NCBI RefSeq assembly: GCF_007994135.1
Contig: NZ_VLKF01000001.1
Span: forward strand, 1,922,001-1,986,000
DNA from: Modestobacter roseus
GTDB taxonomy: Bacteria; Actinomycetota; Actinomycetes; Mycobacteriales; Geodermatophilaceae
Reading direction: 5' to 3'
Length of the DNA stretch: 64,000 bases
Positions 1-64,000 of the stretch are shown piece after piece (position 1 is the first letter of the stretch; every line of letters starts with the position of its first letter). The notes under the pieces were generated by a model, which saw only the letters and a program-made list of their open reading frames with translations, did not search any database and was not told the origin of the DNA. A program made the translations under genes and the position numbers.

Positions 1-558
1 ACGCCGCTCGAGGACGCCCACACCGCGCTGCGCTGGCTGCACGAGCACGCCGCCGAGCTCGGCGTCGACCCCGACCGGATCGGCGTGATGGGCGACAGCG
101 CCGGCGGCGGCCTGGCCGCGGCGCTGTCGATCCTGAGCCGCGAGCGCGGCGGCCCGCCCATCGCCCGGCAGATCCTGCTCATGCCGATGCTGGACGACCG
201 CACCACCACGCCCGACCCGCACATCGAGCCGTACCTGGTCTGGTCCTACGCCGACAGCCGCACCGCGTGGCCGGCGCTGCTCGGCGCAGCCGCCGGCGGA
301 CCCGACGTCCCGGCCACGGCAGCACCGGCCCGGCTCGAGGACGCGTCGGGGCTGCCGCCGGCCTACATCGAGGTGGGCCAGCTCGACGTCTTCCGCGACG
401 AGGACCTGGCCTACGCGACCACGCTCAGCCGGGCCGGGGTGCCCGTGGAGTTCCACCTGCACCCCGGCGCCCCGCACGAGTTCGACTCCATCGCCTTCGG
501 GTCCGACGTCGCCCGGCGGGCCGTCGCCGACCGCGTCCGGGTGCTCCGGTCGATCTAG
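1..558 (+). CDS. alpha/beta-hydrolase fold-3 esterase (5'-truncated by window edge)
   Basis: The frame is open from base 1 and ends at a TAG at 556-558, so about 185 C-terminal residues are visible and the start lies outside the window. It resembles hormone-sensitive-lipase-like carboxylesterases: the nucleophile elbow GDSAGGG carries the Ser (visible residue 33), an Asp lies in GQLDVFRDED and the His in GAPHEFD near the C-terminus, giving a complete Ser-Asp-His triad. The HGG oxyanion motif expected some 70-80 residues before the elbow is off-window. It is probably a cytoplasmic hydrolase of small esters; the substrate is unknown. The SRPBCC, old-yellow-enzyme and FAD-oxidase genes follow on the same strand at short spacing, which suggests one catabolic operon. 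Confidence 0.85.
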   Translation, partial: TPLEDAHTALRWLHEHAAELGVDPDRIGVMGDSAGGGLAAALSILSRERGGPPIARQILLMPMLDDRTTTPDPHIEPYLVWSYADSRTAWPALLGAAAGGPDVPATAAPARLEDASGLPPAYIEVGQLDVFRDEDLAYATTLSRAGVPVEFHLHPGAPHEFDSIAFGSDVARRAVADRVRVLRSI

Positions 559-611
559 CCGGGCGCGCGCACCGGCACACCCCACCCACCACCCAGGAGG
601 AGCACGTCGCC

Positions 612-1154
612 ATGCCGCTCATCACCGCCCACGACCGCACGGTCCCGGTCACCGTGCAGACCCGCAGCACGCTCTCGCCCGCGGACGCGTTCCGCTTCGT
701 CGTCCCGATCGACCTGTCCCTCGTGTTCACCGGCTGGGGTCCCTTCCCGGGCATCAGCGGGGTGGCGGACCAGACCGCGGCGTGGGACCACGCCGGCCCG
801 TCCCGGAGTCCCCGGTTCACCGACGGGACGACCGCCCGGGAGACGCTGACGGAGTACGACGAGCCGTCGTCCTTCGCCTACGAGGTCACCGGGTTCACCA
901 ACGTCCTGCGCCACCTCGTCGCGGGGGTCCGTGGCGAGTGGACCTTCGCTCCGGACGGGACCGGCACCCTCGTCCGCTGGACGTACGAGTTCCTGCCGCT
1001 CCCCCACCGCGACCTCCTCGTGCGCCGCGTCCTCGGCCCGCTGTGGCGCAACTACATGACCGCCGGTGTGGTCGCGTCGGCGCGCGCCGCGGAGCGGATC
1101 GACCGCGAGGAGCGCGCCCGGCCGGCCGGCGCAGCCCTGTCCCCACGCCCGTGA
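612..1154 (+). CDS. SRPBCC-family protein (START-like fold, 180 aa)
   Basis: The ATG at 612 is chosen because AGGAGG (595-600) sits 11 nt before it; longer readings of this frame run into the esterase. The 180 residues show the SRPBCC pattern: an N-terminal strand ending in TLSPADAFRF, a central GVADQTAAWDHAGPSR region, a strand rich in Thr/Arg (FTDGTTARETLTEYDEP), GEWTFAPDGTGTLVRWTYEF and a long C-terminal helix. Such proteins form a hydrophobic cavity and act as lipid or aromatic binders, cyclases or unassigned helpers. The gene lies 53 nt after the esterase and 38 nt before an ene-reductase, so it probably belongs to the same operon. The ligand cannot be inferred. Confidence 0.75.
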   Translation: MPLITAHDRTVPVTVQTRSTLSPADAFRFVVPIDLSLVFTGWGPFPGISGVADQTAAWDHAGPSRSPRFTDGTTARETLTEYDEPSSFAYEVTGFTNVLRHLVAGVRGEWTFAPDGTGTLVRWTYEFLPLPHRDLLVRRVLGPLWRNYMTAGVVASARAAERIDREERARPAGAALSPRP

Positions 1155-1192
1155 CACATCCCCCGCACACCCCCGATGAGACGAGAAGACAG

Positions 1193-2266
1193 ATGACCCT
1201 CTGGGAGCCCCTCACCGTCGGCAGCATGCAGCTGCCGCACCGCCTCGCCATGGCGCCGATGACCCGGGACCGGTCCCGGCCCGACGGCGTCCCCACCGAG
1301 CTCAACGTCGAGTACTACCGCCAGCGCGCGTCGATGGCGCTGATCGTCACCGAGGGCACCCAGCCCTCCGCGGACGGGCAGGGCTACCTGCTGACCCCCG
1401 GCATCCACACCGACGCGCAGGTCGCCGGCTGGCGCGAGGTCACCGACGCGGTGCACGACGCCGGTGGTCGCATCGTCGCCCAGCTCATGCACACCGGCCG
1501 CATCGCGCACCCCGACAACACCCCGCACGGCCGGCAGCCGGTCGCCCCGTCGGCCGTCCGCCCGGCAGGCGTGATGTTCACGGCCTCGGGGCCGCAGGAG
1601 ATGCCCACCCCCCGGGCGCTGACCACCGCCGAGGTGCCCGGCGTGGTGCAGGAGTACCGCCACGCGGCCTCGGCGGCCATCGCCGCCGGCTTCGACGGCG
1701 TGGAGGTGCACGGCGCCAACGGCTACCTGGTCCACCAGTTCCTCTCCGACAACGCCAACCAGCGCACCGACGCCTACGGCGGCTCGATCGCCCACCGCAT
1801 CCGGTTCGCCGTCGAGGTGGTCTCGGCGGTCGCCGACGAGATCGGCGCCGAGCGCACCGGCCTGCGCATCTCGCCGAGCAACCCCTACAACGACATCGTC
1901 GAGACGGACCCGCACGGCCTCTACTCGGCCCTGCTCGCCGCCCTGGCGCCGATGGACCTCGCCTACCTGCACCTGATGCACTCCGGCGACGAGGAACTGC
2001 TGCACGACCTGCGCCGGGCCTGGCCGACCGCGCTCCTGCTCAACCGGGCCGGCGCCGACCTCGACGCCCGCGTCGCCGACCTGGACGCCGGCCGCGCCGA
2101 CGTCATCACGGTCGGTGCCATGGCGCTGGCGAACCCGGACCTGCCGGCCCGGGTGCGGGCCGGCGCACCGCTCAACGCGCCCGACCCCGGCACCTTCTAC
2201 GGCGGCGACCACCGCGGCTACACCGACTACCCCACGCTCGAGGAGGCCACCAGCCGTGCTCGTTGA
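1193..2266 (+). CDS. old-yellow-enzyme-type alkene reductase (FMN)
   Basis: A 357-residue NADH:flavin oxidoreductase of the OYE family, cytoplasmic and FMN-dependent, that typically reduces activated C=C bonds of enones or nitro compounds. Visible family marks are the N-terminal LPHRLAMAPMTRDRS, the active-site VHGANGYL (His173, Asn176), NQRTDAYGGS, and a C-terminal phosphate-binding stretch around LLLNRAG and ITVGAMALANPDL. Length is normal for a single-domain OYE with no 4Fe-4S extension. The ATG at 1193 follows an AGACGAGAAGACAG leader with only a weak ribosome site. The stop overlaps the start of the next gene by 11 nt, which suggests translational coupling with the FAD oxidase. Confidence 0.9.
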   Translation: MTLWEPLTVGSMQLPHRLAMAPMTRDRSRPDGVPTELNVEYYRQRASMALIVTEGTQPSADGQGYLLTPGIHTDAQVAGWREVTDAVHDAGGRIVAQLMHTGRIAHPDNTPHGRQPVAPSAVRPAGVMFTASGPQEMPTPRALTTAEVPGVVQEYRHAASAAIAAGFDGVEVHGANGYLVHQFLSDNANQRTDAYGGSIAHRIRFAVEVVSAVADEIGAERTGLRISPSNPYNDIVETDPHGLYSALLAALAPMDLAYLHLMHSGDEELLHDLRRAWPTALLLNRAGADLDARVADLDAGRADVITVGAMALANPDLPARVRAGAPLNAPDPGTFYGGDHRGYTDYPTLEEATSRAR

Positions 2267-3584
2267 CGCGGCCACCGACGGCTACGCCGCAGCGACCCGA
2301 CCGCACAACTCCTCCCGCGAGCAGAGGCCCGCCCGGGTGGCGGTCATCGCCCGGCCCGAGGACGTCGCGCCCGCCCTCGCCGAGGTCGCCGCACTCGCAC
2401 GGTCGACAGGCACGCGGCTCGAGGTCGTACCGCAGGCGACCGGCCACGGCGCGGGCGCGCCGGTGGACGACGGAGCGGTGCTGCTCGACACGTCGGGGCT
2501 CACCGACGTGTCGATCGACCCGGCATCGCGCGTCGCCGTGGTCGGCGCCGGCGCGACCTGGTCTGCCGTCAACGCCGCCGCCGAGCGGCACGGCCTGCTC
2601 GGGCTCGCCGGCTCGGCGCCCAGCGTCTCGGTGTCCGGGTACACCTTCGGCGGCGGCATCGGGTGGCTGGTCCGCCGGGACGGACTGGCCAGCGGCGCTC
2701 TCCGCGCCGTGCACTACGTCGACGGCAGCGGTCGCTCGCGCACCGCTGCCGACGACGCCCCCGACGAGGTCGACCGCGCGGCGATGTGGGCCTTCCGCGG
2801 GGCGGGCGGGGTCGGGATCGCGCACACCCTCGAGTTCGACCTCGCGCCCGCGCCGGACCTGCACGCCGGGGCGCTGCTCTGGCACGCCGATGCGCTCCCG
2901 GAGCTCATCGCTGCCTGGGCGAGCACCATCGGGGCACTGGGCGGCACCGTCTCCTCGAGCATCGGGGTGCTCCACGTGCCACCGATGCCCCCGTTCCCGA
3001 CGGAGCTGCACGGGAAGGTCGCCGTCCACCTCGCGATCGCCGATCCCGACGGCCCGGTCGCCGCGGCCCCGCTGCTCGACGCCATGCGCGCGGCGGCGGA
3101 GCCGGTCTCCGACAGCTGGGGCCCGACCGACGCCGCGGGCCTGTCCCGGATCCACCTCGATCCACCGGTGGCGACCCCGGCCATCGGTGACGCGCGGTGG
3201 CTCGACGCGTCCACGCCGGGGATCGCCGCAGAGCTGCTCGCGACCGCGGCAGCGGACGACGCCGCGATCGTGATGATGGAGATCCGCCACGTCGCGGGGG
3301 CACCGGCCCGCCGTCCGGGAGCCGTCGTCGCCCCTCCGGGCGACTTCATCCACCACGCGGTCGCACCGCTCACCCTGTTCCCCCGGGACCGGATCGAGAC
3401 CGCCTTCGCCGGTGCGCGAGCCGTGTGGTCGACCGCCGATGCCGGCTCGACACCGGGCTCGTGGGTCGAGGGCGCGGCGCACGTGCCGGACGCGCTGCCG
3501 GCCGACGTCCGCGCACGGGCCGCGGCGATCGCCGACACCGTCGACCCGGGTGCCCGCATCCGCCGGTCCCGCCTGCTCGGGTGA
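2256..3584 (+). CDS. FAD-binding (BBE/PCMH-type) oxidoreductase
   Basis: The GTG at 2256 is favoured because AGGAGG (2241-2246) lies 9 nt upstream; the gene then overlaps the previous one by 11 nt. The product is a 442-residue oxidase or dehydrogenase of the berberine-bridge/PCMH FAD fold. The N-terminal FAD domain has the QATGHGAG loop, whose His is where 8-alpha-histidyl FAD attaches in this family, GAGATWSAVNAAAERHGL, and the substrate-side GYTFGGGIGWLVR followed by WAFRGAGGVGIAHTLEF. The C-terminal half is variable. The second covalent Cys of bicovalent members is not evident. It probably oxidises an alcohol or amine-like group of the compound handled by the upstream ene-reductase; this is inferred from context only. 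Confidence 0.85.
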   Translation: MLVDAATDGYAAATRPHNSSREQRPARVAVIARPEDVAPALAEVAALARSTGTRLEVVPQATGHGAGAPVDDGAVLLDTSGLTDVSIDPASRVAVVGAGATWSAVNAAAERHGLLGLAGSAPSVSVSGYTFGGGIGWLVRRDGLASGALRAVHYVDGSGRSRTAADDAPDEVDRAAMWAFRGAGGVGIAHTLEFDLAPAPDLHAGALLWHADALPELIAAWASTIGALGGTVSSSIGVLHVPPMPPFPTELHGKVAVHLAIADPDGPVAAAPLLDAMRAAAEPVSDSWGPTDAAGLSRIHLDPPVATPAIGDARWLDASTPGIAAELLATAAADDAAIVMMEIRHVAGAPARRPGAVVAPPGDFIHHAVAPLTLFPRDRIETAFAGARAVWSTADAGSTPGSWVEGAAHVPDALPADVRARAAAIADTVDPGARIRRSRLLG

Positions 3585-3589
3585 CACCG

Positions 3590-3628
3590 GGCGACGGTCG
3601 TTCCCAGCGCTGCTGACCGGCCGTCGCC
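3590..3628. terminator. weak hairpin between convergent genes
   Basis: GGCGACGG (3590-3597) pairs with CCGTCGCC (3621-3628) across a 23-nt loop, just after the FAD-oxidase stop and before the end of the convergent tetR gene. There is no T-run, so it could be a weak or Rho-assisted terminator. Confidence 0.3.
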
Positions 3629-3666
3629 GCAGGGCGGACCCACGAGAGCCTCCTCGGACGACCGGG

Positions 3667-4350
3667 TCAGGGGTGCGCAGCCCGTGCGGTGACCTCTCTC
3701 AGCTCCTGCAGCGTCATCGCCGGCACGGGGAGGGGCGTGGGACCGTCCCGGCGGCCCCGGAGGCCGTCCAGCACGAGGCCGACGGCCCGCCGGTGCAGGC
3801 CGGGCACCGTGGGGCCGCCCAGGGTCGCGCCCGCCTGGACCATCGCCGTGACCAGCTGCACGTCGGTCACTCCGACGTCCGGGCGGAGGTCGCCGTCGGC
3901 CTGCGCCCGCCGCACCACCGGCTCCAGTCGTGCCACGACGAGGGCATCGGTGTCCCGCAGCACCCGCGCCAGCTCGGTCGGGCCGGAGCCGCGTGACCAC
4001 CCCAGCGGCGCGCCGAAACCACCGAGGACGAGCTCGCGCAGACCGCGGTCCCCTGCCAGGACGTCGGCCGACGCGGTCACGAAGTGCACGAGGCCGCTCC
4101 AGGCCGACTCCTTCTCGGCCGCCTGGTGGGCCGTCTCGGGGCCGAGGGCGAGCGCATCGCGGTAGGCGCCGAGGATCAGGTCGTCCTTCGTCCCGAAGCG
4201 CCGGTAGAGGGAGGCGACACCGGTCCCGGCCCGCGCAGCCACCTGCGCCTGGGTGACGGTCAAGCCGCGCCCGGAGAAGAGCTCGCGCGCCGCCGCCACG
4301 AGCCCGTCGCGCAGGGCGTCGGCGCGAGAGGTGGCTGGCTGGGTCGACAC
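3667..4350 (-). CDS. TetR/AcrR-family repressor
   Basis: A 227-residue TetR-type regulator. Residues ~12-58 are the HTH: ALRDGLVAAARELFSGRG, then VTQAQVAARAGTGVASLYRR and FGTKDDLILGAYRDAL. The rest is the helical ligand-binding domain and carries no recognisable ligand signature. It is divergent from the SDR/FAD-oxidase pair at 4431-6535, and an inverted repeat (4363-4380) begins 13 nt before its ATG. It is therefore likely to repress itself and that pair, induced by their substrate or product. The C-terminal ~40 residues are longer than the minimal TetR core. Confidence 0.92.
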   Translation of the reverse strand: MSTQPATSRADALRDGLVAAARELFSGRGLTVTQAQVAARAGTGVASLYRRFGTKDDLILGAYRDALALGPETAHQAAEKESAWSGLVHFVTASADVLAGDRGLRELVLGGFGAPLGWSRGSGPTELARVLRDTDALVVARLEPVVRRAQADGDLRPDVGVTDVQLVTAMVQAGATLGGPTVPGLHRRAVGLVLDGLRGRRDGPTPLPVPAMTLQELREVTARAAHP

Positions 4351-4362
4351 CCGGCGAGCATA

Positions 4363-4380
4363 GCGGAATAGCTGTTCCGC
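4363..4380. promoter_or_regulatory. putative TetR operator
   Basis: GCGGAA TAGCTG TTCCGC is an 18-bp inverted repeat with perfect 6-bp arms around a near-palindromic centre. It lies between the divergent tetR (start 4350) and SDR (start 4431) genes. Size and position fit the operator of the adjacent TetR protein; this is inferred from position and symmetry. Confidence 0.6.
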
Positions 4381-4430
4381 AGCCGTGGTTCCGCCAGCCG
4401 TACGAGGACGACGACGGCTGGGAGGCCACC

Positions 4431-5174
4431 ATGAACGAGGACCTGCACGGGCGCACCGTGCTCCTCGCCGGAGCGACCGGAGGCGTTGGCGAAGGGACGA
4501 CCCGGTCCCTGCTCGCCCACGGCGCCCGCGTCGTCGCGATCGGCCGCGACGAGGAACGGCTGGCCGGGCTCGCCGACCGCCTGGGTGACACCGGCACCGG
4601 GGAACTCGTCCTGCACCGGACCGACGTGACCGCCGCCGACAGCAGCGCCGTCACCCGGGAGCTGCGTGCCGCCTTCGGCACCGTCGACGGGGCGGTCATC
4701 TCCATCGGCACCCCCGGTGGGCGCACCCGGGGCAGCGTCCTGGACATCACCGACGCGCACTGGGCGGAGATGGTGGAGGGCAACCAGACCGCCGGGTTCC
4801 GCGCGCTGCGCGCCCTGGTGCCACTGGTCGCCCCGGACGGCGCGGTGGTCAGCCTGCTCGGGGCCAGCGCCGAGATCCCGTTCCCCGGCAACCCGCTGAT
4901 GGGTGCGACGAACGCAGCACTGCGCTCGCTCGTGCAGACACTCGCCGTGCAGCTGTCGGGTTCGGGGCCCCGGGTGTACGGACTCGTCCTCGGCGTGGTG
5001 CGGACGAGGGCCCGGCAGTCCGTCGGGATCGACGACCCCCGCTGGCTGACCGGGGAGCAGGTAGGTGACGCGGTGGGAGAGCTGCTGACCGCCGGCGCGC
5101 CCGGATCCGACGAGCCCCTGCACCACCTCATCGACCCCGTCACGGGGCTCACCGTGCGGTCGTCCCGGTCATGA
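4431..5174 (+). CDS. SDR-fold protein lacking the YxxxK catalytic pair
   Basis: A 247-residue Rossmann protein with a good ribosome site (GGGAGG five nt before the ATG). The cofactor loop GATGGVGEG and the following GRDEERL (Arg after beta-2, suggesting NADP) are intact, and the later ISIGTP, VEGNQTAGFRAL and LVPLVAPDGAVVSLLGAS follow the SDR plan. Where the active site should read YxxxK, the sequence is PLMGATNAAL, so Tyr is Met and Lys is Asn. It may therefore bind nucleotide without classical SDR chemistry, or act as a partner of the FAD oxidase, whose ATG overlaps its stop (ATGA). It is divergent from a TetR gene and downstream of a likely operator. Confidence 0.85.
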   Translation: MNEDLHGRTVLLAGATGGVGEGTTRSLLAHGARVVAIGRDEERLAGLADRLGDTGTGELVLHRTDVTAADSSAVTRELRAAFGTVDGAVISIGTPGGRTRGSVLDITDAHWAEMVEGNQTAGFRALRALVPLVAPDGAVVSLLGASAEIPFPGNPLMGATNAALRSLVQTLAVQLSGSGPRVYGLVLGVVRTRARQSVGIDDPRWLTGEQVGDAVGELLTAGAPGSDEPLHHLIDPVTGLTVRSSRS

Positions 5175-6535
5175 ACGGGTCCCGGACCCCGACCGCCCGG
5201 GCAGCACACCCGCTCCCCGACCGGCTCCGCGACCTGGCCACGGCACCGGGCGACCCGGACTACCAGCGCCTGCGCCACACCTACTCCCACCGCGGCAGCC
5301 CCGCCCTCGTGCTGGCGGTGGAGACCGACGAGGACGTCGTGGCGGCGCTCGCCCACGCCCGGGAGCGCGGCGGGCCGCTGTCGATCCGCAGCGGCGGGCA
5401 CGGGATCAGCAGCCGGTCGACCAACGACGGCGGCGTGGTCATCGACCTCTCCTCCATGCACGCGGTCGAGGTGCTCGACCGGGAGCAGCGGCTCGTGCGC
5501 GTCCAGGCGGGCGCGACCTGGGGCGAGGTGGCCACCCAGCTCGCACCGCACGGCCTGGCCATCACCTCCGGCGACTCCGGCGACGTCGGCGTCGGCGGCC
5601 TGGCCACCACCGGGGGGATCGGCCTGCTCGGCCGGCGCTTCGGGCTGACGATCGACCACGTCGTCGGCGCGACGGTGGTCACGGCCGACGGCCAGGTGCT
5701 GCAGGTCGACGCCGACCACCACCCGGACCTGTTCTGGGCGATCCGTGGTGCGGGCGGCAACGTCGGCATCGTCACCGAGTTCACGATGCGCGCCGCCGTG
5801 GTCCCCGCCGTCGCGCACGCGACCCTCGCCTACGACGCCCGGGACGCCGCGGCCCTGCTGGAGGGGTGGGGAGCCGCGATGGCGAGTGCGCCACGGGACG
5901 TCACCGGCTTCCTCTACCTGTTCGGCGGGGGCGGCGGACCGGCATCGGCGATGGCCAGCATCGTCGTGACCACCGCGGACGCGGACACGGCGCAGCGCCT
6001 GCTGGAACCCTTCGCGCAGGTCGCGCCACTGCAGGGGGCCCGGGCCACGCTCGCCCGCTACGACGCGGTCGTCCAGCGGAGCGGCGCTCCGCACACCGGC
6101 AGCGGTGGCAGCGTGACCAGGTCGGCGCTGGTCCCCGCGCTCGACACCGTGACGGCCCGGGTGCTGGCCGGCCTGCTGGACGGCGGCGCCGCCGACGGCA
6201 TCCAGCTCCGCGCCCTCGGTGGCGCCATCAACGACGTCCCGGCCGAGGCCACCGCCTTCGCCCACCGCCAGCAGGCCTTCTCCGTCATGGCAGTCACCTC
6301 CCCCGCCCGGAGAGCCGACCTCTGGGCAGCCTGGGAGGAGGTGCGCGACCACGCGGACGGGCTGTACCTCAGCTTCGAGACCGACGACGACCCGCGACGG
6401 ATCATGGACGCGTTCCCGCCCGCGACGCTGACCCGGTTGCGCAGGATCAAGGCGCGCTGGGACCCCGACGACGTCTTCTCGCACAACTTCGACGTCGCTC
6501 TCGGGGCGGTTCCCGGCGCCCCGGAGGGCAGCTGA
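5171..6535 (+). CDS. FAD-linked oxidase, BBE-like
   Basis: A 454-residue berberine-bridge-enzyme-like flavoprotein, overlapping the upstream SDR by 4 nt. The FAD-binding domain is textbook: ETDEDVVAALAHARERG, then SIRSGGHGISS (the His of GGH is the expected 8-alpha-histidyl FAD site), VQAGATWGEVATQLAPHGL, GDSGDVGVGGLATTGGIG and FWAIRGAGGNVGIVTEF. The Cys used for a second covalent FAD bond in bicovalent members is replaced around GDSGDVG. The C-terminus ends in a BBE-type segment (RIKARWDPDDVFSHNF) that lines the active site. It probably oxidises a hydroxylated or reduced metabolite in the cytoplasm. There is no Tat or Sec signal. It probably shares control with the TetR gene at 3667-4350. 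Confidence 0.9.
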   Translation: MNGSRTPTARAAHPLPDRLRDLATAPGDPDYQRLRHTYSHRGSPALVLAVETDEDVVAALAHARERGGPLSIRSGGHGISSRSTNDGGVVIDLSSMHAVEVLDREQRLVRVQAGATWGEVATQLAPHGLAITSGDSGDVGVGGLATTGGIGLLGRRFGLTIDHVVGATVVTADGQVLQVDADHHPDLFWAIRGAGGNVGIVTEFTMRAAVVPAVAHATLAYDARDAAALLEGWGAAMASAPRDVTGFLYLFGGGGGPASAMASIVVTTADADTAQRLLEPFAQVAPLQGARATLARYDAVVQRSGAPHTGSGGSVTRSALVPALDTVTARVLAGLLDGGAADGIQLRALGGAINDVPAEATAFAHRQQAFSVMAVTSPARRADLWAAWEEVRDHADGLYLSFETDDDPRRIMDAFPPATLTRLRRIKARWDPDDVFSHNFDVALGAVPGAPEGS

Positions 6536-6579
6536 GGTCGCGGTCCGGTGGGCGCGGGTCAGCCGCCGACCCGGGCGCC

Positions 6580-6798
6580 CGCGCCACCCCCGCGGCCGAC
6601 CACCCGCAGCGGCTGGAGGCGGAGCTCGACCGGACCCGCGCCGCGGTGGCGTCGCTGCGCCGGCTGCTCCGGCCGGAGCCGGCCCCGTTGGACGTCGAGC
6701 TCCGTGCGTCCCGGCGACGACGGTGGCCGCGGTCGTGGACGACGTGGCGCACCAGGAGGTGCTCGCCTGGTGCGCCGGCGCGGATGACCCCGCGCTGA
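6580..6798 (+). pseudogene. remnant of a MerR-type regulator (coiled coil + GyrI-like domain)
   Basis: One frame reads HPQRLEAELDRTRAAVASL then RRLLRPEPAPLDVELR, which resembles the dimerisation helix and domain junction of MerR regulators. After about 6705 the continuation VPATTVAAVVDDVAHQEVLA, typical of a GyrI-like effector domain, is found in another frame, so a frameshift lies near the CTCCGTGCGTCCCGG stretch. No HTH domain precedes it and the effector domain breaks off after about 35 residues. I read this as a decayed fragment, not an expressed gene. The stretch 6536-6890 holds only this remnant and a hairpin. Confidence 0.5.
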
Positions 6799-6813
6799 GC
6801 GGCCCGCCCGTCG

Positions 6814-6841
6814 GTCCTGGGCGGCGACCAGCGCCCAGGAC
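6814..6841 (-). terminator. hairpin downstream of the SDR gene
   Basis: GTCCTGGGCG (6814-6823) pairs perfectly with CGCCCAGGAC (6832-6841) across an 8-nt loop, 50 nt past the stop of the minus-strand SDR gene. There is no clear U-tract, as is common in this kind of genome. Confidence 0.5.
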
Positions 6842-6890
6842 GCGACCTCCGCGGCGTGCGCAGCGCGCCCGGCCCGCTGATCGGACCTGC

Positions 6891-7574
6891 TCACCAGGGC
6901 AGTGCGCCGGCCTCGTCCTGGAAGGTCCCCGTCGGGCCGTCCGGGCCCTGGGTGGCCAGCCGCACGACGACCCGGGCGCTCTCCTCCACCGGGCGCCCGA
7001 TGCCGAACGCCGCGGTCATGTCGGTCGCGGTGGGGCCCGGCTCGAGGGCGTTGAACCTGATGCCCGGGTGCGCCTTGGCGTACTGCAGGGTCAGCATGGT
7101 CGCCGCCGCCTTGGACGCCGAGTACAGCGCGAGCGGCAGACCGAACTCCGCGCGCTCGGGGTTGGTGACCGCCCAGAACGACCCGGCGCTGCTGGAGAGG
7201 ACGACGACGTTCGGGCTCGACGACCTGCGGAGCAGCGGAAGCGCCGCCTCCGTGACGCGCACGATCCCCACCGCGTTCGTGTCGAAGGAGCGGAGCGCCG
7301 CCGGGCCGTCGAGCCCGGTCTCCAGGACGCCTGCGTTGTGGACCAGCACGTCGAGGTGGTCTTCTGCCGCGCCGACCTCCGCCAGCGCGCTGCCGACCGA
7401 CGCGTCGTCGGTGACGTCCAGCTGGACGGATCGCACACCGATCTCGGCAGCGGCCTTCCCGCCGCGCTCGACGTCCCGCGCGCCGAGGTAGACGGTGTGC
7501 CCCAGCTGCACGAGCTGCCTGGCGGTCTCGAACCCGATGCCCTTGTTGGCACCGGTGATCAGGGTGACGGTCAT
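6891..7574 (-). CDS. short-chain dehydrogenase/reductase
   Basis: A 227-residue classical SDR, complete and catalytically intact. The cofactor loop is TGANKGIG, with ARDVERG after beta-2; DVTDD and LVHNAG follow; the catalytic Ser lies in VVVLSSSAGSF and the YxxxK is YSASK; NALEPGPTATDM gives the PGPT cofactor cap. The presence of GANKGIGFETARQL and its length resemble carbonyl-reductase-like SDRs. It is divergent from an XRE regulator at 7713, a pairing seen often in actinobacteria, and is probably its target. The substrate is unknown. Confidence 0.9.
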   Translation of the reverse strand: MTVTLITGANKGIGFETARQLVQLGHTVYLGARDVERGGKAAAEIGVRSVQLDVTDDASVGSALAEVGAAEDHLDVLVHNAGVLETGLDGPAALRSFDTNAVGIVRVTEAALPLLRRSSSPNVVVLSSSAGSFWAVTNPERAEFGLPLALYSASKAAATMLTLQYAKAHPGIRFNALEPGPTATDMTAAFGIGRPVEESARVVVRLATQGPDGPTGTFQDEAGALPW

Positions 7575-7699
7575 GACGTCCTCTCGGGAGATGCTCGGCC
7601 GAACAGCCGCTCGGGACGCTAGGAGCCGGGAGCGGGGTCATCCAGAGCTCTCCGCAGCCTGGGGTCCGGCAGGACCCTCGCTGATCGCCACCAGCGGCC

Positions 7700-7705
7700 T
7701 AGGGT
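7700..7705 (+). promoter_or_regulatory. -10 box of a leaderless promoter
   Basis: TAGGGT matches TANNNT and ends 7 nt before the GTG at 7713, the spacing expected when transcription starts on the first base of the start codon. No ribosome site precedes the GTG. Confidence 0.5.
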
Positions 7706-7712
7706 CGCGGGC

Positions 7713-8570
7713 GTGGACGAGTCGGCGAATTCGCTCGGGGCCTTCCTGCGGGCCAGGCGCGAGCTGGTGACACCCCAGCAGGTGGGCATCCCGGACGCCG
7801 GGGTGCGGCGGGTGCCGGGGCTGCGGCGGGAGGAGGTCGCCCTGCTCGCGGGCATCAGCGCCGACTACTACCTCCGGCTGGAACGGGGCCGGGACCGGCA
7901 CCCCTCGCTGCAGGTGCTGGAGGCCATCGCCCGGGTCCTGCAGCTCGATGACGACCACGTCGCCCACCTGCTGACGCTGGTCGCGGAGGTCCCCCGGCAC
8001 CGGCGGCGCCGGCCGCGCACGGAGACCCCGCCGCCGGGGGTGCTCACACTGCTGGGCTCTCTCGTGCAACCCGCCTTCATCGAGGACCGCTACTTCGACG
8101 TCGTCGCCGCGAACCGCATGGCCACCGCGCTCTCCCCCCGGCTCGCCGCCGGCGGCAACCAGCTGCGGGCGCTGTTCGTGGACCCGGCCGAGCAGGCGCT
8201 GCACCCGGACTGGGAGCGGGTCACGGAGTGCGTCGTGGCGAACCTCCGGCAGGCCGTCGGCACCGACGTCGACGACCCCCGGTTCATCGAGCTCACCGGC
8301 GAGCTGACGCTGGCGAGCCCGCGGTTCCGGCAGCTGTGGGCGCGGCACGAGGTGAGCCGGCAGTGGGGTGCACCGATCCGGCTGGACCACCCCCAGGTCG
8401 GGGAGATGACGCTCAACCGGGAGCGCCTGGCCATCAGCGGGACCGACCACCTGATGCTGGTCGTGTTCCACCCGGACGCCGGCTCGGATGCCGCGGACAA
8501 GCTCGCGCTGCTGGCCTCCGCCACCCTGCCCACGTCGGACCGCGAGCACGACACCGCGCCGCATCCCTGA
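7713..8570 (+). CDS. XRE-family regulator with MmyB-like ligand domain
   Basis: A 285-residue regulator. Residues ~8-75 form the XRE HTH: LGAFLRARRELVTPQQVG, then VPGLRREEVALLAGISADYY and LRLERGRDRHPSLQVLEAIA. From ~95 on is the PAS-like MmyB ligand-binding domain (IEDRYFDVVAANRMATALSP, NLRQAVGTDVDDPRFIEL, LWARHEVSR, MLVVFHPDAGS). This architecture is common in Streptomyces-like genomes, where the gene is usually next to an SDR or oxidoreductase, as here (SDR at 6891-7574, divergent). The ligand is unknown, possibly an acyl or aromatic compound. GTG at 7713 is chosen because it starts the conserved region and fits a leaderless promoter. Confidence 0.9.
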   Translation: MDESANSLGAFLRARRELVTPQQVGIPDAGVRRVPGLRREEVALLAGISADYYLRLERGRDRHPSLQVLEAIARVLQLDDDHVAHLLTLVAEVPRHRRRRPRTETPPPGVLTLLGSLVQPAFIEDRYFDVVAANRMATALSPRLAAGGNQLRALFVDPAEQALHPDWERVTECVVANLRQAVGTDVDDPRFIELTGELTLASPRFRQLWARHEVSRQWGAPIRLDHPQVGEMTLNRERLAISGTDHLMLVVFHPDAGSDAADKLALLASATLPTSDREHDTAPHP

Positions 8571-8927
8571 CGCCTGGAGCCACCCGGATCGGGTTCGCCC
8601 GCGCCGATCGTGGAGGACGTGATGTCGACCCGTACGTCCTGGAGCAGCCGTCAGGCGCCGAGACGACAGCCCCGGCGCCGGTGGGCCCGCGTGCTCGGGT
8701 GGAGCCCCGGCATCCTGGGCTGCCGGGTCAGGCGGCTCGGTCGTCGCGGTCGCCGGCCTCGGACGCGGTGCGGTGCGGTGCGCGAGTCGTCTGCACCGTG
8801 CATCGGGGAGAGCGCTCACCGCGTTCTCCACTGCCGCACCGCAGACGTCCGGTGCCCCGTGACCCGCGCGGGATCGACGTGACGCGCATGCACTCCGCCC
8901 ACGCTCGTGTTCGTGGGCGGTGCCGTG
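8571..8927. other. 357-nt gap, no convincing gene
   Basis: Only one short open frame stands out (plus strand, ATG at 8622 with GGAGG upstream, ending 8882). Its product is Arg/Pro-rich, without hydrophobic core or recognisable motif, so I do not call it. No hairpin of note was seen. The gap separates convergent XRE and TetR genes. Confidence 0.5.
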
Positions 8928-9464
8928 TCAGGCGAGTGGAGCGAGCCATGCGTCGACCAGGGTGGTGACCTGTTCGTCCTCGAGGTCCGCGAACGGCGAG
9001 AGGTCGAGGAAGTGCCGTGCGATGGTGATGCCGAGGATGCTCGAGACCATGACGGCGGCTCGGAGCTCGGCGTCGTCGCCGGCCATCGCGCCAGCGAGGT
9101 TCGTCACCCGCTCCTGCAGGTACTCGCGCATCACTGCGGCCGCCTCGGGCGAGGTGAGCATCGAGCGCATGAGGGCCCGTGTTGCCGGCGGTATCTCGCG
9201 GAGCCTGGCACCGAGGACCTCGGCCAGGTGCGCAGGCACACCTTCCCCGGTCAGGTCCGCCGCCGGGCGCACCGCCAGGGAGAAGAGAGCCTGCTTCGAC
9301 CCGTAGTGCTGGAGCACGAGCGACGGGTCGACCCCCGCGCGCCGGGCGATGCCACGGATCGTCGTGCCGTCCTCGCCATGCGTGCCGAACTCCAACTGCG
9401 CCGCCTCGAGGATGCGCGCCGCCGTCGCCGCCCGCCGGTCCGATCTCGTCTGACCCGTCTGCAT
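8928..9464 (-). CDS. TetR-family repressor
   Basis: A 178-residue TetR regulator. The HTH (residues ~10-60) reads ARILEAAQLEFGTHGEDG, TTIRGIARRAGVDPSLVLQH and YGSKQALFSLAV. The C-terminal domain matches the common actinobacterial TetR_C (IPPATRALMRSMLTSPEAAA, LAGAMAGDDAELRAAVM, ILGITIARHFLDLSPFADL). It is divergent from the SDR at 9556. A 16-bp site in the shared intergenic region recurs upstream of the amidohydrolase at 10633, so this protein may control both genes. A truncated relative of it lies at 10275-10556. Confidence 0.93.
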   Translation of the reverse strand: MQTGQTRSDRRAATAARILEAAQLEFGTHGEDGTTIRGIARRAGVDPSLVLQHYGSKQALFSLAVRPAADLTGEGVPAHLAEVLGARLREIPPATRALMRSMLTSPEAAAVMREYLQERVTNLAGAMAGDDAELRAAVMVSSILGITIARHFLDLSPFADLEDEQVTTLVDAWLAPLA

Positions 9465-9471
9465 CCACTCA

Positions 9472-9487
9472 CTCTACATGCGTTGAG
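9472..9487. promoter_or_regulatory. putative TetR operator, copy 1
   Basis: CTCTACATGCGTTGAG differs at only two of 16 positions from the perfect inverted repeat at 10599-10614. The same right half-site recurs inverted just downstream (CTCAACG, 9504-9510), together with TGAGTG (9489-9494) / CACTCA (9502-9507), so several half-sites cluster between the divergent tetR and SDR genes. Confidence 0.6.
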
Positions 9488-9555
9488 CTGAGTGCTAGAG
9501 TCACTCAACGGACGGTGAGCGAGAGGCTCGACGGCGACCGGGAGGGACGCGGACC

Positions 9556-10275
9556 ATGAGCGGAGCGACACGAACGAGCACGCCGAACCGGAGGGTGCTC
9601 GTCATCGGAGCATCACGCGGACTGGGAGAGGCGATCGTCGAGACGTACGTCGCACGCGGTGCCCAGGTCGTGGGAACGGCGCAGGACGATGGCCCATCAC
9701 CGCTGCACGACTTCGCGCGCAGGAACGGCGGCGCGGTGGAGATCGAGAAGATCGACATCACCGTGCGGGACCAGATCAGCGCCCTGCGGGAGCGCTTGGA
9801 CGGTCGGGCCTTCGACCTGCTGTTCGTCGTCGCAGGCATCTCGCTGGCTGCGCAGGACGCGGTCGGTGCGGACATCGACACCGGCGACTTCGAACGGATG
9901 ATGGACACGAACGTCCTCGGCGTGATGCGCACTGTCGAGACGCTGCAGGATCTCGTGGATGCGTCGGGGACCATCGCCGTCATGTCCTCCGGACAGGGCA
10001 GCGTCTCCGGCAACATCGACGGCGGGTTCGAGGCGTACCGGGCGACCAAGTCCGCGCTGAACCAGATGTTCCGCAGCTACGCCGCCCGGCATGCCGGCGA
10101 GCAGAGGGCGCTGCTCCTGATGGCGCCCGGATGGGTGAAGACCGGTCTCGGCGGCCCGAACGCGGTGCTCGAGATCAGCGACAGCATCCCCCCGCTCGTC
10201 GACACGATCGACGCGCAGCACGGCGCACCGGGCCTGCAGTACCTCGACCGGCACGGGGAGAGCGTTGCGTGGTGA
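9556..10275 (+). CDS. short-chain dehydrogenase/reductase
   Basis: A 239-residue SDR with GASRGLGEAI at the cofactor loop, DITVRDQ after beta-3, FVVAGIS in place of NNAG, Ser in IAVMSSGQGSVSG and a YRATK active site. WVKTGLGG forms the cofactor cap. The acidic/amide AQDDG after beta-2 leaves NAD versus NADP open. It is divergent from the TetR gene at 8928-9464 and preceded by operator-like repeats, so it is probably its target. Its lower-G+C opening (ACACGAACGAGCACGCCGAA) differs a little from neighbours. The substrate is unknown. Confidence 0.88.
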   Translation: MSGATRTSTPNRRVLVIGASRGLGEAIVETYVARGAQVVGTAQDDGPSPLHDFARRNGGAVEIEKIDITVRDQISALRERLDGRAFDLLFVVAGISLAAQDAVGADIDTGDFERMMDTNVLGVMRTVETLQDLVDASGTIAVMSSGQGSVSGNIDGGFEAYRATKSALNQMFRSYAARHAGEQRALLLMAPGWVKTGLGGPNAVLEISDSIPPLVDTIDAQHGAPGLQYLDRHGESVAW

Positions 10276-10556
10276 CCCTGTTCGCCTCGGGGACAGTCGA
10301 GCAGCCGGACGGTGAGGACGCCGAGCGGGTGCTCGGCGGCACCCTGCTCGTCGTTGCCCGACAGCTGGACGGCGACGGCGGACAGCGCCGCCCTGGAGCC
10401 GTCGTGCTGCGTCACGAGCGAGGCGACCCCAGCCGCCGCGGCGATGCCGCGGACAGTCGCCCCGTCGATGCCCCGGGTCGCGAACTCCTGCCGAGCGGCG
10501 TCGAGGCTGAGCCGCGCCGCGCGGGCGCGCTCGGCGTCTCGTGCGGCTCCGGCCAC
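10275..10556 (-). pseudogene. truncated TetR gene (HTH part only)
   Basis: From an ATG at 10556 the minus strand encodes a TetR N-terminus: LDAARQEFATRGIDG, ATVRGIAAAAGVA, SLVTQHDGSRAALSAVAV. It lines up with the intact TetR at 8928-9464 (AGVDPSLVLQHYGSKQALFS) with the YGSK turn damaged to DGSR. After about 94 residues the homology stops where the convergent SDR gene begins, so the ligand domain is lost. The putative operator at 10599-10614 lies just upstream, as for a functional divergent tetR. Most likely this is a decayed former local repressor. A short DNA-binding product cannot be excluded. Confidence 0.65.
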
Positions 10557-10598
10557 TCCCCCGCTCTACAGATGGTGAGCGAAACTGTTAGGTTTTGA

Positions 10599-10614
10599 CT
10601 CAACAAGCGTTGAG
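10599..10614. promoter_or_regulatory. putative TetR operator, copy 2
   Basis: CTCAAC AAGC GTTGAG is a perfect 6-4-6 inverted repeat 18 nt before the amidohydrolase ATG (10633). It matches copy 1 (9472-9487) at 14 of 16 positions, which suggests one TetR protein controls both promoters. Confidence 0.65.
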
Positions 10615-10632
10615 CAGAATCGAGGAGTCGAC

Positions 10633-11622
10633 ATGACGGTGATCGCGATCGAGGAGCACTGGGGTCTCCCCGCCCTGACGGCGGCAGTGCGGGCGCTCCC
10701 GGAGGACCGGGCGGACGAGAGCCTCGTGCTCGACGAGATGGGCGACAACCTGGAACACCTCCACGACATCGGCGATGCCCGGATCGCCGTGATGGACGCC
10801 CAGGGCATCGACGTGTCCATCCTGTCCCTGGCACCCCCCGGGACCCAGCCACTGGACCCCGCGGACGCAGCGCGGTTCGCCCGGCAGGCGAACGACATCG
10901 CCGCCGAGGCCGTCCGTCGGCACCCGACCCGGTTCCGGGCGTTCGCGACCTTGCCGACGGCCGACCCCGCTGCGGCGGTCGCTGAGCTCGAGCGTGCAGT
11001 CGACCTGGGCTTCGTCGGAGCGATGGTCTACGGGCGCACCGGCACCGTGCCCCTGGACGACCCGCGCTACGACGACCTGCTCGCTGCAGCAGCGAGGTCG
11101 CACCAGCCGATCTCCATCCACCCGCAGATCCCGCCGGTCGCGATCCGCCGGGCCGCCTACAGCGGCTTCGACCCGATGACCGACCTCGGGCTGGCCACGT
11201 TCGGGTGGGGCTGGCACCTCGAGGCCGCGCTCTCCGCACTGCGGCTGATCGTCCGCGGCACGTTCGACCGGCACCCCGACCTCCAGCTGGTGCTCGGACA
11301 CTGGGGCGAGCTGCTGCTGTTCTGGTCCGACCGGACCGACAGCCTGGCCCGCGTCGCAGGCCTGGACCGGAGGGTGTCGGAGTACATCCGGTCCAACGTG
11401 CACATCACCAGCTCCGGGATGCTCGACCCCACGCTGCTCCGGCACGCCTTGGAGGTCACCACACCCGACCGGCTGCTGTTCTCCACCGACCACCCCTTCC
11501 ACCGGCCGACCCGGGCGGACATCGACCGGTTCCTCGCCGAGTTCCCCACCGACGAGGCCCGCCAGGCGTTCACCGCCGGCAACGCCCAGGCCCTGTTCAG
11601 GATCAGCCCGCCGGGGGCCTGA
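10633..11622 (+). CDS. ACMSD-like amidohydrolase/decarboxylase
   Basis: A 329-residue TIM-barrel metal enzyme of the amidohydrolase-2 (ACMSD) family. It opens with IAIEEHWGLP, the E-x-H variant seen in gamma-resorcylate and 2,3-dihydroxybenzoate decarboxylases instead of HxH. Later metal and active-site residues are visible: His in SIHPQIPP, His in VLGHWGELL and Asp in LLFSTDHPF. These enzymes non-oxidatively decarboxylate or hydrate aromatic or cyclic acids in the cytoplasm. A 6-4-6 operator-like repeat just upstream, shared with the tetR/SDR promoter at 9472, suggests inducible co-regulation with that SDR. Decarboxylation of an aromatic acid is the likeliest role; the substrate is unproved. 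Confidence 0.88.
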   Translation: MTVIAIEEHWGLPALTAAVRALPEDRADESLVLDEMGDNLEHLHDIGDARIAVMDAQGIDVSILSLAPPGTQPLDPADAARFARQANDIAAEAVRRHPTRFRAFATLPTADPAAAVAELERAVDLGFVGAMVYGRTGTVPLDDPRYDDLLAAAARSHQPISIHPQIPPVAIRRAAYSGFDPMTDLGLATFGWGWHLEAALSALRLIVRGTFDRHPDLQLVLGHWGELLLFWSDRTDSLARVAGLDRRVSEYIRSNVHITSSGMLDPTLLRHALEVTTPDRLLFSTDHPFHRPTRADIDRFLAEFPTDEARQAFTAGNAQALFRISPPGA

Positions 11623-11747
11623 CCCTCGACACCGCCGTCGGGGTGGCACCCACCAAGCCCTCGCCCCGGACCCGGTGGCGAGCCGGGACGACAGCACCCG
11701 GCCGGTGATCGACCGGCTGGGGCCGGACCGGTTCGCGAGCACTCTCA

Positions 11748-11774
11748 GCGGGGGACGAGGACGTCGTCCCCCGC
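11748..11774. terminator. bidirectional hairpin
   Basis: GCGGGGGACGA (11748-11758) pairs perfectly with TCGTCCCCCGC (11764-11774) around a 5-nt loop, between the convergent amidohydrolase (stop 11622) and FAH-family gene (stop 11839). The rest of 11623-11838 holds nothing recognisable. Confidence 0.6.
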
Positions 11775-11838
11775 GCTGGCAGGCTGGTGCAGAGCGAGGT
11801 CTCGACACGGCGTCCAGGACCAGCCGACGCCCGACGCG

Positions 11839-12786
11839 TCACGGGTGACGCCGCGCCGACGCGACGGGCACCGGAGCGACACCCTCGACGACCCGCGTGG
11901 TGATGCTGCCCAGTTGCTCGACCGAGACCGTGACGACGTCGCCCGCCCGCAGAGGTGGGTGCGCGTCGAGACCGGAGCGCTCCCAGAGTTCGGCCAGACA
12001 GCCGTTCCCACAGGTGCCCGAGCCGAGCACGTCCCCCGGCCGGACCTCGGACCCCCGGGATGCGTAGGCCACGAGATCACCGAACCCGAAGGCCATCGAC
12101 GACCACCGGTCCTCGCCGAACCGCACCCCGTTGACGTCCACGGTCATCGCGAGGTCGAAACCGGACCCCGTCCGCCAGGGCTCCACCTCGTCCGGCGTCA
12201 CCAGGACCGGCCCGAGGGTGGTGGCCGTGTCCTTGCCCTTCACGGGACCGAGCCGGACCTCCATCTCGGCGAACTGCAGGTCCCGAGCGGACCAGTCGTT
12301 CATGATCGTGTACCCGGCGATGTGGGACTCGCCGTCGGCGGGGTGGACGTCCCGGCCGGTGCGTCCGATGACCGCGGCGACCTCCAGCTCGAAGTCGAAC
12401 AGCTCACTGCCGGGCGGCACCGGCACGTCGTCGTGCGGGCCCCGGACCGCATAGGGACTGGTGAAGTAGAAGGCAGGCGCCTCATACCAGCGGTCGGGCA
12501 CCGTGGCCCCGGCTCCGGCCAGCCGGACGGTGCCGGCGACGTGTTCCTCGAACGCCATGAAGTCGCGCACGGTGGGTGGATCGGGCAGGGGCGCCCGCAG
12601 CCGCAGGCCGGCGTACGGCCGGACCGCCGCCGGGGACGCCAGTGCCCGCTCCCCCGCCTCCGCCAGGCCCCCCTCGGTCCGCAGCAGACCGAGCAGGGTG
12701 GTGCCCGCGGGGAGGGCGTGCACCTGCTCGCCGGCCAGCACGCCGACCCGGTCGCCGTCGTCCTCGGCGTAGGTCACGAATCGCAC
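11839..12786 (-). CDS. fumarylacetoacetate-hydrolase-family protein
   Basis: A 315-residue member of the FAH superfamily, metal-dependent hydrolases or decarboxylases of acylpyruvates and related C-C bonds. The C-terminal FAH domain shows FDFELEVAAVIGRTGRDV (metal-binding Glu pair), YTIMNDWSARDLQ, GPVKGKDTATTLGP and DVLGSGTCGNGC. The N-terminal 70 residues form the small family domain (RFVTYAEDDGDRVGVL). It is the last gene of a minus-strand run, 17 nt behind the MBL hydrolase, which itself overlaps an amidohydrolase. This suggests a three-step hydrolytic pathway under the LysR gene at 15276-16157. Confidence 0.9.
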   Translation of the reverse strand: MRFVTYAEDDGDRVGVLAGEQVHALPAGTTLLGLLRTEGGLAEAGERALASPAAVRPYAGLRLRAPLPDPPTVRDFMAFEEHVAGTVRLAGAGATVPDRWYEAPAFYFTSPYAVRGPHDDVPVPPGSELFDFELEVAAVIGRTGRDVHPADGESHIAGYTIMNDWSARDLQFAEMEVRLGPVKGKDTATTLGPVLVTPDEVEPWRTGSGFDLAMTVDVNGVRFGEDRWSSMAFGFGDLVAYASRGSEVRPGDVLGSGTCGNGCLAELWERSGLDAHPPLRAGDVVTVSVEQLGSITTRVVEGVAPVPVASARRHP

Positions 12787-12803
12787 CGGACCTCCTCGGG
12801 CCG

Positions 12804-13757
12804 TCAGACGGAGGTGGCCATCGGGCCACCGAGCCAGGCGACCGCGTCCCCCAGGGCGGCCATCAGGTCGAACGCGCGACCGCCCCGGTCGGCGTACACG
12901 CGGTGCAGGTTGAGCACGAGGCGCTCGGCGTCGGCCCAGGCGCCGAACTCGCCGAGGTCGGCGTCCCGGGCCGTCTCCAGCGGCGTCCGCCCGGCGGCGA
13001 GTCCCTGTTCGCCCAGGGCGAGCACGAGCCGGTAGTAGCGGCGGTGCTCGTCCAGCACCCGGTCGACGTCGCCCCCTGTCAGCACCGGGCCGTGCCCCGG
13101 GACGACGACCTCCGGGTCCAGGGCGGCGAGCCAGTCGACTGCGGCCAGCGCGCCGGGCACCGAGCCCATGAACACCAGCGGCGTCAGCCCGGCGAACACC
13201 AGGTCCCCCGCGAAGAGCACCCGCTCGTCGGGGAGCCAGGCGATGAGGTCGCCGGTCGTGTGCGCCGGGCCGCCGGGGTGCCGCAGCTGCACCGCCCGTC
13301 CGCCGACGTGCACGGTCGTCGCGGCGGTGACAGCGACGTCGGGCAGCCGACGCTGCACCGGCCCCCAGTCCGGCACGGGCGCCCAGAACGGCGGGCAGCC
13401 GTCGATCACCGGATCGACGCGCAACCCCTCGCGCATCGCCTCGTGGCCGAGGAGCACCGTGGCGGTCGGGAGCAGGCTGTTGCCGTACGTGTGGTCACCG
13501 TGCTGGTGGGTGTTGACCGCGAGCCGCACCGGGGCGCCGTCCGTCGCGCGATCCACGGCGCTCAGGAAGCGGGACGTCCGCTCGGCGGTCGCGCAGGTGT
13601 CGACCACCAGCACCGCGCCGTCCCCGACCACGGCGCCGGCGTTGTTGATCCACCAGGACCCGTCCGGCTGCACCCAGGCCTGCGTGCCCGGCCGCACCTC
13701 GACCAGGCGCGCCGTGTCGGGCGCGGCCGCCGGGTCCCGGCGCGCCGAGGCGCTCAT
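12804..13757 (-). CDS. MBL-fold metallo-hydrolase
   Basis: The ATG at 13757 overlaps the stop of the amidohydrolase by 4 nt (ATGA), so this start is preferred over longer readings; product 317 residues. The metallo-beta-lactamase fold is clear: VVDTCATAERT, then the di-zinc motif HQHGDH in NTHQHGDHTYGN, His in GGPAHTTGDLIAWL, Asp in LFAGDLVFAG and His in VVPGHGPVL. This places it with Zn-dependent hydrolases of lactones, thioesters or similar (glyoxalase II-like). The C-terminal ~80 residues are helical. Between an amidohydrolase and an FAH hydrolase it may open a cyclic intermediate; this is inferred. Confidence 0.9.
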   Translation of the reverse strand: MSASARRDPAAAPDTARLVEVRPGTQAWVQPDGSWWINNAGAVVGDGAVLVVDTCATAERTSRFLSAVDRATDGAPVRLAVNTHQHGDHTYGNSLLPTATVLLGHEAMREGLRVDPVIDGCPPFWAPVPDWGPVQRRLPDVAVTAATTVHVGGRAVQLRHPGGPAHTTGDLIAWLPDERVLFAGDLVFAGLTPLVFMGSVPGALAAVDWLAALDPEVVVPGHGPVLTGGDVDRVLDEHRRYYRLVLALGEQGLAAGRTPLETARDADLGEFGAWADAERLVLNLHRVYADRGGRAFDLMAALGDAVAWLGGPMATSV

Positions 13758-15175
13758 GCGGCGAGGTTGGCCGCGACCAGGGCCAGGACGGCGTCGAAGC
13801 TGCCGGGCGGGGTGGGCGGCAGCACCGGCACGGCCGCCCGCACCCTCGCCAGCACCTGGTCGGCGGAGACATCCGCGTCCGCCAGGAGGCGGGGCAGGTC
13901 GACCCCGGTCATCACGCCGTCCCGCTTCACCGCCCGGCCGGCCACGAGCACCGTGCGCACGTCGGATGTGCTGGTCTGGAAGAGCAGCGTGCCGGCGGCG
14001 TCGACGTGCGGGTGCTGCGAGGTGCCCGGGCCACCGACGACGATCAGGTCGGCCTGCTTCCCCGGCGTCAGGCTGCCGATGCGGTGCCCCAGGCCGATCG
14101 CCTCGGCGGCGTTGACCGTCGCCCAGCGCAGCGCCTCGACGGCGGTGGTCGTCACCCGCTCCGGGTCCCGGCCGGCGAGGTTGTCGGCCTCGGTGTCGGC
14201 CCATCGCTTGAACCCGAGCCCCTGCCGCAGCTGGCTGAACAGGTCGCCGCTGTTGAGCGAGATGATGTCGCAGGACAGGGTGGGGGCCAGGCCGTGCCGC
14301 TCGCAGGCGGCGAAGACGGGCCGGCCCATGCCCATGTTGAGCTCGGTCTCGACCGAGATGGACACCTTGGCCCCCGCGCGGGCCAGCAGCTGCCACTCCT
14401 CGTCGGACAGCGTGTTGCAGTGCACGTGCACCTGGTCGGGGCCGAGCAGCCCAGCAGCGTCCAGCTCACGGATGCCGCTGGGCATGCTCCAGACGCAGCC
14501 GGTGTGGGCCACGATCAAGGCCTGGCGTTCGCGGGCGGCGCGCACCTCCGCGGCGGTGGCCGACAGCGGCACCAGGCCCATCTCGTTGAGCGCCACCCCG
14601 AGGGTGAGCAGCCCCGAGTCGGAGGAGAAGTGGGTCTCGGCGATCCGGGCGAAGTCGGCCAGCCGGGCACCGTGGTCAGGGAAGTGCTGCGGTGCCATCG
14701 GGCTGCTGTCGAAGAAGCCGTAGCCGAACACCGCACGGATGCCGGCGTCGCGCAGCCCGGTCACGGCGGCGTCGCCGTGGTCGGGGGTGTTGTTGCAGTG
14801 CGAGAAGTCGAGGATCGTCGTGACCCCGGACTCCAACGCGTCCACGGCGCCCAGCAGGTTCCCCAGGTGCACGTCGGCGGCGGTGTAGGCCGGCGAGACC
14901 GCCAGCCGGATGCCGTAGAAGTAGTCCGCGAGGACCCAGTCCGCGCACAGCGCCCGCAGCTGCGTCTGCCAGGTGTGCCGGTGGGTGTCGATCAGCCCGG
15001 GGGCGATGATGTGCCCGGTCGCGTCGATGAGCTCCGCGTCGACCTCACCCAGGTCGGGCGCCACGGCGGTGATGACGCCGTCCTCGACGAGCACGTCACC
15101 CGAGGGCAGCTCGCCGATGGCCGGGTCCATCGACAGGACGTGCCCGCCGCGGACGAGTGTGCGCTGAACAGTCAT
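13754..15175 (-). CDS. cytosine deaminase/chlorohydrolase-like amidohydrolase
   Basis: The ATG at 15175 has CGGAG 7 nt upstream; an earlier GTG at 15205 is less likely. The 473-residue product is a subtype-III amidohydrolase (ATZ/TRZ, cytosine deaminase-like): an N-terminal beta-sandwich (LVRGGHVLSMDP), GHIIAPGLIDTHRHTWQTQ with the HxH metal pair, His in ALIVAHTGCVW and QVHVHCNTLS, Asp in LSCDIISLNSGD, and the closing beta-sandwich (GSLTPGKQADLIVVGG). It should hydrolyse an amino, chloro or amide group on an N-heterocycle-like substrate. It overlaps the MBL gene by 4 nt and lies ~100 nt after a LysR gene on the same strand. Confidence 0.9.
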   Translation of the reverse strand: MTVQRTLVRGGHVLSMDPAIGELPSGDVLVEDGVITAVAPDLGEVDAELIDATGHIIAPGLIDTHRHTWQTQLRALCADWVLADYFYGIRLAVSPAYTAADVHLGNLLGAVDALESGVTTILDFSHCNNTPDHGDAAVTGLRDAGIRAVFGYGFFDSSPMAPQHFPDHGARLADFARIAETHFSSDSGLLTLGVALNEMGLVPLSATAAEVRAARERQALIVAHTGCVWSMPSGIRELDAAGLLGPDQVHVHCNTLSDEEWQLLARAGAKVSISVETELNMGMGRPVFAACERHGLAPTLSCDIISLNSGDLFSQLRQGLGFKRWADTEADNLAGRDPERVTTTAVEALRWATVNAAEAIGLGHRIGSLTPGKQADLIVVGGPGTSQHPHVDAAGTLLFQTSTSDVRTVLVAGRAVKRDGVMTGVDLPRLLADADVSADQVLARVRAAVPVLPPTPPGSFDAVLALVAANLAA

Positions 15176-15275
15176 GGAGTGCTCCGAACGACGCCGGTGT
15201 CGCACGGCCGGGTGGCCGTCGTGCGCCCACTCGACCAGCGCTCGGCGGTGCGATCATCAACCGGATCCGTTGCGA

Positions 15276-16157
15276 TCAGACGAGCAGCCCGGTGCCCGTC
15301 AGCCGGCGGACCGCTGCTGCCGCCCGCCGGAACGCGACCACCTCAGGGCGTCGGTCACCGCTGCGCACGGACACCGCGACCTCCACGGCGGGCCCGTCCA
15401 CCGGGACGAAGCGCACATCCGGCCGCGGGTAGTAGTCCGCCGCCGCTGCCCCGTGGACGCAGACGCGCCCGCTGATCGCGACCGCGGTGGGGATCGCGGA
15501 GGGCTGCCGGACGGCGGGTGCGCCTCGCTCCGCGGCACCGCCCACCCAGGCCCGGAGCGACGGCTCCCGGCTGGCCACCTCCACCCAGTGACAGTCGGCC
15601 AGGTCCCCTGCGGTCAGCCGGGCGGCATCAGCCATCGCCGAGGTGGCCGGCACGACGGCCACCCGCGGCGAGGACAGCACCGGCTCGAACTCCAGCCCGT
15701 CGATCTCACCGACGTGCTGCACGAGCCCCACGTCCACCCGGCCGCGGCGCACCGTGTCGTACTGGTCGGCCAGGTCCAGCTCGTGGTGCTCGAGGACGAT
15801 GGCCGGCAGCTGGTCGTGGACCGCGCCCCGCAGCGCCCCCCACCGGTCCCCGGCGCCGAAGCCGAGGACCCCGACCCGGAGGGGTCCCCCGCCGCCCGAG
15901 GGCCGCTCCGCGGTCTGGTCGTACAGGGCGTCCACCTCGGCCAGCACCACGCGGACCTGTGCGACGAACCGCTCCCCCGCCGGCGTGATGGCGACCCGTC
16001 GGCTGGTCCGGTCGAACAGCCGCGCGCCGACCTCCCTCTCCAGCCGCTGCACGTGCTGGCCGAACGGCTGGGCCGCGATGAAGTGACGGCGTGCGGCCCG
16101 ACCGAAGTGCAGTTCCTCGGCGAGCGTCACCACGTACCGCAGGGTGCGGATGTCCAT
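15276..16157 (-). CDS. LysR-family transcriptional regulator
   Basis: Start ATG 16157 is chosen because MDIRTLRYVV is the normal LysR N-terminus and GGAG precedes it. The 293-residue protein has the wHTH (LHFGRAARRHFIAAQPFGQH, VQRLEREVGARLFDRT, RRVAITPAGERF) and a two-lobed periplasmic-binding-like effector domain (PLRVGVLGFGAG, RRGRVDVGLVQHV). It is divergent from the quinone oxidoreductase at 16331 and upstream of the amidohydrolase/MBL/FAH run, so it may control either side. The 173-nt intergenic region shows no clear T-N11-A site to my eye. Confidence 0.92.
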   Translation of the reverse strand: MDIRTLRYVVTLAEELHFGRAARRHFIAAQPFGQHVQRLEREVGARLFDRTSRRVAITPAGERFVAQVRVVLAEVDALYDQTAERPSGGGGPLRVGVLGFGAGDRWGALRGAVHDQLPAIVLEHHELDLADQYDTVRRGRVDVGLVQHVGEIDGLEFEPVLSSPRVAVVPATSAMADAARLTAGDLADCHWVEVASREPSLRAWVGGAAERGAPAVRQPSAIPTAVAISGRVCVHGAAAADYYPRPDVRFVPVDGPAVEVAVSVRSGDRRPEVVAFRRAAAAVRRLTGTGLLV

Positions 16158-16317
16158 CAGCTCTCCACCCGTCGACGCACCGGCCTCGATGCCGGATCGC
16201 ACCTGCACCGAGGCTAAGGGCACTGAGCCACGTGCGACGCGGTGTCGTACCCCACGAACCGGGTGGACTGAGGTCCGGGCGGTCCCATCGGCCGCAGCTG
16301 CTGCCGCGAGGGGGCAA

Positions 16318-16323
16318 TAGCCT
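16318..16323 (+). promoter_or_regulatory. -10 box of a leaderless promoter
   Basis: TAGCCT lies 7 nt before the ATG at 16331 with no ribosome site between, the geometry of actinobacterial leaderless transcripts. Confidence 0.5.
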
Positions 16324-16330
16324 CACCGTC

Positions 16331-17302
16331 ATGCGTGCTGTGCAGATCATCCGCTTCGGCGGCCCTGAGGTCCTGGACGTCGTGGACCTCCCCGATCCCA
16401 ACCCGGCGGACGGCGAGGTGCTCTACGAGGTCAGCTCCTCAGGGGTCAACTTCGCCGACACCCACCAGACGGAGAACAGCTACCTCGCCCCGCAGGAGCT
16501 GCCGCTGGTCCCCGGCGCGGAGTTCGTCGGCACCCCGGCCGGCGGCGGCCAGCGGGTGGTCGGGCTGCTGGCCGGCGGCGGCTACGCCCAGCGGGTCGCG
16601 GCAAACCCCCGGCTGACCTGGCCGGTGCCCGACGGGGTCACCGACGAGCAGGCCCTCGCCGTCGTTCTGCAGGGCGCCACCGCCTGGCACCTGCTGCGCA
16701 CCTCGACCCACCTCTCCCCCGGTGAGTCCGTCGTCGTCATCGCCGGCGCAGGCGGCGTGGGCACCCTGGCGATCCAGCTCGCCAAGCACTGGGGCGCCGG
16801 CCGGGTCATCGCCACCGCCTCCAGCCCGGAGAAGCGCGCGCTGGCCGAGTCCCTCGGCGCCGACGCCACCGTCGACCCGGCGCTGGCCGAGGACGACCCG
16901 AAGACCTTCACCGCCGCCCTGCGCGAGGCCAACGGCGGGCAGCGGGTCGACGTCGTCCTGGAGATGACCGGCGGCAACGTCTTCGACGGGGCCTTCTCCG
17001 CGCTCGCCCCGTTCGGCCGGCTCGCCGCCTACGGCACCGCGGGCCGGGTGCCGCCGAAGCCGGTGAACCCGCAGTCGCTGATGGGCACCAGCCGGGCGGT
17101 CATCGGCTTCTGGCTGGCGCACTGCATGACCCGCCCGCAGATGATGGACGAGGCGATGACCGACCTGCTCCCGCTCGTCGCCGACGGCACGGTGCGCCCG
17201 GTCAGCGGCGGCCGGTACCCGCTGACCGCCGTCCGCGAGGCCCACCAGGACCTGCTGGCCCGCCGCACCACCGGCAAGCTCGTCCTCGACCCGGCCCGGT
17301 GA
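16331..17302 (+). CDS. zinc-free MDR: quinone oxidoreductase-like
   Basis: A 323-residue medium-chain reductase of the NADPH:quinone oxidoreductase group. The N-terminal GroES-like domain reads IIRFGGPEVLDVVDLP and SSSGVNFADTHQTENSY without the zinc Cys/His ligands. The Rossmann domain has VVVIAGAGGVGTLAIQLAKH, RVIATASSPEKRALAESLGA (Ser-Ser-Pro after beta-2 fits NADPH) and DVVLEMTGGNVFD. It reduces quinones or enones in the cytoplasm. The ATG at 16331 fits a leaderless promoter; longer in-frame readings lack a conserved N-terminus. It is divergent from LysR and ends at a strong shared terminator. Confidence 0.9.
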   Translation: MRAVQIIRFGGPEVLDVVDLPDPNPADGEVLYEVSSSGVNFADTHQTENSYLAPQELPLVPGAEFVGTPAGGGQRVVGLLAGGGYAQRVAANPRLTWPVPDGVTDEQALAVVLQGATAWHLLRTSTHLSPGESVVVIAGAGGVGTLAIQLAKHWGAGRVIATASSPEKRALAESLGADATVDPALAEDDPKTFTAALREANGGQRVDVVLEMTGGNVFDGAFSALAPFGRLAAYGTAGRVPPKPVNPQSLMGTSRAVIGFWLAHCMTRPQMMDEAMTDLLPLVADGTVRPVSGGRYPLTAVREAHQDLLARRTTGKLVLDPAR

Positions 17303-17308
17303 CTCCCG

Positions 17309-17370
17309 AGGCATAGGAACCTCTGCACCCGGTTTCCGCGCGAGAACCGGGTGCAAAGGCTCCTGTGCCT
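17309..17370. terminator. long bidirectional terminator hairpin
   Basis: An extended inverted repeat: AGGCATAGGA (17309-17318) against TCCTGTGCCT (17361-17370), and inside it TGCACCCGGTT (17324-17334) against AACCGGGTGCA (17345-17355). It sits between the convergent MDR gene and VWA gene. Confidence 0.75.
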
Positions 17371-17384
17371 GGGTGGGACGGGCG

Positions 17385-18341
17385 CTACAGCAGGCGGTTG
17401 GTCCAGAGCAGCGAGCCGACGACGCCGAGGAGGGCGAACAGCAGCCCGCCGCGGACGAACCACGGGCTGACGTCCTGCAGCTCGGTCGTGTAACCGATCT
17501 GGCTGCCCAGGTCCTCGTACACCGCCTCCAGCTCCTCCGCGCTGGCCGCCTGGCTGTAGTCACCGCCGGTCTCGTCGGCGATCTGCTCCAGCGTCGCGCG
17601 GTCGACCGGCACCGGCACCACCTCGCCGTTGAGGTCGAGGGTGCCGTAGTCGGTGCCGAAGGCGATGGTGGAGACCGGCACCTCGGCGGCGTTGGCGGCG
17701 TCGATCGCCTGGGTCTCGTCGCGGCCCATGGTGCTGTAGCCGTCGGACAGCAGGACGATCCGCGCCGGCGGCACGGACACGCCCTCGGACTCCAGCGACG
17801 CCTGGTAGTTGGTGATCGCGGTCAGCGAGGTGAAGACGGCGTCACCGATCGCGGTCGCCTCGGCCAGCTCCAGGTTGTCGATCGCCGTGCGCACCGCGCC
17901 GCGGTCGGTGGTCGGGGTGACCAGCGTGCTCGCGGTACCCGCGAAGGCGACCAGCCCGAGGTTGATCCGCTCGGGCAGCACGTCGACGAACTCCTTGGCC
18001 GCGGTCTGCATCGCCTGGAACCGGTCGGGCTCGACGTCGGTGGCGCGCATCGACAGCGACACGTCGACCGCCATCACCACCGTCGCCCGCTCCCGCGGCA
18101 CCCGCACCTCGGTGCTGGGCTGGGCCAGGGAGAACACCAGCACGCCGAGCCCCAGGGCGACCAGCCCGAAGGCGACGTGCCGCCGCCACCCGGGCCGCTT
18201 GGGCACCAGCGTGCCGAGCAGCGCGACGTTGGTGAACCGGGCGGCGTACCGCGCCCGGCGCAGCTGCAGCACCACGTACAAGCCGACGACGGCGAGCACG
18301 GCCAGCAGGGCGAGCAGCCACAACGGCGACTGCAGGGTCAT
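17385..18341 (-). CDS. membrane-anchored VWA-domain protein (BatA-like)
   Basis: A 318-residue protein with two N-terminal membrane helices (WLLALLAVLAVVGLYVVL and HVAFGLVALGLGVLVFSL), a von Willebrand A domain (residues ~90-270) and one C-terminal helix (GGLLFALLGVVGSLLW). The metal-ion-dependent adhesion site is intact: DVSLSM (DxSxS), Thr in TPTTDRG and Asp in LLSDGYST. With DUF58 and MoxR, which overlap it by 4 nt each in a single operon, it forms the conserved MoxR/DUF58/VWA set thought to work as a chaperone-like system for envelope or redox proteins. The order matches Mycobacterium moxR1-Rv1480-Rv1481. Confidence 0.9.
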   Translation of the reverse strand: MTLQSPLWLLALLAVLAVVGLYVVLQLRRARYAARFTNVALLGTLVPKRPGWRRHVAFGLVALGLGVLVFSLAQPSTEVRVPRERATVVMAVDVSLSMRATDVEPDRFQAMQTAAKEFVDVLPERINLGLVAFAGTASTLVTPTTDRGAVRTAIDNLELAEATAIGDAVFTSLTAITNYQASLESEGVSVPPARIVLLSDGYSTMGRDETQAIDAANAAEVPVSTIAFGTDYGTLDLNGEVVPVPVDRATLEQIADETGGDYSQAASAEELEAVYEDLGSQIGYTTELQDVSPWFVRGGLLFALLGVVGSLLWTNRLL

Positions 18342-19303
18342 CGGGATGCTCCTCCGGAGCCGGCGCGCCGGCGGTCGGCGACGAAACGGACGACGTCGGC
18401 CAGCCAGTCGCGGTCGGTGCGCAGCCGCAGGTGCGCCGCCCCCGTCCGGCGCAGCGCGGCCGCGATCTCGGCGCGCTGGGCGGCCGCGCCCTCGGCGAAG
18501 CGGCGGCGGAACTCCGCGTCGCCGGTGGGCACCTCCAGGGTGCGCCCGCTCTCCGGGTCGACGACGGTGAGCAGCCCCACGTCGGTCAGCTCCAGCTCCC
18601 GCGGGTCGACGACCTCGACGGCGAGCAGCTCGTGCCGCGCGGACAGCCCGCGCAACGGCCGCTCCCAGTCGGCGTCGCCCCGCACGTCCGAACCCAGGAA
18701 GTCGGAGACCACCACGACCAGCCCGCGGCGGCGCTGCGGCCGGCGCAGCAGCTCCAACGCCGCGGCCAGGTCACCGCGGCGCCCACCGGAGGCGCGCGGA
18801 GTCGCGACCACCGCGCGCAGCAGCCGGTCGGCGGCCAGCCGCCCCGGTGCCGCCGGGTAGCGGTCGACCCGCTCCCCGGTGGTCACGACCGCGCCGAGCC
18901 GGTTGCCGCCGCGCACGGTCAGGTGGCTGACCGCCGACAGCGCGGCGATGGCCAGGTCGCGCTTCTCGCACTGCCCGGTGCCGAAGTCCAGGCTGGCCGA
19001 CAGGTCGACCACCGCCCAGGTCTCCAGCTCGCGGTCGGCGATGGTCTCCCGCACGTGCGGCACCTGGGTGCGTGCGGTGACCGGCCAGTCCATCCGCCGG
19101 ACGTCGTCGCCGGGGTGGTAGCTGCGGGAGTCGCCCGCCTCGCTGCCCGAGCCGGGCACCAGGCCCAGGTGGTCACCCTGCAGCAGTCCGTCGAGCCGCC
19201 GGCGCACGGTGAGCTCCAGCCGCCGCAGCAGCACCTCGGAGTTGCCGCTGCCGAAGTGGGGTGGTGCGCCGCCGTCCGGCCGCGGCGGAGGGACGCTGGT
19301 CAC
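18338..19303 (-). CDS. DUF58-domain protein
   Basis: A 321-residue DUF58 protein, middle gene of the MoxR/DUF58/VWA operon, overlapping both neighbours by 4 nt. Typical marks: VRRRLDGLLQGDHLGLVPGS, the DUF58 signature GDDVRRMDWPVTARTQVPHV followed by REDTI-like RETIADRELETW, then a VWA-like core (VVDLSASLDFG, RGLVVVVSDFLGSD). There is no membrane helix, so it is cytoplasmic or docks at the membrane through the VWA partner. Its molecular function is not established for the family; it is presumed to be an adaptor between the ATPase and VWA protein. Confidence 0.9.
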   Translation of the reverse strand: MTSVPPPRPDGGAPPHFGSGNSEVLLRRLELTVRRRLDGLLQGDHLGLVPGSGSEAGDSRSYHPGDDVRRMDWPVTARTQVPHVRETIADRELETWAVVDLSASLDFGTGQCEKRDLAIAALSAVSHLTVRGGNRLGAVVTTGERVDRYPAAPGRLAADRLLRAVVATPRASGGRRGDLAAALELLRRPQRRRGLVVVVSDFLGSDVRGDADWERPLRGLSARHELLAVEVVDPRELELTDVGLLTVVDPESGRTLEVPTGDAEFRRRFAEGAAAQRAEIAAALRRTGAAHLRLRTDRDWLADVVRFVADRRRAGSGGASR

Positions 19304-20607
19304 CCGCGCTGCGGCCCGGTGCCGTCGGGCCGTTCACCCTGCGCCGCGGTCGAGCCGGTGCCCTGCCCCTGCTGGCCGTGGCCGTTGGTCGGCTGACCCC
19401 ACGGCTGCGGCTGCGGCTGCGGCTGCGGCTGCGGCTGCGGCTGCGGCTGACCCCAGCCCTGCGGACCGGGCTGCTGCTGGGACTGGGGGTGCGGCTGGCC
19501 CCAGCCGGGCGGCGGGCCCTGCGGCTGACCGGCCGGCCCGAAGCCCGGGACCATCGGCCCGCCGGGCACGCCGGGTCCGAAGCCACCCGTCCGCTGCCGG
19601 GGGGTGACCTGCGGCAGCGGCACGCTCTCCACGATCCGCCGCACCACGTGGTCGGCCGGCACGCCGTCGGCCAGCGCGTCGTAGGAGAGCACCAGCCGGT
19701 GGCGCAGCACGTCACCGGTGACGTCGAGGACGTCCTGCGGCAGCACGTAGTCCCGCCCCCGGATCAGCGCGAGCGCGCGGCTGGCGCCGATGAGGCCCAG
19801 CGACGCGCGTGGGCTGGCGCCGTAGGACACCCAGCCGGCGACGTCGGGCATGCCGTGCTCGTCCGGGGCGCGGGTGGCCACCACCAGCCGGACGACGTAG
19901 TCGACCAGCGCGTGGTGGACGAACACCTCCGAGGCGGTCCGCTGCAGCCGCCGGACGTCGTCGGGGTCGAGCACCCGCTCGGCGACCGGCGGGACCGAGC
20001 CCATCCGGTAGATGATCTCCCGCTCCTCCTCCGGGCTCGGGTAGTCGACGAGCACCTTGAGCAGGAAGCGGTCGCGCTGGGCCTCGGGCAGCGGGTAGAC
20101 GCCCTCGTTCTCGATCGGGTTCTGGGTGGCGAGCACCAGGAACGGGTCGGGCAGCTTGTGGGTGACCCCGCCGATCGACACCTGCCGCTCGGCCATGACC
20201 TCCAGCAGCGCCGACTGCACCTTGGCCGGCGCCCGGTTGATCTCGTCGGCCAGCACGAAGTTGGCGAACACCGGGCCGAGCTCGGTGTCGAAGGAGTCCT
20301 GCCCCGCCTTGTAGATCCGGGTGCCGATGATGTCGGCCGGCACCAGGTCGGGGGTGAACTGCAGCCGGGCGAAGTGCCCGCCGACGACGGTCGCGAGGGT
20401 CTCGACCGCCAGGGTCTTGGCCACCCCGGGCACGCCCTCGAGCAGCACGTGCCCGCGGGCCAGGAGCCCGACCAGCATCCGCTCGACCAGCCGGTCCTGG
20501 CCGACGATCACGCGCTTGATCTCGAAGAGCGCCCGCTCGAGCCGGGCGGCGTCGACGGCGGGCGGGGTGGGCTGCTGCTGGGCGGGCGCGCTGCTGGCGG
20601 CGGTCAC
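19300..20607 (-). CDS. moxR: MoxR-type AAA+ ATPase with Gln/Pro-rich tail
   Basis: A 435-residue AAA+ ATPase. Residues ~25-330 are the MoxR core: VIVGQDRLVERMLVGLLARG, Walker A GVPGVAKT, Walker B FVLADEINRAPAKVQSALLE, sensor-1 LATQNPIENEG and the helical lid (RDRFLLKV, YGASPRASLGL). The last ~90 residues are a low-complexity Pro/Gly/Gln tail with an (Gln-Pro)n run coded by the hexamer repeat at 19403-19450; MoxR proteins normally end near residue 330-380. The start is GTG at 20607. The gene leads the MoxR/DUF58/VWA operon and lies just after a NlpC/P60 gene, as in the ripB-moxR1 arrangement. Confidence 0.92.
   Translation of the reverse strand: MTAASSAPAQQQPTPPAVDAARLERALFEIKRVIVGQDRLVERMLVGLLARGHVLLEGVPGVAKTLAVETLATVVGGHFARLQFTPDLVPADIIGTRIYKAGQDSFDTELGPVFANFVLADEINRAPAKVQSALLEVMAERQVSIGGVTHKLPDPFLVLATQNPIENEGVYPLPEAQRDRFLLKVLVDYPSPEEEREIIYRMGSVPPVAERVLDPDDVRRLQRTASEVFVHHALVDYVVRLVVATRAPDEHGMPDVAGWVSYGASPRASLGLIGASRALALIRGRDYVLPQDVLDVTGDVLRHRLVLSYDALADGVPADHVVRRIVESVPLPQVTPRQRTGGFGPGVPGGPMVPGFGPAGQPQGPPPGWGQPHPQSQQQPGPQGWGQPQPQPQPQPQPQPQPWGQPTNGHGQQGQGTGSTAAQGERPDGTGPQRG
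19403..19450. repeat. hexanucleotide tandem repeat inside moxR
   Basis: Seven perfect GGCTGC units (19403-19444) followed by GGCTGA. On the minus strand they encode the Gln-Pro dipeptide run in the tail of the MoxR protein. The hexamer keeps frame, so copy-number changes would lengthen or shorten the tail without a frameshift. Confidence 0.85.
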
Positions 20608-20721
20608 CGGGCCAGTGTCCTACAACCAGCTGTGCGAGTCCCGGCACGCACCGGACGCCCGGGGTCGACGGCGCAGTGGAGAGACTGCCTCAGCGCTCAC
20701 GGTGCTGCTAGCCTGACCCAC

Positions 20722-20755
20722 GCGTCGGGCAGCTCCCCCCGTGGCTGCCCGACGC
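20722..20755. terminator. strong hairpin between NlpC/P60 and moxR
   Basis: GCGTCGGGCAGC (20722-20733) pairs perfectly with GCTGCCCGACGC (20744-20755), 10-nt loop. CCTTT follows on the plus side. It lies 27 nt past the NlpC/P60 stop and so separates that gene's transcript from the moxR operon. Confidence 0.7.
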
Positions 20756-20781
20756 CCTTTCGCGTCCGGCCCCGGCCCCGC

Positions 20782-22164
20782 TCAGCCGGCCGGCCGCACC
20801 GCGCCGAAGTACGTCGAGCTCGACGTCCGCGCCGTGGAGACCTTCACGAACGAACCGCTGGTCGGCGCCTCGATCATCTGACCGTCGCCCAGGTAGATGG
20901 CCACGTGCACGATGTCCAGGTAGTTCGGGTTGGCGCTGCCGTCGTCCCAGAAGAGCAGGTCGCCCCGCTGCAGATCGCCCTTCGCCACGGTCTTGCCGCG
21001 GTTGAGCCAGTACTGGTCACGGCTGGTGCCGCCGATCCGGATGCCGGCCTGGGCGTAGGCGTACTGCGTCAGCCCCGAGCAGTCGAAGCCCCAGACGCTG
21101 GTGTCCGGCGAGATGCCGAAGCTGGGACCGTTGCTGCCGCCACCACCCCAGGAGTAGGGCACCCCGCGCTGGCTCATCGCCGCGGCGATGGCGGTCTCCA
21201 CGGTCGAGCGCGACGGGTTGCCGACGGTGGTCACCGGCGGCGGCGCGGGGGCGGCCACGGGGGCCGGCCGGGACGACGAGCCACCGGACGACGAGCCGCC
21301 GGACGACGAACCACCGGAGGAGCTCCCACCGGAGGACGCCGGCGGGGCCGCGGGGCTCCGCGGCGCCGCGGCCGCCGCGCGGGCAGCGGCGTCACGCTGG
21401 GCCTGCACCTGGGCCTGGGCCTGGGCTGCGGCGCGGTCGTCCTGCAGCCCGGTGAGGGTCTGCTGGGCCGCACTGAGCTGCTGCTCGACGGCGTCCTGCT
21501 GCTCGGTCAGCGCGGCGGCCTGCGCCCGGGCGGCGATCTCCTGCTGCTGGGCCCCGGCGAGCAGGGTCGCGGCCTCCTGCTGCAGCCCGTCGGCCTCGCC
21601 GAGGGTCTGCTGGGCGACGGTGTCGGCCGCGGCGGACTGCTCCTGCAGCACGGTGAGCTGGGCGACGACGTCGGTGCGGTGCTCGCCGACCGCGTCGAGC
21701 AGCGCGGCCCGCTCCAGCAGCTGCGCCGGCCCGCCGGAGGACAGCAGGGCGCGGGTGCCGGAGCTGGTGCTGCCCTGGATGTAGCTGGCCCGGGCGAAGG
21801 CGGCGACCTCGGCCTCGCCCTGCGCCAGCGCGGCAACCGCCCGGGCCGCCTCGGCCGCGGCGGCGTCGGCGTCGGCGCGGGCCTGCTCGTAGGCGGCCTG
21901 CGCCTCCTCGTAGTCCTGCAGCGCGATCTGCGCCGCGGCGGACGCGGCGGCTGCCGCGGACTCGGCCTGGGCGAGCTGGGCGGTGATCGCCCCCACCTCG
22001 GCGGCGGCGTCCTGCCGCGCGCGCTCGGCGGCGCTGATCTGCGCGTCGGTCGGCGCGGCCGAAGCCGGCGCCGGGGCGACCAGCAGGCACACGGTCACCG
22101 CGGCGGCGATCCCGAGGGTGCGCGGCACCCGTCGTCGTCCACCCGTGCTGAGCTGCGTACGCAC
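20782..22164 (-). CDS. secreted NlpC/P60 peptidoglycan endopeptidase (RipA-like)
   Basis: The GTG at 22164 has GAGGAG 8 nt upstream and gives a proper signal peptide (GGRRRVPRTLGIAAAVTV then CLLVAPAPASA|A). The mature ~425 residues are a long Ala-rich coiled coil (~45-270), a Gly/Ser linker made of GGSSS-type repeats (~285-310), and a C-terminal NlpC/P60 domain with Cys362 in FDCSGLTQYAY and His420 in IVHVAIYLGDGQMI. Such enzymes cut D-Glu-mDAP bonds of the wall and act in cell separation; the coiled coil resembles the autoinhibitory helices of RipA. It sits just before moxR, as ripA/ripB do in mycobacteria. Confidence 0.92.
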   Translation of the reverse strand: MRTQLSTGGRRRVPRTLGIAAAVTVCLLVAPAPASAAPTDAQISAAERARQDAAAEVGAITAQLAQAESAAAAASAAAQIALQDYEEAQAAYEQARADADAAAAEAARAVAALAQGEAEVAAFARASYIQGSTSSGTRALLSSGGPAQLLERAALLDAVGEHRTDVVAQLTVLQEQSAAADTVAQQTLGEADGLQQEAATLLAGAQQQEIAARAQAAALTEQQDAVEQQLSAAQQTLTGLQDDRAAAQAQAQVQAQRDAAARAAAAAPRSPAAPPASSGGSSSGGSSSGGSSSGGSSSRPAPVAAPAPPPVTTVGNPSRSTVETAIAAAMSQRGVPYSWGGGGSNGPSFGISPDTSVWGFDCSGLTQYAYAQAGIRIGGTSRDQYWLNRGKTVAKGDLQRGDLLFWDDGSANPNYLDIVHVAIYLGDGQMIEAPTSGSFVKVSTARTSSSTYFGAVRPAG

Positions 22165-22380
22165 CGACCCGACTCCTCGCGTTGCCCGGCACCACGGATC
22201 GGCGCCGGTCTCGACCAGTCCAGGCACACCCGGGCGGGTGTGCTCTCGACCGGGTCATCGACCGGATCGGGTGAACGCCTTGAGCTCGCCGGGGTCCTCT
22301 CCCCCTACGGGGTGAGGCGCCGCCGACAGGTGCCGTGCTGGAACGGCCGTCGCGAACGACCGCCGTCCTCCCGCACCAGA
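22165..22380. other. 5' region of the NlpC/P60 gene with a hairpin
   Basis: Between the ribosome site and the upstream terminator is a GC hairpin, GCACACCCG (22224-22232) with CGGGTGTGC (22235-22243), in what should be the untranslated leader. I looked for the ydaO/c-di-AMP riboswitch that often precedes such cell-wall hydrolase genes, but the conserved core segments are not recognisable. No gene is seen here. Confidence 0.35.
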
Positions 22381-22420
22381 AGGCGTCCCCCTGCACCGGC
22401 TTCCGCGCGGGGGGACGCCT
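22381..22420. terminator. strong hairpin after the acyl-CoA synthetase gene
   Basis: AGGCGTCCCCC (22381-22391) pairs perfectly with GGGGGACGCCT (22410-22420), 18-nt loop, 46 nt beyond the minus-strand stop at 22467. Confidence 0.7.
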
Positions 22421-22466
22421 TTCGATCAGGGAACCTGATCGAAGGCCGGGGCGACGGGGTCCTTCC

Positions 22467-24005
22467 TCAGTGGACCTTGCGGTCCTGCCCCTCCCAGAAC
22501 GCCTCGCGGAGCTTGAACTTCTGCACCTTCCCGGTGGCGGTGCGCGGGATGGCCGGGCGGAACTCCACCCGCTTGGGTGCCTTGTAGCCGGCCAGCCGGG
22601 CACGGCAGTGCGCGATGATCTCGCCCTCGGTGGTCTCCGCGCCCTCGGCGAGCACCACCAGGGCGGTGACCATCTCGCCCCACTTCTCGTCGGGCACCCC
22701 GATCACCGCGACCTCGGCCACCGCGGGGTGGCTGAAGACGGCGTCCTCCACCTCGATGGAGGAGACGTTCTCCCCGCCGGTGATGATCACGTCCTTCTTC
22801 CGGTCGGAGATGGTCAGCACCCCCTCGGCGTCGACCGTGCCGCCGTCCCCGGTGTGGAACCAGCCGCCGTCCAGCGCATCGGCCGAGGCCTGCGGGTTCG
22901 CCCAATAGCCGGCCAGCACGGTGTTGCCCCGCGCCAGCACCTCGCCGCTCTCGCTGGTGGTGATCCGGGTGCCCAGCGCCGGCGCCCCGGCCCGGGACAG
23001 CGCCCGGGCACGCTCCTCGGGGTCCAGGCCGTCGTACTCGGCGCGGGGCCGGTTGACCGTGAGCAGCGGGGAGGTCTCGGTGAGGCCGTAGATCTGGTTG
23101 AACTGCCAGCCCAGCTCCTCCTCGACCCGGGCGATGGTCCGGGACGGCGGCGGTGCGCCCGCGACGACGATCCGCACCTGGTCGCGCCCGGGCACCGGGC
23201 CGTCCCACTCGGCGGCCGCGTCGAGCACCGCGTTCCACACCGCCGGTGCCCCGGCCATCAGGGTGACGCCGTGCTCCTCGACGCGGCGGAGGATCTCCGC
23301 GCCGTCGACCTTGCGCAGCACCACCTGGGTGCCGCCCAGTCCGGCCACCGTGTAGAGCAGGCCCCAGCCGTTGCAGTGGAACATCGGCAGCGTGTGCAGG
23401 TAGACGTCGCGATCGCTGACCTGCATGTGCATGCCGAACGTGACCGCGTTGAGCCAGACGTTGCGGTGGGTCAGCTGCACGCCCTTGGGCCGCGCCGTCG
23501 TCCCGCTGGTGTAGTTGATCGTGGCGGTGGCGTCCTCGTCGGGCTCGGCCCAGGGGCGCGGCTCGGCGTCCGGTCGCAGCAGCCCGGTGTCGTAGTCCTC
23601 GCCGAGCACGAACCGGTGCCGCGCTCCCACGCCGTCCAGGGTGGGGGCGAGCTCGGGGTCGACCAGCAGCACCTCGGCGCCGCTGTGCTCGACGATGTAG
23701 CGCACCTCCTCGGCCTGCAGCCGGAAGTTGACCGGCACCAGCACGCGCCCGGAGGACGGGACGGCGTAGAGCAGCTCCAGCAGCCGGGCGGAGTTGTGGC
23801 TGACCACCGCCACCCGCTCGCCCTCCCCCACGCCGAGCGCGTCGAGGCCGGCCTGGACGGCGCGGGCGCGGCGGGCCAGCTCGCGGTGGGTGGTCGGTCC
23901 CAGCGACGGCGCCGGCTGGGCCGGCTCGTCGACGACGCCGATCCGGTCGCCGTAGACGAGCTCGGCGCGGTCGAGGAAGTCACGGGTGGTCAAGGGCACG
24001 CGCAT
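22467..24005 (-). CDS. AMP-dependent acyl-CoA synthetase
   Basis: The ATG at 24005 has GGGAG 6 nt before it and starts at the conserved RVPLTTRDFLDRAELVYGDR; product 512 residues. It is an ANL-superfamily ligase that activates a carboxylate to its CoA thioester through an acyl-AMP. Visible cores: A3 INYTSGTTARPKGVQLTHRN, MFHCNGWG, A5 NQIYGLTETSP, A7 GGWFHTGDGG, A8 DRKKDVIITGGENVSS, and the catalytic Lys of A10 in RTATGKVQKFKLRE. It resembles the medium/long-chain FadD3-like group. The acyl substrate is unknown. It follows the peptide-type ABC operon after a strong terminator, so it is probably its own unit. Confidence 0.9.
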   Translation of the reverse strand: MRVPLTTRDFLDRAELVYGDRIGVVDEPAQPAPSLGPTTHRELARRARAVQAGLDALGVGEGERVAVVSHNSARLLELLYAVPSSGRVLVPVNFRLQAEEVRYIVEHSGAEVLLVDPELAPTLDGVGARHRFVLGEDYDTGLLRPDAEPRPWAEPDEDATATINYTSGTTARPKGVQLTHRNVWLNAVTFGMHMQVSDRDVYLHTLPMFHCNGWGLLYTVAGLGGTQVVLRKVDGAEILRRVEEHGVTLMAGAPAVWNAVLDAAAEWDGPVPGRDQVRIVVAGAPPPSRTIARVEEELGWQFNQIYGLTETSPLLTVNRPRAEYDGLDPEERARALSRAGAPALGTRITTSESGEVLARGNTVLAGYWANPQASADALDGGWFHTGDGGTVDAEGVLTISDRKKDVIITGGENVSSIEVEDAVFSHPAVAEVAVIGVPDEKWGEMVTALVVLAEGAETTEGEIIAHCRARLAGYKAPKRVEFRPAIPRTATGKVQKFKLREAFWEGQDRKVH

Positions 24006-24074
24006 GGCGGCTCCCGGTGCCGGGGCCGGCTGCACTGCCGGCCGCTGACGTGGTCCCCGTCACGCTAGCGGGGT

Positions 24075-24111
24075 GCACGGGGGGACGCCGCACCTCGGCG
24101 TCCCCCCGTGC
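24075..24111 (-). terminator. terminator of the ABC importer operon
   Basis: GCACGGGGGGACGCCG (24075-24090) pairs perfectly with CGGCGTCCCCCCGTGC (24096-24111) around a 5-nt loop, directly abutting the last stop codon (24112-24114) of the importer operon. Confidence 0.75.
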
Positions 24112-25194
24112 TCAACCGGCCGCCGGCCCGCCGACCGCGGTTGCACCGGCCGGACGGCGCAGGCTCTCCTCCAGCCCGGCGAGCGGGAAGTGGCAGGCGA
24201 CCTGGTGTGCGGGGCGCAGCTCCCGCAGCTGCGGCGCCTCGTCCGCGCAGCGCTGCTCCGCCTTCGGGCAGCGGGTGCGGAACCGGCACCCGCTGGGCGG
24301 GTCGATCGGCGACGGCGGCTCCCCGGGCAGCACCGTCGGCCGGTGCGCCCGGCCGGTGGCGGCGTCGACCCGCGGGATCGAGTCCAGCAGCGCCGCCGTG
24401 TAGGGGTGCAGCGGCTCCCGGTACATCTGCTCGGCCGGCCCCACCTCGGCCAGCTGCCCCAGGTACATCACCGCCACCCGGTCGCTGACCTGCTTCACCA
24501 GGGCCAGGTCGTGGCTGATGAACAGGTAGGCGAGGTCCAGCTCCCGGCGCAGCTTCTCGAACAGGTTGAGCACCTGCGCCTGGATGAGCACGTCGAGGGA
24601 GGAGACCGCCTCGTCGCAGATGACCAGCGCCGGGTTCAGCGCGATCGCGCGGGCGATCGCCACCCGCTGGGCCTGACCACCGGAGAGCTCGTGCGGCCGG
24701 CGCCGGCCGTACGAGGTGGGGTCGAGGCCGACCAGGTCCAGCAGCTCCGCCACCCGGGCGCGCCGCCAGTCGGCGTTGCCCGCGCCGTAGCCGATCATCG
24801 GCTCCTCGACCAGCTCGGTGACCCGCCAGCGCGGGTTCAGCGAGCCGAACGGGTCCTGGTAGACCATCTGCATCTGCCGGCGGGCGTCCTTGAGGTCGCC
24901 CCGCTTGAGCGTCATCAGGTCCTGGCCCTGGAACTCCACGGTGCCCGACTTGGGCCGGGGCGCCTGGATCACCGACCGGGCCAGCGTCGACTTCCCCGAG
25001 CCGGTCTCCCCCACCACGCCGAGGGTCTCCCCGGCGCAGATGTCGAAGGACACGTTCGACACCGCGTGGACGACGCCGCCCTTGACCCCGCCCGCGGCCC
25101 GGACCGGGAACTCCTGCACCAGGTCCCGGGCGCGCAGCAGCGGCGCCTTGCCGCGCACCGCCTCGCCCTCCACGCGCTCGTCGACGGCGGTCAT
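24112..25194 (-). CDS. peptide-type ABC importer, ATPase 2 (DppF/OppF-like)
   Basis: The ATG at 25194 overlaps the previous stop by 4 nt, so it is preferred over a longer upstream reading; product 360 residues. The nucleotide-binding domain has Walker A GETGSGKST, Q-loop QMVYQDPFGSLNPRWRV, signature LSGGQAQRVAIARAI, Walker B ALVICDEAVSSLD and H-loop ISHDLALV. The C-terminal oligopeptide-transport extension (HPYTAALLDSIP, GCRFRTRCPKAEQRCADEAP) is present and marks the Dpp/Opp class. It energises import together with the second ATPase at 25191-26354. Last gene of the five-gene operon. Confidence 0.93.
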   Translation of the reverse strand: MTAVDERVEGEAVRGKAPLLRARDLVQEFPVRAAGGVKGGVVHAVSNVSFDICAGETLGVVGETGSGKSTLARSVIQAPRPKSGTVEFQGQDLMTLKRGDLKDARRQMQMVYQDPFGSLNPRWRVTELVEEPMIGYGAGNADWRRARVAELLDLVGLDPTSYGRRRPHELSGGQAQRVAIARAIALNPALVICDEAVSSLDVLIQAQVLNLFEKLRRELDLAYLFISHDLALVKQVSDRVAVMYLGQLAEVGPAEQMYREPLHPYTAALLDSIPRVDAATGRAHRPTVLPGEPPSPIDPPSGCRFRTRCPKAEQRCADEAPQLRELRPAHQVACHFPLAGLEESLRRPAGATAVGGPAAG

Positions 25195-26354
25195 CGCTGC
25201 TCCCCGATCTCGGTGGCACGGTTGTCGGTGGCACGGTTGCCGGCCGCACGGTCCTCGGTGCCGCAGGGGTGCCAGCACGCGTACGAGTGCTCCGGCTCGT
25301 GCTCGAGGAGGGCGGGCTCCTCCAGGCACGTGTCGGTGGCGTTGGCGCAGCGCGGCCGGAAGGGGCAGCCCTTCGGCAGCGCGGCGAGGTCCGGCGGCTG
25401 ACCCGGGGTGACCGGCAGCAGCGAGTGCGGCTCCCGCTCCAGCGCGGGGATCGCCCCGAGGAGCGCCCGGGTGTAGGGCATCCGCACGTTGGCGAACAGG
25501 GTGCGGGTGGGCGCGTGCTCCACCGCCCGGCCGGCGTACATGACCACGACGTCCTGGGCGTAGCTGGCCGCCAGGCCCAGGTCGTGACTGATCATGATCA
25601 CGGCCATGCCGAGCCGCTCCTGCAGCTCGACGAGCAGGTCCATGATCTGCGCCTGGGTGGTGACGTCGAGCGCCGTGGTCGCCTCGTCCGCGATCAGCAG
25701 CCGCGGTTCGCCGGCGAGGGCGATCGCGATCATCACCCGCTGCCGCATGCCGCCCGACAGCTGGTGCGGGTACTCGTGGAAGCGCCGCTCGGGCGCCGGC
25801 AGCCGCACCAGCCGGAGCAGCTCGATGGCCCGGGCGTGGGCGCCCTTCTTGTCCAGGTCGCTGTGCGCCCGGATCGCCTCGGTGATCTGCAGGCCGATCT
25901 TCATCGTCGGGTTCAGCGACCGCGCCGGGTCCTGGAACACCATGGCGATGTCACCGCCGCGCAGCTTGCGCAGCTCCCCCTCGGAGAGCCCGAGCAGCTC
26001 CCGGCCGTCGAAGCGGATCGACCCGGTGATCTGCGCGGTGGGCGGCAGCAGGCCCATCAGCGCCCGGGAGCTGACGCTCTTGCCGGAGCCGGACTCCCCG
26101 ATGATCGCCATCATCCGGCCGGGCACCAGCTCGTAGGACAACCCGTTGACCGCCCGCACGCACCGGCCACCGCGGGTGAACTGCACCCGCAGGTCCGTCA
26201 CCTGCAGCAACGGCTCCCCCGGCACCGGGTCCGGGCGGCCGAGCGCGCCGGAGGCCGACGCACCGGGACGCGAGGCCCCGCGGTCGGAGTCGATCACCCC
26301 CGCCGTCACGTGGGTGTCCGCGACCCCGAGGGCCGCCGTCCGCTCGCCGCTCAT
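25191..26354 (-). CDS. peptide-type ABC importer, ATPase 1 (DppD/OppD-like)
   Basis: The ATG at 26354 overlaps the permease stop (ATGA) and has GGAG upstream; an in-frame ATG at 26366 is the alternative. The 387-residue protein has a ~40-residue disordered N-terminus, then Walker A GESGSGKS, FQDPARSLNPTMKIG, signature LSGGMRQRVMIAIAL, Walker B LLIADEATTALD, ISHDLGLAA, and the OppD/F C-terminal extension with GCPFRPRCANATDTCLEE. The tail ends in short repeats (NRATDNRATEI) coded by a GGTGGCACGGTT duplication at 25211-25245. With the other ATPase it drives uptake of a peptide-like or other small solute. Confidence 0.92.
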   Translation of the reverse strand: MSGERTAALGVADTHVTAGVIDSDRGASRPGASASGALGRPDPVPGEPLLQVTDLRVQFTRGGRCVRAVNGLSYELVPGRMMAIIGESGSGKSVSSRALMGLLPPTAQITGSIRFDGRELLGLSEGELRKLRGGDIAMVFQDPARSLNPTMKIGLQITEAIRAHSDLDKKGAHARAIELLRLVRLPAPERRFHEYPHQLSGGMRQRVMIAIALAGEPRLLIADEATTALDVTTQAQIMDLLVELQERLGMAVIMISHDLGLAASYAQDVVVMYAGRAVEHAPTRTLFANVRMPYTRALLGAIPALEREPHSLLPVTPGQPPDLAALPKGCPFRPRCANATDTCLEEPALLEHEPEHSYACWHPCGTEDRAAGNRATDNRATEIGEQR

Positions 26355-27238
26355 CGACCGCTCCATCGCGCCCGGAGGTTCTCCCCGAGCAGGTTGAAGG
26401 ACAGGACGGTGACCAACAGCGCCAGGCTGGGCCAGACCACGAGCATCGGCGTCGCGGAGAGGCTGAGCTGGCCGTCGGCCACCATGTTGCCCCAGCTGGG
26501 AGCCGGGGCCGGGATGCCCAGACCGAGGAAGCTCAGCGCGCCCTCGATGATGATCACGATGCCCATGCCGAGCATCGCGAAGGTGATCAGCTGCGGGGCG
26601 ATGTTGGGCGCCAGGTGCTTGAACAGCACCCGCCACCCCGGCGTCCCCGCCAGCTGGGCCGCCGCCATGAACGGCTGCTCGCGCAGCCGCAGCACCGCCG
26701 AGCGGGCCACCCGGGCCACGGCCGGGATGCTGAAGAAGGTCAGCGCGAAGATCGTGTTGACCATGCTGGGGCCGAGCGCCTGCGCCACCGCGAGGGTGAG
26801 CACCAGCGACGGGAAGGCGATCAGCACGTCGAGCACCCGCATGATCACGGTGTCCACGACGCCGCCGACGTAGCCCGACAGCGCACCGAGCGTGCCGCCG
26901 ACGACCAGGCCGAGCAGGTTGACCGTGGTGGCGATCAGCAGCGACGCCCGGCCACCGTGCAACAGCCGGGACAGGATGTCGTTGCCGTTCGGGTCGGTGC
27001 CGAGCAGGTGCCCCGGGGAACCGGCCGGCAGGTAGCTCTCCAGCACGCTCCCGCCCACCGGACGGGGCAGGCCGAGCAGCAGCGGCCCGAGGAAGCAGGC
27101 CACCACGATGAACGCGATCATCCCCGCGGGGATCCAGGTGCCCAGGTTGGCCGGGCGGCGTCGCCGGCCGGCCTCGACCTGCTCCAGGTCGACGTCCGGG
27201 CCGACGGCGGACGCGGCCGCCGGTTCAACGACTGTCAT
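26351..27238 (-). CDS. peptide-type ABC importer, permease 2 (DppC-like)
   Basis: A 295-residue inner-membrane permease with about six hydrophobic segments, the first at WIPAGMIAFIVVACFLGPLL. Typical DppC features: the HLLGTDPNGNDILSRLLHG motif before TM2, GTLGALSGYVGGVVDTVIM, FPSLVLTLAVAQALG, the EAA coupling loop around LAGTPGWRVLFKHLAPNIAP, and EGALSFLGLGIPAPAPSWG. It forms the channel with the DppB-like protein. It overlaps both neighbours (14 nt upstream, 4 nt downstream), so the operon is tightly coupled. Confidence 0.93.
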   Translation of the reverse strand: MTVVEPAAASAVGPDVDLEQVEAGRRRRPANLGTWIPAGMIAFIVVACFLGPLLLGLPRPVGGSVLESYLPAGSPGHLLGTDPNGNDILSRLLHGGRASLLIATTVNLLGLVVGGTLGALSGYVGGVVDTVIMRVLDVLIAFPSLVLTLAVAQALGPSMVNTIFALTFFSIPAVARVARSAVLRLREQPFMAAAQLAGTPGWRVLFKHLAPNIAPQLITFAMLGMGIVIIIEGALSFLGLGIPAPAPSWGNMVADGQLSLSATPMLVVWPSLALLVTVLSFNLLGENLRARWSGR

Positions 27239-28262
27239 GGCGGATCCTCGGGTCCAGGACGACGTACAGCAGGTCGACGACGAGGTTCGCGATCACCGCG
27301 ACCAGCGCGAAGATCACGACCGCGGCCTGCACGACGACGACGTCACGGGTGTTGATGGCCTGCAGCAGCATCTGGCCGATGCCCGGCAGCGCGAAGATCT
27401 GCTCGATGATCACGGTGCCGCCGATCAGCGCGCCGAGGTTCAGGCCGACGACGGTGATCAGGCCGAACGACGAGTTGCGGAACGCGTGCCTGATCAGCAC
27501 CTGCCACGGCCCGATGCCCTTGGCGCGGGCGGTGGTGACGTACTCCTCCTGCTGCATCTGGTCGACCAGGTCGCCCCGCAGGAAGCGCGCGTAGAAGCAG
27601 AACAGCGGGATGCCGATCGCCGCCGAGGGCAGGATCAGCGGCTTCAGGTTGGCCCACAGCCCGTCCTCCAGCGGCACGAACCCGATCGCCGGCAGGGCGC
27701 CGAGCTGCACGGCGAACACCAGCACCAGGAGCAGCGCCAGCACGTAGTTGGCCACCGAGAGCCCCATGGTGCTGACGAACATGCTGACCCGGTCCAGCAG
27801 GCCGTTGGGCTTGTAGGCGGCCAGCAGCGCCACCGGGATCGCCAGCGCCAGCGACACCACGAACGCCAGCAGGACCAGTTCTCCGGTCACCGGCAGCCGG
27901 TTGGCGAGCAGGTCGCCGACCGGCTGGCGGCTGACGATCGAGTTGCCCAGGTCGCCGGTGAGCGCGCCGCCCAGCCAGTCCAGGTAGCGGGAGACGCCGG
28001 ACTCGTTGAGTCCGAGCTGCTCCTCCAGCTGGGCGATGTCCTCGGGTGTGGCCTCGGGGCCGAGCAGCTGCTGGGCCGCGTTGCCGGGGATCAGGCTGAG
28101 CACCCAGAACGCCAGGATGGTGACGCCCAGCATGATCGGGATCGCCATCAACAGCCGCTTGACCACCAGCCGGAGCACCGGCGAGCTGGTCGCCCGGCTG
28201 AGCGGGGAGACCCGCGGGTCCCGGGCGACCGGGACCCGCGGGCTGGTGGTGGCCGTGGTCAC
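27225..28262 (-). CDS. peptide-type ABC importer, permease 1 (DppB-like)
   Basis: A 345-residue permease with about six membrane helices. After a ~30-residue cytoplasmic lead it shows the DppB start LVVKRLLMAIPIMLGVTILA, a periplasmic stretch with GLNESGVSRYLDWLGGALTG and DLGNSIVSRQPVGDLLANRL, the EAA loop YVTTARAKGIGPWQVLIRHA, and VIIEQIFALPGIGQMLLQAI. The first gene of the operon (solute-binding protein) overlaps its start by 4 nt. Cytoplasmic membrane; channel partner of the DppC-like protein. Confidence 0.93.
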   Translation of the reverse strand: MTTATTSPRVPVARDPRVSPLSRATSSPVLRLVVKRLLMAIPIMLGVTILAFWVLSLIPGNAAQQLLGPEATPEDIAQLEEQLGLNESGVSRYLDWLGGALTGDLGNSIVSRQPVGDLLANRLPVTGELVLLAFVVSLALAIPVALLAAYKPNGLLDRVSMFVSTMGLSVANYVLALLLVLVFAVQLGALPAIGFVPLEDGLWANLKPLILPSAAIGIPLFCFYARFLRGDLVDQMQQEEYVTTARAKGIGPWQVLIRHAFRNSSFGLITVVGLNLGALIGGTVIIEQIFALPGIGQMLLQAINTRDVVVVQAAVVIFALVAVIANLVVDLLYVVLDPRIRHDSR

Positions 28263-29872
28263 TGCTCCTGCCAGACCTCGTCCCAGATGACCCCGGCGTT
28301 GACCAGGATCGGCGGGATCTTGGTGGTGATGCCCGGCCCGTACACGCCCTGCGCCGAGAGGTTGGCGGGGGCGAAGGCCAGACCGAACGGTGCGTAGAAG
28401 TTCTCCGCGATGAGCTCACCGGCCTGCCGGTAGAGGTCTTCCCGCTCGCCCTCGTCGACCGTGGCGGCCGCGTCGTTCAGCAGCTGGTCCAGCTCCGGGT
28501 CGTTCACCCCGCTGTAGGGGACGCCGGAGGCGAAGCGGAAGCCGACGCCGACACCGGCGGCCGGGTCCCAGGCGCCGGCGGTCTGCAGCATCGCCTGCCA
28601 CTGCCCGCCGGTGAACTCCTGGATGACGCCGGAGAGCTGGTAGTCGTTGATCTCCACGTCGATCCCGGCCTCCTCCCACTGCGTCTGCAGGGCGGTGTTG
28701 ATCTGGGTGGCGACGTAGTTGCTGATCGTGCCGAGCCGGACGGTCAGCCCGCCGAGCTCGTCCACCAGCTCCTTGGCCCGGTCGAGGTCGTACTCCGGGT
28801 AGCCCTCGATCTCCGGCTGGTGGAACTTGCCGCCGGGGCCGGTGAAGCTCTGGCTCACGTCGTACTTGCCGCCGAAGATGCCCTCGTTGATCGCCTCGAA
28901 GTCGGTGGCCCGGTAGATGGCCTCCCGCGCCCGGACGTCGTCGAAGGGGGCGATCGCGGTGTTCAGCTGGATGACGTACGGCGACGTCGCCGGCTGGATC
29001 GTGACCTGCATCTGGCCACTGGACTGCGCCTGGTCGAGCAGCGGGGTGGTGTTCAGGCCCTCGTACACCTGGGCCTGACCGGCCTGCAGCGCCTGGTAGG
29101 CGGGCTGGTCACCGCCGATGGACTGGAAGGTGAGCCCGTCCAGGTAGGGCAGGCCCTCCTTGAAGTAGTTCTCGTTCTTCTCCAGCTCGAGCTTGGAGCT
29201 CAGCTGGTTGGAGACGACGGTGAACGGGCCGGCGCCGACCGGGTTGATGGCGAAGTCGTCCTCGCCCTGCGCCTCGACCGCGGCGGGGCTGGCGATCCAG
29301 TTCACGTTGCTGGCCGGGAAGGAGGCGAGGATCGCCGGGTAGGGGCGGGTGAACGTCAGCCGGATGGTCAGCGGGTCGAGCACCTCGATGCCGTTCTCGG
29401 CCAGCGGCCAGGTCGGCTTGCAGGTGCAGGGGTTCGAGAGGTCGCGCTCCCAGTTCCAGCGCACGGCCTCGGCGTCCAGCGGCGTGCCGTCGCTGAACTC
29501 GATGCCCTCGCGGAGCGTCACCGTGAACTGGGTGCCGTCCTCGGAGATCTCGTAGCTCTCCGCCTGGTTGGGGGTGACCTCGGCGTTGCTGCCGTCGTCG
29601 TCCGCCGTCAGCAGGAACAGCCCACCGAAGATCGCCTGGTTCATGGCGATGTTCGAGCCACCCGTGGTGTTGGTGGCCGGGTCCAGTCCGGCCGGCCAGG
29701 AGCCGGCGAAGGCTGCGTCCTCCAGGACGGTGATCTCGCCACCGCTCACCGGGTCACCGGCCGGGGCTGCGCTCCCACCGGCCGCTGGGGTGGAACCGCC
29801 GTCACCGCCACCACAGGCCGTGACCAGCATCAGGGCCGCGGCGACCGGGGCCAGTCTCATCATTCGTCTCAC
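28259..29872 (-). CDS. ABC importer solute-binding lipoprotein (family 5)
   Basis: A 537-residue extracytoplasmic solute-binding protein of the peptide/nickel (SBP_bac_5) family. It has a lipoprotein signal, LAPVAAALMLVTAC with the lipidated Cys at residue 20, then a Gly/Ala-rich linker. Family marks include TLREGIEFSDGTPLDAEAVR, LTIRLTFTRPYPAILASFPA, PVGAGPFTV and VRAREAIYRATDF. It captures the solute outside the membrane and hands it to the DppB/C-like channel. The genes on both sides are catabolic rather than peptidase genes, so the ligand may not be a peptide. First gene of the operon, with ~480 nt of upstream DNA. Confidence 0.92.
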   Translation of the reverse strand: MRRMMRLAPVAAALMLVTACGGGDGGSTPAAGGSAAPAGDPVSGGEITVLEDAAFAGSWPAGLDPATNTTGGSNIAMNQAIFGGLFLLTADDDGSNAEVTPNQAESYEISEDGTQFTVTLREGIEFSDGTPLDAEAVRWNWERDLSNPCTCKPTWPLAENGIEVLDPLTIRLTFTRPYPAILASFPASNVNWIASPAAVEAQGEDDFAINPVGAGPFTVVSNQLSSKLELEKNENYFKEGLPYLDGLTFQSIGGDQPAYQALQAGQAQVYEGLNTTPLLDQAQSSGQMQVTIQPATSPYVIQLNTAIAPFDDVRAREAIYRATDFEAINEGIFGGKYDVSQSFTGPGGKFHQPEIEGYPEYDLDRAKELVDELGGLTVRLGTISNYVATQINTALQTQWEEAGIDVEINDYQLSGVIQEFTGGQWQAMLQTAGAWDPAAGVGVGFRFASGVPYSGVNDPELDQLLNDAAATVDEGEREDLYRQAGELIAENFYAPFGLAFAPANLSAQGVYGPGITTKIPPILVNAGVIWDEVWQEQ

Positions 29873-30292
29873 GTGGGTGCTCCCGCTTCAGAAGGCGTCG
29901 TTGGCTGCGCGGATCCGGCGGATCGCCGGTGAGCCTCGGTGCTGCGTGCAGCAGGCCGGGCCTAGTGACCGGGCTCACTGCGTTGGACCCAATCTCCCGT
30001 GGCGGGGGCCACACGAGGCCCGCCGCTTCCGTCGTACGGGAGAGAAACTGCCCCCCTCGGCGACCGCTCCGGAGCAGGATCACGAGGGGGTCACGAGGGG
30101 GTCACGAGACGGTCGACGACGAGGTCGCGGCGTGGCCACGGACCGCCTCCTCGGGCGCCACGACGAGGCGCCGGCGGGGGTTGAGCCGCACGACCTGACG
30201 GTGAGCCGCGCCGTGGCACGGCTCCCCGTCGGGTGCAGCGGGTCAACCCGGTCAGCGGCGCCGCCACGGACCGGAGCCAGCCGTGGAACGCA
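29873..30292. other. upstream region of the ABC importer operon with direct repeats
   Basis: No gene is supported in this ~420-nt stretch. It contains two perfect 11-bp units TCACGAGGGGG (30080-30090, 30091-30101) and a third partial TCACGAG (30102-30108). The 11-bp period places the sites on one face of the helix, as for cooperative regulator binding. It lies some 210 nt before the importer's first start codon. Confidence 0.45.
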
Positions 30293-30327
30293 CCGGGCCC
30301 CGTCCGCGGGTGGCGGACGGGGCCCGG
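30293..30327 (-). terminator. strong terminator hairpin
   Basis: CCGGGCCCCGTCCGC (30293-30307) pairs perfectly with GCGGACGGGGCCCGG (30313-30327), 5-nt loop, 26 nt past the amidohydrolase stop at 30353. It closes the catabolic run that ends there. Confidence 0.75.
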
Positions 30328-30352
30328 CAGGCTCGGGGGCAGGGGAGGCGGC

Positions 30353-31354
30353 TCAGGGGTGGTCGATCCCCAGCCAGCGGAACGCGTTGCCGCTCATCAC
30401 GTCGGCGAGGTCCTCGGGCGGCAGGTCCAGCGTGCGCAGGGTGCGCCCGGCCGGGTCCTCACGCAGCATCGCCGGGAAGTCCGAGCCGACCAGCAACCGG
30501 TCGGCACCGAGGTAGTCGACGAGGAACCGCAGCGCGCGGCGGTCGAAGACCATCGAGTCGTACCAGAACCGGCGGGCCAGCTCGACCGGCGAGGGCCCGT
30601 CGTCGTGCATCACCGCGCGGGTCAGGTCGACCGGCTCCTCGTTCCACGAGCCACCCCAGAAGTACTGGGCCCGCGGCAGCATCAGCGGGAACCCACCGGC
30701 CGCGTGGCTGAACGAGATGCGCAGGTCCGGGCAGGCCTTCGCCGTCCCCCCGGTCACCATCGAGCCGGCCGCGAAGGCGCCCTCCACGCCGACGACGTAG
30801 GTGCCCATCGCCGACATGGGCAGCCGCTCCGACGGGCTGGGCATGGCGTGCACGAACACCGACAGGCCCAGCCGCTCGACCTCGGTGAAGAAGGGCAGGA
30901 ACTGCTCGTGGCCGATCGACTTCCCCAGCACGTTGGAGGCGATCTCCACCCCCAGCAGCCCCTGGTCCTTGATCGCCTTGAGCTCGGCGGTGGCGGCGTC
31001 GGGGTCCTGCATCGGCACCATGCCCAGCCCCTTGAGCCGGTCCGGCACGGCAGCGCAGAGCTGGGCGGTGGCCTCGTTCACCCAGCGGGCCAGGGACAGC
31101 CCGTCGCCGGCGGGGAGGTCGTACTTCAGCAGCGGCGGCATCGGGCTGAGCACCTCGACGTCCACCCCGGAGGCGTCCTGCTCCTGGATGCGCCGCTCGG
31201 CGTCGAAGAAGGCGTCCCGGGCGGTGAAGCGCATCGCGCCGAAGACCAGGGTGCGCGCGGTGTCGCCGTCGACCGGCTCCATCCGGGGGAAGCACTCCGG
31301 GGCGTCGGCCGGGTAGTCGCGGGGCAGCAGGTGGGCGTGCGCGTCGACGAGCAC
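30353..31354 (-). CDS. ACMSD-type amidohydrolase/decarboxylase
   Basis: A 333-residue amidohydrolase-2 family protein with the classic metal site: HxH in LVDAHAHLLP, His in LSVFVHAMPS, His in ISFSHAAGGFPL and Asp in LLVGSDFPAML. ERRIQEQDASGVDVEVLSP and WVNEATAQLCAAVPDRLKGL are typical of ACMSD and related beta-keto-acid decarboxylases. It starts 10 nt after the zinc dehydrogenase and is the last gene before a strong terminator. Decarboxylation or hydration of an unsaturated acid in the pathway formed by the neighbouring dehydrogenases is likely. Confidence 0.88.
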   Translation of the reverse strand: MLVDAHAHLLPRDYPADAPECFPRMEPVDGDTARTLVFGAMRFTARDAFFDAERRIQEQDASGVDVEVLSPMPPLLKYDLPAGDGLSLARWVNEATAQLCAAVPDRLKGLGMVPMQDPDAATAELKAIKDQGLLGVEIASNVLGKSIGHEQFLPFFTEVERLGLSVFVHAMPSPSERLPMSAMGTYVVGVEGAFAAGSMVTGGTAKACPDLRISFSHAAGGFPLMLPRAQYFWGGSWNEEPVDLTRAVMHDDGPSPVELARRFWYDSMVFDRRALRFLVDYLGADRLLVGSDFPAMLREDPAGRTLRTLDLPPEDLADVMSGNAFRWLGIDHP

Positions 31355-31364
31355 GGGTGCCTCC

Positions 31365-32471
31365 TCAGGCGGAGAGGTTGGGGTGGACCGACACGTGCAC
31401 CGGGAGCTCCCCCGGCACCTCGCCGGCGAGGGTCTCGATGGCCAGGGCGGTGTCGTCGAGGCCGAAGGTGTGGGTGTGCAGCTTCTCCAGCGGGAAGCGG
31501 CCGGACTCGATCAGCGCGATCGCGGCCTCCTGGCCGGCGAAGTCGACGCCGAACGCGCCCTTGACGACCAGCCCGCGGTTGATGATCAGGTCGGTGCTCA
31601 GCGGGATCTCCCGGCCGCCCTTCAGCCCGGCGAGCACCACGGTGCCGCCGAACCGGGCGACCTTGAGCGCGTCGGTGACCGGGCCGGCGGCCATCGGGGT
31701 GAGCTCCAGGACGACGTCGGCCAGCTCGCCGTCGGTGATCTCCCGGACCCGCTCGACGACGTCCTCGCCGTCCTCCCCCACCACGACGGTGTGGTCGGCG
31801 CCGAACTCCCGGGCGAGCGCGAGCTTGTGCTCGTCGGCGGCCAGGCCGGTGACGATGACCGTCCCGGCACCGGCGGCCTTGGCCGCGATCACCGAGGCGA
31901 TGCCGCGCTGGCCGGCGCCGAGCACCACGACGGTGTCCCCGAGGCCGATGCCGCCCAGGTGCACGGCCCAGCGGACGCCGGCGCCCAGCGGGTTGAACAT
32001 GACCGCGATCTCCGCGGGGATGGTCGCGTCGATCTTGTGCAGCACGGAGTTCGGCGTCAGGTAGAGGTGCTCGGCGAAGCCGCCGAACAGGCTGGGCTCG
32101 ACGTCCACCCCGGTGACCCCGTGCCCGAGCGTCCGGTTCGGGCAGGCCTGGTAGTGCCCGGTGAGGCACTTCGCGCAGGCCCGGCAGGGGACGATGACCT
32201 CCAGCGCGACCCGGTCGCCGACCTGCACGCCCCACCGCTCGGCCGCGCGGTCACCGATCTCCTCGACGATCCCCATCGGCTCGTGGCCGGGGACGAAGTC
32301 GCCGCGGCTCATCGACATGTGGCCCTTGTAGGTCTCCACGTCGCTGCCGCAGATGCCGTTGGCCTCCACGCGCAGCAGCCCGTCGTCGGCGCCGATCCGC
32401 GGTCGGGGGAAGTCCCGCAGCTCCATCTTGCGGGGCCCGGTCTGGACCATCGCGCGCACGCTGTCGCTCAT
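31365..32471 (-). CDS. zinc-dependent alcohol dehydrogenase (MDR)
   Basis: A 368-residue zinc MDR. The catalytic zinc ligands appear in ANGICGSDVETYKGH (Cys) and VPGHEPMGIVEEIG (His-Glu); the structural zinc loop is CRACAKCLTGHYQAC with four Cys. The Rossmann part reads GDTVVVLGAGQRGIASVIAA then VIVTGLAADEHKLALAREFG, with ADVVLELTPMAAGP. It is closest in style to threonine/sorbitol-type dehydrogenases and would oxidise a secondary alcohol with NAD(P). It pairs with the amidohydrolase 10 nt downstream. A strong hairpin (32515-32548) separates it from the NDMA-dependent dehydrogenase upstream, so it may have its own promoter. Confidence 0.9.
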   Translation of the reverse strand: MSDSVRAMVQTGPRKMELRDFPRPRIGADDGLLRVEANGICGSDVETYKGHMSMSRGDFVPGHEPMGIVEEIGDRAAERWGVQVGDRVALEVIVPCRACAKCLTGHYQACPNRTLGHGVTGVDVEPSLFGGFAEHLYLTPNSVLHKIDATIPAEIAVMFNPLGAGVRWAVHLGGIGLGDTVVVLGAGQRGIASVIAAKAAGAGTVIVTGLAADEHKLALAREFGADHTVVVGEDGEDVVERVREITDGELADVVLELTPMAAGPVTDALKVARFGGTVVLAGLKGGREIPLSTDLIINRGLVVKGAFGVDFAGQEAAIALIESGRFPLEKLHTHTFGLDDTALAIETLAGEVPGELPVHVSVHPNLSA

Positions 32472-32514
32472 CGCTCTCCTCGAGCTCTGGCCGGCGCGCG
32501 GACGCGCCGGGTCG

Positions 32515-32548
32515 CCGGTGCCGCCCGGCAGCAGCCGGGCGGCACCGG
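32515..32548 (-). terminator. hairpin between two dehydrogenase genes
   Basis: CCGGTGCCGCCCGG (32515-32528) pairs perfectly with CCGGGCGGCACCGG (32535-32548), 6-nt loop, 22 nt past the stop at 32570. It splits the minus-strand run into two likely transcripts or attenuates the second. Confidence 0.65.
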
Positions 32549-32569
32549 ACGTGGGTGTCCGGCGCGGGG

Positions 32570-33685
32570 TCAGTCGTGGACGATGACGCCGCGGATGTTC
32601 TTGCCGTCGTTGAGGTCCTGGTAGGCCTGGTTGACCTCGTCGAGGGCGTAGGTGCGGGTGACCAGCTCGTCGAGCTTGAGGTCACCGGCGCGGTAGAGGC
32701 CCAGCAGCTTCGGGATGTCGTAGAGCGGGTTGCAGTCGCCGAACAGCGCGCCGCGGACCTGGCGCTGGTAGCCGATGAGCGCGCCGGCGTGGAAGTGCAC
32801 GGCCTTCTCGGTCAGCTTGCCGACGCCGGTGATGGTCACCTTGCCGCCCTTGCCGGTCATCTGGACCGCGGAGTTGACGATCTCCTCGGTGACGACGCCC
32901 GGGGTGAGGATGGCGTGGTCGGCCAGCTGGCCCCACGTCGTCTCCACCACGAAGTCGTGCGCCTCCTTCGCCGAGGCGAAGGCGTGCGTGGCGCCGAAGA
33001 CGGTCGCCATCTCCCGCTTGAACTCCACCGGGTCGACGACGACGACGTTCTTGGCGCCGGCGTACCGGGCGCCCTGCACGGCGTTGCTGCCCACGCCGCC
33101 GGAGCCGAAGACGACGACGGTGTCCCCGGGCTTGACGCCGGCGGCGTAGACCGCCGAGCCCCAGCCGGTGGGCACACCGCAGCCGACCAGGCTGGCGACC
33201 TCGAAGGGGATGTCGTCGGCCAGCGGCACGACCGCCCACTCCGAGACCACCGCGTACTGCGAGAAGGTGCCCAGCGAGCAGAAGCCGCCCAGGTCCTCGT
33301 CGCCCAGGTGGAACCGGAACGTGCCGTCGAGGAACATGCCGCTGCCGGCGTTGAGGCCCTTGACGCACATGTTCTGGTGGCCGGTCGAGCAGGGCCGGCA
33401 GGCCCCGCAGGCGGGGATGTAGGAGCAGATCACCCGGTCGCCGGGCTTGACCCGGCGGACGTCGGGGCCGACCGACTCGACGACCCCGGCGCCCTCGTGG
33501 CCGCCGACCATCGGGAAGCGCACCGGGGCGTCGCCCTGGGTGATGTGGTCGTCGGAGTGGCACAGCCCGGAGGCGGCGAACTTGACCCGGACCTCGTGGG
33601 CCTTGGGGTCGTCCAGCTGCAGGTCGACCATCTCCCAGCCGATGTGCGGCCCGCGGGCGATGGCGGCGTGCGTGGTGATGCTCAT
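32570..33685 (-). CDS. NDMA-dependent (mycofactocin-type) alcohol dehydrogenase 1
   Basis: A 371-residue zinc MDR that matches the Rxyl_3153-type NDMA-dependent alcohol dehydrogenases: AASGLCHSDDHITQGDAP, GHEGAGVVESVG, a structural zinc loop CGACRPCSTGHQNMC, the long GFCSLGTFSQYAVVSEW region, VGCGVPTGWGSAVYAAGV, VFGSGGVGSNAVQGARYAGA and VVDPVEFKREMA. Members hold NAD(H) tightly and pass electrons to mycofactocin rather than exchanging free NADH (family knowledge). A close paralogue at 35236-36345 and an aldehyde dehydrogenase lie in the same unit. No mycofactocin biosynthesis gene is in the window. Oxidises an alcohol to the aldehyde; the substrate is unknown. Confidence 0.9.
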   Translation of the reverse strand: MSITTHAAIARGPHIGWEMVDLQLDDPKAHEVRVKFAASGLCHSDDHITQGDAPVRFPMVGGHEGAGVVESVGPDVRRVKPGDRVICSYIPACGACRPCSTGHQNMCVKGLNAGSGMFLDGTFRFHLGDEDLGGFCSLGTFSQYAVVSEWAVVPLADDIPFEVASLVGCGVPTGWGSAVYAAGVKPGDTVVVFGSGGVGSNAVQGARYAGAKNVVVVDPVEFKREMATVFGATHAFASAKEAHDFVVETTWGQLADHAILTPGVVTEEIVNSAVQMTGKGGKVTITGVGKLTEKAVHFHAGALIGYQRQVRGALFGDCNPLYDIPKLLGLYRAGDLKLDELVTRTYALDEVNQAYQDLNDGKNIRGVIVHD

Positions 33686-33745
33686 CGGGATGCCTCCCTG
33701 GAGGGGTGGACTGGGGCGGGGCGGGCGGGGCCGGAGAGGCAGAGG

Positions 33746-35224
33746 TCAGACACCGGTGCCGCGCAGCGAGACGGTCTTGACCTGGGTGTAGTCCAGGACG
33801 GCGTCGGCGCCCATGGTGCGGCCGAAGCCACTGCGCTTGTAGCCGCCGAAGGGGCCGCCGATGACGCCGGCGCCGAGCGCGGCGTTGACCGCCACCTGGC
33901 CGGCCTGCAGGCCGCGGGCGAACCGGACGGCCTGGCCGACGTCGTTGGTCCACACCGAGGCGACCAGGCCGTAGTCGGTGCCGTTGGCGACCGCGAGGGC
34001 CTCGGCCTCGTCGGCGACGGGGGTGACCCCGAGGACCGGGCCGAAGATCTCCTCCTGGTGGATCCGCATCGCCGGGTCGACGTTGTCGAACAGCGTCGGC
34101 TCGACGAAGAACCCGCGCTCGTACTGCTCGCCGGACGGGCGGCCACCGCCCAGCACGAGGTCGGCGCCCTCCTCCTGGCCCAGCTGCATGTACTTCAGCA
34201 CCCGCTCGTGCTGCTTGCCGTTGATCAGCGGGCCCATGTTGACCTGCTCGTACCAGGGGCCGACCTTGACCTTCGACATCTGCTCGGCCAGGCGCTGCAC
34301 GACCTCGGCGTGGATCGAGCGCTCGACCACCACGCGCGAGCCGGCGGCGCAGATCTGGCCGGTGTTCATCGTGATGCCCATGGCGATCGCCGGGATGGCG
34401 GCGTCCAGGTCGGCGCCGGCCAGGATGACCTGCGGGGACTTGCCGCCCAGCTCCAGGTGCAGCGGGGTGAGGTTCTGCGCGCACGCGGCCATCACCAGGG
34501 CACCGGTGTCCGGCGAGCCGGTGAAGCTCATCCGCCGGATCCGCGGGTGCGCCGGGATCGCGGCGCCGGCCTCGTGGCCGTAGCCGGTGACCACGTTGAC
34601 CACGCCCGGCGGGATGCCCGCCTCCAGCGCCAGCTTGGCCAGCGCCAGCGCGGTCAGCGGGGCGTCCTCGGCCGGCTTGATCACGATGGTGTTGCCGGCG
34701 GCGATCGCCGGGCCGACGTCGTTGACGAACATCGGCGCAGGGGCGTTCCACGGGATGACCGCGCCCACCACGCCGTAGGGCTCGCGCAGGGTGAGCCCGA
34801 TGGCGTCGGGGGTGTAGGTGGGCAGGGTGACGCCCTGCACCTTGTCCGCCTGGCCGGCGATGAAGTTCAGGATCCGGGACATCGGCGGCGGGCCCCAGCT
34901 GGGCCGGCCGACCTCCTGGGACTCCAGCTGGTCCAGCTCGGTCGCGTGCTGGTCGATCAGCTGGGCCCAGCGGGTGATCAGCGCACCGCGGGCGGTGGCG
35001 TTGGTGTCCCGCCAGGCGGGGAAGGCGGCCTCGGCCGCGCGCACGGCGGCGTCGACGTCGTCGGCACCGCCGCGCGGGACCCGGCCGAGCACCTCACCGG
35101 TGGCGGGGTTGATCACGTCGATGGTCTGCCCGCCCGCGGCGGGGACCCAGTCGCCGCCGATCAGCTGGGCGTCGTCGATGAGCAGGGGCGAGCCGGCCTG
35201 CGGGCCGGGAGGGGCGATCGTCAT
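33746..35224 (-). CDS. aldehyde dehydrogenase
   Basis: A 492-residue NAD(P)-dependent aldehyde dehydrogenase of normal length. Catalytic residues are in place: Cys292 in NTGQICAAGSR, Glu258 in LHLELGGKSP, Asn160 in VIPWNAPAP. The cofactor region IVIKPAEDAPLTALAL and FTGSPDTG, and the C-terminal FGPVLGVTPV and FGGYKRSGFGRTMG are typical. It lies between two NDMA-dependent alcohol dehydrogenases (11 nt after one, 60 nt before the other), so alcohol to aldehyde to carboxylic acid is the obvious flow. The acid could then go to the acyl-CoA synthetase or the CoA-transferase nearby. Cytoplasmic. Confidence 0.93.
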   Translation of the reverse strand: MTIAPPGPQAGSPLLIDDAQLIGGDWVPAAGGQTIDVINPATGEVLGRVPRGGADDVDAAVRAAEAAFPAWRDTNATARGALITRWAQLIDQHATELDQLESQEVGRPSWGPPPMSRILNFIAGQADKVQGVTLPTYTPDAIGLTLREPYGVVGAVIPWNAPAPMFVNDVGPAIAAGNTIVIKPAEDAPLTALALAKLALEAGIPPGVVNVVTGYGHEAGAAIPAHPRIRRMSFTGSPDTGALVMAACAQNLTPLHLELGGKSPQVILAGADLDAAIPAIAMGITMNTGQICAAGSRVVVERSIHAEVVQRLAEQMSKVKVGPWYEQVNMGPLINGKQHERVLKYMQLGQEEGADLVLGGGRPSGEQYERGFFVEPTLFDNVDPAMRIHQEEIFGPVLGVTPVADEAEALAVANGTDYGLVASVWTNDVGQAVRFARGLQAGQVAVNAALGAGVIGGPFGGYKRSGFGRTMGADAVLDYTQVKTVSLRGTGV

Positions 35225-35235
35225 GTCCGGTTCCT

Positions 35236-36345
35236 TCAGTGCTCGTGGATGATCACGCCGCGGATGTTCTTGCCGTCCAACATGTCCTGGTAGCCCTGGT
35301 TGACCTCGTCGAGGCGGTAGGTGCGGGTGATCAGCTCGTCGAGCTTCAGGTCACCGGACCGGTAGAGGCTGAGCAGGCGGGGGACGTCGAACAGCGGGTT
35401 GCAGGCGCCGAAGATCGCGCCCTGGATGCGCCGCTGATAGCCGATGAAGACGCCGGGGTGCTCGTTCACCCAGCCGTTGCCGACCGCGGTGACGGTGACC
35501 TGGCCGGCCTTGCCGACGACCTGCAGCGCGTCGGCGATGACCTCGTCGTGCAGCACGCCGACGGTGATGATCGCGTGGTCGGCGAGCTCCCCCCAGGTGA
35601 CCTCGTTGACGAACTCCTGGGCCTCCTTCGCCGTGGCGAAGGTGTGCGTGGCGCCGAAGACGGTGGCCATCTCGCGCTTGAACTCCACCGGGTCGACGAC
35701 GACCACGCGCTGCGCGCCGGCGTACCGGGCGCCCTGCACCGCGTTGCTGCCCACCCCACCCGCGCCGTAGACGACGACGGTCTCGCCGGCGCGCACCCCG
35801 GCGGCGTGCACCGCGCTGCCCCAGCCGGTCGGCACACCGCAGCCGACGAGGGAGGCGACCTCGAAGGGGATGTCCTCGGGGATCGGGATGACGCTGAACT
35901 CGCTGACGACGGCGCGCTCGGAGAAGGTGCCCAGCACGCAGAGGCCGCCGAAGTCCTCCCCGTTCTGGTGGAAGCGGAACGTGCCGTCGGGGAACTGCCC
36001 GGTGGAGGCGTTCTTGCCCTCGTCGCAGAGGTTCTGCCGGGCGGTGGAGCAGTAGCGGCACTTGCCGCAGGCGGGGATGAAGGAGCAGACCACGTGGTCG
36101 CCCACCTTGACCCGGGTGACGCCCTCACCGACGGCCTCGACGATGCCCGCGCCCTCGTGGCCACCGACCACGGGGAAGCGCATCTGCGCGTCGCCCTTCT
36201 GGATGTGGTCGTCGGAGTGGCACATCCCCGCGGCCATGAACTTGATCCGGACCTCGTTGGCGTGGGGCTCGTCGAGCTCGAGCTCGGTGATCTCCCACGG
36301 CTTGCCCGGCTCCCGACAGACCGCGGCGCGTGTGGTCATGCTCAT
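35236..36345 (-). CDS. NDMA-dependent (mycofactocin-type) alcohol dehydrogenase 2
   Basis: The ATG at 36345 has GGAAGGGG upstream and begins the conserved TTRAAVCREPGKPWEITEL; product 369 residues. It is a paralogue of the gene at 32570-33685 with the same marks (MAAGMCHSDDHIQKGDAQ, CGKCRYCSTARQNLC, VYGAGGVGSNAVQGARYAGA, VVDPVEFKREMATVFGATH). Differences cluster in the substrate-lining stretch before GTF.(E/Q)(R/Y)AVVSE, suggesting a different alcohol. The cofactor is expected to stay bound and be re-oxidised by the mycofactocin system. It is the first gene of the alcohol/aldehyde dehydrogenase unit and faces the CoA-transferase operon across a 376-nt divergent region. Confidence 0.9.
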   Translation of the reverse strand: MSMTTRAAVCREPGKPWEITELELDEPHANEVRIKFMAAGMCHSDDHIQKGDAQMRFPVVGGHEGAGIVEAVGEGVTRVKVGDHVVCSFIPACGKCRYCSTARQNLCDEGKNASTGQFPDGTFRFHQNGEDFGGLCVLGTFSERAVVSEFSVIPIPEDIPFEVASLVGCGVPTGWGSAVHAAGVRAGETVVVYGAGGVGSNAVQGARYAGAQRVVVVDPVEFKREMATVFGATHTFATAKEAQEFVNEVTWGELADHAIITVGVLHDEVIADALQVVGKAGQVTVTAVGNGWVNEHPGVFIGYQRRIQGAIFGACNPLFDVPRLLSLYRSGDLKLDELITRTYRLDEVNQGYQDMLDGKNIRGVIIHEH

Positions 36346-36721
36346 CTGGGGCCCCTTCCGTGCTGACGACTGGTGGTACGGGCGCTGGCCGGGGGGCGAG
36401 AGCCTCGCTGGCACCCCGGGGCGAGACCCGGAGCCGAGAGCGACCCTGCCGCCGCGGACGTGGCGTGGGCCACACGTCATTCCGACCGGCGGAAGACGAG
36501 CCGGGTGGACCCCGGTCCGGGTCCCGAGGCGGTCGAGGCCCTGCCTTCCCCCGGGTGGAATCCGTCTTCTCGGGTACTGCGGGGCGTCCATACGTTCGAC
36601 GACGTCCGGGTGACCCTCGACACATCGCCGTCCCGCCTCCGGCGCGGGCCCGCCGTCGGGATGCGCACCAGTGCACGAGCCAGCGCTACCACCGGGGACT
36701 GGCGTGAGAAGGGGACACGGC
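36346..36721. other. 376-nt divergent promoter region
   Basis: It separates the minus-strand dehydrogenase unit from the plus-strand CoA-transferase unit and must hold both promoters. No gene is supported. I see no strong inverted repeat, and no obvious sigma-70 pair. Confidence 0.45.
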
Positions 36722-37483
36722 GTGATCGACAAGTTCCGCGAGGACGTGTTGTCCGTGGTCGACAGGGTGCCGTCGGGTGCGTCGATAGCGGTCGGCGGTT
36801 TCGGCAGCTCCGGTCGCCCGGACCTGCTCCTGGACGCCCTCTGCGAGCTGGACAAGCGTGACCTGCACGTCTACGTGAACAACGTGGGCCACGACTTCAC
36901 CGGCGTCGGGCGGCTGCTGCACGAGGGCCGGCTGCGCCGGGTGACGGCGTCCTTCCCGATCCTGCAGGAGTTCTACGACGAGTACTTCGTCGGCAAGGTG
37001 GAGCTGGAGCTGGTGCCGCAGGGCACCCTGGCCGAGCGGATGCGGGCCGGCGGCTCGGGCATCCCGGCGTTCTTCACCCCGTCCGGGGCCGGGACGATGC
37101 TCGCCGACGGCACCTTCACCCTGCGCTACTCCCCCGACGGCGGGGTCGCCGAGCACGTGCCGGCCAAGGAGCACCGCCTGATCGACGGGCGCGAGTACGT
37201 GCTGGAGACCGGCATCGTCGCCGACTTCGGGATGGTCAAGGCCCACTCCGGCGACCGCAAGGGCAACCTGCGCTTCCGGCTGTCGGCGCGGAACTTCAAC
37301 CCGCTGGCCGGGATGTCGGGCCGGCACACCTTCGCCGAGGTCGACCGGATGGTCGAGGTCGACGAGCTGCACCCCGACGACGTCCACCTGCCCGGCGTCT
37401 TCGTCGACGACGTGCTGCTGACCAGCCCCGCCCGCACCACCACCCCCGACGACAGCCGGCTGATCGCGAGGACCCGCTCATGA
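36722..37483 (+). CDS. 3-oxoacid-type CoA-transferase, subunit A
   Basis: The GTG at 36722 (AAGGGG 8 nt before) gives VIDKFREDVLSVVDRVPSGA, the usual SCOT-A start; product 253 residues. Family marks: SIAVGGFGSSGRPDLLLDAL, VYVNNVGHDFTGVGRLLHEG, VELELVPQGTLAERMRAGGS and GIPAFFTPSGAGTML. With subunit B, whose ATG overlaps its stop, it transfers CoA from an acyl-CoA donor to a free acid, feeding beta-oxidation-like steps. It is less like the acetoacetate enzymes at the N-terminal CELDKRD stretch, so the acid may differ. Confidence 0.9.
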   Translation: MIDKFREDVLSVVDRVPSGASIAVGGFGSSGRPDLLLDALCELDKRDLHVYVNNVGHDFTGVGRLLHEGRLRRVTASFPILQEFYDEYFVGKVELELVPQGTLAERMRAGGSGIPAFFTPSGAGTMLADGTFTLRYSPDGGVAEHVPAKEHRLIDGREYVLETGIVADFGMVKAHSGDRKGNLRFRLSARNFNPLAGMSGRHTFAEVDRMVEVDELHPDDVHLPGVFVDDVLLTSPARTTTPDDSRLIARTRS

Positions 37484-38142
37484 CCGCCACGCAGACCCCG
37501 CCGGTGACCGGCCGCACCCGCGAGGGCATCGCCGAGCGCCTGGCGCAGGACCTGCAGGACGGCTACGTGGTCAACCTCGGCGTCGGCATCCCGCTGGCCG
37601 TGCCGAAGTTCATCCCGGCGGGTGTGGAGGTGGTGCTGCACGCGGAGAACGGGGTGCTGGGCCTCGGCCCGGCCCCCGAGGGCGAGGGCGACGTCGACCT
37701 CACCGACGCGGGCAAGCAGCCGATCACGCTGATGAGCGGGGCGGCGATCACCGACTCGGCGATGTCCTTCGCGATGATCCGCGGCGGCCACCTCGACGTG
37801 ACCGTGCTCGGGGCGCTGCAGGTGTCCGCCGCCGGCGACCTGGCCAACTGGTACGTGCCCGGCCGCAACCCCGCCGTCGGCGGTGCCATGGACCTCGTCG
37901 CCGGCACCCCGCAGGTGTGGGTGACGATGGAGCACTGCGACCGCACGGGCCGCTCGAAGGTCGTGCCCGAGTGCACGATGCCGCTCACCGGCAGGGCGTG
38001 CGTCACGCGCGTCTACACCGACCTGGCGGTCTTCCACGTCGTCGACGGCACCCTGCGGCTGGTGGAGTGCGCCCCCGGCGTCACCCCCGCCGACGTCCGC
38101 GCCCACACCGAGGCGCCCTACACGGAGGACCTGCGCTCGTGA
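37480..38142 (+). CDS. 3-oxoacid-type CoA-transferase, subunit B
   Basis: A 220-residue partner of the upstream subunit A with a 4-nt overlap. The active-site Glu56 that forms the glutamyl-CoA thioester lies in VVLHAENGVLGLGP, and YVVNLGVGIPLAVPKFIP and AAITDSAMSFAMIRGGHLDV are typical of SCOT-B. The end (LVECAPGVTPADVRAHTEAP) is complete. The downstream amidohydrolase starts inside its stop codon (GTGA), so the three genes are translationally coupled. Confidence 0.92.
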   Translation: MTATQTPPVTGRTREGIAERLAQDLQDGYVVNLGVGIPLAVPKFIPAGVEVVLHAENGVLGLGPAPEGEGDVDLTDAGKQPITLMSGAAITDSAMSFAMIRGGHLDVTVLGALQVSAAGDLANWYVPGRNPAVGGAMDLVAGTPQVWVTMEHCDRTGRSKVVPECTMPLTGRACVTRVYTDLAVFHVVDGTLRLVECAPGVTPADVRAHTEAPYTEDLRS

Positions 38143-39035
38143 CCTGGAGCTCGCGCATCGACCTGGACCGGATCACCGCCATCGACGTGCACACCCACGT
38201 GCACCGGTCGGTCTCCGCCCCGCCCCCGGCCGGCAGCAACGCCGACGACATGGGCGCCTACTTCGGCATCGGGTCCATGCCGCAGTACACGCTGCCCGAG
38301 CTCGCCCAGTACTACCGGGAACGGGACATGGCCTGCGTCGCCTTCGGCGTGGACAGCATCTCCCAGACCGGCGACGAGCTGGTGCCCACCAACGAGGAGG
38401 TCGCCGAGCTCGCCGCCGAGCACGCCGACGTCGTCATCCCCTTCGCCAGCATCGACCCCGCCCGGGGCGCCGCCGGCGTCCGCCAGGCCCGCCGGCTGAT
38501 CACCGACCACGGGGTGCGGGGGTTCAAGTTCCACCCCAACACCCAGGGGTTCCACCCCAACGACCGGAAGGCCTACCCGCTGTACGAGGTGATCGCCGAG
38601 CACGGGCTGATCGCGCTGTTCCACACCGGCCAGACCGGGGTGGGCGCCGGCACGCCCGGCGGGGGCGGCATCCGGCTGAAGTACTCCAACCCGATGGACG
38701 TCGACGACGTCGCCGTCGACTTCCCGGACATGGACATCATCCTGGCCCACCCGTCCTTCCCCTGGCAGGACGAGGCGCTGGCGGTGGCCATGCACAAGCC
38801 GCGGGTGCACATCGACCTCTCCGGCTGGTCGCCGAAGTACTTCCCGCCGCAGCTGGTCCGGTACGCGAACAGCCTGCTCAAGAACAAGGTGCTGTTCGGC
38901 TCGGACTTCCCGGTGATCACCCCCGAGCGGTGGATGAAGGACGCGGAGACCATCGGCCTGAAGGACGAGGTCAAGCCGCTGATCTACAAGTCCAACGCCG
39001 CACGGCTGCTCGGGCTGCTCCCGCCCGGACGCTGA
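38139..39035 (+). CDS. amidohydrolase (ACMSD-like), coupled to CoA-transferase
   Basis: The GTG at 38139 overlaps the CoA-transferase B stop (GTGA); product 298 residues. A TIM-barrel amidohydrolase-2 protein: HTH in AIDVHTHVHRS, Lys/His in GFKFHPNTQGFHPN, His in IALFHTGQTGVG, His in IILAHPSFPW and Asp in LFGSDFPVITP. The compact length and these motifs resemble 4-oxalomesaconate or aromatic-acid ring-cleavage hydratases/decarboxylases. It probably acts on the product or precursor of the CoA-transferase step. Third gene of the plus-strand unit, 30 nt before an SDR. Confidence 0.88.
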   Translation: MTWSSRIDLDRITAIDVHTHVHRSVSAPPPAGSNADDMGAYFGIGSMPQYTLPELAQYYRERDMACVAFGVDSISQTGDELVPTNEEVAELAAEHADVVIPFASIDPARGAAGVRQARRLITDHGVRGFKFHPNTQGFHPNDRKAYPLYEVIAEHGLIALFHTGQTGVGAGTPGGGGIRLKYSNPMDVDDVAVDFPDMDIILAHPSFPWQDEALAVAMHKPRVHIDLSGWSPKYFPPQLVRYANSLLKNKVLFGSDFPVITPERWMKDAETIGLKDEVKPLIYKSNAARLLGLLPPGR

Positions 39036-39065
39036 CCCCTCCTCCCACAGACAGGACACACCTCC

Positions 39066-39983
39066 ATGCAGCACGTCGAGGGCAAGGTCGCCTTCATCAC
39101 CGGCGGGTCCAGCGGCATCGGCCGCGGCATCGGGCTCGCCCTGGCCCGGGCCGGGATGACGGTGGTGATCAGCGGCCGCCGCCAGGAGCACATCGACGAG
39201 ACGACCGCGGAGTTCGCCGCCGCCGGGCTCCAGGTCGACGCGGTGCAGCTCGACGTCACCGACGCGGCCGCGGTGGAGGCCGCCGCCGCGGCCACGGTGG
39301 CGAGGCACGGCCGGGTCGACGTGCTGGTGAACAACGCCGGCATCGGGCTGACCGGACCGGTCATGGGCGCCACCGCCAGCGACTGGGACTGGCTGATCGA
39401 CGTCAACATCAAGGGCGTCGGCAACGGGCTGCGGGCGTTCGTGCCGCACATCCGGGCGCACGGCGAGGGCGGCCACATCGTGACCACCACGTCGATGGCC
39501 GGGCTGCTGCCGATCGTCGCCGGGCTGTACTCGATGACCAAGGCCGCGGTGATCGCGCTGTCGGAGGCGCTGGCGATCGAGCTGGCCCCCGAGGGCATCG
39601 GCGTCTCGGCGTACTGCCCGGGGCCGGTGCACTCCAACATCGCCGGTGCGGTCGCCGCCCGGCCGGAGCAGTACGGGGAGAGCGGCTACACCCCGCCGCC
39701 GGCGGAGTTCCTCGAGCGGGCCAAGGACCAGCCGTACATGAGCTACGTGGAGGCGGGCGAGCGGGTGCTGCACGGCATCCGGCGCGGTGACCTGTTCATC
39801 CTCACCCACCCGGAGTTCCGCGACGGGGTGCGGGAGCGGTTCGAGACGACGCTGGCCGCGTTCCCGGACGAGCCGATCGACACCGCGCGGGCCGCGGCGA
39901 TCCCGTTCCTCACCGGCTCGCCGGTCTACGCCCCGGAGAACCGCCTCCCCTCCCCCCAGCTCCCCGACCGCGTCACCAGCTGA
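39066..39983 (+). CDS. short-chain dehydrogenase/reductase with C-terminal extension
   Basis: A 305-residue classical SDR with an intact active site: ITGGSSGIGRGIG, VVISGRRQEH (Arg-Arg, NADP-like), LDVTDAAAV, VLVNNAGIGLTG, Ser in TTTSMAGLL, YSMTK, and AYCPGPVHSNI. It is ~50 residues longer than a minimal SDR; the C-terminal part (RRGDLFILTHPEFRDGVRER) resembles the extended SDRs found beside amidohydrolases and NDMA-dependent dehydrogenases. Last gene of the CoA-transferase unit; a long palindromic repeat begins 4 nt after its stop and probably acts as its terminator. Confidence 0.9.
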   Translation: MQHVEGKVAFITGGSSGIGRGIGLALARAGMTVVISGRRQEHIDETTAEFAAAGLQVDAVQLDVTDAAAVEAAAAATVARHGRVDVLVNNAGIGLTGPVMGATASDWDWLIDVNIKGVGNGLRAFVPHIRAHGEGGHIVTTTSMAGLLPIVAGLYSMTKAAVIALSEALAIELAPEGIGVSAYCPGPVHSNIAGAVAARPEQYGESGYTPPPAEFLERAKDQPYMSYVEAGERVLHGIRRGDLFILTHPEFRDGVRERFETTLAAFPDEPIDTARAAAIPFLTGSPVYAPENRLPSPQLPDRVTS

Positions 39984-39986
39984 CCC

Positions 39987-40046
39987 GGGGCGGTAATGGC
40001 CATTTACGCCCTCCCATCTGAGGGCGGAAATGGCCATTACCGCCCT
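39987..40046. repeat. long palindromic repeat, copy 1
   Basis: A 26-bp arm (39987-40012, core GGTAATGGCCATTTACGCC) and its near-perfect inverse (40021-40046, core GGAAATGGCCATTACCGCC) flank an 8-nt loop. Each arm is itself centred on the palindrome ATGGCCAT. A sister copy lies at 40948-41007, on the other side of the single gene between them. It can act as a terminator for the SDR gene that ends at 39983. Confidence 0.85.
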
Positions 40047-40093
40047 GTGGACGACGGCGGCACTCCCGACCGCCGTTCCGCCACCCTGCTGAG

Positions 40094-40948
40094 GTGTCCA
40101 GGGACCTGACCGGGGTGTTCGTCGGGAGCCACGCGATCGCGGAGGGGCTCGTCACCGCCAAACAGCTGCGGCAGCTGAGCTGGCGACGGGTGGTGCAGGG
40201 CGTCTACGCGGATCCGGCGCTGCCGTTCGACCACCGGTTGCGGTGCACCGGTGTCGCCCTGCTGCTGCCGCGCGGCGCCGCCATCGGCGGGCACTCCGCC
40301 GCCGCCTGGCACGGTGCCCCGTTCGCCGGCCCGCGTGACCCGGTCACCGTCGTCCGCCCGCCGGACGTCGAGTGGAAGGGGCCGCGCGAGGTCCGGGTGC
40401 ACCGGGCCGAGCTGACCGACCACGACGTCGCCCGGCACGACGGCGTCCCGGTCACGACGGCGCAGCGGACCGCCTGGGACGTCGCCGTGCTCGAACCACT
40501 GGGGACGGCGGTGGCCGCGCTGGACGCGATGGTCCGGGCCGGCGCCGTGGACGAGGCCGATCTCGCGCAACTGCTCGCCGCGGGCGCCGGCCGCTGGGGC
40601 GTCGTCCGGGTCCGGCGTGCCTTCGGGCTGGTCGACCCGCGGGCGGAGTCGGCACCGGAGTCGTGGGTCCGGGTGGCCCTGGTGCTGGCGGGGCTGGCAC
40701 CGGTGCCACAGTTCGAGGTACGGGTGGCCGGGCGGTTCGTCGCCCGCACCGACCTGGCCTTCCCGGCGGCGCGGCTGGCGGTCGAGTACGAGGGCGAGCA
40801 CCACTTCGAGGACACCCAGATCGTGCGGGACGACGCACGGATCCGGCGGCTGGAGGCGGCCGGGTGGCGGGTGATCCGGCTCAGCGCGGCCGACCTCCGC
40901 GACCTGGACGCCGTCGTCGCCCGCATCCGCGCCGCCCTGGCCCGCTGA
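40094..40948 (+). CDS. AbiEi-like N-terminus + PD-(D/E)XK (DUF559/Vsr-like) domain protein
   Basis: A 284-residue protein. Residues 1-~80 (GSHAIAEGLVTAKQLRQLSW, RRVVQGVYADP, GGHSAAAWHGAP) look like the wHTH/AbiEi antitoxin-type N-terminus common in actinobacteria. Residues ~180-284 form a Vsr-like endonuclease fold with a possible PD-(D/E)XK set: Glu189, Asp220 in ARTDLAFPAARLAVEYEGEH, Glu231 and Glu233, and a closing IRRLEAAGWRVIRLSAADLR. Such proteins are often annotated as DUF559 or type IV toxin-antitoxin-like; their function is unproved. The GTG at 40094 has only a poor ribosome site. The gene stands alone, bracketed by two copies of a long palindromic repeat, the second starting within its stop codon. 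Confidence 0.75.
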   Translation: MSRDLTGVFVGSHAIAEGLVTAKQLRQLSWRRVVQGVYADPALPFDHRLRCTGVALLLPRGAAIGGHSAAAWHGAPFAGPRDPVTVVRPPDVEWKGPREVRVHRAELTDHDVARHDGVPVTTAQRTAWDVAVLEPLGTAVAALDAMVRAGAVDEADLAQLLAAGAGRWGVVRVRRAFGLVDPRAESAPESWVRVALVLAGLAPVPQFEVRVAGRFVARTDLAFPAARLAVEYEGEHHFEDTQIVRDDARIRRLEAAGWRVIRLSAADLRDLDAVVARIRAALAR

Positions 40949-41007
40949 GGGCGAAAATGGCCATTTCCGCCCCGCGGTCGTCGGGCGGAAATGGCCATTT
41001 TCGCCCT
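40948..41007. repeat. long palindromic repeat, copy 2
   Basis: A perfect 25-bp inverted repeat: left arm 40948-40972 (core GAAAATGGCCATTTCCGCC), right arm 40983-41007 (core GGAAATGGCCATTTTCGCC), 10-nt loop. It shares the ATGGCCAT-centred unit with copy 1 at 39987-40046. The left arm starts on the last base of the upstream stop codon. Confidence 0.88.
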
Positions 41008-41064
41008 GCACGAAGGGCGGGGCCCGGACCGGTCGTCACCGGTCCGGGCCCCGCCCTCTCGTGC
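41008..41064. terminator. very strong bidirectional terminator hairpin
   Basis: GGGCGGGGCCCGGACCGGT (41015-41033) pairs with ACCGGTCCGGGCCCCGCCC (41038-41056) across a 4-nt loop, and GCACGA (41008-41013) with TCGTGC (41059-41064) extends the stem. It abuts repeat copy 2 and lies 19 nt after the stop (41084) of the long minus-strand operon. Confidence 0.8.
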
Positions 41065-41083
41065 GCCCGCGGGCCGAGGCAGG

Positions 41084-42016
41084 TCAGCCGGCGGGGGTCT
41101 GGTCCAGCGGGACGAGCGGCACCGGGCCGGTGAGCTCGTCGGGGTCGGCCGGGAAGTAGGCGAAGTTCTTCGCCCGCGCGCCGCCGTCGACGACCAGGTC
41201 GGTGCCGGTGATCAGCCGCGCGTAGTCCGAGCACAGCCAGGCGACGGCGTGGCCGATGTCGGTCGGCGTGCCGGTGCTGCCCATCGGCACCAGCGGCGGG
41301 CGCTCCCCGCTCCACCGGGCGGGACGGCGCCACGGCTCCTCCCCCGCGCCGCCGCCCAGGCCGCCGCCCTTGCGTCCGGCGTTGAGCATGTCCGCCGGGC
41401 GCCCGGCCGCCGCGTACTCGGCCAGCAACTCCGGGTTGTCGACCGTCGGCGCGGTCGGCGTGTAGCTGTTCACCCGGATGCCGTAGGGCGCGAGGTCCAT
41501 CGCGGCGGCGCGGACGAAGTTGTTCACCCCGCCCTTGTTGAACGCGTAGGCGATCACCCCGGCCGAGCCGTTCCAGCCGTTGGACGAGGAGATGCACACG
41601 ATGGAGCCGCGGATGCCACGCTCGGCCATCGCCCGGCCGACGATCTTGGTGTTCAGGAAGTAGCCGAGCCCGGACACCTTGATCGAGCGCTCGAAGGTGC
41701 CGGCGTCCTCGTCGAGCACGCCCTTGCCGCCGAGCATCGCGGCGTTGTTGACCAGGATGTCGATCCGGCCCCACTGCTCCAGGACGGCGTCGACGTAGCC
41801 CTGCACCGCGGCCTCGTCGGTGACGTCGCCGGGGGCGGCCATCGCCTCACCGCCGTTGCGCTCGATCCGGGCCATCGCGGTCTTGATCACGTCGTCGCTG
41901 ACGTCGTTGCACGCCACCTTGGCGCCGTACCGGGACAGCGCCAGCGCGATGCCGCTGCCGATGTTCGGCCCGACGCCGGTGACCAGGGCGACCTTGCCCT
42001 CGAGGCTGACCTCCAC
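41084..42016 (-). CDS. short-chain dehydrogenase/reductase (last gene of the CGSC operon)
   Basis: The GTG at 42016 gives VEVSLEGKVALVTGVG, a standard SDR start; product 310 residues. The cofactor loop is TGVGPNIGSGIA, slightly unusual; ACNDVSDDV (Asp after beta-2, NAD-like), GDVTDE, ILVNNAAMLGG, Ser in VCISSSNGWNG, active-site YAFNK and VNSYTPTAP follow. An insertion (NAGRKGGGLGGGAGEEPWRR) sits in the substrate loop, and the C-terminus adds ~25 residues (KNFAYFPADPDELTGPVPLV). It starts 2 nt past the stop of the small CxxC gene and ends the minus-strand operon before a strong terminator. Confidence 0.9.
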   Translation of the reverse strand: MEVSLEGKVALVTGVGPNIGSGIALALSRYGAKVACNDVSDDVIKTAMARIERNGGEAMAAPGDVTDEAAVQGYVDAVLEQWGRIDILVNNAAMLGGKGVLDEDAGTFERSIKVSGLGYFLNTKIVGRAMAERGIRGSIVCISSSNGWNGSAGVIAYAFNKGGVNNFVRAAAMDLAPYGIRVNSYTPTAPTVDNPELLAEYAAAGRPADMLNAGRKGGGLGGGAGEEPWRRPARWSGERPPLVPMGSTGTPTDIGHAVAWLCSDYARLITGTDLVVDGGARAKNFAYFPADPDELTGPVPLVPLDQTPAG

Positions 42017-42018
42017 GC

Positions 42019-42249
42019 TCAGTGCCCGTCGACCGGGTACGTGAGGTCGATGCTGGCCGGGTCGACGCCGAGCACGGGGGCGAGCATCTGCTGCATCAGC
42101 GGCTTGGGCACCAGGCACTCCTCGCAGGCGTCCGGGCCGGCGACGATGCGCACGTCCGCCCGCTCGCCCGCGAGGTCGACGTCGAGCCGGTAGTCATCGG
42201 CCTGCAGCGTCTGCCGCAGCTGGTCCAGTTGCTTCTCGTCGACGGTCAC
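42019..42249 (-). CDS. small CxxC protein, NifU-C-like (76 aa)
   Basis: The GTG at 42249 has GAGGAG 8 nt upstream and overlaps the stop of the preceding gene (GTGA). The 76-residue product has a CxxC pair, Cys42 and Cys45, in RIVAGPDACEECLVPKPLM, followed by a short helix and a proline-containing tail. The size and CxxC-before-helix layout recall NifU C-terminal/Nfu-like Fe-S scaffolds or small thiol carriers, but I do not recognise a named family. Its tight coupling to the ~355-residue protein and the CGSC protein suggests that it supplies electrons, sulfur or metal to them; this is inferred. Confidence 0.75.
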   Translation of the reverse strand: MTVDEKQLDQLRQTLQADDYRLDVDLAGERADVRIVAGPDACEECLVPKPLMQQMLAPVLGVDPASIDLTYPVDGH

Positions 42250-43310
42250 GGGGTGCTCTCCTCGGGTCGGCTGGTCATGGGACTGGGGACGGGAACGGAC
42301 CGGCCGGACCAGGTGGACCAGCCGAAGGGACGGAAGACCGCGGAGATCGCGGCGTTGGCCGCCCCCGCCACGATGATGGGGATCTCCGCTGCCGACGGCA
42401 TCATCGGCATCGGGTCCGGGCCGGGGTCGACGTCGTGCGACTCCTTGCCGGCGGCGACCAGGTCGGCCTGCGCCCGGACGGCGTGGTCGTACAGCCAGTG
42501 CTGGACGTCGGACCGTGAGTACCCGGCGGCGGCGAGCACCTGCGCGTGCTCCGGGCCCAGCAGGAGCCCGCCGGTGGAGTGCTTCATGCCGAGGTAGGCG
42601 CCGGTGCGGGCGAGGGTGTCGGCGAAGTCCCGCAGCAGCGCCTCGACGTCCTCGGTGTGCCGGTTGTCGACGTACTCGACGTCCCGGATGAGCATCGCCG
42701 ACACCGCGGAGGTGCCGGCCGGCACGCCCCCGGCCACGCTGAACGGCTCCCACGGGGAGAGCTCCTCGTTCTCCCCCACGCACAGCGTCCAGCGGCCGGG
42801 CACCCCCTGGGTGGCCTGCTCCAGCTCCTGCGGCTTGATGCCGTAGCCGTTGCGCACCAGCAGCCCGAGGGCCCGGCCGACGGTGGCGTTGGCCCGGAAG
42901 CCCGGGCCGAGCACCCCGCCGGCGCAGTTGACGCCGAGCTCGGTGCGGATCGGCCCGTTGACCACCAGCAGCGGCGCCGGCCCGCTCGTCGACTGCCAGG
43001 CGCCGCCGCGGGACGACGGCTCCTCGCGGACCGCCTCCCACGCGGCGAGCACCAGCGGGAAGTACCCGGGCAGGCAGCCGGCCATGACCGCGTTGACGGC
43101 GGCCTCGGCGACGGTGACCCGGCGGTCCAGGTGCTCCTGGGCGCCGATCACCTCGTCGGGGTCGCGGTCGACGGTGGCGAGGAACTCCGCGACGTCGTCC
43201 GCGGTGGCCGGCACGACGGGCAGCCCGTCGGTCCAGCCCTGCGCGTGGCAGTGCTCGATCGCCTGCCGCACCACCCGCAGGTCGGCGGGAGCCTCCGGGG
43301 CCGCGGTCAC
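42246..43310 (-). CDS. uncharacterised ~355-aa protein, partner of CGSC protein (copy 1)
   Basis: The GTG at 43310 overlaps the CGSC-protein stop by 4 nt; product 354 residues. I know of no assigned function. Conserved stretches shared with copy 2 (45608-46699) include AIEHCHAQGWTDGLPVVPAT, VNAVMAGCLPGYFPLVLAAW, LLVVNGPIRTELGVNCAGGV, FRANATVGRALGLLVRNGYG, CVGENEELSPWEP and VEYVDNRHTEDVE. No signal peptide or membrane segment is evident. The pattern of conserved Gly, Asn, Glu and Arg looks enzymatic. In proteobacterial and metagenomic sequences, as I recall, similar proteins sit beside UGSC selenoprotein genes, so the pair is probably one enzyme system. Compared with copy 2 it has a shorter, more divergent C-terminus. 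Confidence 0.85.
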   Translation of the reverse strand: MTAAPEAPADLRVVRQAIEHCHAQGWTDGLPVVPATADDVAEFLATVDRDPDEVIGAQEHLDRRVTVAEAAVNAVMAGCLPGYFPLVLAAWEAVREEPSSRGGAWQSTSGPAPLLVVNGPIRTELGVNCAGGVLGPGFRANATVGRALGLLVRNGYGIKPQELEQATQGVPGRWTLCVGENEELSPWEPFSVAGGVPAGTSAVSAMLIRDVEYVDNRHTEDVEALLRDFADTLARTGAYLGMKHSTGGLLLGPEHAQVLAAAGYSRSDVQHWLYDHAVRAQADLVAAGKESHDVDPGPDPMPMMPSAAEIPIIVAGAANAAISAVFRPFGWSTWSGRSVPVPSPMTSRPEESTP

Positions 43311-43867
43311 GACGCCGCCGCCACGACCGGGCGGGTGAGCAGGGTGACGATCTCCGGGACGGCGCGCTCGGCGCGGGCCCGCACGCCCTCGCGGGACAGG
43401 CTGGCCACCGGGTGCGGGGTGGTGACGTACTCGTAGCCGGCGGTGCCCTGCAGGGCGGCCATGGCGTCGGCGCTGACCCGGAAGGCGTCGCTGACCAGGA
43501 CGACGGCGGGGATGCCGGCGGCCTCCAGCTGCAGCCCGTCGGCGACGGCGGAGGCGCTGCACGAGCCGCAGTCGCCCACCCCCACGACGACGACGTCGGC
43601 CTCGGCGCGCAGCTCGGCGAGCATCTCCGCCGGCGCCGGGTGCACGATGCTCGGCTTCGTGCGCTGGACGGCGATCCGCGCCCCGTGCTGGGACTCCAGC
43701 AGCGCGGCCACCTCCTGCACGAAGGCCTCGGCGTTGCGCTTGGTGTTCACCAGCAGCCCGACCCGGAGCCCGGCGAGGTCACCGGGCCGGGCGGCGAGCG
43801 CCGTCCGGCCCTTGGCGCTGCCGGCCGGGCCGCGGGTGGGGTCGACGATGTCGTCGAAGAGGGACAC
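43307..43867 (-). CDS. CGSC-motif protein, UGSC (seleno)protein family (copy 1)
   Basis: The GTG at 43867 has GGAGG 5 nt upstream; product 186 residues. The key motif is GVGDCGSCSASAVADG with Cys100 and Cys103. In the UGSC family some members carry selenocysteine at the first position; here it is an ordinary TGC Cys codon. Around it are a Rossmann-like first half (LRVGLLVNTKRNAEAFVQEV) and ADVVVVGVGDC, then PAVVLVSDAFRVSADAM and EYVTTPHPVASLS. A redox or thiol-transfer role is likely from the CxxC-like motif; it is unproved. It overlaps the ~355-residue partner by 4 nt and starts 11 nt past an SDR gene. Confidence 0.88.
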   Translation of the reverse strand: MSLFDDIVDPTRGPAGSAKGRTALAARPGDLAGLRVGLLVNTKRNAEAFVQEVAALLESQHGARIAVQRTKPSIVHPAPAEMLAELRAEADVVVVGVGDCGSCSASAVADGLQLEAAGIPAVVLVSDAFRVSADAMAALQGTAGYEYVTTPHPVASLSREGVRARAERAVPEIVTLLTRPVVAAAS

Positions 43868-43878
43868 GGTGCCTCCAG

Positions 43879-44739
43879 TCAGCTGCCGGCCGCGACGGCC
43901 GGCTCGGGGCGGCGCAGCGGGAAGGGCGTCATCCCGCCGCCGTCGATGGGGATGGCCTGCGCGGTGATGTAGGCGGCCTCGGGTGAGGCGAGGAAGGACA
44001 CCGCCGCGGCGATGTCCTCGGCCTGCCCGGGGCGGCCGACCGGGATGTTGCGGCCGCGCTGTTCCATCAGCGCGGCCTCGTCGGTGTCCGGGGCCGCGGA
44101 GAGGAACGCCCGGCTGGTGGCGACCAGCCCGGGGCACAGCGCGTTGACCGTGATGCCCCACGGCCCGAGGTCCATCGCGAGCGCACGGGTCATGCCGATC
44201 ACCCCGGCCTTGGAGGCGGAGTAGGCGCCGGAGAACGGGGCGGCGGTCAGCCCGGCCATCGAGGAGATGTTCACGATCCGGCCCGAGCGCTGGGCGCGCA
44301 TCACCGGCACCGCGGCGGAGCTCATCAGCCAGGGACCGCGCAGGTTGACCGCGATGACCCGGTCGAAGACCTCGATCGGCACGTCGGCGACGTCGGCCCG
44401 GTCCGGGCCCTGCGGGGCGGCGGCGTTGTTGACCAGCACGTCGAGCCGGCCGTGCCGGTCGACGGCCGCGGCCACCATGGCCGCGGCGTCGCCGGGGTCG
44501 CTGACGTCACCGAGGACGGCGAGGGCGTCGCCACCGGCGGCGGTGATCTCCGCGGCCAGCGCCTCGACCCCGCCCCAGCCGGCCGAGCGCTGCTCCTGCC
44601 GGGCGTTGGGCACGCCGGCCGGCTGCAGGTCGGTGACGACGACGGCGTGCCCGGAGGCGGCGAGCCGGCGGGCGATGGCCTGACCCATCCCGTCGGGCTT
44701 GCCGCAGCCGGTGACGAGGGCGACCCGGTCGCCGCTCAC
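43879..44739 (-). CDS. short-chain dehydrogenase/reductase in CGSC operon
   Basis: The GTG at 44739 overlaps the preceding SDR stop (GTGA); product 286 residues. The cofactor loop is extended, TGCGKPDGMGQAIAR, followed by VVVTDLQPAG (Asp, NAD-like), LGDVSDPGDAA, VLVNNAAAPQGPDRADVADV, Ser in VNISSMAGLTA, YSASK and ALCPGLVATS. All catalytic residues are intact. It lies between another SDR and the CGSC protein in one coupled operon, so it probably oxidises or reduces a pathway intermediate. NAD preference is inferred from the acidic residue after beta-2. Confidence 0.9.
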   Translation of the reverse strand: MSGDRVALVTGCGKPDGMGQAIARRLAASGHAVVVTDLQPAGVPNARQEQRSAGWGGVEALAAEITAAGGDALAVLGDVSDPGDAAAMVAAAVDRHGRLDVLVNNAAAPQGPDRADVADVPIEVFDRVIAVNLRGPWLMSSAAVPVMRAQRSGRIVNISSMAGLTAAPFSGAYSASKAGVIGMTRALAMDLGPWGITVNALCPGLVATSRAFLSAAPDTDEAALMEQRGRNIPVGRPGQAEDIAAAVSFLASPEAAYITAQAIPIDGGGMTPFPLRRPEPAVAAGS

Positions 44740-45611
44740 GCCTGCGCCACCGGCACGGCCTCGGGGGTGACGGTCGCGGGCACCTCGGGCGCACGGGGCC
44801 GGGGCGGCTTCCCGACGGCCGGGCCGCCGTCGACCGACAGGATCTGCCCGGAGACCCAGCGGGCGTGGTCGCTGGCCAGGAACAGCACGGCCTGCGCGAT
44901 GTCCCAGGGGCTGCCCTCGGTGCCCAGCGCGGAGAAGCCCTTGCGGATCTCCCGCATGTCCTCGCTCATGTTGGCCGCGGCGAAGGCGCCCCAGATCGCG
45001 CCGACCTGCACGCAGTTCACCCGCACCCCCTGGTCGCCCAGGGTGTTCGCGGCGCCGACGGTGAGGTTCTCCAGGCCGGCCTTGGCGAGGTTGTAGACCA
45101 TCGCCGGGCCACGGGCGCGCACACCGACCGAGCTGATGTTCACGATCGCCCCGCCGCGCGGGATCCGGGGCGCCGCGTGCCGGGTCATCTGCCAGGCGGT
45201 GGTCAGGTTGAGGTCCATCAGCTGGTGGAACCGCTCCGGCGTCACCTCGAAGACGCCGGCCCGGTCGCCCACGGCCACGTTGTTCACCAGGGTGTCGACC
45301 GTGCCGAACGCGGCCACCGTCTCCGCCACGGCCCGGCGGCAGTCGTCGTCGTCCAGCAGGTCGGCGACGACGACCACGGCCTCCCCGCCGTCGGCGGTGA
45401 TCCGGTCGGCGGTGCGCTGGGCGGCCGCGGCGTCCCGGTCCAGGACGGCGACCCGGGCCCCGTGCGCGGCGAGGACCCGGCTGATGGCGAAGCCGACGCC
45501 GGGCTGCTCGGTGCTGGTCTGGCCGCCGCCGGTGACCAGGGCGGTGCGGCCGGACATCCAGCGGTCGCCGGCGGCGCCGAAGGGATCGGTGAGCGGGTCG
45601 GGTGAGGTCAT
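44736..45611 (-). CDS. short-chain dehydrogenase/reductase in CGSC operon
   Basis: The ATG at 45611 overlaps the stop of the ~363-residue gene (ATGA); product 291 residues. The glycine loop carries an insertion, TGGGQTSTEQPGVGFAISR, then VAVLDRDAAAAQ (Asp, NAD-like), ADLLDDDDC, TLVNNVAVGDRAG, Ser in VNISSVGVRARG, a YNLAK active site and VNCVQVGAIWGA. The C-terminal ~25 residues are Pro/Ala-rich and disordered. Its position inside the operon, directly after copy 2 of the uncharacterised gene, links it to that protein's substrate. Confidence 0.9.
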   Translation of the reverse strand: MTSPDPLTDPFGAAGDRWMSGRTALVTGGGQTSTEQPGVGFAISRVLAAHGARVAVLDRDAAAAQRTADRITADGGEAVVVVADLLDDDDCRRAVAETVAAFGTVDTLVNNVAVGDRAGVFEVTPERFHQLMDLNLTTAWQMTRHAAPRIPRGGAIVNISSVGVRARGPAMVYNLAKAGLENLTVGAANTLGDQGVRVNCVQVGAIWGAFAAANMSEDMREIRKGFSALGTEGSPWDIAQAVLFLASDHARWVSGQILSVDGGPAVGKPPRPRAPEVPATVTPEAVPVAQA

Positions 45612-46699
45612 GCGGCACTCCCTCGTGCGGTGGTGGTGCCCTCGACCGGTACGGAGCTCGCCGACCACCCGGAGAACACCCGGACGACCATCGAGATGCC
45701 CGCGTTGCGGGCACCGGCGACGGCGATGGGCAGGACCTCCGGCCCGGCGGCGGCGAACAGCTGGTCGAAGGTGTCGGGCTCGGTGGTGCCGTCGGCGAAG
45801 CGGACGCCGTTGCCGCCCACGCCGTCCTTGCCGACCCGGGCCAGGTCGGCCTTGGTGCGCCCGCACCGCTCGACCAGCCAGGCCCGGACGTCGGCCCGGC
45901 TCATCCCGGCCCCGGCGAGCAGCTGGGCGTGCTCGGGGCAGAAGACGATCCCGGCGGGCGCGTGGGCGAAGATCAGCGCCCCGCTGCGGGAGATGGTGTC
46001 GGCGAAGTCGCCGAGCAGCTGCTCGGGGTCGGCGGTGTGCCGGTTGTCGACGTACTCGACGGTGCGGGTGAGCATCGCGGAGACCGCGCTGGTGCCGGCG
46101 GGCACGCCGCCCTCGACCGACATCGGCTCCCAGGGGCTCTCCTCCTCGTTCTCCCCCAGGCAGACCTGCCAGCGGCCGGGCAGCCCCTGGGTCGCCTGCT
46201 CGAAGCCGTGCGGGACGACGCCGAAGGCGTTGCGCACGATCAGCCCGAGCGCCCGCGGGATGGTCGAGTTCGCGCGGAACCCGGGCCCGAACACACCGCC
46301 CGCGGAGTTGATCCCCAGCTCGGCGCGGACCGGCCCGTTGACGACCAGCAGCGGCGAGGGCCCGCTGGTGCTCTGCCAGCCGCCGCCGGTGGCCGACCGG
46401 TCGCGCTGGACAGCCGCCCACGCGGCGAGCACCACGGGGAAGTACTCGGGCCGGCAACCGGCCATCGCCGCGTTGATCGCGGCCAGCTCCACGGTGACCG
46501 TGCGGTGCAGGTGCGGCAGCTCGCCGATCACCTCGTCGGGCGCTCGGCCGACGGTGGCCAGGAACTCGTCGACCAGCGTCCGGGTGGCCGGCACCAGCGG
46601 CAGGCCGTCGGACCAGCCCTGCGCGTAGCAGTGCTCGATCGCCGCGCGGGCGGCGTCCGGGTCGGCGTCGACGGCCGGCGGGTCCTGCACGGCCGTCAC
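45608..46699 (-). CDS. uncharacterised ~363-aa protein, partner of CGSC protein (copy 2)
   Basis: The GTG at 46699 overlaps the CGSC-protein stop by 4 nt; product 363 residues. It is a clear paralogue of the 42246-43310 gene: AIEHCYAQGWSDGLPLVPAT, AAMAGCRPEYFPVVLAAWAA, WQSTSGPSPLLVVNGPVR, AELGINSAGGVFGPGFRANS, CLGENEEESPWEPMSVEGGV and TVEYVDNRHTADPEQLLGDF. The C-terminal third diverges (EVLPIAVAGARNAGISMVVR), which may set substrate choice. No named domain is recognised; soluble and probably enzymatic. The second gene of the operon, paired with the CGSC protein exactly as copy 1 is. Confidence 0.85.
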   Translation of the reverse strand: MTAVQDPPAVDADPDAARAAIEHCYAQGWSDGLPLVPATRTLVDEFLATVGRAPDEVIGELPHLHRTVTVELAAINAAMAGCRPEYFPVVLAAWAAVQRDRSATGGGWQSTSGPSPLLVVNGPVRAELGINSAGGVFGPGFRANSTIPRALGLIVRNAFGVVPHGFEQATQGLPGRWQVCLGENEEESPWEPMSVEGGVPAGTSAVSAMLTRTVEYVDNRHTADPEQLLGDFADTISRSGALIFAHAPAGIVFCPEHAQLLAGAGMSRADVRAWLVERCGRTKADLARVGKDGVGGNGVRFADGTTEPDTFDQLFAAAGPEVLPIAVAGARNAGISMVVRVFSGWSASSVPVEGTTTARGSAA

Positions 46700-47274
46700 G
46701 AGGCGCGCTCCTGAGCCGTGGTCCCGGCAGTCGTGGTCGCGGCGGTCACGGTGGCGAGGACCTCGGGCACCAGGCCGGCGGCGCGCTCGGCGACCGCGTC
46801 CGGGGTGAGGATCGCGACCGGGTGCGGGGTGGTCAGGTAGGCGTAGTCCGGGTCGCCCTGCACCTCGGCCATGCCGCTCGCGGTGGCGGTGAAGGCGTCG
46901 GAGCAGATGACCGCGGTCGGCACGCCGGCGCGCTCCAGGGCGATCCCGTCGGCGACGGCGGAGGCGCTGCACGACCCGCAGTCCCCGACGCCGACCAGCA
47001 CCACGTCGCACTCGCGGGTGAGCTCCTCGAGCAGCTCGGCGGGCATCGGCAGCGCGAACGCCGTCTTGGTGCGGCGCAGCACGGTGGTCGCCCCCCGGTC
47101 GCGCTCCAGGTGGCCGGCGATCTCGTCCAGCAGCAGCGCGGCGTTGTGCTTGGTGTTCTCCAGCAGCCCGATGCGGGCGCCGGCGAGGTCGGCGCGCCGG
47201 GGCGCGAGCGAGCTGCTCGCCACCCGCACCGCGCTCAGGCCGGTGGGGTCCAGGACGTCGGCGAGGGTGGCCAT
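46696..47274 (-). CDS. CGSC-motif protein, UGSC (seleno)protein family (copy 2)
   Basis: The ATG at 47274 is preferred (192 residues); a GTG one codon earlier (47277) is possible. The motif is again GVGDCGSCSASAVADG, with Cys99 and Cys102. The fold pattern matches copy 1: ARIGLLENTKHNAALLLDEI, CDVVLVGVGDC, PTAVICSDAFTATASGMAEV, YAYLTTPHPVAILTPDAVAE. The start lies inside the stop of a 17-codon leader frame (TGATG), so its translation may depend on that leader; no good ribosome site of its own is seen. First full gene of the operon, divergent from the IclR regulator. Confidence 0.87.
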   Translation of the reverse strand: MATLADVLDPTGLSAVRVASSSLAPRRADLAGARIGLLENTKHNAALLLDEIAGHLERDRGATTVLRRTKTAFALPMPAELLEELTRECDVVLVGVGDCGSCSASAVADGIALERAGVPTAVICSDAFTATASGMAEVQGDPDYAYLTTPHPVAILTPDAVAERAAGLVPEVLATVTAATTTAGTTAQERAS

Positions 47275-47327
47275 CACGCCGCCCCGACCGGGACGGGGCG
47301 GCGGCGCTGCTGCCTCTGACGGGACAT
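47274..47327 (-). CDS. 17-codon leader peptide candidate
   Basis: An ATG at 47327 with a strong ribosome site (GAGGAGG, 8 nt upstream) opens a 17-residue frame, MSRQRQQRRRPVPVGAA, whose TGA overlaps the ATG of the CGSC gene (TGATG). This is the only good ribosome site before the operon, so the frame probably loads ribosomes onto the first gene. The Arg-rich, Pro-containing sequence could also slow ribosomes. No Cys, so it is not a cysteine attenuator. Expression is unproved. Confidence 0.5.
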   Translation of the reverse strand: MSRQRQQRRRPVPVGAA

Positions 47328-47403
47328 CGGACGGTCCTCCTCGGGTGGCGCTCTCCGGTCACCCCGAGGACGTCGGGACGGCCGGACGGGCCGCGGTCTG
47401 GTC

Positions 47404-47417
47404 GTGACCGGGGTCAC
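47404..47417. promoter_or_regulatory. palindrome in divergent promoter region
   Basis: GTGACC GG GGTCAC is a perfect 6-2-6 inverted repeat 77 nt upstream of the leader start (47327), between the CGSC operon and the IclR gene. It could be a regulator site for the operon. Confidence 0.4.
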
Positions 47418-47501
47418 CTCAGCTCGGTGATCGATCGTGGTCCGGGCGCCGTCGGTGGAGCGAGATCGCTTCCCCCCGGCGGAAGCGCCGTGCGATCCGC
47501 G

Positions 47502-47516
47502 GTGCTTGACAAGCAC
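47502..47516. promoter_or_regulatory. palindrome overlapping a -35 box
   Basis: GTGCTTG A CAAGCAC is a perfect 7-1-7 inverted repeat. It overlaps TTGACA (47506-47511), a consensus -35 facing the IclR gene, with AGATTT near 47531 as a weak -10. Its size suits an IclR-family operator with autorepression. Confidence 0.5.
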
Positions 47517-47596
47517 GCTGGGACAGCCGGAGATTTGTGATCGACGACACCAGAGAACGCCGGTCTGCCCACCCCGGTCCGAGCCAGGAGGACGAC

Positions 47597-48492
47597 ATGC
47601 CGGCAACGATGCCGCTGCACTCGACCACCACCGACGGGGCCACCCGCCCCAGCCGCCCCTCCGCGACGGGCGGCCCGGGGAACGCCGCCCCGCCTCGCCG
47701 GCCACCGCCGCCGGCCGCACCCTGGCGGTGCTCGCCGCCTTCGGGCCCGAGCACGCCTCGCTGTCGCTGTCCGACATCAGCCGCCGCACCGGGCTGTCGC
47801 TGACCACCACCCACCGGCTGGTCGGCGAGCTGCGCCAGTGGGGTGCCCTGGAGCGCGGCCCCGACGGCCGCTACGCCATCGGCCTGCGCCTGCTCGAGCT
47901 GGGCGCCCTGGCCCCGCACGGGCTGCAGCTGCGCGAGCTGGCGCTGCCGTTCCTCGACGACCTGCACCACGCCACCCGGGCGAACATCCACCTGGCGGTC
48001 CGCGACGGCCACGACGTCGTCTACGTGGAGGCGCTGCGCGCCCGCGGCGCGATCCGGGTGCTCTCCCGGCTCGGCGGTCGCTGGCCGCTGCACGCCACCG
48101 GCACCGGCCAGGTGCTGCTGGCCTACGCCGACCCGGAGGTCCAGCGCGAGGTGCTCGCCACCCCGCTGCGCCGGTTCACCGCCAACACCATCACCGACGT
48201 CGACAAGCTGCGCCGGGTGCTCGCCGAGGTCCGCCGCACCGGCGTGGCGATCGCGGAGAACCAGCTGCCACCGGCCGGCGCGCTGGCCGTCGCGGTACCG
48301 GTCCGCGGCCCCGGTGACGAGGTGGTGGCCTCGCTCGGGGTGACCATCCAGCGCGAGGCGGTGAAGAGCCACGCGCTGATCCCGGTGCTGGCGGCCACCG
48401 CCCGCGGCATCAGCCGCGCGCTCGGCGCGCCGTCGGTGAGCACGGTCGACCCGCGCACCGTGCGTCGCACGATGGAGCCCGACCTCATCTGA
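47597..48492 (+). CDS. IclR-family regulator with apparent 5' frameshift
   Basis: The body is a clear IclR regulator: HTH in GRTLAVLAAFGPEHASLSLS, DISRRTGLSLTTTHRLVGEL, then the effector domain (DLHHATRANIHLAVRDGHDV, GRWPLHATGTGQVLLAYADP, AIAENQLPPAGALAVAVPV). However the best start, ATG 47597 with AGGAGG 6 nt before it, is in another frame. Reading MPATMPLHSTTTDGATRPSR onward, one base missing near the G/C run at 47660-47680 would join it smoothly to RPGERRPASPATAAGRTL. The in-frame alternative is a GTG at 47437 with an 80-residue unconserved lead. So either a real one-base deletion or a sequencing error. Divergent from the CGSC operon, which it probably controls. Confidence 0.8.
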
Positions 48493-48517
48493 CCGGGCCG
48501 GCGGCGCAGCGGGTGGC

Positions 48518-49552
48518 TCAGGCCTCCGGGCTGCGCCGCGGCCGGGGCAGCAGCGCCACCGGCGCCGACGACGCGACCGCCGGGGGCGCCGGACGCCGGG
48601 CCGCCCCCGCGCACCACCGCACCAGCCGGGGCAGCAGCGCCCACACCGCGGCGGCGTAGACCGCGCCGAGCAGCGTGTCGACGACGTAGTGCTCCCCGGA
48701 CCAGACGAGCACGACCGGCATCGACACCGCGTAGCCGGCCAGCGCCGCCCGCTGCCACGCCCGCCGGGCCAGCGGCCAGAGCACCAGGGCGGTCAGCACC
48801 GCGAAGGCGGTGTGCAGCGAGGGCACCGCGGCGACCTGGTTGACCTGCGCCTGCCCGGAGGAGAGCACCGCGCCGGCCTTGTGCAGGCCGAGCACCGCCC
48901 AGCCGGAGCTGCTGATCCGGTCGACCTGCTCGATGACGCCGTCCCGGGCGGCGAACCACGGCGGGGCGGCGGGGTACAGCACGTAGGTGACCAGCCCGGC
49001 CGCGGACAGGCCCAGCACCAGCCGCGCATAGCCGGTCCAGCGGGCCCGGTCGCGCACCCACAGCACGGCGAGGAGCACCGGCGTCACCACGAAGTGGCTG
49101 CCGTAGACCAGCGAGGCGAACGCGGCCCAGGCCGAGGCCGTCCAGTGCTCCTGCAGCCAGGCGGTGGGCAGCACCCCGCCGAACAGCCACCGGTCGGCGG
49201 CGGCGAGCTCGGCGACGTGCACCGGCATGCCGAGCCCGTCGGCGAGGCCGCGGGTCAGGTCGTAGAGCAGCAGCAGCCCGGCCAGCGGCACCCAGTCGGC
49301 CAGCAGCCGCAGCAGCTCCGCGCGCCCCCGGCCCAGCGCGTGCACCACCAGCGCGGCGACCACCCACCCGAGCAGCACCAGCCGGTCGGTGGGCAGTCCG
49401 CGCGCCACGCAGGTGCCGAGGAACGCCACCAGCAGCAGGGCGCCGAGTGAGCGGCGGACGACGCCCGCACGAACGGCCGGCGCCTGCCGCGTGACGGCGA
49501 CGGTGGGGACTGCGGTCGCAGGCGACGGTGCCCGGCCGGTGACGGTCGTCAT
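48518..49552 (-). CDS. PAP2-type membrane phosphatase / IPC-synthase-like protein
   Basis: The ATG at 49552 gives 344 residues. Five or six membrane helices are visible (SLGALLLVAFLGTCVA, LVLLGWVVAALVVHAL, PLAGLLLLYDLTRGL, FVVTPVLLAVLWV, LVLGLSAAGLVTYVLYPAA, AVLTALVLWPLA). The acid-phosphatase active site appears as PSLHTAF and SGEHYVVDTLLG. It belongs to the PAP2 superfamily that includes inositol-phosphorylceramide synthase-like proteins, acting on lipid phosphates at the membrane. The Ala/Pro-rich N- and C-termini are cytoplasmic tails. Convergent with the IclR gene, divergent from aconitase. Confidence 0.85.
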   Translation of the reverse strand: MTTVTGRAPSPATAVPTVAVTRQAPAVRAGVVRRSLGALLLVAFLGTCVARGLPTDRLVLLGWVVAALVVHALGRGRAELLRLLADWVPLAGLLLLYDLTRGLADGLGMPVHVAELAAADRWLFGGVLPTAWLQEHWTASAWAAFASLVYGSHFVVTPVLLAVLWVRDRARWTGYARLVLGLSAAGLVTYVLYPAAPPWFAARDGVIEQVDRISSSGWAVLGLHKAGAVLSSGQAQVNQVAAVPSLHTAFAVLTALVLWPLARRAWQRAALAGYAVSMPVVLVWSGEHYVVDTLLGAVYAAAVWALLPRLVRWCAGAARRPAPPAVASSAPVALLPRPRRSPEA

Positions 49553-49668
49553 GGCGGGGCAGGTTAGAGCGGCCTGCGCCGTCGTGGGGCGCCCGCGACC
49601 CGGCACGCCGCGAGGCGGGACGCGCGGGGCCGCAGTGACTTCCCGGGCCCGGTCGGCGCCCCCATCCA

Positions 49669-49683
49669 CTCACCGAGGGTGAG
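49669..49683. promoter_or_regulatory. inverted repeat upstream of aconitase
   Basis: CTCACC GAG GGTGAG is a perfect 6-3-6 inverted repeat about 110 nt before the aconitase GTG, in the divergent region with the PAP2 gene. It could be a repressor site; no regulator gene is adjacent, and it does not look like the corynebacterial AcnR site as I recall it. Confidence 0.3.
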
Positions 49684-49792
49684 GGAAGGGTGGCCTTGCT
49701 CCGCATGCACCGGCGCGGCCTGGGAAGATGACGGGTGGCACATCGAGGCGCAGTACAACGCGCGCAGGACCAGCGAGGGTGAGGCGCAAGCA

Positions 49793-52657
<2,865 letters not shown>

Positions 52658-52664
52658 GCACCGC

Positions 52665-53426
52665 ATGGACCTGGGGCTGGGCGGTCGCGGGATCTTGCTC
52701 ACCGGCGCGAGCCGGGGGCTGGGGTTCGCGACCGCCCGGGCCCTGGTCGACGACGGCGCCCGCGTGCTGATCAGCTCGCGCCGCGCCGACTCCGTGGACG
52801 CCGCCGTGTCCGCCCTGGGGGGCGGGCCGGCGGCGTTCGGCGTCCCGGCCGACCTGGCCGAGCCCGACGCCGCCGAGGAGCTGGTGACCGCAGCGTTGGA
52901 CCGGCTGGGCCGGGTCGACGGCGCGCTGCTCTCGGTGGGCGGCCCGGCATCCGGATCGGTGCTCGAGGTCGGCGAGGACGCGTGGCGGTCGGCGGTGGAC
53001 AGCGTGCTGCTCGGCCCGCTGCGGCTGGTCCGGGCCCTCGTGCCGCACCTGGCCGAGGGCGCGGCGATCGGCTTCGTGCTGTCGACGTCGGTGCGCCAGC
53101 CGATCGGCTCGCTGGCGATCTCCAACGGGCTGCGGCCGGGGCTGGCGATGACCGCCAAGGCGCTGGCCGACGAGCTCGGGCCCCGCGGCATCCGGGTGTT
53201 CGGCCTGCTGCCGGGCACCATCGCCACCGACCGGATCACCGAGATCGAGGCCGCCTCGGGCGACCCCGCGGCCGCCCGGTCCCGCACCGAGGCGGCGATC
53301 CCGCTGCGCCGGGTGGGCCGACCGGAGGAGTTCGGCCGGGTGGCCGCGTTCGCCCTCTCCCCCGCCGCGTCCTACGTGACCGGCACGATGATCGCCGTCG
53401 ACGGCGGCGTCACCCGCGCGCTCTGA
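52665..53426 (+). CDS. SDR-family protein with altered active site
   Basis: The ATG at 52665 is 8 nt after the aconitase stop; product 253 residues. The cofactor loop TGASRGLGFATAR, VLISSRRADS (Arg-Arg, NADP-like), ADLAEPD and a GALLSVGGPA in place of NNAG are present, as is the late GRPEEFGRVAAFALSPAASY and VDGG end typical of FabG-like SDRs. But the YxxxK region reads IGSLAISNGLRPGLA, with no Tyr-x3-Lys. This altered version recurs in a subgroup of actinobacterial SDRs, as I recall. Activity may use other residues. Probably cotranscribed with aconitase. Confidence 0.88.
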   Translation: MDLGLGGRGILLTGASRGLGFATARALVDDGARVLISSRRADSVDAAVSALGGGPAAFGVPADLAEPDAAEELVTAALDRLGRVDGALLSVGGPASGSVLEVGEDAWRSAVDSVLLGPLRLVRALVPHLAEGAAIGFVLSTSVRQPIGSLAISNGLRPGLAMTAKALADELGPRGIRVFGLLPGTIATDRITEIEAASGDPAAARSRTEAAIPLRRVGRPEEFGRVAAFALSPAASYVTGTMIAVDGGVTRAL

Positions 53427-53445
53427 CCACCCCGAGGAGTTCTTC

Positions 53446-54171
53446 GTGAGCGCATCCCCGCAGCCCGTCCTGGTCGCCTGTGCCCACGGCACCCGCAACC
53501 CGACCGGACGGCGGCTGATCGCCGAGCTGGCGCTGGCCGCTCGCGCGCAGCGGCCGGGCATCCGGACGACGGCGGCGTTCGTCGACGTGCAGCCGCCCAC
53601 CGTGGTCGACGTGGTGCGCGGGCTGGCCGACGACACCACCCCCGCGGTCGTCGTCCCGCTGCTGCTGTCCGGCGGGTACCACGTGCACGTCGACATCGCC
53701 GGTGCCGTCGCCGCCCACCCGCAAGCGCTGGCCGCCCGCCCGCTGGGGCCCGACCCGCGGCTGGCCGCCGTCCTCACCGACCGGCTGCTGCAGGCCGGCA
53801 CCGACCCGCGCGACCCGCGGACCGCCATCGTGCTGGCCGCCGCCGGCTCCAGCGACGCCCGCTCGGTGGCCGACGTGGAGCGCACCGCCGGGTTCCTGCA
53901 GCGCGACTGGGCCGGGCCGGTGACCACCGGCTACGGCTCGGCCGCGAAGCCCACCGTGCCCGACGCGGTCGCCGCGGCCCGGAAGGCCGGCGCGGAGCGG
54001 GTGGTCGTGGCGGCCTACCTGCTGGCCCCGGGACACTTCCACGACAAGCTGCAGGGCGCCGGCGCCGATCTCGTCACCGCACCCCTGCTGCCCGACGAGC
54101 GCATCGCCGCCGTCCTGCTCGACCGCTACGACGCCGCCGTCACCCCGGCGTCCGAACTCAGCGCCGGCTGA
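53446..54171 (+). CDS. sirohydrochlorin chelatase-like (CbiX) protein
   Basis: The GTG at 53446 has GAGGAG 6 nt before it; product 241 residues. A type II chelatase with two homologous halves: half 1 starts VLVACAHGTRNPTGRRLIAE with the metal His, half 2 starts IVLAAAGSSDARSVADVERT. VVVPLLLSGGYHVHVDI and VVVAAYLLAPGHFHDKLQGA carry the second metal-binding His pair. Such enzymes insert Fe or Co into sirohydrochlorin for siroheme or cobalamin, cytoplasmic. No siroheme or nitrite reductase gene is nearby. It follows the SDR by 19 nt. Confidence 0.9.
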   Translation: MSASPQPVLVACAHGTRNPTGRRLIAELALAARAQRPGIRTTAAFVDVQPPTVVDVVRGLADDTTPAVVVPLLLSGGYHVHVDIAGAVAAHPQALAARPLGPDPRLAAVLTDRLLQAGTDPRDPRTAIVLAAAGSSDARSVADVERTAGFLQRDWAGPVTTGYGSAAKPTVPDAVAAARKAGAERVVVAAYLLAPGHFHDKLQGAGADLVTAPLLPDERIAAVLLDRYDAAVTPASELSAG

Positions 54172-54234
54172 CCGGACCACCACGACACGCACGGGCCGGG
54201 ATCACAGACGCCGCCCGTGCGGTGTCCGTCTCGT

Positions 54235-54240
54235 TACGTT
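54235..54240 (+). promoter_or_regulatory. -10 box of a leaderless promoter
   Basis: TACGTT (TANNNT) ends 7 nt before the ATG at 54248, supporting that ATG over the TTG at 54239. Confidence 0.45.
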
Positions 54241-54247
54241 GAAAGCG

Positions 54248-54808
54248 ATGAACGCCCGCCGAGCTGGGCCCGGAGAGCCGCCGATCTGGCGCCGAAGCGA
54301 GTGGTGGGGGCTGGTGGCCCTCATCCCCTTGCTCCCGCTGCCGGTGCTGGGCATCGTGGGGTGGAAGCACTCGCCGTTCCTGCGTGTCAGCGCGGCCGAC
54401 GTCTGCCACAGGACCCGGGAGGATGACCGCACCTGGTTGACCACCCCGGCCGAGGGCCTGTTCTCGCAGCCCTTCTCCACGCCGTGCCCGGGAGCCCGCA
54501 ACGCAGTCCCGTGGTTCGTCAACCCGGGCATCTGGCTCTGCGTCACGCTGATGGTGGTGGGGGCTCTCCTGTGGCTCGTCCTGGGGCTGCGCGAGTGGGT
54601 GCGCGATCCTGGCTGGGCGCCTCCCCCCCAGTGGCGGCAGGACGACCGCCGACCGCGGAGCCGTGCGCCGCGGGCCCGGGTCCGACGGCATCGGACTCCC
54701 GGCCGCCGACGACATCGAGGACGAGACCGACCGATCGCTCCCGCGCGTCAGCTCACCGCCCGCGCACGGCAGCGCCGGCTGACCGGGCGCGTGCCCGGGC
54801 TCGGCTAG
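54248..54808 (+). CDS. hypothetical two-helix membrane protein
   Basis: A 186-residue product I do not recognise. Two membrane helices are clear: EWWGLVALIPLLPLPVLGIV (~18-40) and GIWLCVTLMVVGALLWLVLG (~95-118). Between them is an extracytoplasmic loop of ~55 residues with two Cys (DVCHRTRE, STPCPG) that could form a disulfide. The tail after ~120 is Arg/Pro-rich and cytoplasmic. A leaderless promoter fits the ATG at 54248. The Arg-rich end may be non-native if the frame were wrong, but the helices and loop look real. Confidence 0.55.
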   Translation: MNARRAGPGEPPIWRRSEWWGLVALIPLLPLPVLGIVGWKHSPFLRVSAADVCHRTREDDRTWLTTPAEGLFSQPFSTPCPGARNAVPWFVNPGIWLCVTLMVVGALLWLVLGLREWVRDPGWAPPPQWRQDDRRPRSRAPRARVRRHRTPGRRRHRGRDRPIAPARQLTARARQRRLTGRVPGLG

Positions 54809-54811
54809 CCT
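54806..54811 (+). promoter_or_regulatory. -10 box of a leaderless promoter
   Basis: TAGCCT lies 8 nt before the ATG at 54820 with no ribosome site between. It is identical to the box before the gene at 16331. Confidence 0.4.
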
Positions 54812-54819
54812 CCCGCTTC

Positions 54820-54981
54820 ATGCTGCAGTTCTCGGCGCTCGCCCTGTACCTCGTACTGCTCGCCGGCTTCTTCTTCCTGCTGTACTCGGTGGTCAACCGG
54901 GCCGTGCTGAACGCGCTGCGCACGCACCACGGCGAGGTGCGGGCCGAGGAGGAGCGCTCAGCCCGGACCGAGCGGACCTGA
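54820..54981 (+). CDS. small single-pass membrane protein (53 aa)
   Basis: A 53-residue frame with one strong membrane helix (ALALYLVLLAGFFFLLYSVV, residues ~6-25) and a charged cytoplasmic tail (HHGEVRAEEERSARTERT). It overlaps the end of no other gene and a leaderless promoter box precedes its ATG. Codon use is like neighbouring genes. Function unknown; similar tiny membrane proteins are common in actinobacteria. Confidence 0.55.
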   Translation: MLQFSALALYLVLLAGFFFLLYSVVNRAVLNALRTHHGEVRAEEERSARTERT

Positions 54982-55314
54982 TCGCGGTAATCCGCTGGGC
55001 GGACGGTCCCGCAGGGCGTACCGTCGTCGGCCGGCCGTCAGCAGGCGGCCGACGGGGACGAGGGGTGGACGCGTGCGCAGCGTGGCCGCGGGGAGCGAGG
55101 TGGCCGTGCTGGCCTGCCCGACCGCGCGCCGGACCCGCGTCCGACGCCCCTGACCCTCCCCCCAGCACGTCCCGCCCAGCGGTGACGTGTCCGCGGCGAG
55201 CGGTCCGGCGGGCGGAGGCGCGGCAGCGTCCCGTTCTCCCCGCCCGCCCGGCGCCGCGCTGTCCGCAGTGACGACGGCCCGGCGGTGCGGCCCACTCGTC
55301 TGGAGCCGACCCCC
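54982..55314. other. 333-nt gap with a hairpin
   Basis: No convincing gene. One hairpin, CGTCGGCCG (55025-55033) with CGGCCGACG (55046-55054), may terminate the small membrane-protein transcript. The rest must hold the promoter of the FBP-family gene; I see no clear box. Confidence 0.4.
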
Positions 55315-55821
55315 ATGAACCCCCTGACCGAGAAGCAGATCCGCTCGTCCTTCGTGAACGCCAGCCGCCGCGAGGCGGGCTCGGCCGTCCTCCCCGACCT
55401 CGACGCGGTGCCCTGGGACCGCCTGGACTACCTGGGCTGGCACGACCGGAAGGCACCGCTGGCGGCGTACGCGGTGCTGGAGCTGGCCGGCGAGCCGGCC
55501 GGCGTCCTGCTGCGCGCCGGTGCCGCACCGGCGAGCGGCGTCCGCCGGAAGGCGCTGTGCGCCTGGTGCCGCGACCTGTCGTCGGTGCGCGCCACGCTCT
55601 ACGTGGCTCGCCGTGGCGGCGCCTCGGGCCGCACGGGCAACACGCTGGGCACGCTCGTCTGCGAGGACTTCTCCTGCTCGGCGAACGTCCGCCGGCCACC
55701 GACCAGCTCGGAGGCGGGCGACGGCGTCGAGGCGATCAGCGAGCAGCTGGTCGCCGAGCGGATCGCCGGTCTGCGCGACCGCGCCACCGCGTTCGTCCAG
55801 CAGATCGCCGGGACGGCCTGA
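55315..55821 (+). CDS. FBP-family (EF-G-binding, zinc-finger) protein
   Basis: The ATG at 55315 begins the typical MNPLTEKQIRSSFVNASRRE; product 168 residues. It looks like the FBP/FusB-related family: a helical N-terminal half (LDAVPWDRLDYLGWHDRKAP) and a C-terminal treble-clef zinc finger with four Cys (ALCAWCRDLSS and TLVCEDFSCSANVR). Family members bind elongation factor G and can release it from fusidic-acid-stalled ribosomes; housekeeping copies in actinobacteria are of less certain role. Cytoplasmic. Standalone gene. Confidence 0.85.
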   Translation: MNPLTEKQIRSSFVNASRREAGSAVLPDLDAVPWDRLDYLGWHDRKAPLAAYAVLELAGEPAGVLLRAGAAPASGVRRKALCAWCRDLSSVRATLYVARRGGASGRTGNTLGTLVCEDFSCSANVRRPPTSSEAGDGVEAISEQLVAERIAGLRDRATAFVQQIAGTA

Positions 55822-55875
55822 CGACCCGGGCCGGGGTCGCCCACCATCCCGGTGCCCGACCTCGGCCCGGGTCGC

Positions 55876-56253
55876 TCAGTCCAGCGCGAGCACCAGGCAG
55901 ACGACGGCCAGTGTCAGCGCCACCGGCGTCATGACCAGCCGCTCCGGCCGGCTGCGGGAGGCCGCGTTCATCGCCACACCCAGCGCGAAGTAGCCGGTCA
56001 GCACCCAGAGCGCCACGTCGACGAAGCCCTCCGGCACGACGTCGAGCGCGCCGGCCGCCTCGAGCAGCACCAGCGCGATCACGCCGTAGACGGCGATGGA
56101 GACCGCGCTGCCGATGCGGAACCCCGTCGGGAGCACGACGTGCTGCCCACCCCAGGCGAAGCGCCCCAGCGGAGCACCGGCGACGAGGGCTGCCTGGAAG
56201 ACGGCGAGACAACCGAGCACGATCACACCCAGCACGGCGACGGTCGTGGTCAC
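55876..56253 (-). CDS. hypothetical four-helix membrane protein
   Basis: A 125-residue protein with about four membrane helices: AVLGVIVLGCLAVFQAALVA, IGSAVSIAVYGVIALVLLEA, VALWVLTGYFALGVAMNAAS and TPVALTLAVVCLVLALD. The short loop GAPLGRFAWGGQHVVLP between helices 1 and 2 is typical of a family of small actinobacterial membrane proteins without known function. Located 28 nt after the sulfurtransferase stop on the same strand. Confidence 0.7.
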   Translation of the reverse strand: MTTTVAVLGVIVLGCLAVFQAALVAGAPLGRFAWGGQHVVLPTGFRIGSAVSIAVYGVIALVLLEAAGALDVVPEGFVDVALWVLTGYFALGVAMNAASRSRPERLVMTPVALTLAVVCLVLALD

Positions 56254-56281
56254 GGCGGCAGGCTACTGGCACGCCTGCCCG

Positions 56282-57100
56282 TCAGGGGCCGGTCGCCGCG
56301 GGACGGGTGGGGTCGTTGGCCCACTGCGACCACGACCCCGGCCACAGCGCCGCCGCGATGCCGGCATGGGCCAGCGCGGCGACCTCGTGCGCGGCGGTGA
56401 TCCCGGAGCCGCAGTAGACCCCGACCGGCGTCCCCGGCACCGCACCGACCTGGGCGAACTGCCGTCTCAGTACAGCGGCTGCACGGAACCGGCCGTCCGG
56501 CCCGACGTTCGCCGTCGTCGGGGCGTTGACCGCTCCCGGCACGTGACCCGCGCGAGGGTCGATCGGCTCGAGGTCGCCCCGGTACCGCTCCCCGGCCCGG
56601 GCGTCGAGCAGCACGCCCTCGCCGGGCAGCGCCGCCGCCTCGTCGATGGTGAGCACCGGCATCGCGCCACCGGTCAGCCTCACGTCGCCGGGCACCGGGA
56701 CGACGTCGCCGGCCTCGACCGGGCCGCCCGCCGCGGTCCACGCCGCCAGCCCGCCGTCCAGGATGGTCACGTCACCCAGCCCGGCCCAGCGCAGCAGCCA
56801 CCAGGCCCGGGCGGCCGCCGTCGCCGGCCCGGCGTCGTAGACGACGATCCGCGACCCGGCCGAGATGCCCCAGCGCCGGGCGGCCGCTTGCAGTGACTGC
56901 ACCGAGGGCAGCGGATGGCGCCCGGCCTGCGGCGATGCCGGGGCGGACAGCTCGGTGTCCAGGTCGACGAAGACCGCGCCGGGCAGGTGGCCGGCCAGGT
57001 AGTCGTCGCGGCCGGTGTCCGACCCGAGCTGCCAGCGGACGTCGAGCAGCACCGGCGCGGGGTCCCGCAGCAGGTCGGCGACCGACGTCAGCACGGTCAC
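56282..57100 (-). CDS. sulfurtransferase with two rhodanese domains
   Basis: A 272-residue thiosulfate/3-mercaptopyruvate sulfurtransferase-like protein. The N-terminal inactive rhodanese domain has LLDVRWQLG, YLAGHLPGAVFVDLDTELS and VVYDAGPATAAARAWWLLRW; the C-terminal domain holds LLDARAGERYRGDLEPIDPR, AGHVPGAVNAPT and the active-site Cys230 in VYCGSGITAAHE. CGSG(I/V)TA is the usual loop of this class. It moves sulfane sulfur to thiol acceptors in the cytoplasm. Its start overlaps the SnoaL-like gene by 4 nt, so the two are coupled. Confidence 0.92.
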   Translation of the reverse strand: MTVLTSVADLLRDPAPVLLDVRWQLGSDTGRDDYLAGHLPGAVFVDLDTELSAPASPQAGRHPLPSVQSLQAAARRWGISAGSRIVVYDAGPATAAARAWWLLRWAGLGDVTILDGGLAAWTAAGGPVEAGDVVPVPGDVRLTGGAMPVLTIDEAAALPGEGVLLDARAGERYRGDLEPIDPRAGHVPGAVNAPTTANVGPDGRFRAAAVLRRQFAQVGAVPGTPVGVYCGSGITAAHEVAALAHAGIAAALWPGSWSQWANDPTRPAATGP

Positions 57101-57567
57101 GCCGAGGTGCCCCCGTGCCGCGCCGCCTCCAGCTCCGCGGTGAGCGCGGTGATCACCTCGGCGCGACCGCCGTAGCGGGCCGGGGTGCTCTGCAGCACCG
57201 CGATCCGCCAGCGGCCGCCCTCCTCGGCGGCCACCAGCGAGTGCACGGTGTGCAGCGCCGGCTCCAGCGCCTGGGCGCCCGGCGGGACCATCCCCGCGAC
57301 CGCGTACAGCACCGCCGTGTGGTCACCGAGCGGGCGCAGCGAGCGCACGATGCCGACGAACGTCGGGGTCGCGCGCTCGGCGAACAGCCGCCGCATGTCC
57401 GAGGCGATCTGCAGCCGGCCGCTGTGGATCGTGCCGTCGAGCTCGATGAGGTCGCCGTCGTCGGCGAAGACCGAGGAGACCGTGGCGCCGCTGCGCTGGT
57501 TCCACCCGGCCAGGAAGCGGGCGTACAGCGCCCGGATCTGGGTGTCGTGGGGATGGCCTGCGCTCAA
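57097..57567 (-). CDS. SnoaL-like (SgcJ/EcaC, DUF4440) protein
   Basis: A 156-residue NTF2-fold protein of the SgcJ/EcaC type: IRALYARFLAGWNQRSGATV, FADDGDLIELDGTIHSGR, VRSLRPLGDHTAVLYAVAGM and a strand-rich end (GGRWRIAVLQSTPARYGG). Members are small ligand-binding or isomerase-like enzymes of unclear substrate. It starts the unit SnoaL-like / sulfurtransferase / membrane protein on the minus strand. Confidence 0.82.
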   Translation of the reverse strand: MSAGHPHDTQIRALYARFLAGWNQRSGATVSSVFADDGDLIELDGTIHSGRLQIASDMRRLFAERATPTFVGIVRSLRPLGDHTAVLYAVAGMVPPGAQALEPALHTVHSLVAAEEGGRWRIAVLQSTPARYGGRAEVITALTAELEAARHGGTSA

Positions 57568-57668
57568 CGCTCAACTCCTGGGACGTGGTGCACGTGGTTC
57601 AGGAGTGACGCTAGTCGTCAGCCGACCTCGACGGTCCGCGGCCCGCCGTCGCGGGAACGGTCGACGGC

Positions 57669-57938
57669 TCAGAACGCGGCGACGTGCTCGGCGGTGAAGC
57701 CCTCACCCTGCCGGCGGACGTGCCAGACGCGCACGTCCTTCCCGCCGAGGACGGCCTTCTCGTGGAAACGGACCGTGTCCCCGTCGAGCGGCACGCCGTG
57801 CCCGCGGACGGCCAGCGGGCCGCCGGTGCCGTCCAGGGTGAACTCGGCGTCACCGAGGAAGGCCTCCAGCGAATCCGGTGGGGAGATCACCGGGTACGGC
57901 TTGCCGGAAGCGACGATGGGCCTGCTGTCAGTGGTCAT
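57669..57938 (-). CDS. small conserved-looking protein (89 aa), function unknown
   Basis: The ATG at 57938 has GGGAG 7 nt before it; product 89 residues. It is rich in beta-type segments (AEFTLDGTGGPLAVRGHGVP, VRFHEKAVLGGKDVRVWHVR) with no Cys, signal or membrane helix. I do not recognise a family. It lies between the SnoaL-like gene and the ABC exporter on the same strand; the 113 nt to the exporter stop hold nothing notable. Confidence 0.6.
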   Translation of the reverse strand: MTTDSRPIVASGKPYPVISPPDSLEAFLGDAEFTLDGTGGPLAVRGHGVPLDGDTVRFHEKAVLGGKDVRVWHVRRQGEGFTAEHVAAF

Positions 57939-58051
57939 GGCGGACTCCCTGTTCTCGGAGGGGACGCTGGCGCCGTCGGGCCACAGCCTGCACCTGCCGG
58001 GTGCCGCGCGCGCGTCGAGCACGCAGCCGTCACGCCACCGCCGTCCGGCCG

Positions 58052-59935
58052 CTACACGGCGGTGCGCTCCCCGGCGGCGGGGGCGCCCGCGAACTGGGTC
58101 CGGTACAGGTCGGCGTAGTGACCGCCGGCGGCGAGCAGCTCCTCGTGGGTGCCCCGCTGCACGATCCGGCCGTCGTCCACCACCAGGATCTGGTCGGCGT
58201 TGCGGATGGTCGACAGCCGGTGGGCGATCACCAGCGACGTCCGGCCGGTCAGCGCGGTGTCCAGCGCCCGCTGGACGGCGACCTCGGACTCGCTGTCCAG
58301 GTGGGCCGTCGCCTCGTCCAGGATGACGATGCCGGGCGCCTTGAGCAGCACCCGGGCGATCGCCAGCCGCTGCTTCTCCCCACCGGACATCCGGTACCCG
58401 CGGTCGCCGACCACGGTGTCCAGCCCGTCGGGCAGCGAGTGCACCAGCGCCGCGATCCGCGCCCCGGTGAGCGCCGACCACAGCTCCTCCTCGGTCGCGT
58501 CCGGCTTGGCGTAGCGGAGGTTGGCGCCGATGGTGTCGTGGAACAGGTGCGCGTCCTGGCTGACGACGCCGATGGCGTCGCGCAGCGAGTCGCTGGTGGC
58601 CTGGCGGACGTCGACCCCGCCGACCCGCACCGCCCCGCCGGTGACGTCGTACAGCCGCGACACGAGGGCGGCGATCGTCGACTTGCCCGCCCCGGAGCTG
58701 CCCACCAGGGCGACCAGCTGCCCCGGTTCGGCCCGGAAGGAGAACTCGTGCAGCACGTCCGCCGAGGCGCCGTGCTCGGGGACGGCGACGTCCTCCAGCG
58801 ACGCGAGCGACACCTCGCCGCCGGCCGGGTAGTGGAAGGACACCCGGTCGAACTCGACCGATCGGTCCGCGGTCGGCACCGGGACGGCGTCGGGTGCCTC
58901 GGCCACCATCGGCTCCAGGTCGAGCACCTCGAACACCCGGTCGAAGCTGACCAGCGCGCTCATCACGTCGACCCGCACGTTGGCCAGCGCGGTCAGCGGG
59001 CCGTAGAGCCGGGTGAGCAGCAGGGCCAGGGCGACGACGTCACCAGCGGAGAGCGAGCCGGTGAACGCCAGCCAGCCGCCCAGCCCGTAGACCAGCGCGG
59101 TGGCGAGCGCGGCCACCAGGGTGAGCGCGGTGAAGAAGGCCCGGCCGTACATCGCCGACAGCACGCCGATGTCGCGCACCCGGGCGGCCCGGCCGCGGAA
59201 CGACTCCGCCTCGGCCTCGGGGCGGCCGAACAGCTTGACCAGCAGCGCCCCGGCGACGTTGAACCGCTCGGTCATCGTGGCGTTCATCGACGCGTTCAGC
59301 CCGTAGGACTCGCGGGTGATCGACTGCAGCCGCTTCCCGACCCGCTGCGCCGGCACCACGAAGAACGGCACCATCGCGACCGAGAGCAGGGTGATCTGCC
59401 AGGACAGCGTGAGCATCACCCCGGCGGTCAGCACGAGGGCGATCACGTTGGAGACGACGCCGGACAGCGTCGAGGTGAACGCGCGCTGGGCACCGATCAC
59501 GTCGTTGTTCAGCCGGCTGACCAGCGCGCCGGTCTGCGTGCGGGTGAAGAAGGCGACCGGCATCCGCTGCACGTGGGCGAACACCCGGGCGCGCAGGTCG
59601 TAGATGACGCCCTCGCCGATCTTCGCCGAGTACCAGCGCTGGGCCAGCGAGCTGCCCGCGTCCAGCACCGCCAGGCCGGCGATGAACAGAGCGATCCGGA
59701 CGATCCCGCCGGCGGTGCCCTCGAGCCCGGCGATCCGGTTGACGATGTCCCCGGCGAGCAGCGGGGTGACCACGGCGATCACCGAGGAGAAGACGACGAG
59801 CGACAGGAAGGCGATCAGCTCGCGCCGGTAAGGCCCGGCGATCGCGAGGATCCGCCGCACCGTCCCCTTCGGGATCTCCCGGGCGGTGACCGAGGAGTCC
59901 CGGCTGAACGACCGCATCGCGGCCATGGAGGTCAT
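58052..59935 (-). CDS. ABC exporter, fused membrane and ATPase domains
   Basis: A 627-residue half-transporter (start ATG 59935; GTGs at 59947 and 59968 are alternatives). Residues ~25-320 are the six-helix ABC_membrane domain (ELIAFLSLVVFSSVIAVVTP, MPVAFFTRTQTGALVSRLNN). The ATPase domain has Walker A GSSGAGKST, Q-loop VVSQDAHLF, signature MSGGEKQRLAIARVLL, Walker B IVILDEATAHLD and H-loop IAHRLST. This is the MsbA/multidrug-lipid exporter type, working as a homodimer since no partner gene is adjacent. The exported compound is unknown. Confidence 0.9.
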   Translation of the reverse strand: MTSMAAMRSFSRDSSVTAREIPKGTVRRILAIAGPYRRELIAFLSLVVFSSVIAVVTPLLAGDIVNRIAGLEGTAGGIVRIALFIAGLAVLDAGSSLAQRWYSAKIGEGVIYDLRARVFAHVQRMPVAFFTRTQTGALVSRLNNDVIGAQRAFTSTLSGVVSNVIALVLTAGVMLTLSWQITLLSVAMVPFFVVPAQRVGKRLQSITRESYGLNASMNATMTERFNVAGALLVKLFGRPEAEAESFRGRAARVRDIGVLSAMYGRAFFTALTLVAALATALVYGLGGWLAFTGSLSAGDVVALALLLTRLYGPLTALANVRVDVMSALVSFDRVFEVLDLEPMVAEAPDAVPVPTADRSVEFDRVSFHYPAGGEVSLASLEDVAVPEHGASADVLHEFSFRAEPGQLVALVGSSGAGKSTIAALVSRLYDVTGGAVRVGGVDVRQATSDSLRDAIGVVSQDAHLFHDTIGANLRYAKPDATEEELWSALTGARIAALVHSLPDGLDTVVGDRGYRMSGGEKQRLAIARVLLKAPGIVILDEATAHLDSESEVAVQRALDTALTGRTSLVIAHRLSTIRNADQILVVDDGRIVQRGTHEELLAAGGHYADLYRTQFAGAPAAGERTAV

Positions 59936-60032
59936 CGAGCCGTCCACCCGCGCACCACCTTCCCGCACTCCGCCACGCGCTGTGTAACGGCGTAATCGTG
60001 CCGGTCAACCCCGGCTGTGCCGCGGTTGTTCC

Positions 60033-60821
60033 TCAGCGGCCCGCGAGTGCGGCGAGCCGGCGCACCTGCGCCGCACGCTCGGCGGCGTCCTGCTCCTCGG
60101 GCCCGTTGCGGACCGCCGAGCGCAGCAGCGCCAGCGTCTCCCGGGCGGCCCCGGCGTCGGGCGTGAGCAGGGCGGCGACCAGGTCGTCCACGGTTCCGTC
60201 GAGCTGGCCCGCCGGGACGGCGACGGTGGCGAGCCCCGTGGCCACCGCCTCGTCGGCGCCCATCGCCCGCCCGGTCAGGCACAGCTCCACCGCGCGGCTG
60301 TAGCCGACCAGCTCGACCAGGGTGCTCGTGCCGGTGAGGTCGGGCACCAGCCCCAGGCCCGCCTCGGGCAGCCGCAGCTGCGCGTCGTCGGCGAGCACCC
60401 GGAGGTCGCAGGCGAGCGCCAGCTGCGCGCCGGCACCGATCGCATGGCCCTGGACGGCGGCGACCGAGACGATCCCCGGTGACCGCAGCCAGCGGAACCC
60501 GGCCTGGTACCCGCGGATCCGGTCCTGCGTCTGCTCCGCCGGCAGGGCCGCCAGCTCCCCCAGCCCGCCGGCCACCCCGGGCTCGACGCTGAACAGCGTG
60601 CGGTCCAGGCCTGCGGAGAACGACCGCCCGGCGCCGCGGACGACCACCACCCGCACGGCGTCGTCCAGCGACTCCCCCACCGCGCGGAGCGCCGCCCAGG
60701 TGGCGGGCGTCTGCGCGTTGAGCTGGTCGGCGCGGTCGAGGGTGACGGTGAGGACGGCGCCGTTGCGCGCCGTCCGCACCCACCCGTCGGCGTCGGCCCC
60801 GGCTGGCGGGGCCGACGTCAC
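60033..60821 (-). CDS. enoyl-CoA hydratase/isomerase
   Basis: The GTG at 60821 overlaps the stop of the small HTH gene (GTGA); product 262 residues. A crotonase-fold enzyme: VLTVTLDRADQLNAQTPATW, GAGRSFSAGLDRTLF (oxyanion loop), VAAVQGHAIGAGAQLALACD (oxyanion Gly), LRLPEAGLGLVPDLTGTSTL and MGADEAVATGLATVAVP. The first catalytic Glu of true hydratases is not obvious; the second may be in LPEAGLG. It hydrates or isomerises enoyl-CoA. The unit ABC-F / HTH / crotonase matches Mycobacterium Rv1473-Rv1473A-echA12 in content. Confidence 0.88.
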   Translation of the reverse strand: MTSAPPAGADADGWVRTARNGAVLTVTLDRADQLNAQTPATWAALRAVGESLDDAVRVVVVRGAGRSFSAGLDRTLFSVEPGVAGGLGELAALPAEQTQDRIRGYQAGFRWLRSPGIVSVAAVQGHAIGAGAQLALACDLRVLADDAQLRLPEAGLGLVPDLTGTSTLVELVGYSRAVELCLTGRAMGADEAVATGLATVAVPAGQLDGTVDDLVAALLTPDAGAARETLALLRSAVRNGPEEQDAAERAAQVRRLAALAGR

Positions 60822-61048
60822 GCGGACTTCTTCGCGTTCCGGTTGGCGCCACCCCGGCCGCGCAGTGTGGCCCCCGACTCCGACAGCAGCCGGTGCACGA
60901 ACCCGTAGGAGCGGTTGGTCGAGCTCGCCAGCGACCGGATGCTCTCGCCGTCGTCGTACCGTGCGCGGAGCTCGTCGGCGAGCGAGTTCCGGTCGTCGCC
61001 GGTGATCCGCTTGCCCTTGCTCAGGTCCGCAGTGCTCGAGTCGGCCAT
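60818..61048 (-). CDS. small helix-turn-helix protein (76 aa)
   Basis: The ATG at 61048 has GGAGGGGAG upstream. The 76 residues hold one HTH: ITGDDRNSLADELRARYDDG, ESIRSLASSTNRSYGFVHRL, LSESGATLRGRGG. This small protein type is widespread in actinobacteria and resembles Rv1473A, the putative regulator beside the ABC-F gene in mycobacteria. It overlaps the crotonase gene by 4 nt. The target is unknown. The 61049-61258 interval upstream holds no visible gene. Confidence 0.85.
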   Translation of the reverse strand: MADSSTADLSKGKRITGDDRNSLADELRARYDDGESIRSLASSTNRSYGFVHRLLSESGATLRGRGGANRNAKKSA

Positions 61049-61259
61049 GACTCCCCTCCGTGTCAGGGGTCCGCCGACGCCGTCGGTGGTTCCCGCTGAT
61101 CCCCCGGCGCCGTGTCCCGGTGACCTCGGCGTCCCGGAACCGATGATCACCCACCCGGCGGAGGTCGGCCACCGCAACTAGACCGCGCACCGCCGACTTC
61201 AGCAGCGCCCCAGGTCAGGGCCGCGTCGGCTGATCCTCGACGTGGAACCGTTACGCGAG

Positions 61260-61425
61260 TGAGACAAGGGCCTGAAGGCGCGCCACGGTCCGCCCCTCGG
61301 TCGCTGGCGCTCCCTGCGATGCTCCCGCGGCGCTCAGGCCAGTGGGACGAGGGCCTGAAGGCGCGCCACGGTCCGCCCCTCGGTCGCTGGCGCTCCCTGC
61401 GATGCTCCCGCGGCGCTCAGGCCAG
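61260..61425. repeat. two tandem 83-bp repeats carrying gene-tail-like sequence
   Basis: 61260-61342 and 61343-61425 are tandem copies with few differences (TGAGACAAGGGCC / TGGGACGAGGGCC). The second copy runs into the stop of the ABC-F gene. On the minus strand each unit spells an end like ALVPLA-stop or ALVSLA-stop, mimicking the DLVSLA-stop of the ABC-F protein. Each unit is bounded by the inverted GGCCTGA / TCAGGCC. It looks like an interspersed repeat family rather than plain slippage. A third partial unit begins at 61426. Confidence 0.75.
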
Positions 61426-63027
61426 CGAGACCAGGTCGGCGAGGTCCTCGCTCCAGGTGTCCTCGGTGCCGTCGGGCAGGATGATCACCTTGTCCGGGTT
61501 CAGCGCCCGCACCGCACCCTCGTCGTGGGTGACCAGCACGATCGCACCGCCGTAGGTGCGCAGCGCCTCGAGCACCTGCTCCCGGCTGGCCGGGTCGAGG
61601 TTGTTGGTCGGCTCGTCCAGCAGCAGGACGTTGGCGCCGGAGATGACCAGGGTGGCCATCGCCAGCCGGGTGCGCTCACCGCCGGAGAGCGTGCCGGTGC
61701 GCTGGTCGACCGCCTCGCCGGAGAACAGGAACGCGCCGAGGATGCGCCGCAGCTCGGTGTCGGTGCTGTCCGGCGCCGCCGACCGCATGTTCTCCAGCAG
61801 CGTGCGGTCCATGTCCAGGGTCTCGTGCTCCTGGGCGTAGTAGCCCACCCGCAGCCCGTGCCCGGCCTTGACCTCGCCGGTGTCCGGCGATTCGGTGCCG
61901 GCCAGCATCCGCAGCAGCGTCGTCTTGCCGGCACCGTTGAAGCCCAGGACGACCACCCGGGTGCCCTTGTCGATCGCCAGGTCGACGCCGGTGAAGATCT
62001 CCAGCGAGCCGTAGCTCTTGCTCAGCCCCTCCGCGGTCAGCGGCGTCCGGCCGCAGGCGGCCGGGGTCGGGAAGCGGAGCTTGGCGACCTTGTCCTGCAC
62101 CCGCACGTCGGCCAGGCCGGCGGCCAGCCGGGCCGCGCGCTTGTCCATGCTCTGCGCGGCCTTGGCCTTGGTCGCCTTGGCGCGCATCTTGTCGGCCTGG
62201 CTGGTCAGCGCGTCGATCTTCTTCTCCGCGTTGGCCCGCTCGGACCGGCGGCGGCGCTCGTCGGTCTCCCGAGCGTCCAGGTACCGCTTCCAGCCCAGGT
62301 TGTAGACGTCGACGGTCGCCCGGTTGGCGTCCAGGTGCCACACCTTGTTGACCACGGCCTCGAGCAGCTCGACGTCGTGGCTGATCACGATCAGTCCGGC
62401 CCGGTGGCTGGCCAGGTAGCCCTTGAGCCAGGTGATCGAGTCGGCGTCCAGGTGGTTGGTCGGCTCGTCGAGCAGCAGGGTGTCGGCGTCGGAGAAGAGG
62501 ATCCGGGCCAGCTCGACCCGGCGGCGCTGGCCACCGGAGAGGGTGCGCAGCGGCTGCTCGAGGATCCGGTCCGGCAGGCCGAGGTTGGAGCAGATCCGCG
62601 CGGCGTCGGACTCCGCGGCGTACCCGCCCATCGCGGCGAACTGGTCCTCCAGCCGGCCGTAGCGGCGCACCGCGCGGTCGCGTTCGGCGTCGTCGGCCGG
62701 CTCGGCCATCGCCACCTGCGCCTTGGTCAGCTGGGCCTTGAGGACGTCGAGGCCGCGGCCGGAGAGGACGCGGTCGCTGGCGGTGATGTCCAGGTCGCCG
62801 CTGCGGGGGTCCTGCGGCAGGTACCCGAGCTCACCGGTCACGTCGACCTTGCCGGCGTGCGGCACGCGCTCACCGGCGAGGGTGGTGAGGGTGGTGGTCT
62901 TGCCGGCACCGTTGCGCCCGACCAGCCCGATGCGGTCACCGGGCTGGACCCGCAGATCGGCGTCGCTGATGAGGATCCGGGCGCCGGCGCGCAGTTCGAG
63001 GCCGGTCGTCGTGATCACTGATCCCAT
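61417..63027 (-). CDS. ABC-F family ATPase (two nucleotide-binding domains)
   Basis: A 536-residue soluble ABC-F protein without membrane segments. Domain 1: Walker A GRNGAGKTTT, signature LSGGQRRRVELARIL, Walker B LLLDEPTNHLD, H-loop ISHDVELL. A ~80-residue linker (ERRRRSERANAEKKIDALTS, helical and charged) joins domain 2: GFNGAGKTTLL, LSGGERTRLAMATLV, LLLDEPTNNLD. ABC-F proteins act on the ribosome as translation or antibiotic-protection factors. It matches Rv1473 in neighbourhood (small HTH and crotonase genes follow). The start is ATG 63027. Confidence 0.93.
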   Translation of the reverse strand: MGSVITTTGLELRAGARILISDADLRVQPGDRIGLVGRNGAGKTTTLTTLAGERVPHAGKVDVTGELGYLPQDPRSGDLDITASDRVLSGRGLDVLKAQLTKAQVAMAEPADDAERDRAVRRYGRLEDQFAAMGGYAAESDAARICSNLGLPDRILEQPLRTLSGGQRRRVELARILFSDADTLLLDEPTNHLDADSITWLKGYLASHRAGLIVISHDVELLEAVVNKVWHLDANRATVDVYNLGWKRYLDARETDERRRRSERANAEKKIDALTSQADKMRAKATKAKAAQSMDKRAARLAAGLADVRVQDKVAKLRFPTPAACGRTPLTAEGLSKSYGSLEIFTGVDLAIDKGTRVVVLGFNGAGKTTLLRMLAGTESPDTGEVKAGHGLRVGYYAQEHETLDMDRTLLENMRSAAPDSTDTELRRILGAFLFSGEAVDQRTGTLSGGERTRLAMATLVISGANVLLLDEPTNNLDPASREQVLEALRTYGGAIVLVTHDEGAVRALNPDKVIILPDGTEDTWSEDLADLVSLA

Positions 63028-63077
63028 GGTAGGCGCTCGACCACGATCGGCCGACCCCTTTCCCGGGTGACCTCCAC

Positions 63078-63387
63078 GTCATCCAGGTGCGACGTCATCC
63101 AGGTGCGGCGTCATCCAGGTGCGGCGTCATCCAGGTGCGGCGTCATCCAGGTGCGGCGTCATCCAGGTGCGGCGTCATCCAGGTGCGGCGTCATCCAGGT
63201 GCGGCGTCATCCAGGTGCGGCGTCATCCAGGTGCGGCGTCATCCAGGTGCGGCGTCATCCAGGTGCGGCGTCATCCAGGTGCGGCGTCATCCAGGTGCGG
63301 CGTCATCCAGGTGCGGCGTCATCCAGGTGCGGCGTCATCCAGGTGCGGCGTCATCCAGGTGCGGCGTCATCCAGGTGCGGCGTCATC
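63078..63387. repeat. 16-bp tandem repeat, 19 copies
   Basis: The unit GTCATCCAGGTGCGGC repeats 19 times from 63078 to 63381, then a partial GTCATC. Only the first unit differs (GCGAC end). There are no spacers, so it is not CRISPR. 16 bp is not a multiple of three, so all frames read through as artefacts. It lies between the divergent ABC-F and membrane-protein genes and is a good VNTR candidate. Confidence 0.95.
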
Positions 63388-63461
63388 GCCGTCCACCCCG
63401 CGGGCGACCGGCCCCGCCCGTAGCGTGACGGGGAGCAGTCGCAGCCGGGAGGAGGACCACC

Positions 63462-64000
63462 GTGCCGTCGCCGGAGGTCGACTACCCGCCCCCGCTGGGC
63501 CGGCCGCTGCCGCCGCCCTCCGCCCCGGCCGAGTCCGGCGCCGGCGACCACACGCCCCAGGACATCGCACCCCAGCAGGTGTTGCTCGGGGCCGGAGCGG
63601 TCGCCGTGGTCGCCGCCGGCGCCGCGTCGCTCACCGACGCGAGCTCCGTCCCGGGCCTGCTGGTGGTCCTGGTGCTGACCGTCGCCGCCACCCTGGGCTC
63701 GCTGCGGGCCGGCCGCCGGGGACTCCGCAGCAGCGAGGAGGCCCTCGCCTCGGCCGCCGTGGTGCTCGCCGCGGTGGGCGCGTGGTCGGCCGGGGACGGC
63801 GCCGGCGCCCCGACCGGCGCGCTCCTGCTGCTGCTCGCCGCGGTGTTCGCGGTGCTCGGCCTGATCGGGCGGTCGACGCTCACCTGGCCCATCGCCGCGT
63901 GGGGAGGCGGTCAGGGCGCGGTGCTGAGCGCGCTCACCGGCTCCGGGCTCTCGTTGGCCCCGCATGCCAGCGCGGTGCTGGGCACCGCGGTCGTCGGTGT
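63462..64000 (+). CDS. multi-helix membrane protein (3'-truncated by window edge)
   Basis: The GTG at 63462 has GGGAGGAGG 6 nt upstream; no stop is reached, so at least 179 residues. After a Pro-rich cytoplasmic lead (PPPLGRPLPPPSAP, ~40 residues) come hydrophobic segments: VLLGAGAVAVVAAGAASL, VPGLLVVLVLTVAATLGSL, ALASAAVVLAAVGAWSA, TGALLLLLAAVFAVLGLIG. This Pro-rich-lead plus many-helix design resembles large actinobacterial membrane proteins of unknown role (SCO7613-like), but the family is not certain from this part. Confidence 0.7.
   Translation, partial: MPSPEVDYPPPLGRPLPPPSAPAESGAGDHTPQDIAPQQVLLGAGAVAVVAAGAASLTDASSVPGLLVVLVLTVAATLGSLRAGRRGLRSSEEALASAAVVLAAVGAWSAGDGAGAPTGALLLLLAAVFAVLGLIGRSTLTWPIAAWGGGQGAVLSALTGSGLSLAPHASAVLGTAVVG

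Follow-up and report, generated by a model that had tools for sequence, protein, structure and literature searches.

A tandem array of nineteen 16-bp units lies between an ABC-F ATPase gene and a divergently oriented membrane-protein gene in Modestobacter roseus. The array is a minisatellite in a divergent promoter region, a kind of feature that is already known. In our judgment it is probably a young, lineage-specific minisatellite made by slippage, whose effect is most likely neutral or slight and whose copy number most likely differs from strain to strain. It begins inside a conserved element upstream of the ABC-F gene, and the same position in a related genome without the array looks like the state that preceded the expansion.

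Results

Within the window (the whole 64,000-nucleotide stretch of DNA that was analyzed), TRF places the array at 63077–63387, with a period of 16, 19.4 copies, 99% matches, and a score of 615, the highest among its 19 rows. Nineteen full units occupy 63077–63380. Units 2–19 all read CGTCATCCAGGTGCGG, while unit 1 has A instead of G as its last base, and a partial last unit of 7 bp, CGTCATC, follows at 63381–63387. Identity at a shift of 16 extends over 63076–63387; the base preceding unit 1 is A, as is the last base of unit 1, and all later junctions carry G. The units thus lie head to tail, are near identical, and fall in the range of about 10–60 bp by which minisatellites are defined. Both TRF and a unit-by-unit reading confirm the original prediction of 19 copies, 18 of them identical. 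That prediction had placed the array at 63078–63387; the end holds, and the start was off by one, since the array begins at 63077. Its placement of the array between divergent genes and their likely promoters was sound, with the ABC-F gene on the minus strand and the membrane-protein gene on the plus strand, as was its statement that a 16-bp period keeps no reading frame. The minus strand has 6 or 7 stops per frame. The plus strand is open in all three frames because the unit is stop-free and its period is not a multiple of 3. As a matter of helical arithmetic, which is not evidence of function, one unit corresponds to 1.52 turns (16/10.5), so that flanking sites would face opposite sides of the DNA with odd and with even numbers of units, and 304 bp corresponds to 28.95 turns.

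To place the array in its genomic context, we sampled 464 kb of the host genome (4.5 Mb in two contigs), namely the window and 20 stretches of 20 kb, or about a tenth of the whole. The next best near-perfect array of at least four copies in this sample has a 15-bp unit, 5.1 copies, and a score of 131, and among two-copy repeats, which have longer units, the top score is 328. In the sampled 464 kb, an array so long and so nearly perfect is an outlier, a point that weighs against reading it as an ordinary minisatellite. We take its origin by chance to be excluded, without attaching a formal probability. In four other genus members, each sampled in five 20-kb stretches, there were arrays with higher scores (a 114-bp unit with 4.7 copies at 87% and a score of 751; a 366-bp unit with 5.3 copies at 75% and a score of 1725), which are built of long, less perfect units. 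No short-period, near-perfect array of at least 10 copies was found in these 100 kb per genome.

The array is confined to its host among the relatives that could be read. A pattern of two units, allowing at most two mismatches, occurs in one of 59 genomes, the host itself, and solely at this locus; 50 of the 59 genomes have a completeness of at least 90%. An exact 23-base pattern gives the same result, the array being absent from the 58 other relatives, and an exact scan of a genome contig collection, from which the host's own genome was possibly excluded, returned no array match. The genome collections searched hold one genome per species. When the ABC-F protein was used to search the 22 other genomes of the genus, the upstream region was readable in 18; the remaining four gave matches lacking the 5′ end (G012, G019) or weaker matches that apparently represent other ABC-F genes (G002, G016). 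None of the 18 readable members has an intergenic array upstream of the ABC-F gene. None of the TRF repeats in their first 460 bases begins before base 166, and most begin in the coding sequence of the next gene. Across the family, the ABC-F gene was found at E ≤ 1e-280 in 92 of 96 genomes, comprising 18 from the genus, host included, and 74 others. All but one of these others (G074) were read, and no comparable array is present in any of the 73; TRF rows starting in their first 200 bases have 1.9 to 5.2 copies, none with three copies at 90%.

One relative, locus L022, reveals how the site may have looked earlier. With the array removed, the host intergenic region aligns with that of L022 on both sides. 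At the place of the array, L022 carries CGTCATCC and GGTCATCG, whose common word GTCATC recurs 20 bp apart; the host has CGTCATC at both ends of its array, in the same contexts. Between the ABC-F start and the ribosome-binding site of the other gene there are 424 bp in the host, 141 bp in L022, and 132–134 bp in L026, L028, and L029, so that the L022 intergenic region is 283 bp shorter than that of the host. In the relatives this short region keeps the conserved element of the ABC-F gene near the start of the neighboring gene. L022 accordingly looks, from this alignment, like the state before expansion. Since the context to the right of the partial unit at 63381–63387 also aligns with L022, this partial unit is probably the ancestral right-hand copy of the direct repeat. 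In L022 the spacing between the two words is 20 bp rather than 16, and their common length is 6 bp rather than 7, so the exact ancestor is not seen. L022 is a single relative, and the other aligned relatives do not have the pair of GTCATC words. The absence of the array from all readable genus (18 of 18) and other family members (73 of 73), together with the identity of 18 units, supports a recent expansion and upholds the earlier claim of recent expansion or homogenization.

The array begins within a conserved element. The ABC-F gene itself (61417–63027, minus strand) matches NCBIfam NF000355.4 (383.7 bits, with the cut-off at 380). Upstream of it, at a distance of about 40 bp from the gene or from its likely −10, lies an 18-bp element at 63066–63083, with a family consensus of about GGTGAYRTSSRCGKCAYC. 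The array starts at the twelfth base of this element, such that the right half of the element forms the start of the first unit. Its left part, GGTGAY, is present in all 19 genus genomes, host included, and in 67 of 73 other family genomes; of 88 anchored sequences, 83 have it at offset 40 or 41, the corresponding figure for shuffles being 1.4%. A second block, GKCA, follows six bases after GGTGAY in 62 of the 83. The genomes without GGTGAY at its place are G083, G084, G089, G024, G110, and G111; in G083 the word is off by one base (CGTGAC), and in G110 the element is present and displaced by an extra stretch. To our knowledge, this element has no name and no binding protein.

Each of the 19 units carries the right half-site of the element, CGTCATCC, a score reached at 0.033% of positions on one strand of a 400-kb background. 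The full element is not rebuilt within the array, where the best site falls in the 4.6% background tail. The array is therefore not a tandem operator array with a full element in each unit, since the right half-site alone recurs.

In four genus members (L030, L034, L036, L038), a perfect 20-bp palindrome, GGGTGACGTGCACGTCACCC, lies upstream of the ABC-F gene. Three further genus members have 9 of 10 pairs; among 2000 shuffles, one reached 10 and eight reached 9. The most symmetric window lies elsewhere in L023, L027, L031, L037, and L039, and the form found in the wider family is asymmetric. We therefore rejected the palindrome as a conserved property of the element. As the candidate signal of a possible regulon, the genus-type palindrome GGTGACNTNNACGTCACC was also sought in 22 genomes, 14 of the genus and 8 of the order. 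Among the matches listed, eight genus genomes have an exact copy at this locus, and two exact copies lie elsewhere (G011, G003). When one mismatch is allowed, the matches listed include eight rows in the host (this locus and five other places) compared with none for the reversed control, and nearly all genomes exceed the reversed control among the matches listed.

By eye, many relatives carry CTG at the position of the host's ATG of the ABC-F gene, and the true start may for this reason be a GTG at codon 4. Within 63010–63027, the apparent ATG may overlap a −10 box, TACCAT, again by eye; many relatives have TATCCT or TACCCT at this −10 position, without an ATG. Judged from these letters, the gene may be leaderless with a GTG start. 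No sigma-70 consensus promoters or terminators were found in 62950–63520, and the −10 boxes were assigned by eye.

On the other side of the array, the 5′ part of the divergent gene runs from 63462 to 64000 on the plus strand. The gene is complete in L020 (2463–4313) and encodes a 616-aa protein that is apparently polytopic, with 16 strongly hydrophobic 19-aa windows and no Pfam match. A scan of the contig collection gave one confirmed relative, from an uncultured Modestobacter, with 73% identity in the best segment. Two 100-base pieces of L022, which is a locus of genus member G017, have exact matches in that Modestobacter record, so the genus is Modestobacter or very near it. A possible −10 of this gene, TAGCGT at 63421–63426 (plus strand), was picked by eye in a stretch common to L022, L026, L028, and L029. 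Separately, the first 400 bases past the ABC-F start in L023, L025, L026, L028, and L029 contain imperfect tandem repeats of 12–45 bp, in varying number. These sit in the N-terminal coding region of the membrane-protein gene and have periods that are multiples of 3, so the N terminus of this protein probably varies in length between species.

Two neighboring features were also recorded. Directly downstream of the ABC-F gene, at 61258–61435, lie 2.1 tandem copies of an 83-bp unit from a dispersed repeat family that has 17 matches in the host and further matches in 23 of 23 genus genomes and 27 of 39 genomes overall. Tandem copies of this family, 82 bp apart, also occur in G008 (C1, from 393560 onward) and in G004 (C184). 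A small protein at 60818–61177 has a Pfam HTH_58 domain (103.4 bits) and resembles the Cbp1 CRISPR-repeat-binding model weakly, at a score far below threshold (28.5 bits, the cut-off being 140).

Several other identities for the array were tried and set aside. A protein-coding repeat is not supported, since the open plus-strand frames follow from the unit and its period and the array is absent in the relatives read. A structured RNA or hairpin was rejected as well: 60900–64000 has no Rfam match at gathering thresholds, and four units fold on either strand much as their shuffles do (z of −0.52 and 0.14). The units are contiguous and without spacers, which rejects a CRISPR array. An iteron cluster of a replication origin did not fit either, as no replication initiator was found among the five neighboring proteins scanned (the ABC-F protein, an ABC transporter, an enoyl-CoA hydratase relative, an HTH protein, and the membrane protein without a Pfam match). 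A mobile or plasmid origin is not supported, 63000–63500 having no plasmid match. Fifty-five viral contigs contain a 15-mer of the unit, once per stretch, which we take as chance in a large collection.

Discussion

The comparison with relatives suggests a route by which the array could have arisen. Slipped-strand mispairing or unequal exchange between two CGTCATC direct repeats, then 16 bp apart, would have produced a first duplication. Further rounds of the same process would then have amplified the units and homogenized them. Under this scheme, the left edge would be expected to keep the older base A while the interior of the array was homogenized, which is the pattern of A and G that unit 1 and the later junctions display. 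Both the array-less and the array-bearing states are seen; the mechanism that connects them is what we infer.

What such an expansion would do to the two genes can be gauged from what it displaces. The sequence from the element to the ABC-F start is in register with that of relatives, which makes an effect on the ABC-F gene less likely than one on the membrane-protein gene. The ABC-F side and the likely TAGCGT −10 are both kept, placing the array between two likely promoters and widening the gap from the element to the likely promoter of the membrane-protein gene by about 290 bp. The ABC-F side would thus be left unchanged, whereas the membrane-protein promoter, shifted by about 290 bp from the element, would lose any control that it shared with the element. 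We think it most likely that the array affects the ABC-F gene little or not at all and the membrane-protein gene weakly or not at all.

These expectations can be set against more active roles for the array, and against the possibility that it is an error. Regarding the latter, how many identical units a repeat contains is difficult to settle from short reads, which favors an assembly artefact with a wrong copy number or a spurious expansion. However, unit 1 differs at one base, both flanks match relatives, and the 4.51-Mb contig suggests, without showing, that long reads were used; an artefact is thus very improbable. A greater, if still low, likelihood attaches to a switch in which copy number would tune the membrane-protein promoter, each unit altering the spacing or turning the element by about half a helical turn. 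The location between divergent genes is favorable to such a switch, and repeats with comparable behavior have been described. Tandem repeats in Mycobacterium tuberculosis promoters are reported to change copy number (PMC12817950), and repeats are also reported to act at promoters that are divergent or spaced, those of hifA/hifB and nadA among them (PMC3899988). In contrast, the array occurs in no relative read, so that no conserved switch exists among them. A separation of 300 bp, moreover, is past the usual spacing range of promoter elements, which also weighs against tuning by copy number. It is less probable again that a factor recognizing the ABC-F element binds the repeated half-sites, which would serve as its local sink or landing platform. 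The presence of the half-site in all 19 units, given how seldom an equal score is reached in the background, speaks for binding of this kind. Nevertheless, descent would by itself lead one to expect the half-site in every unit, no full element is rebuilt in the array, and we know of no protein that binds the element. The left end of the array (63076/63077), near the right half of the element, could reflect selection for extra half-sites rather than accident. We give marginally less credence still to a combined scheme in which the half-site array, multiplied by slippage, would serve both as a tunable sink and as a spacer uncoupling the membrane-protein gene from ABC-F control, and in which odd and even copy numbers would put the element on opposite sides of the helix.

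A young minisatellite of slight or no effect remains the reading that we favor, and it fits a broader class. Bacterial minisatellites in general are short in period, near identical, intergenic, and lineage-specific, and the array shares these properties. It differs from them in that its unit begins inside a conserved element upstream of a promoter. It is useful to compare the array with better-studied repeats. As described in PMC12817950, the M. tuberculosis VNTRs upstream of dop, lpdA, and cysG are likewise head-to-tail repeats by actinobacterial promoters, and lpdA and cysG are leaderless, as the ABC-F gene here may be. The same paper puts copy-number change in promoter tandem repeats of M. 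tuberculosis at 10^-2 to 10^-3 per chromosome and names lpdA as a case with evidence for expression set by copy number. By comparison, these VNTRs have longer units (54–56 bp for cysG), few copies, and observed variation, whereas the present array has 19 copies of 16 bp. According to PMC3899988, the repeats of Haemophilus influenzae hifA/hifB and Neisseria meningitidis nadA also lie in divergent or multisite promoter regions, where they change spacing or factor binding. Those repeats have units of 2 and 4 bp, with reported effects; the 16-bp units here lie outside both likely core promoters. Among titles and the opening parts of abstracts on tandem repeats in Modestobacter or Geodermatophilaceae and on 16-bp repeats, no report on this array was found.

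If the array is ordinary, it offers a possible locus for strain typing, and it is a clear case of minisatellite origin, because array-less relatives display the earlier state. If it is functional, the locus would serve as a natural experiment on the ways in which two divergent promoters are coupled or uncoupled by repeat number and helical phase, beside a conserved element. Overall, the more durable by-product of the analysis is the conserved element that this family carries upstream of its ABC-F gene.
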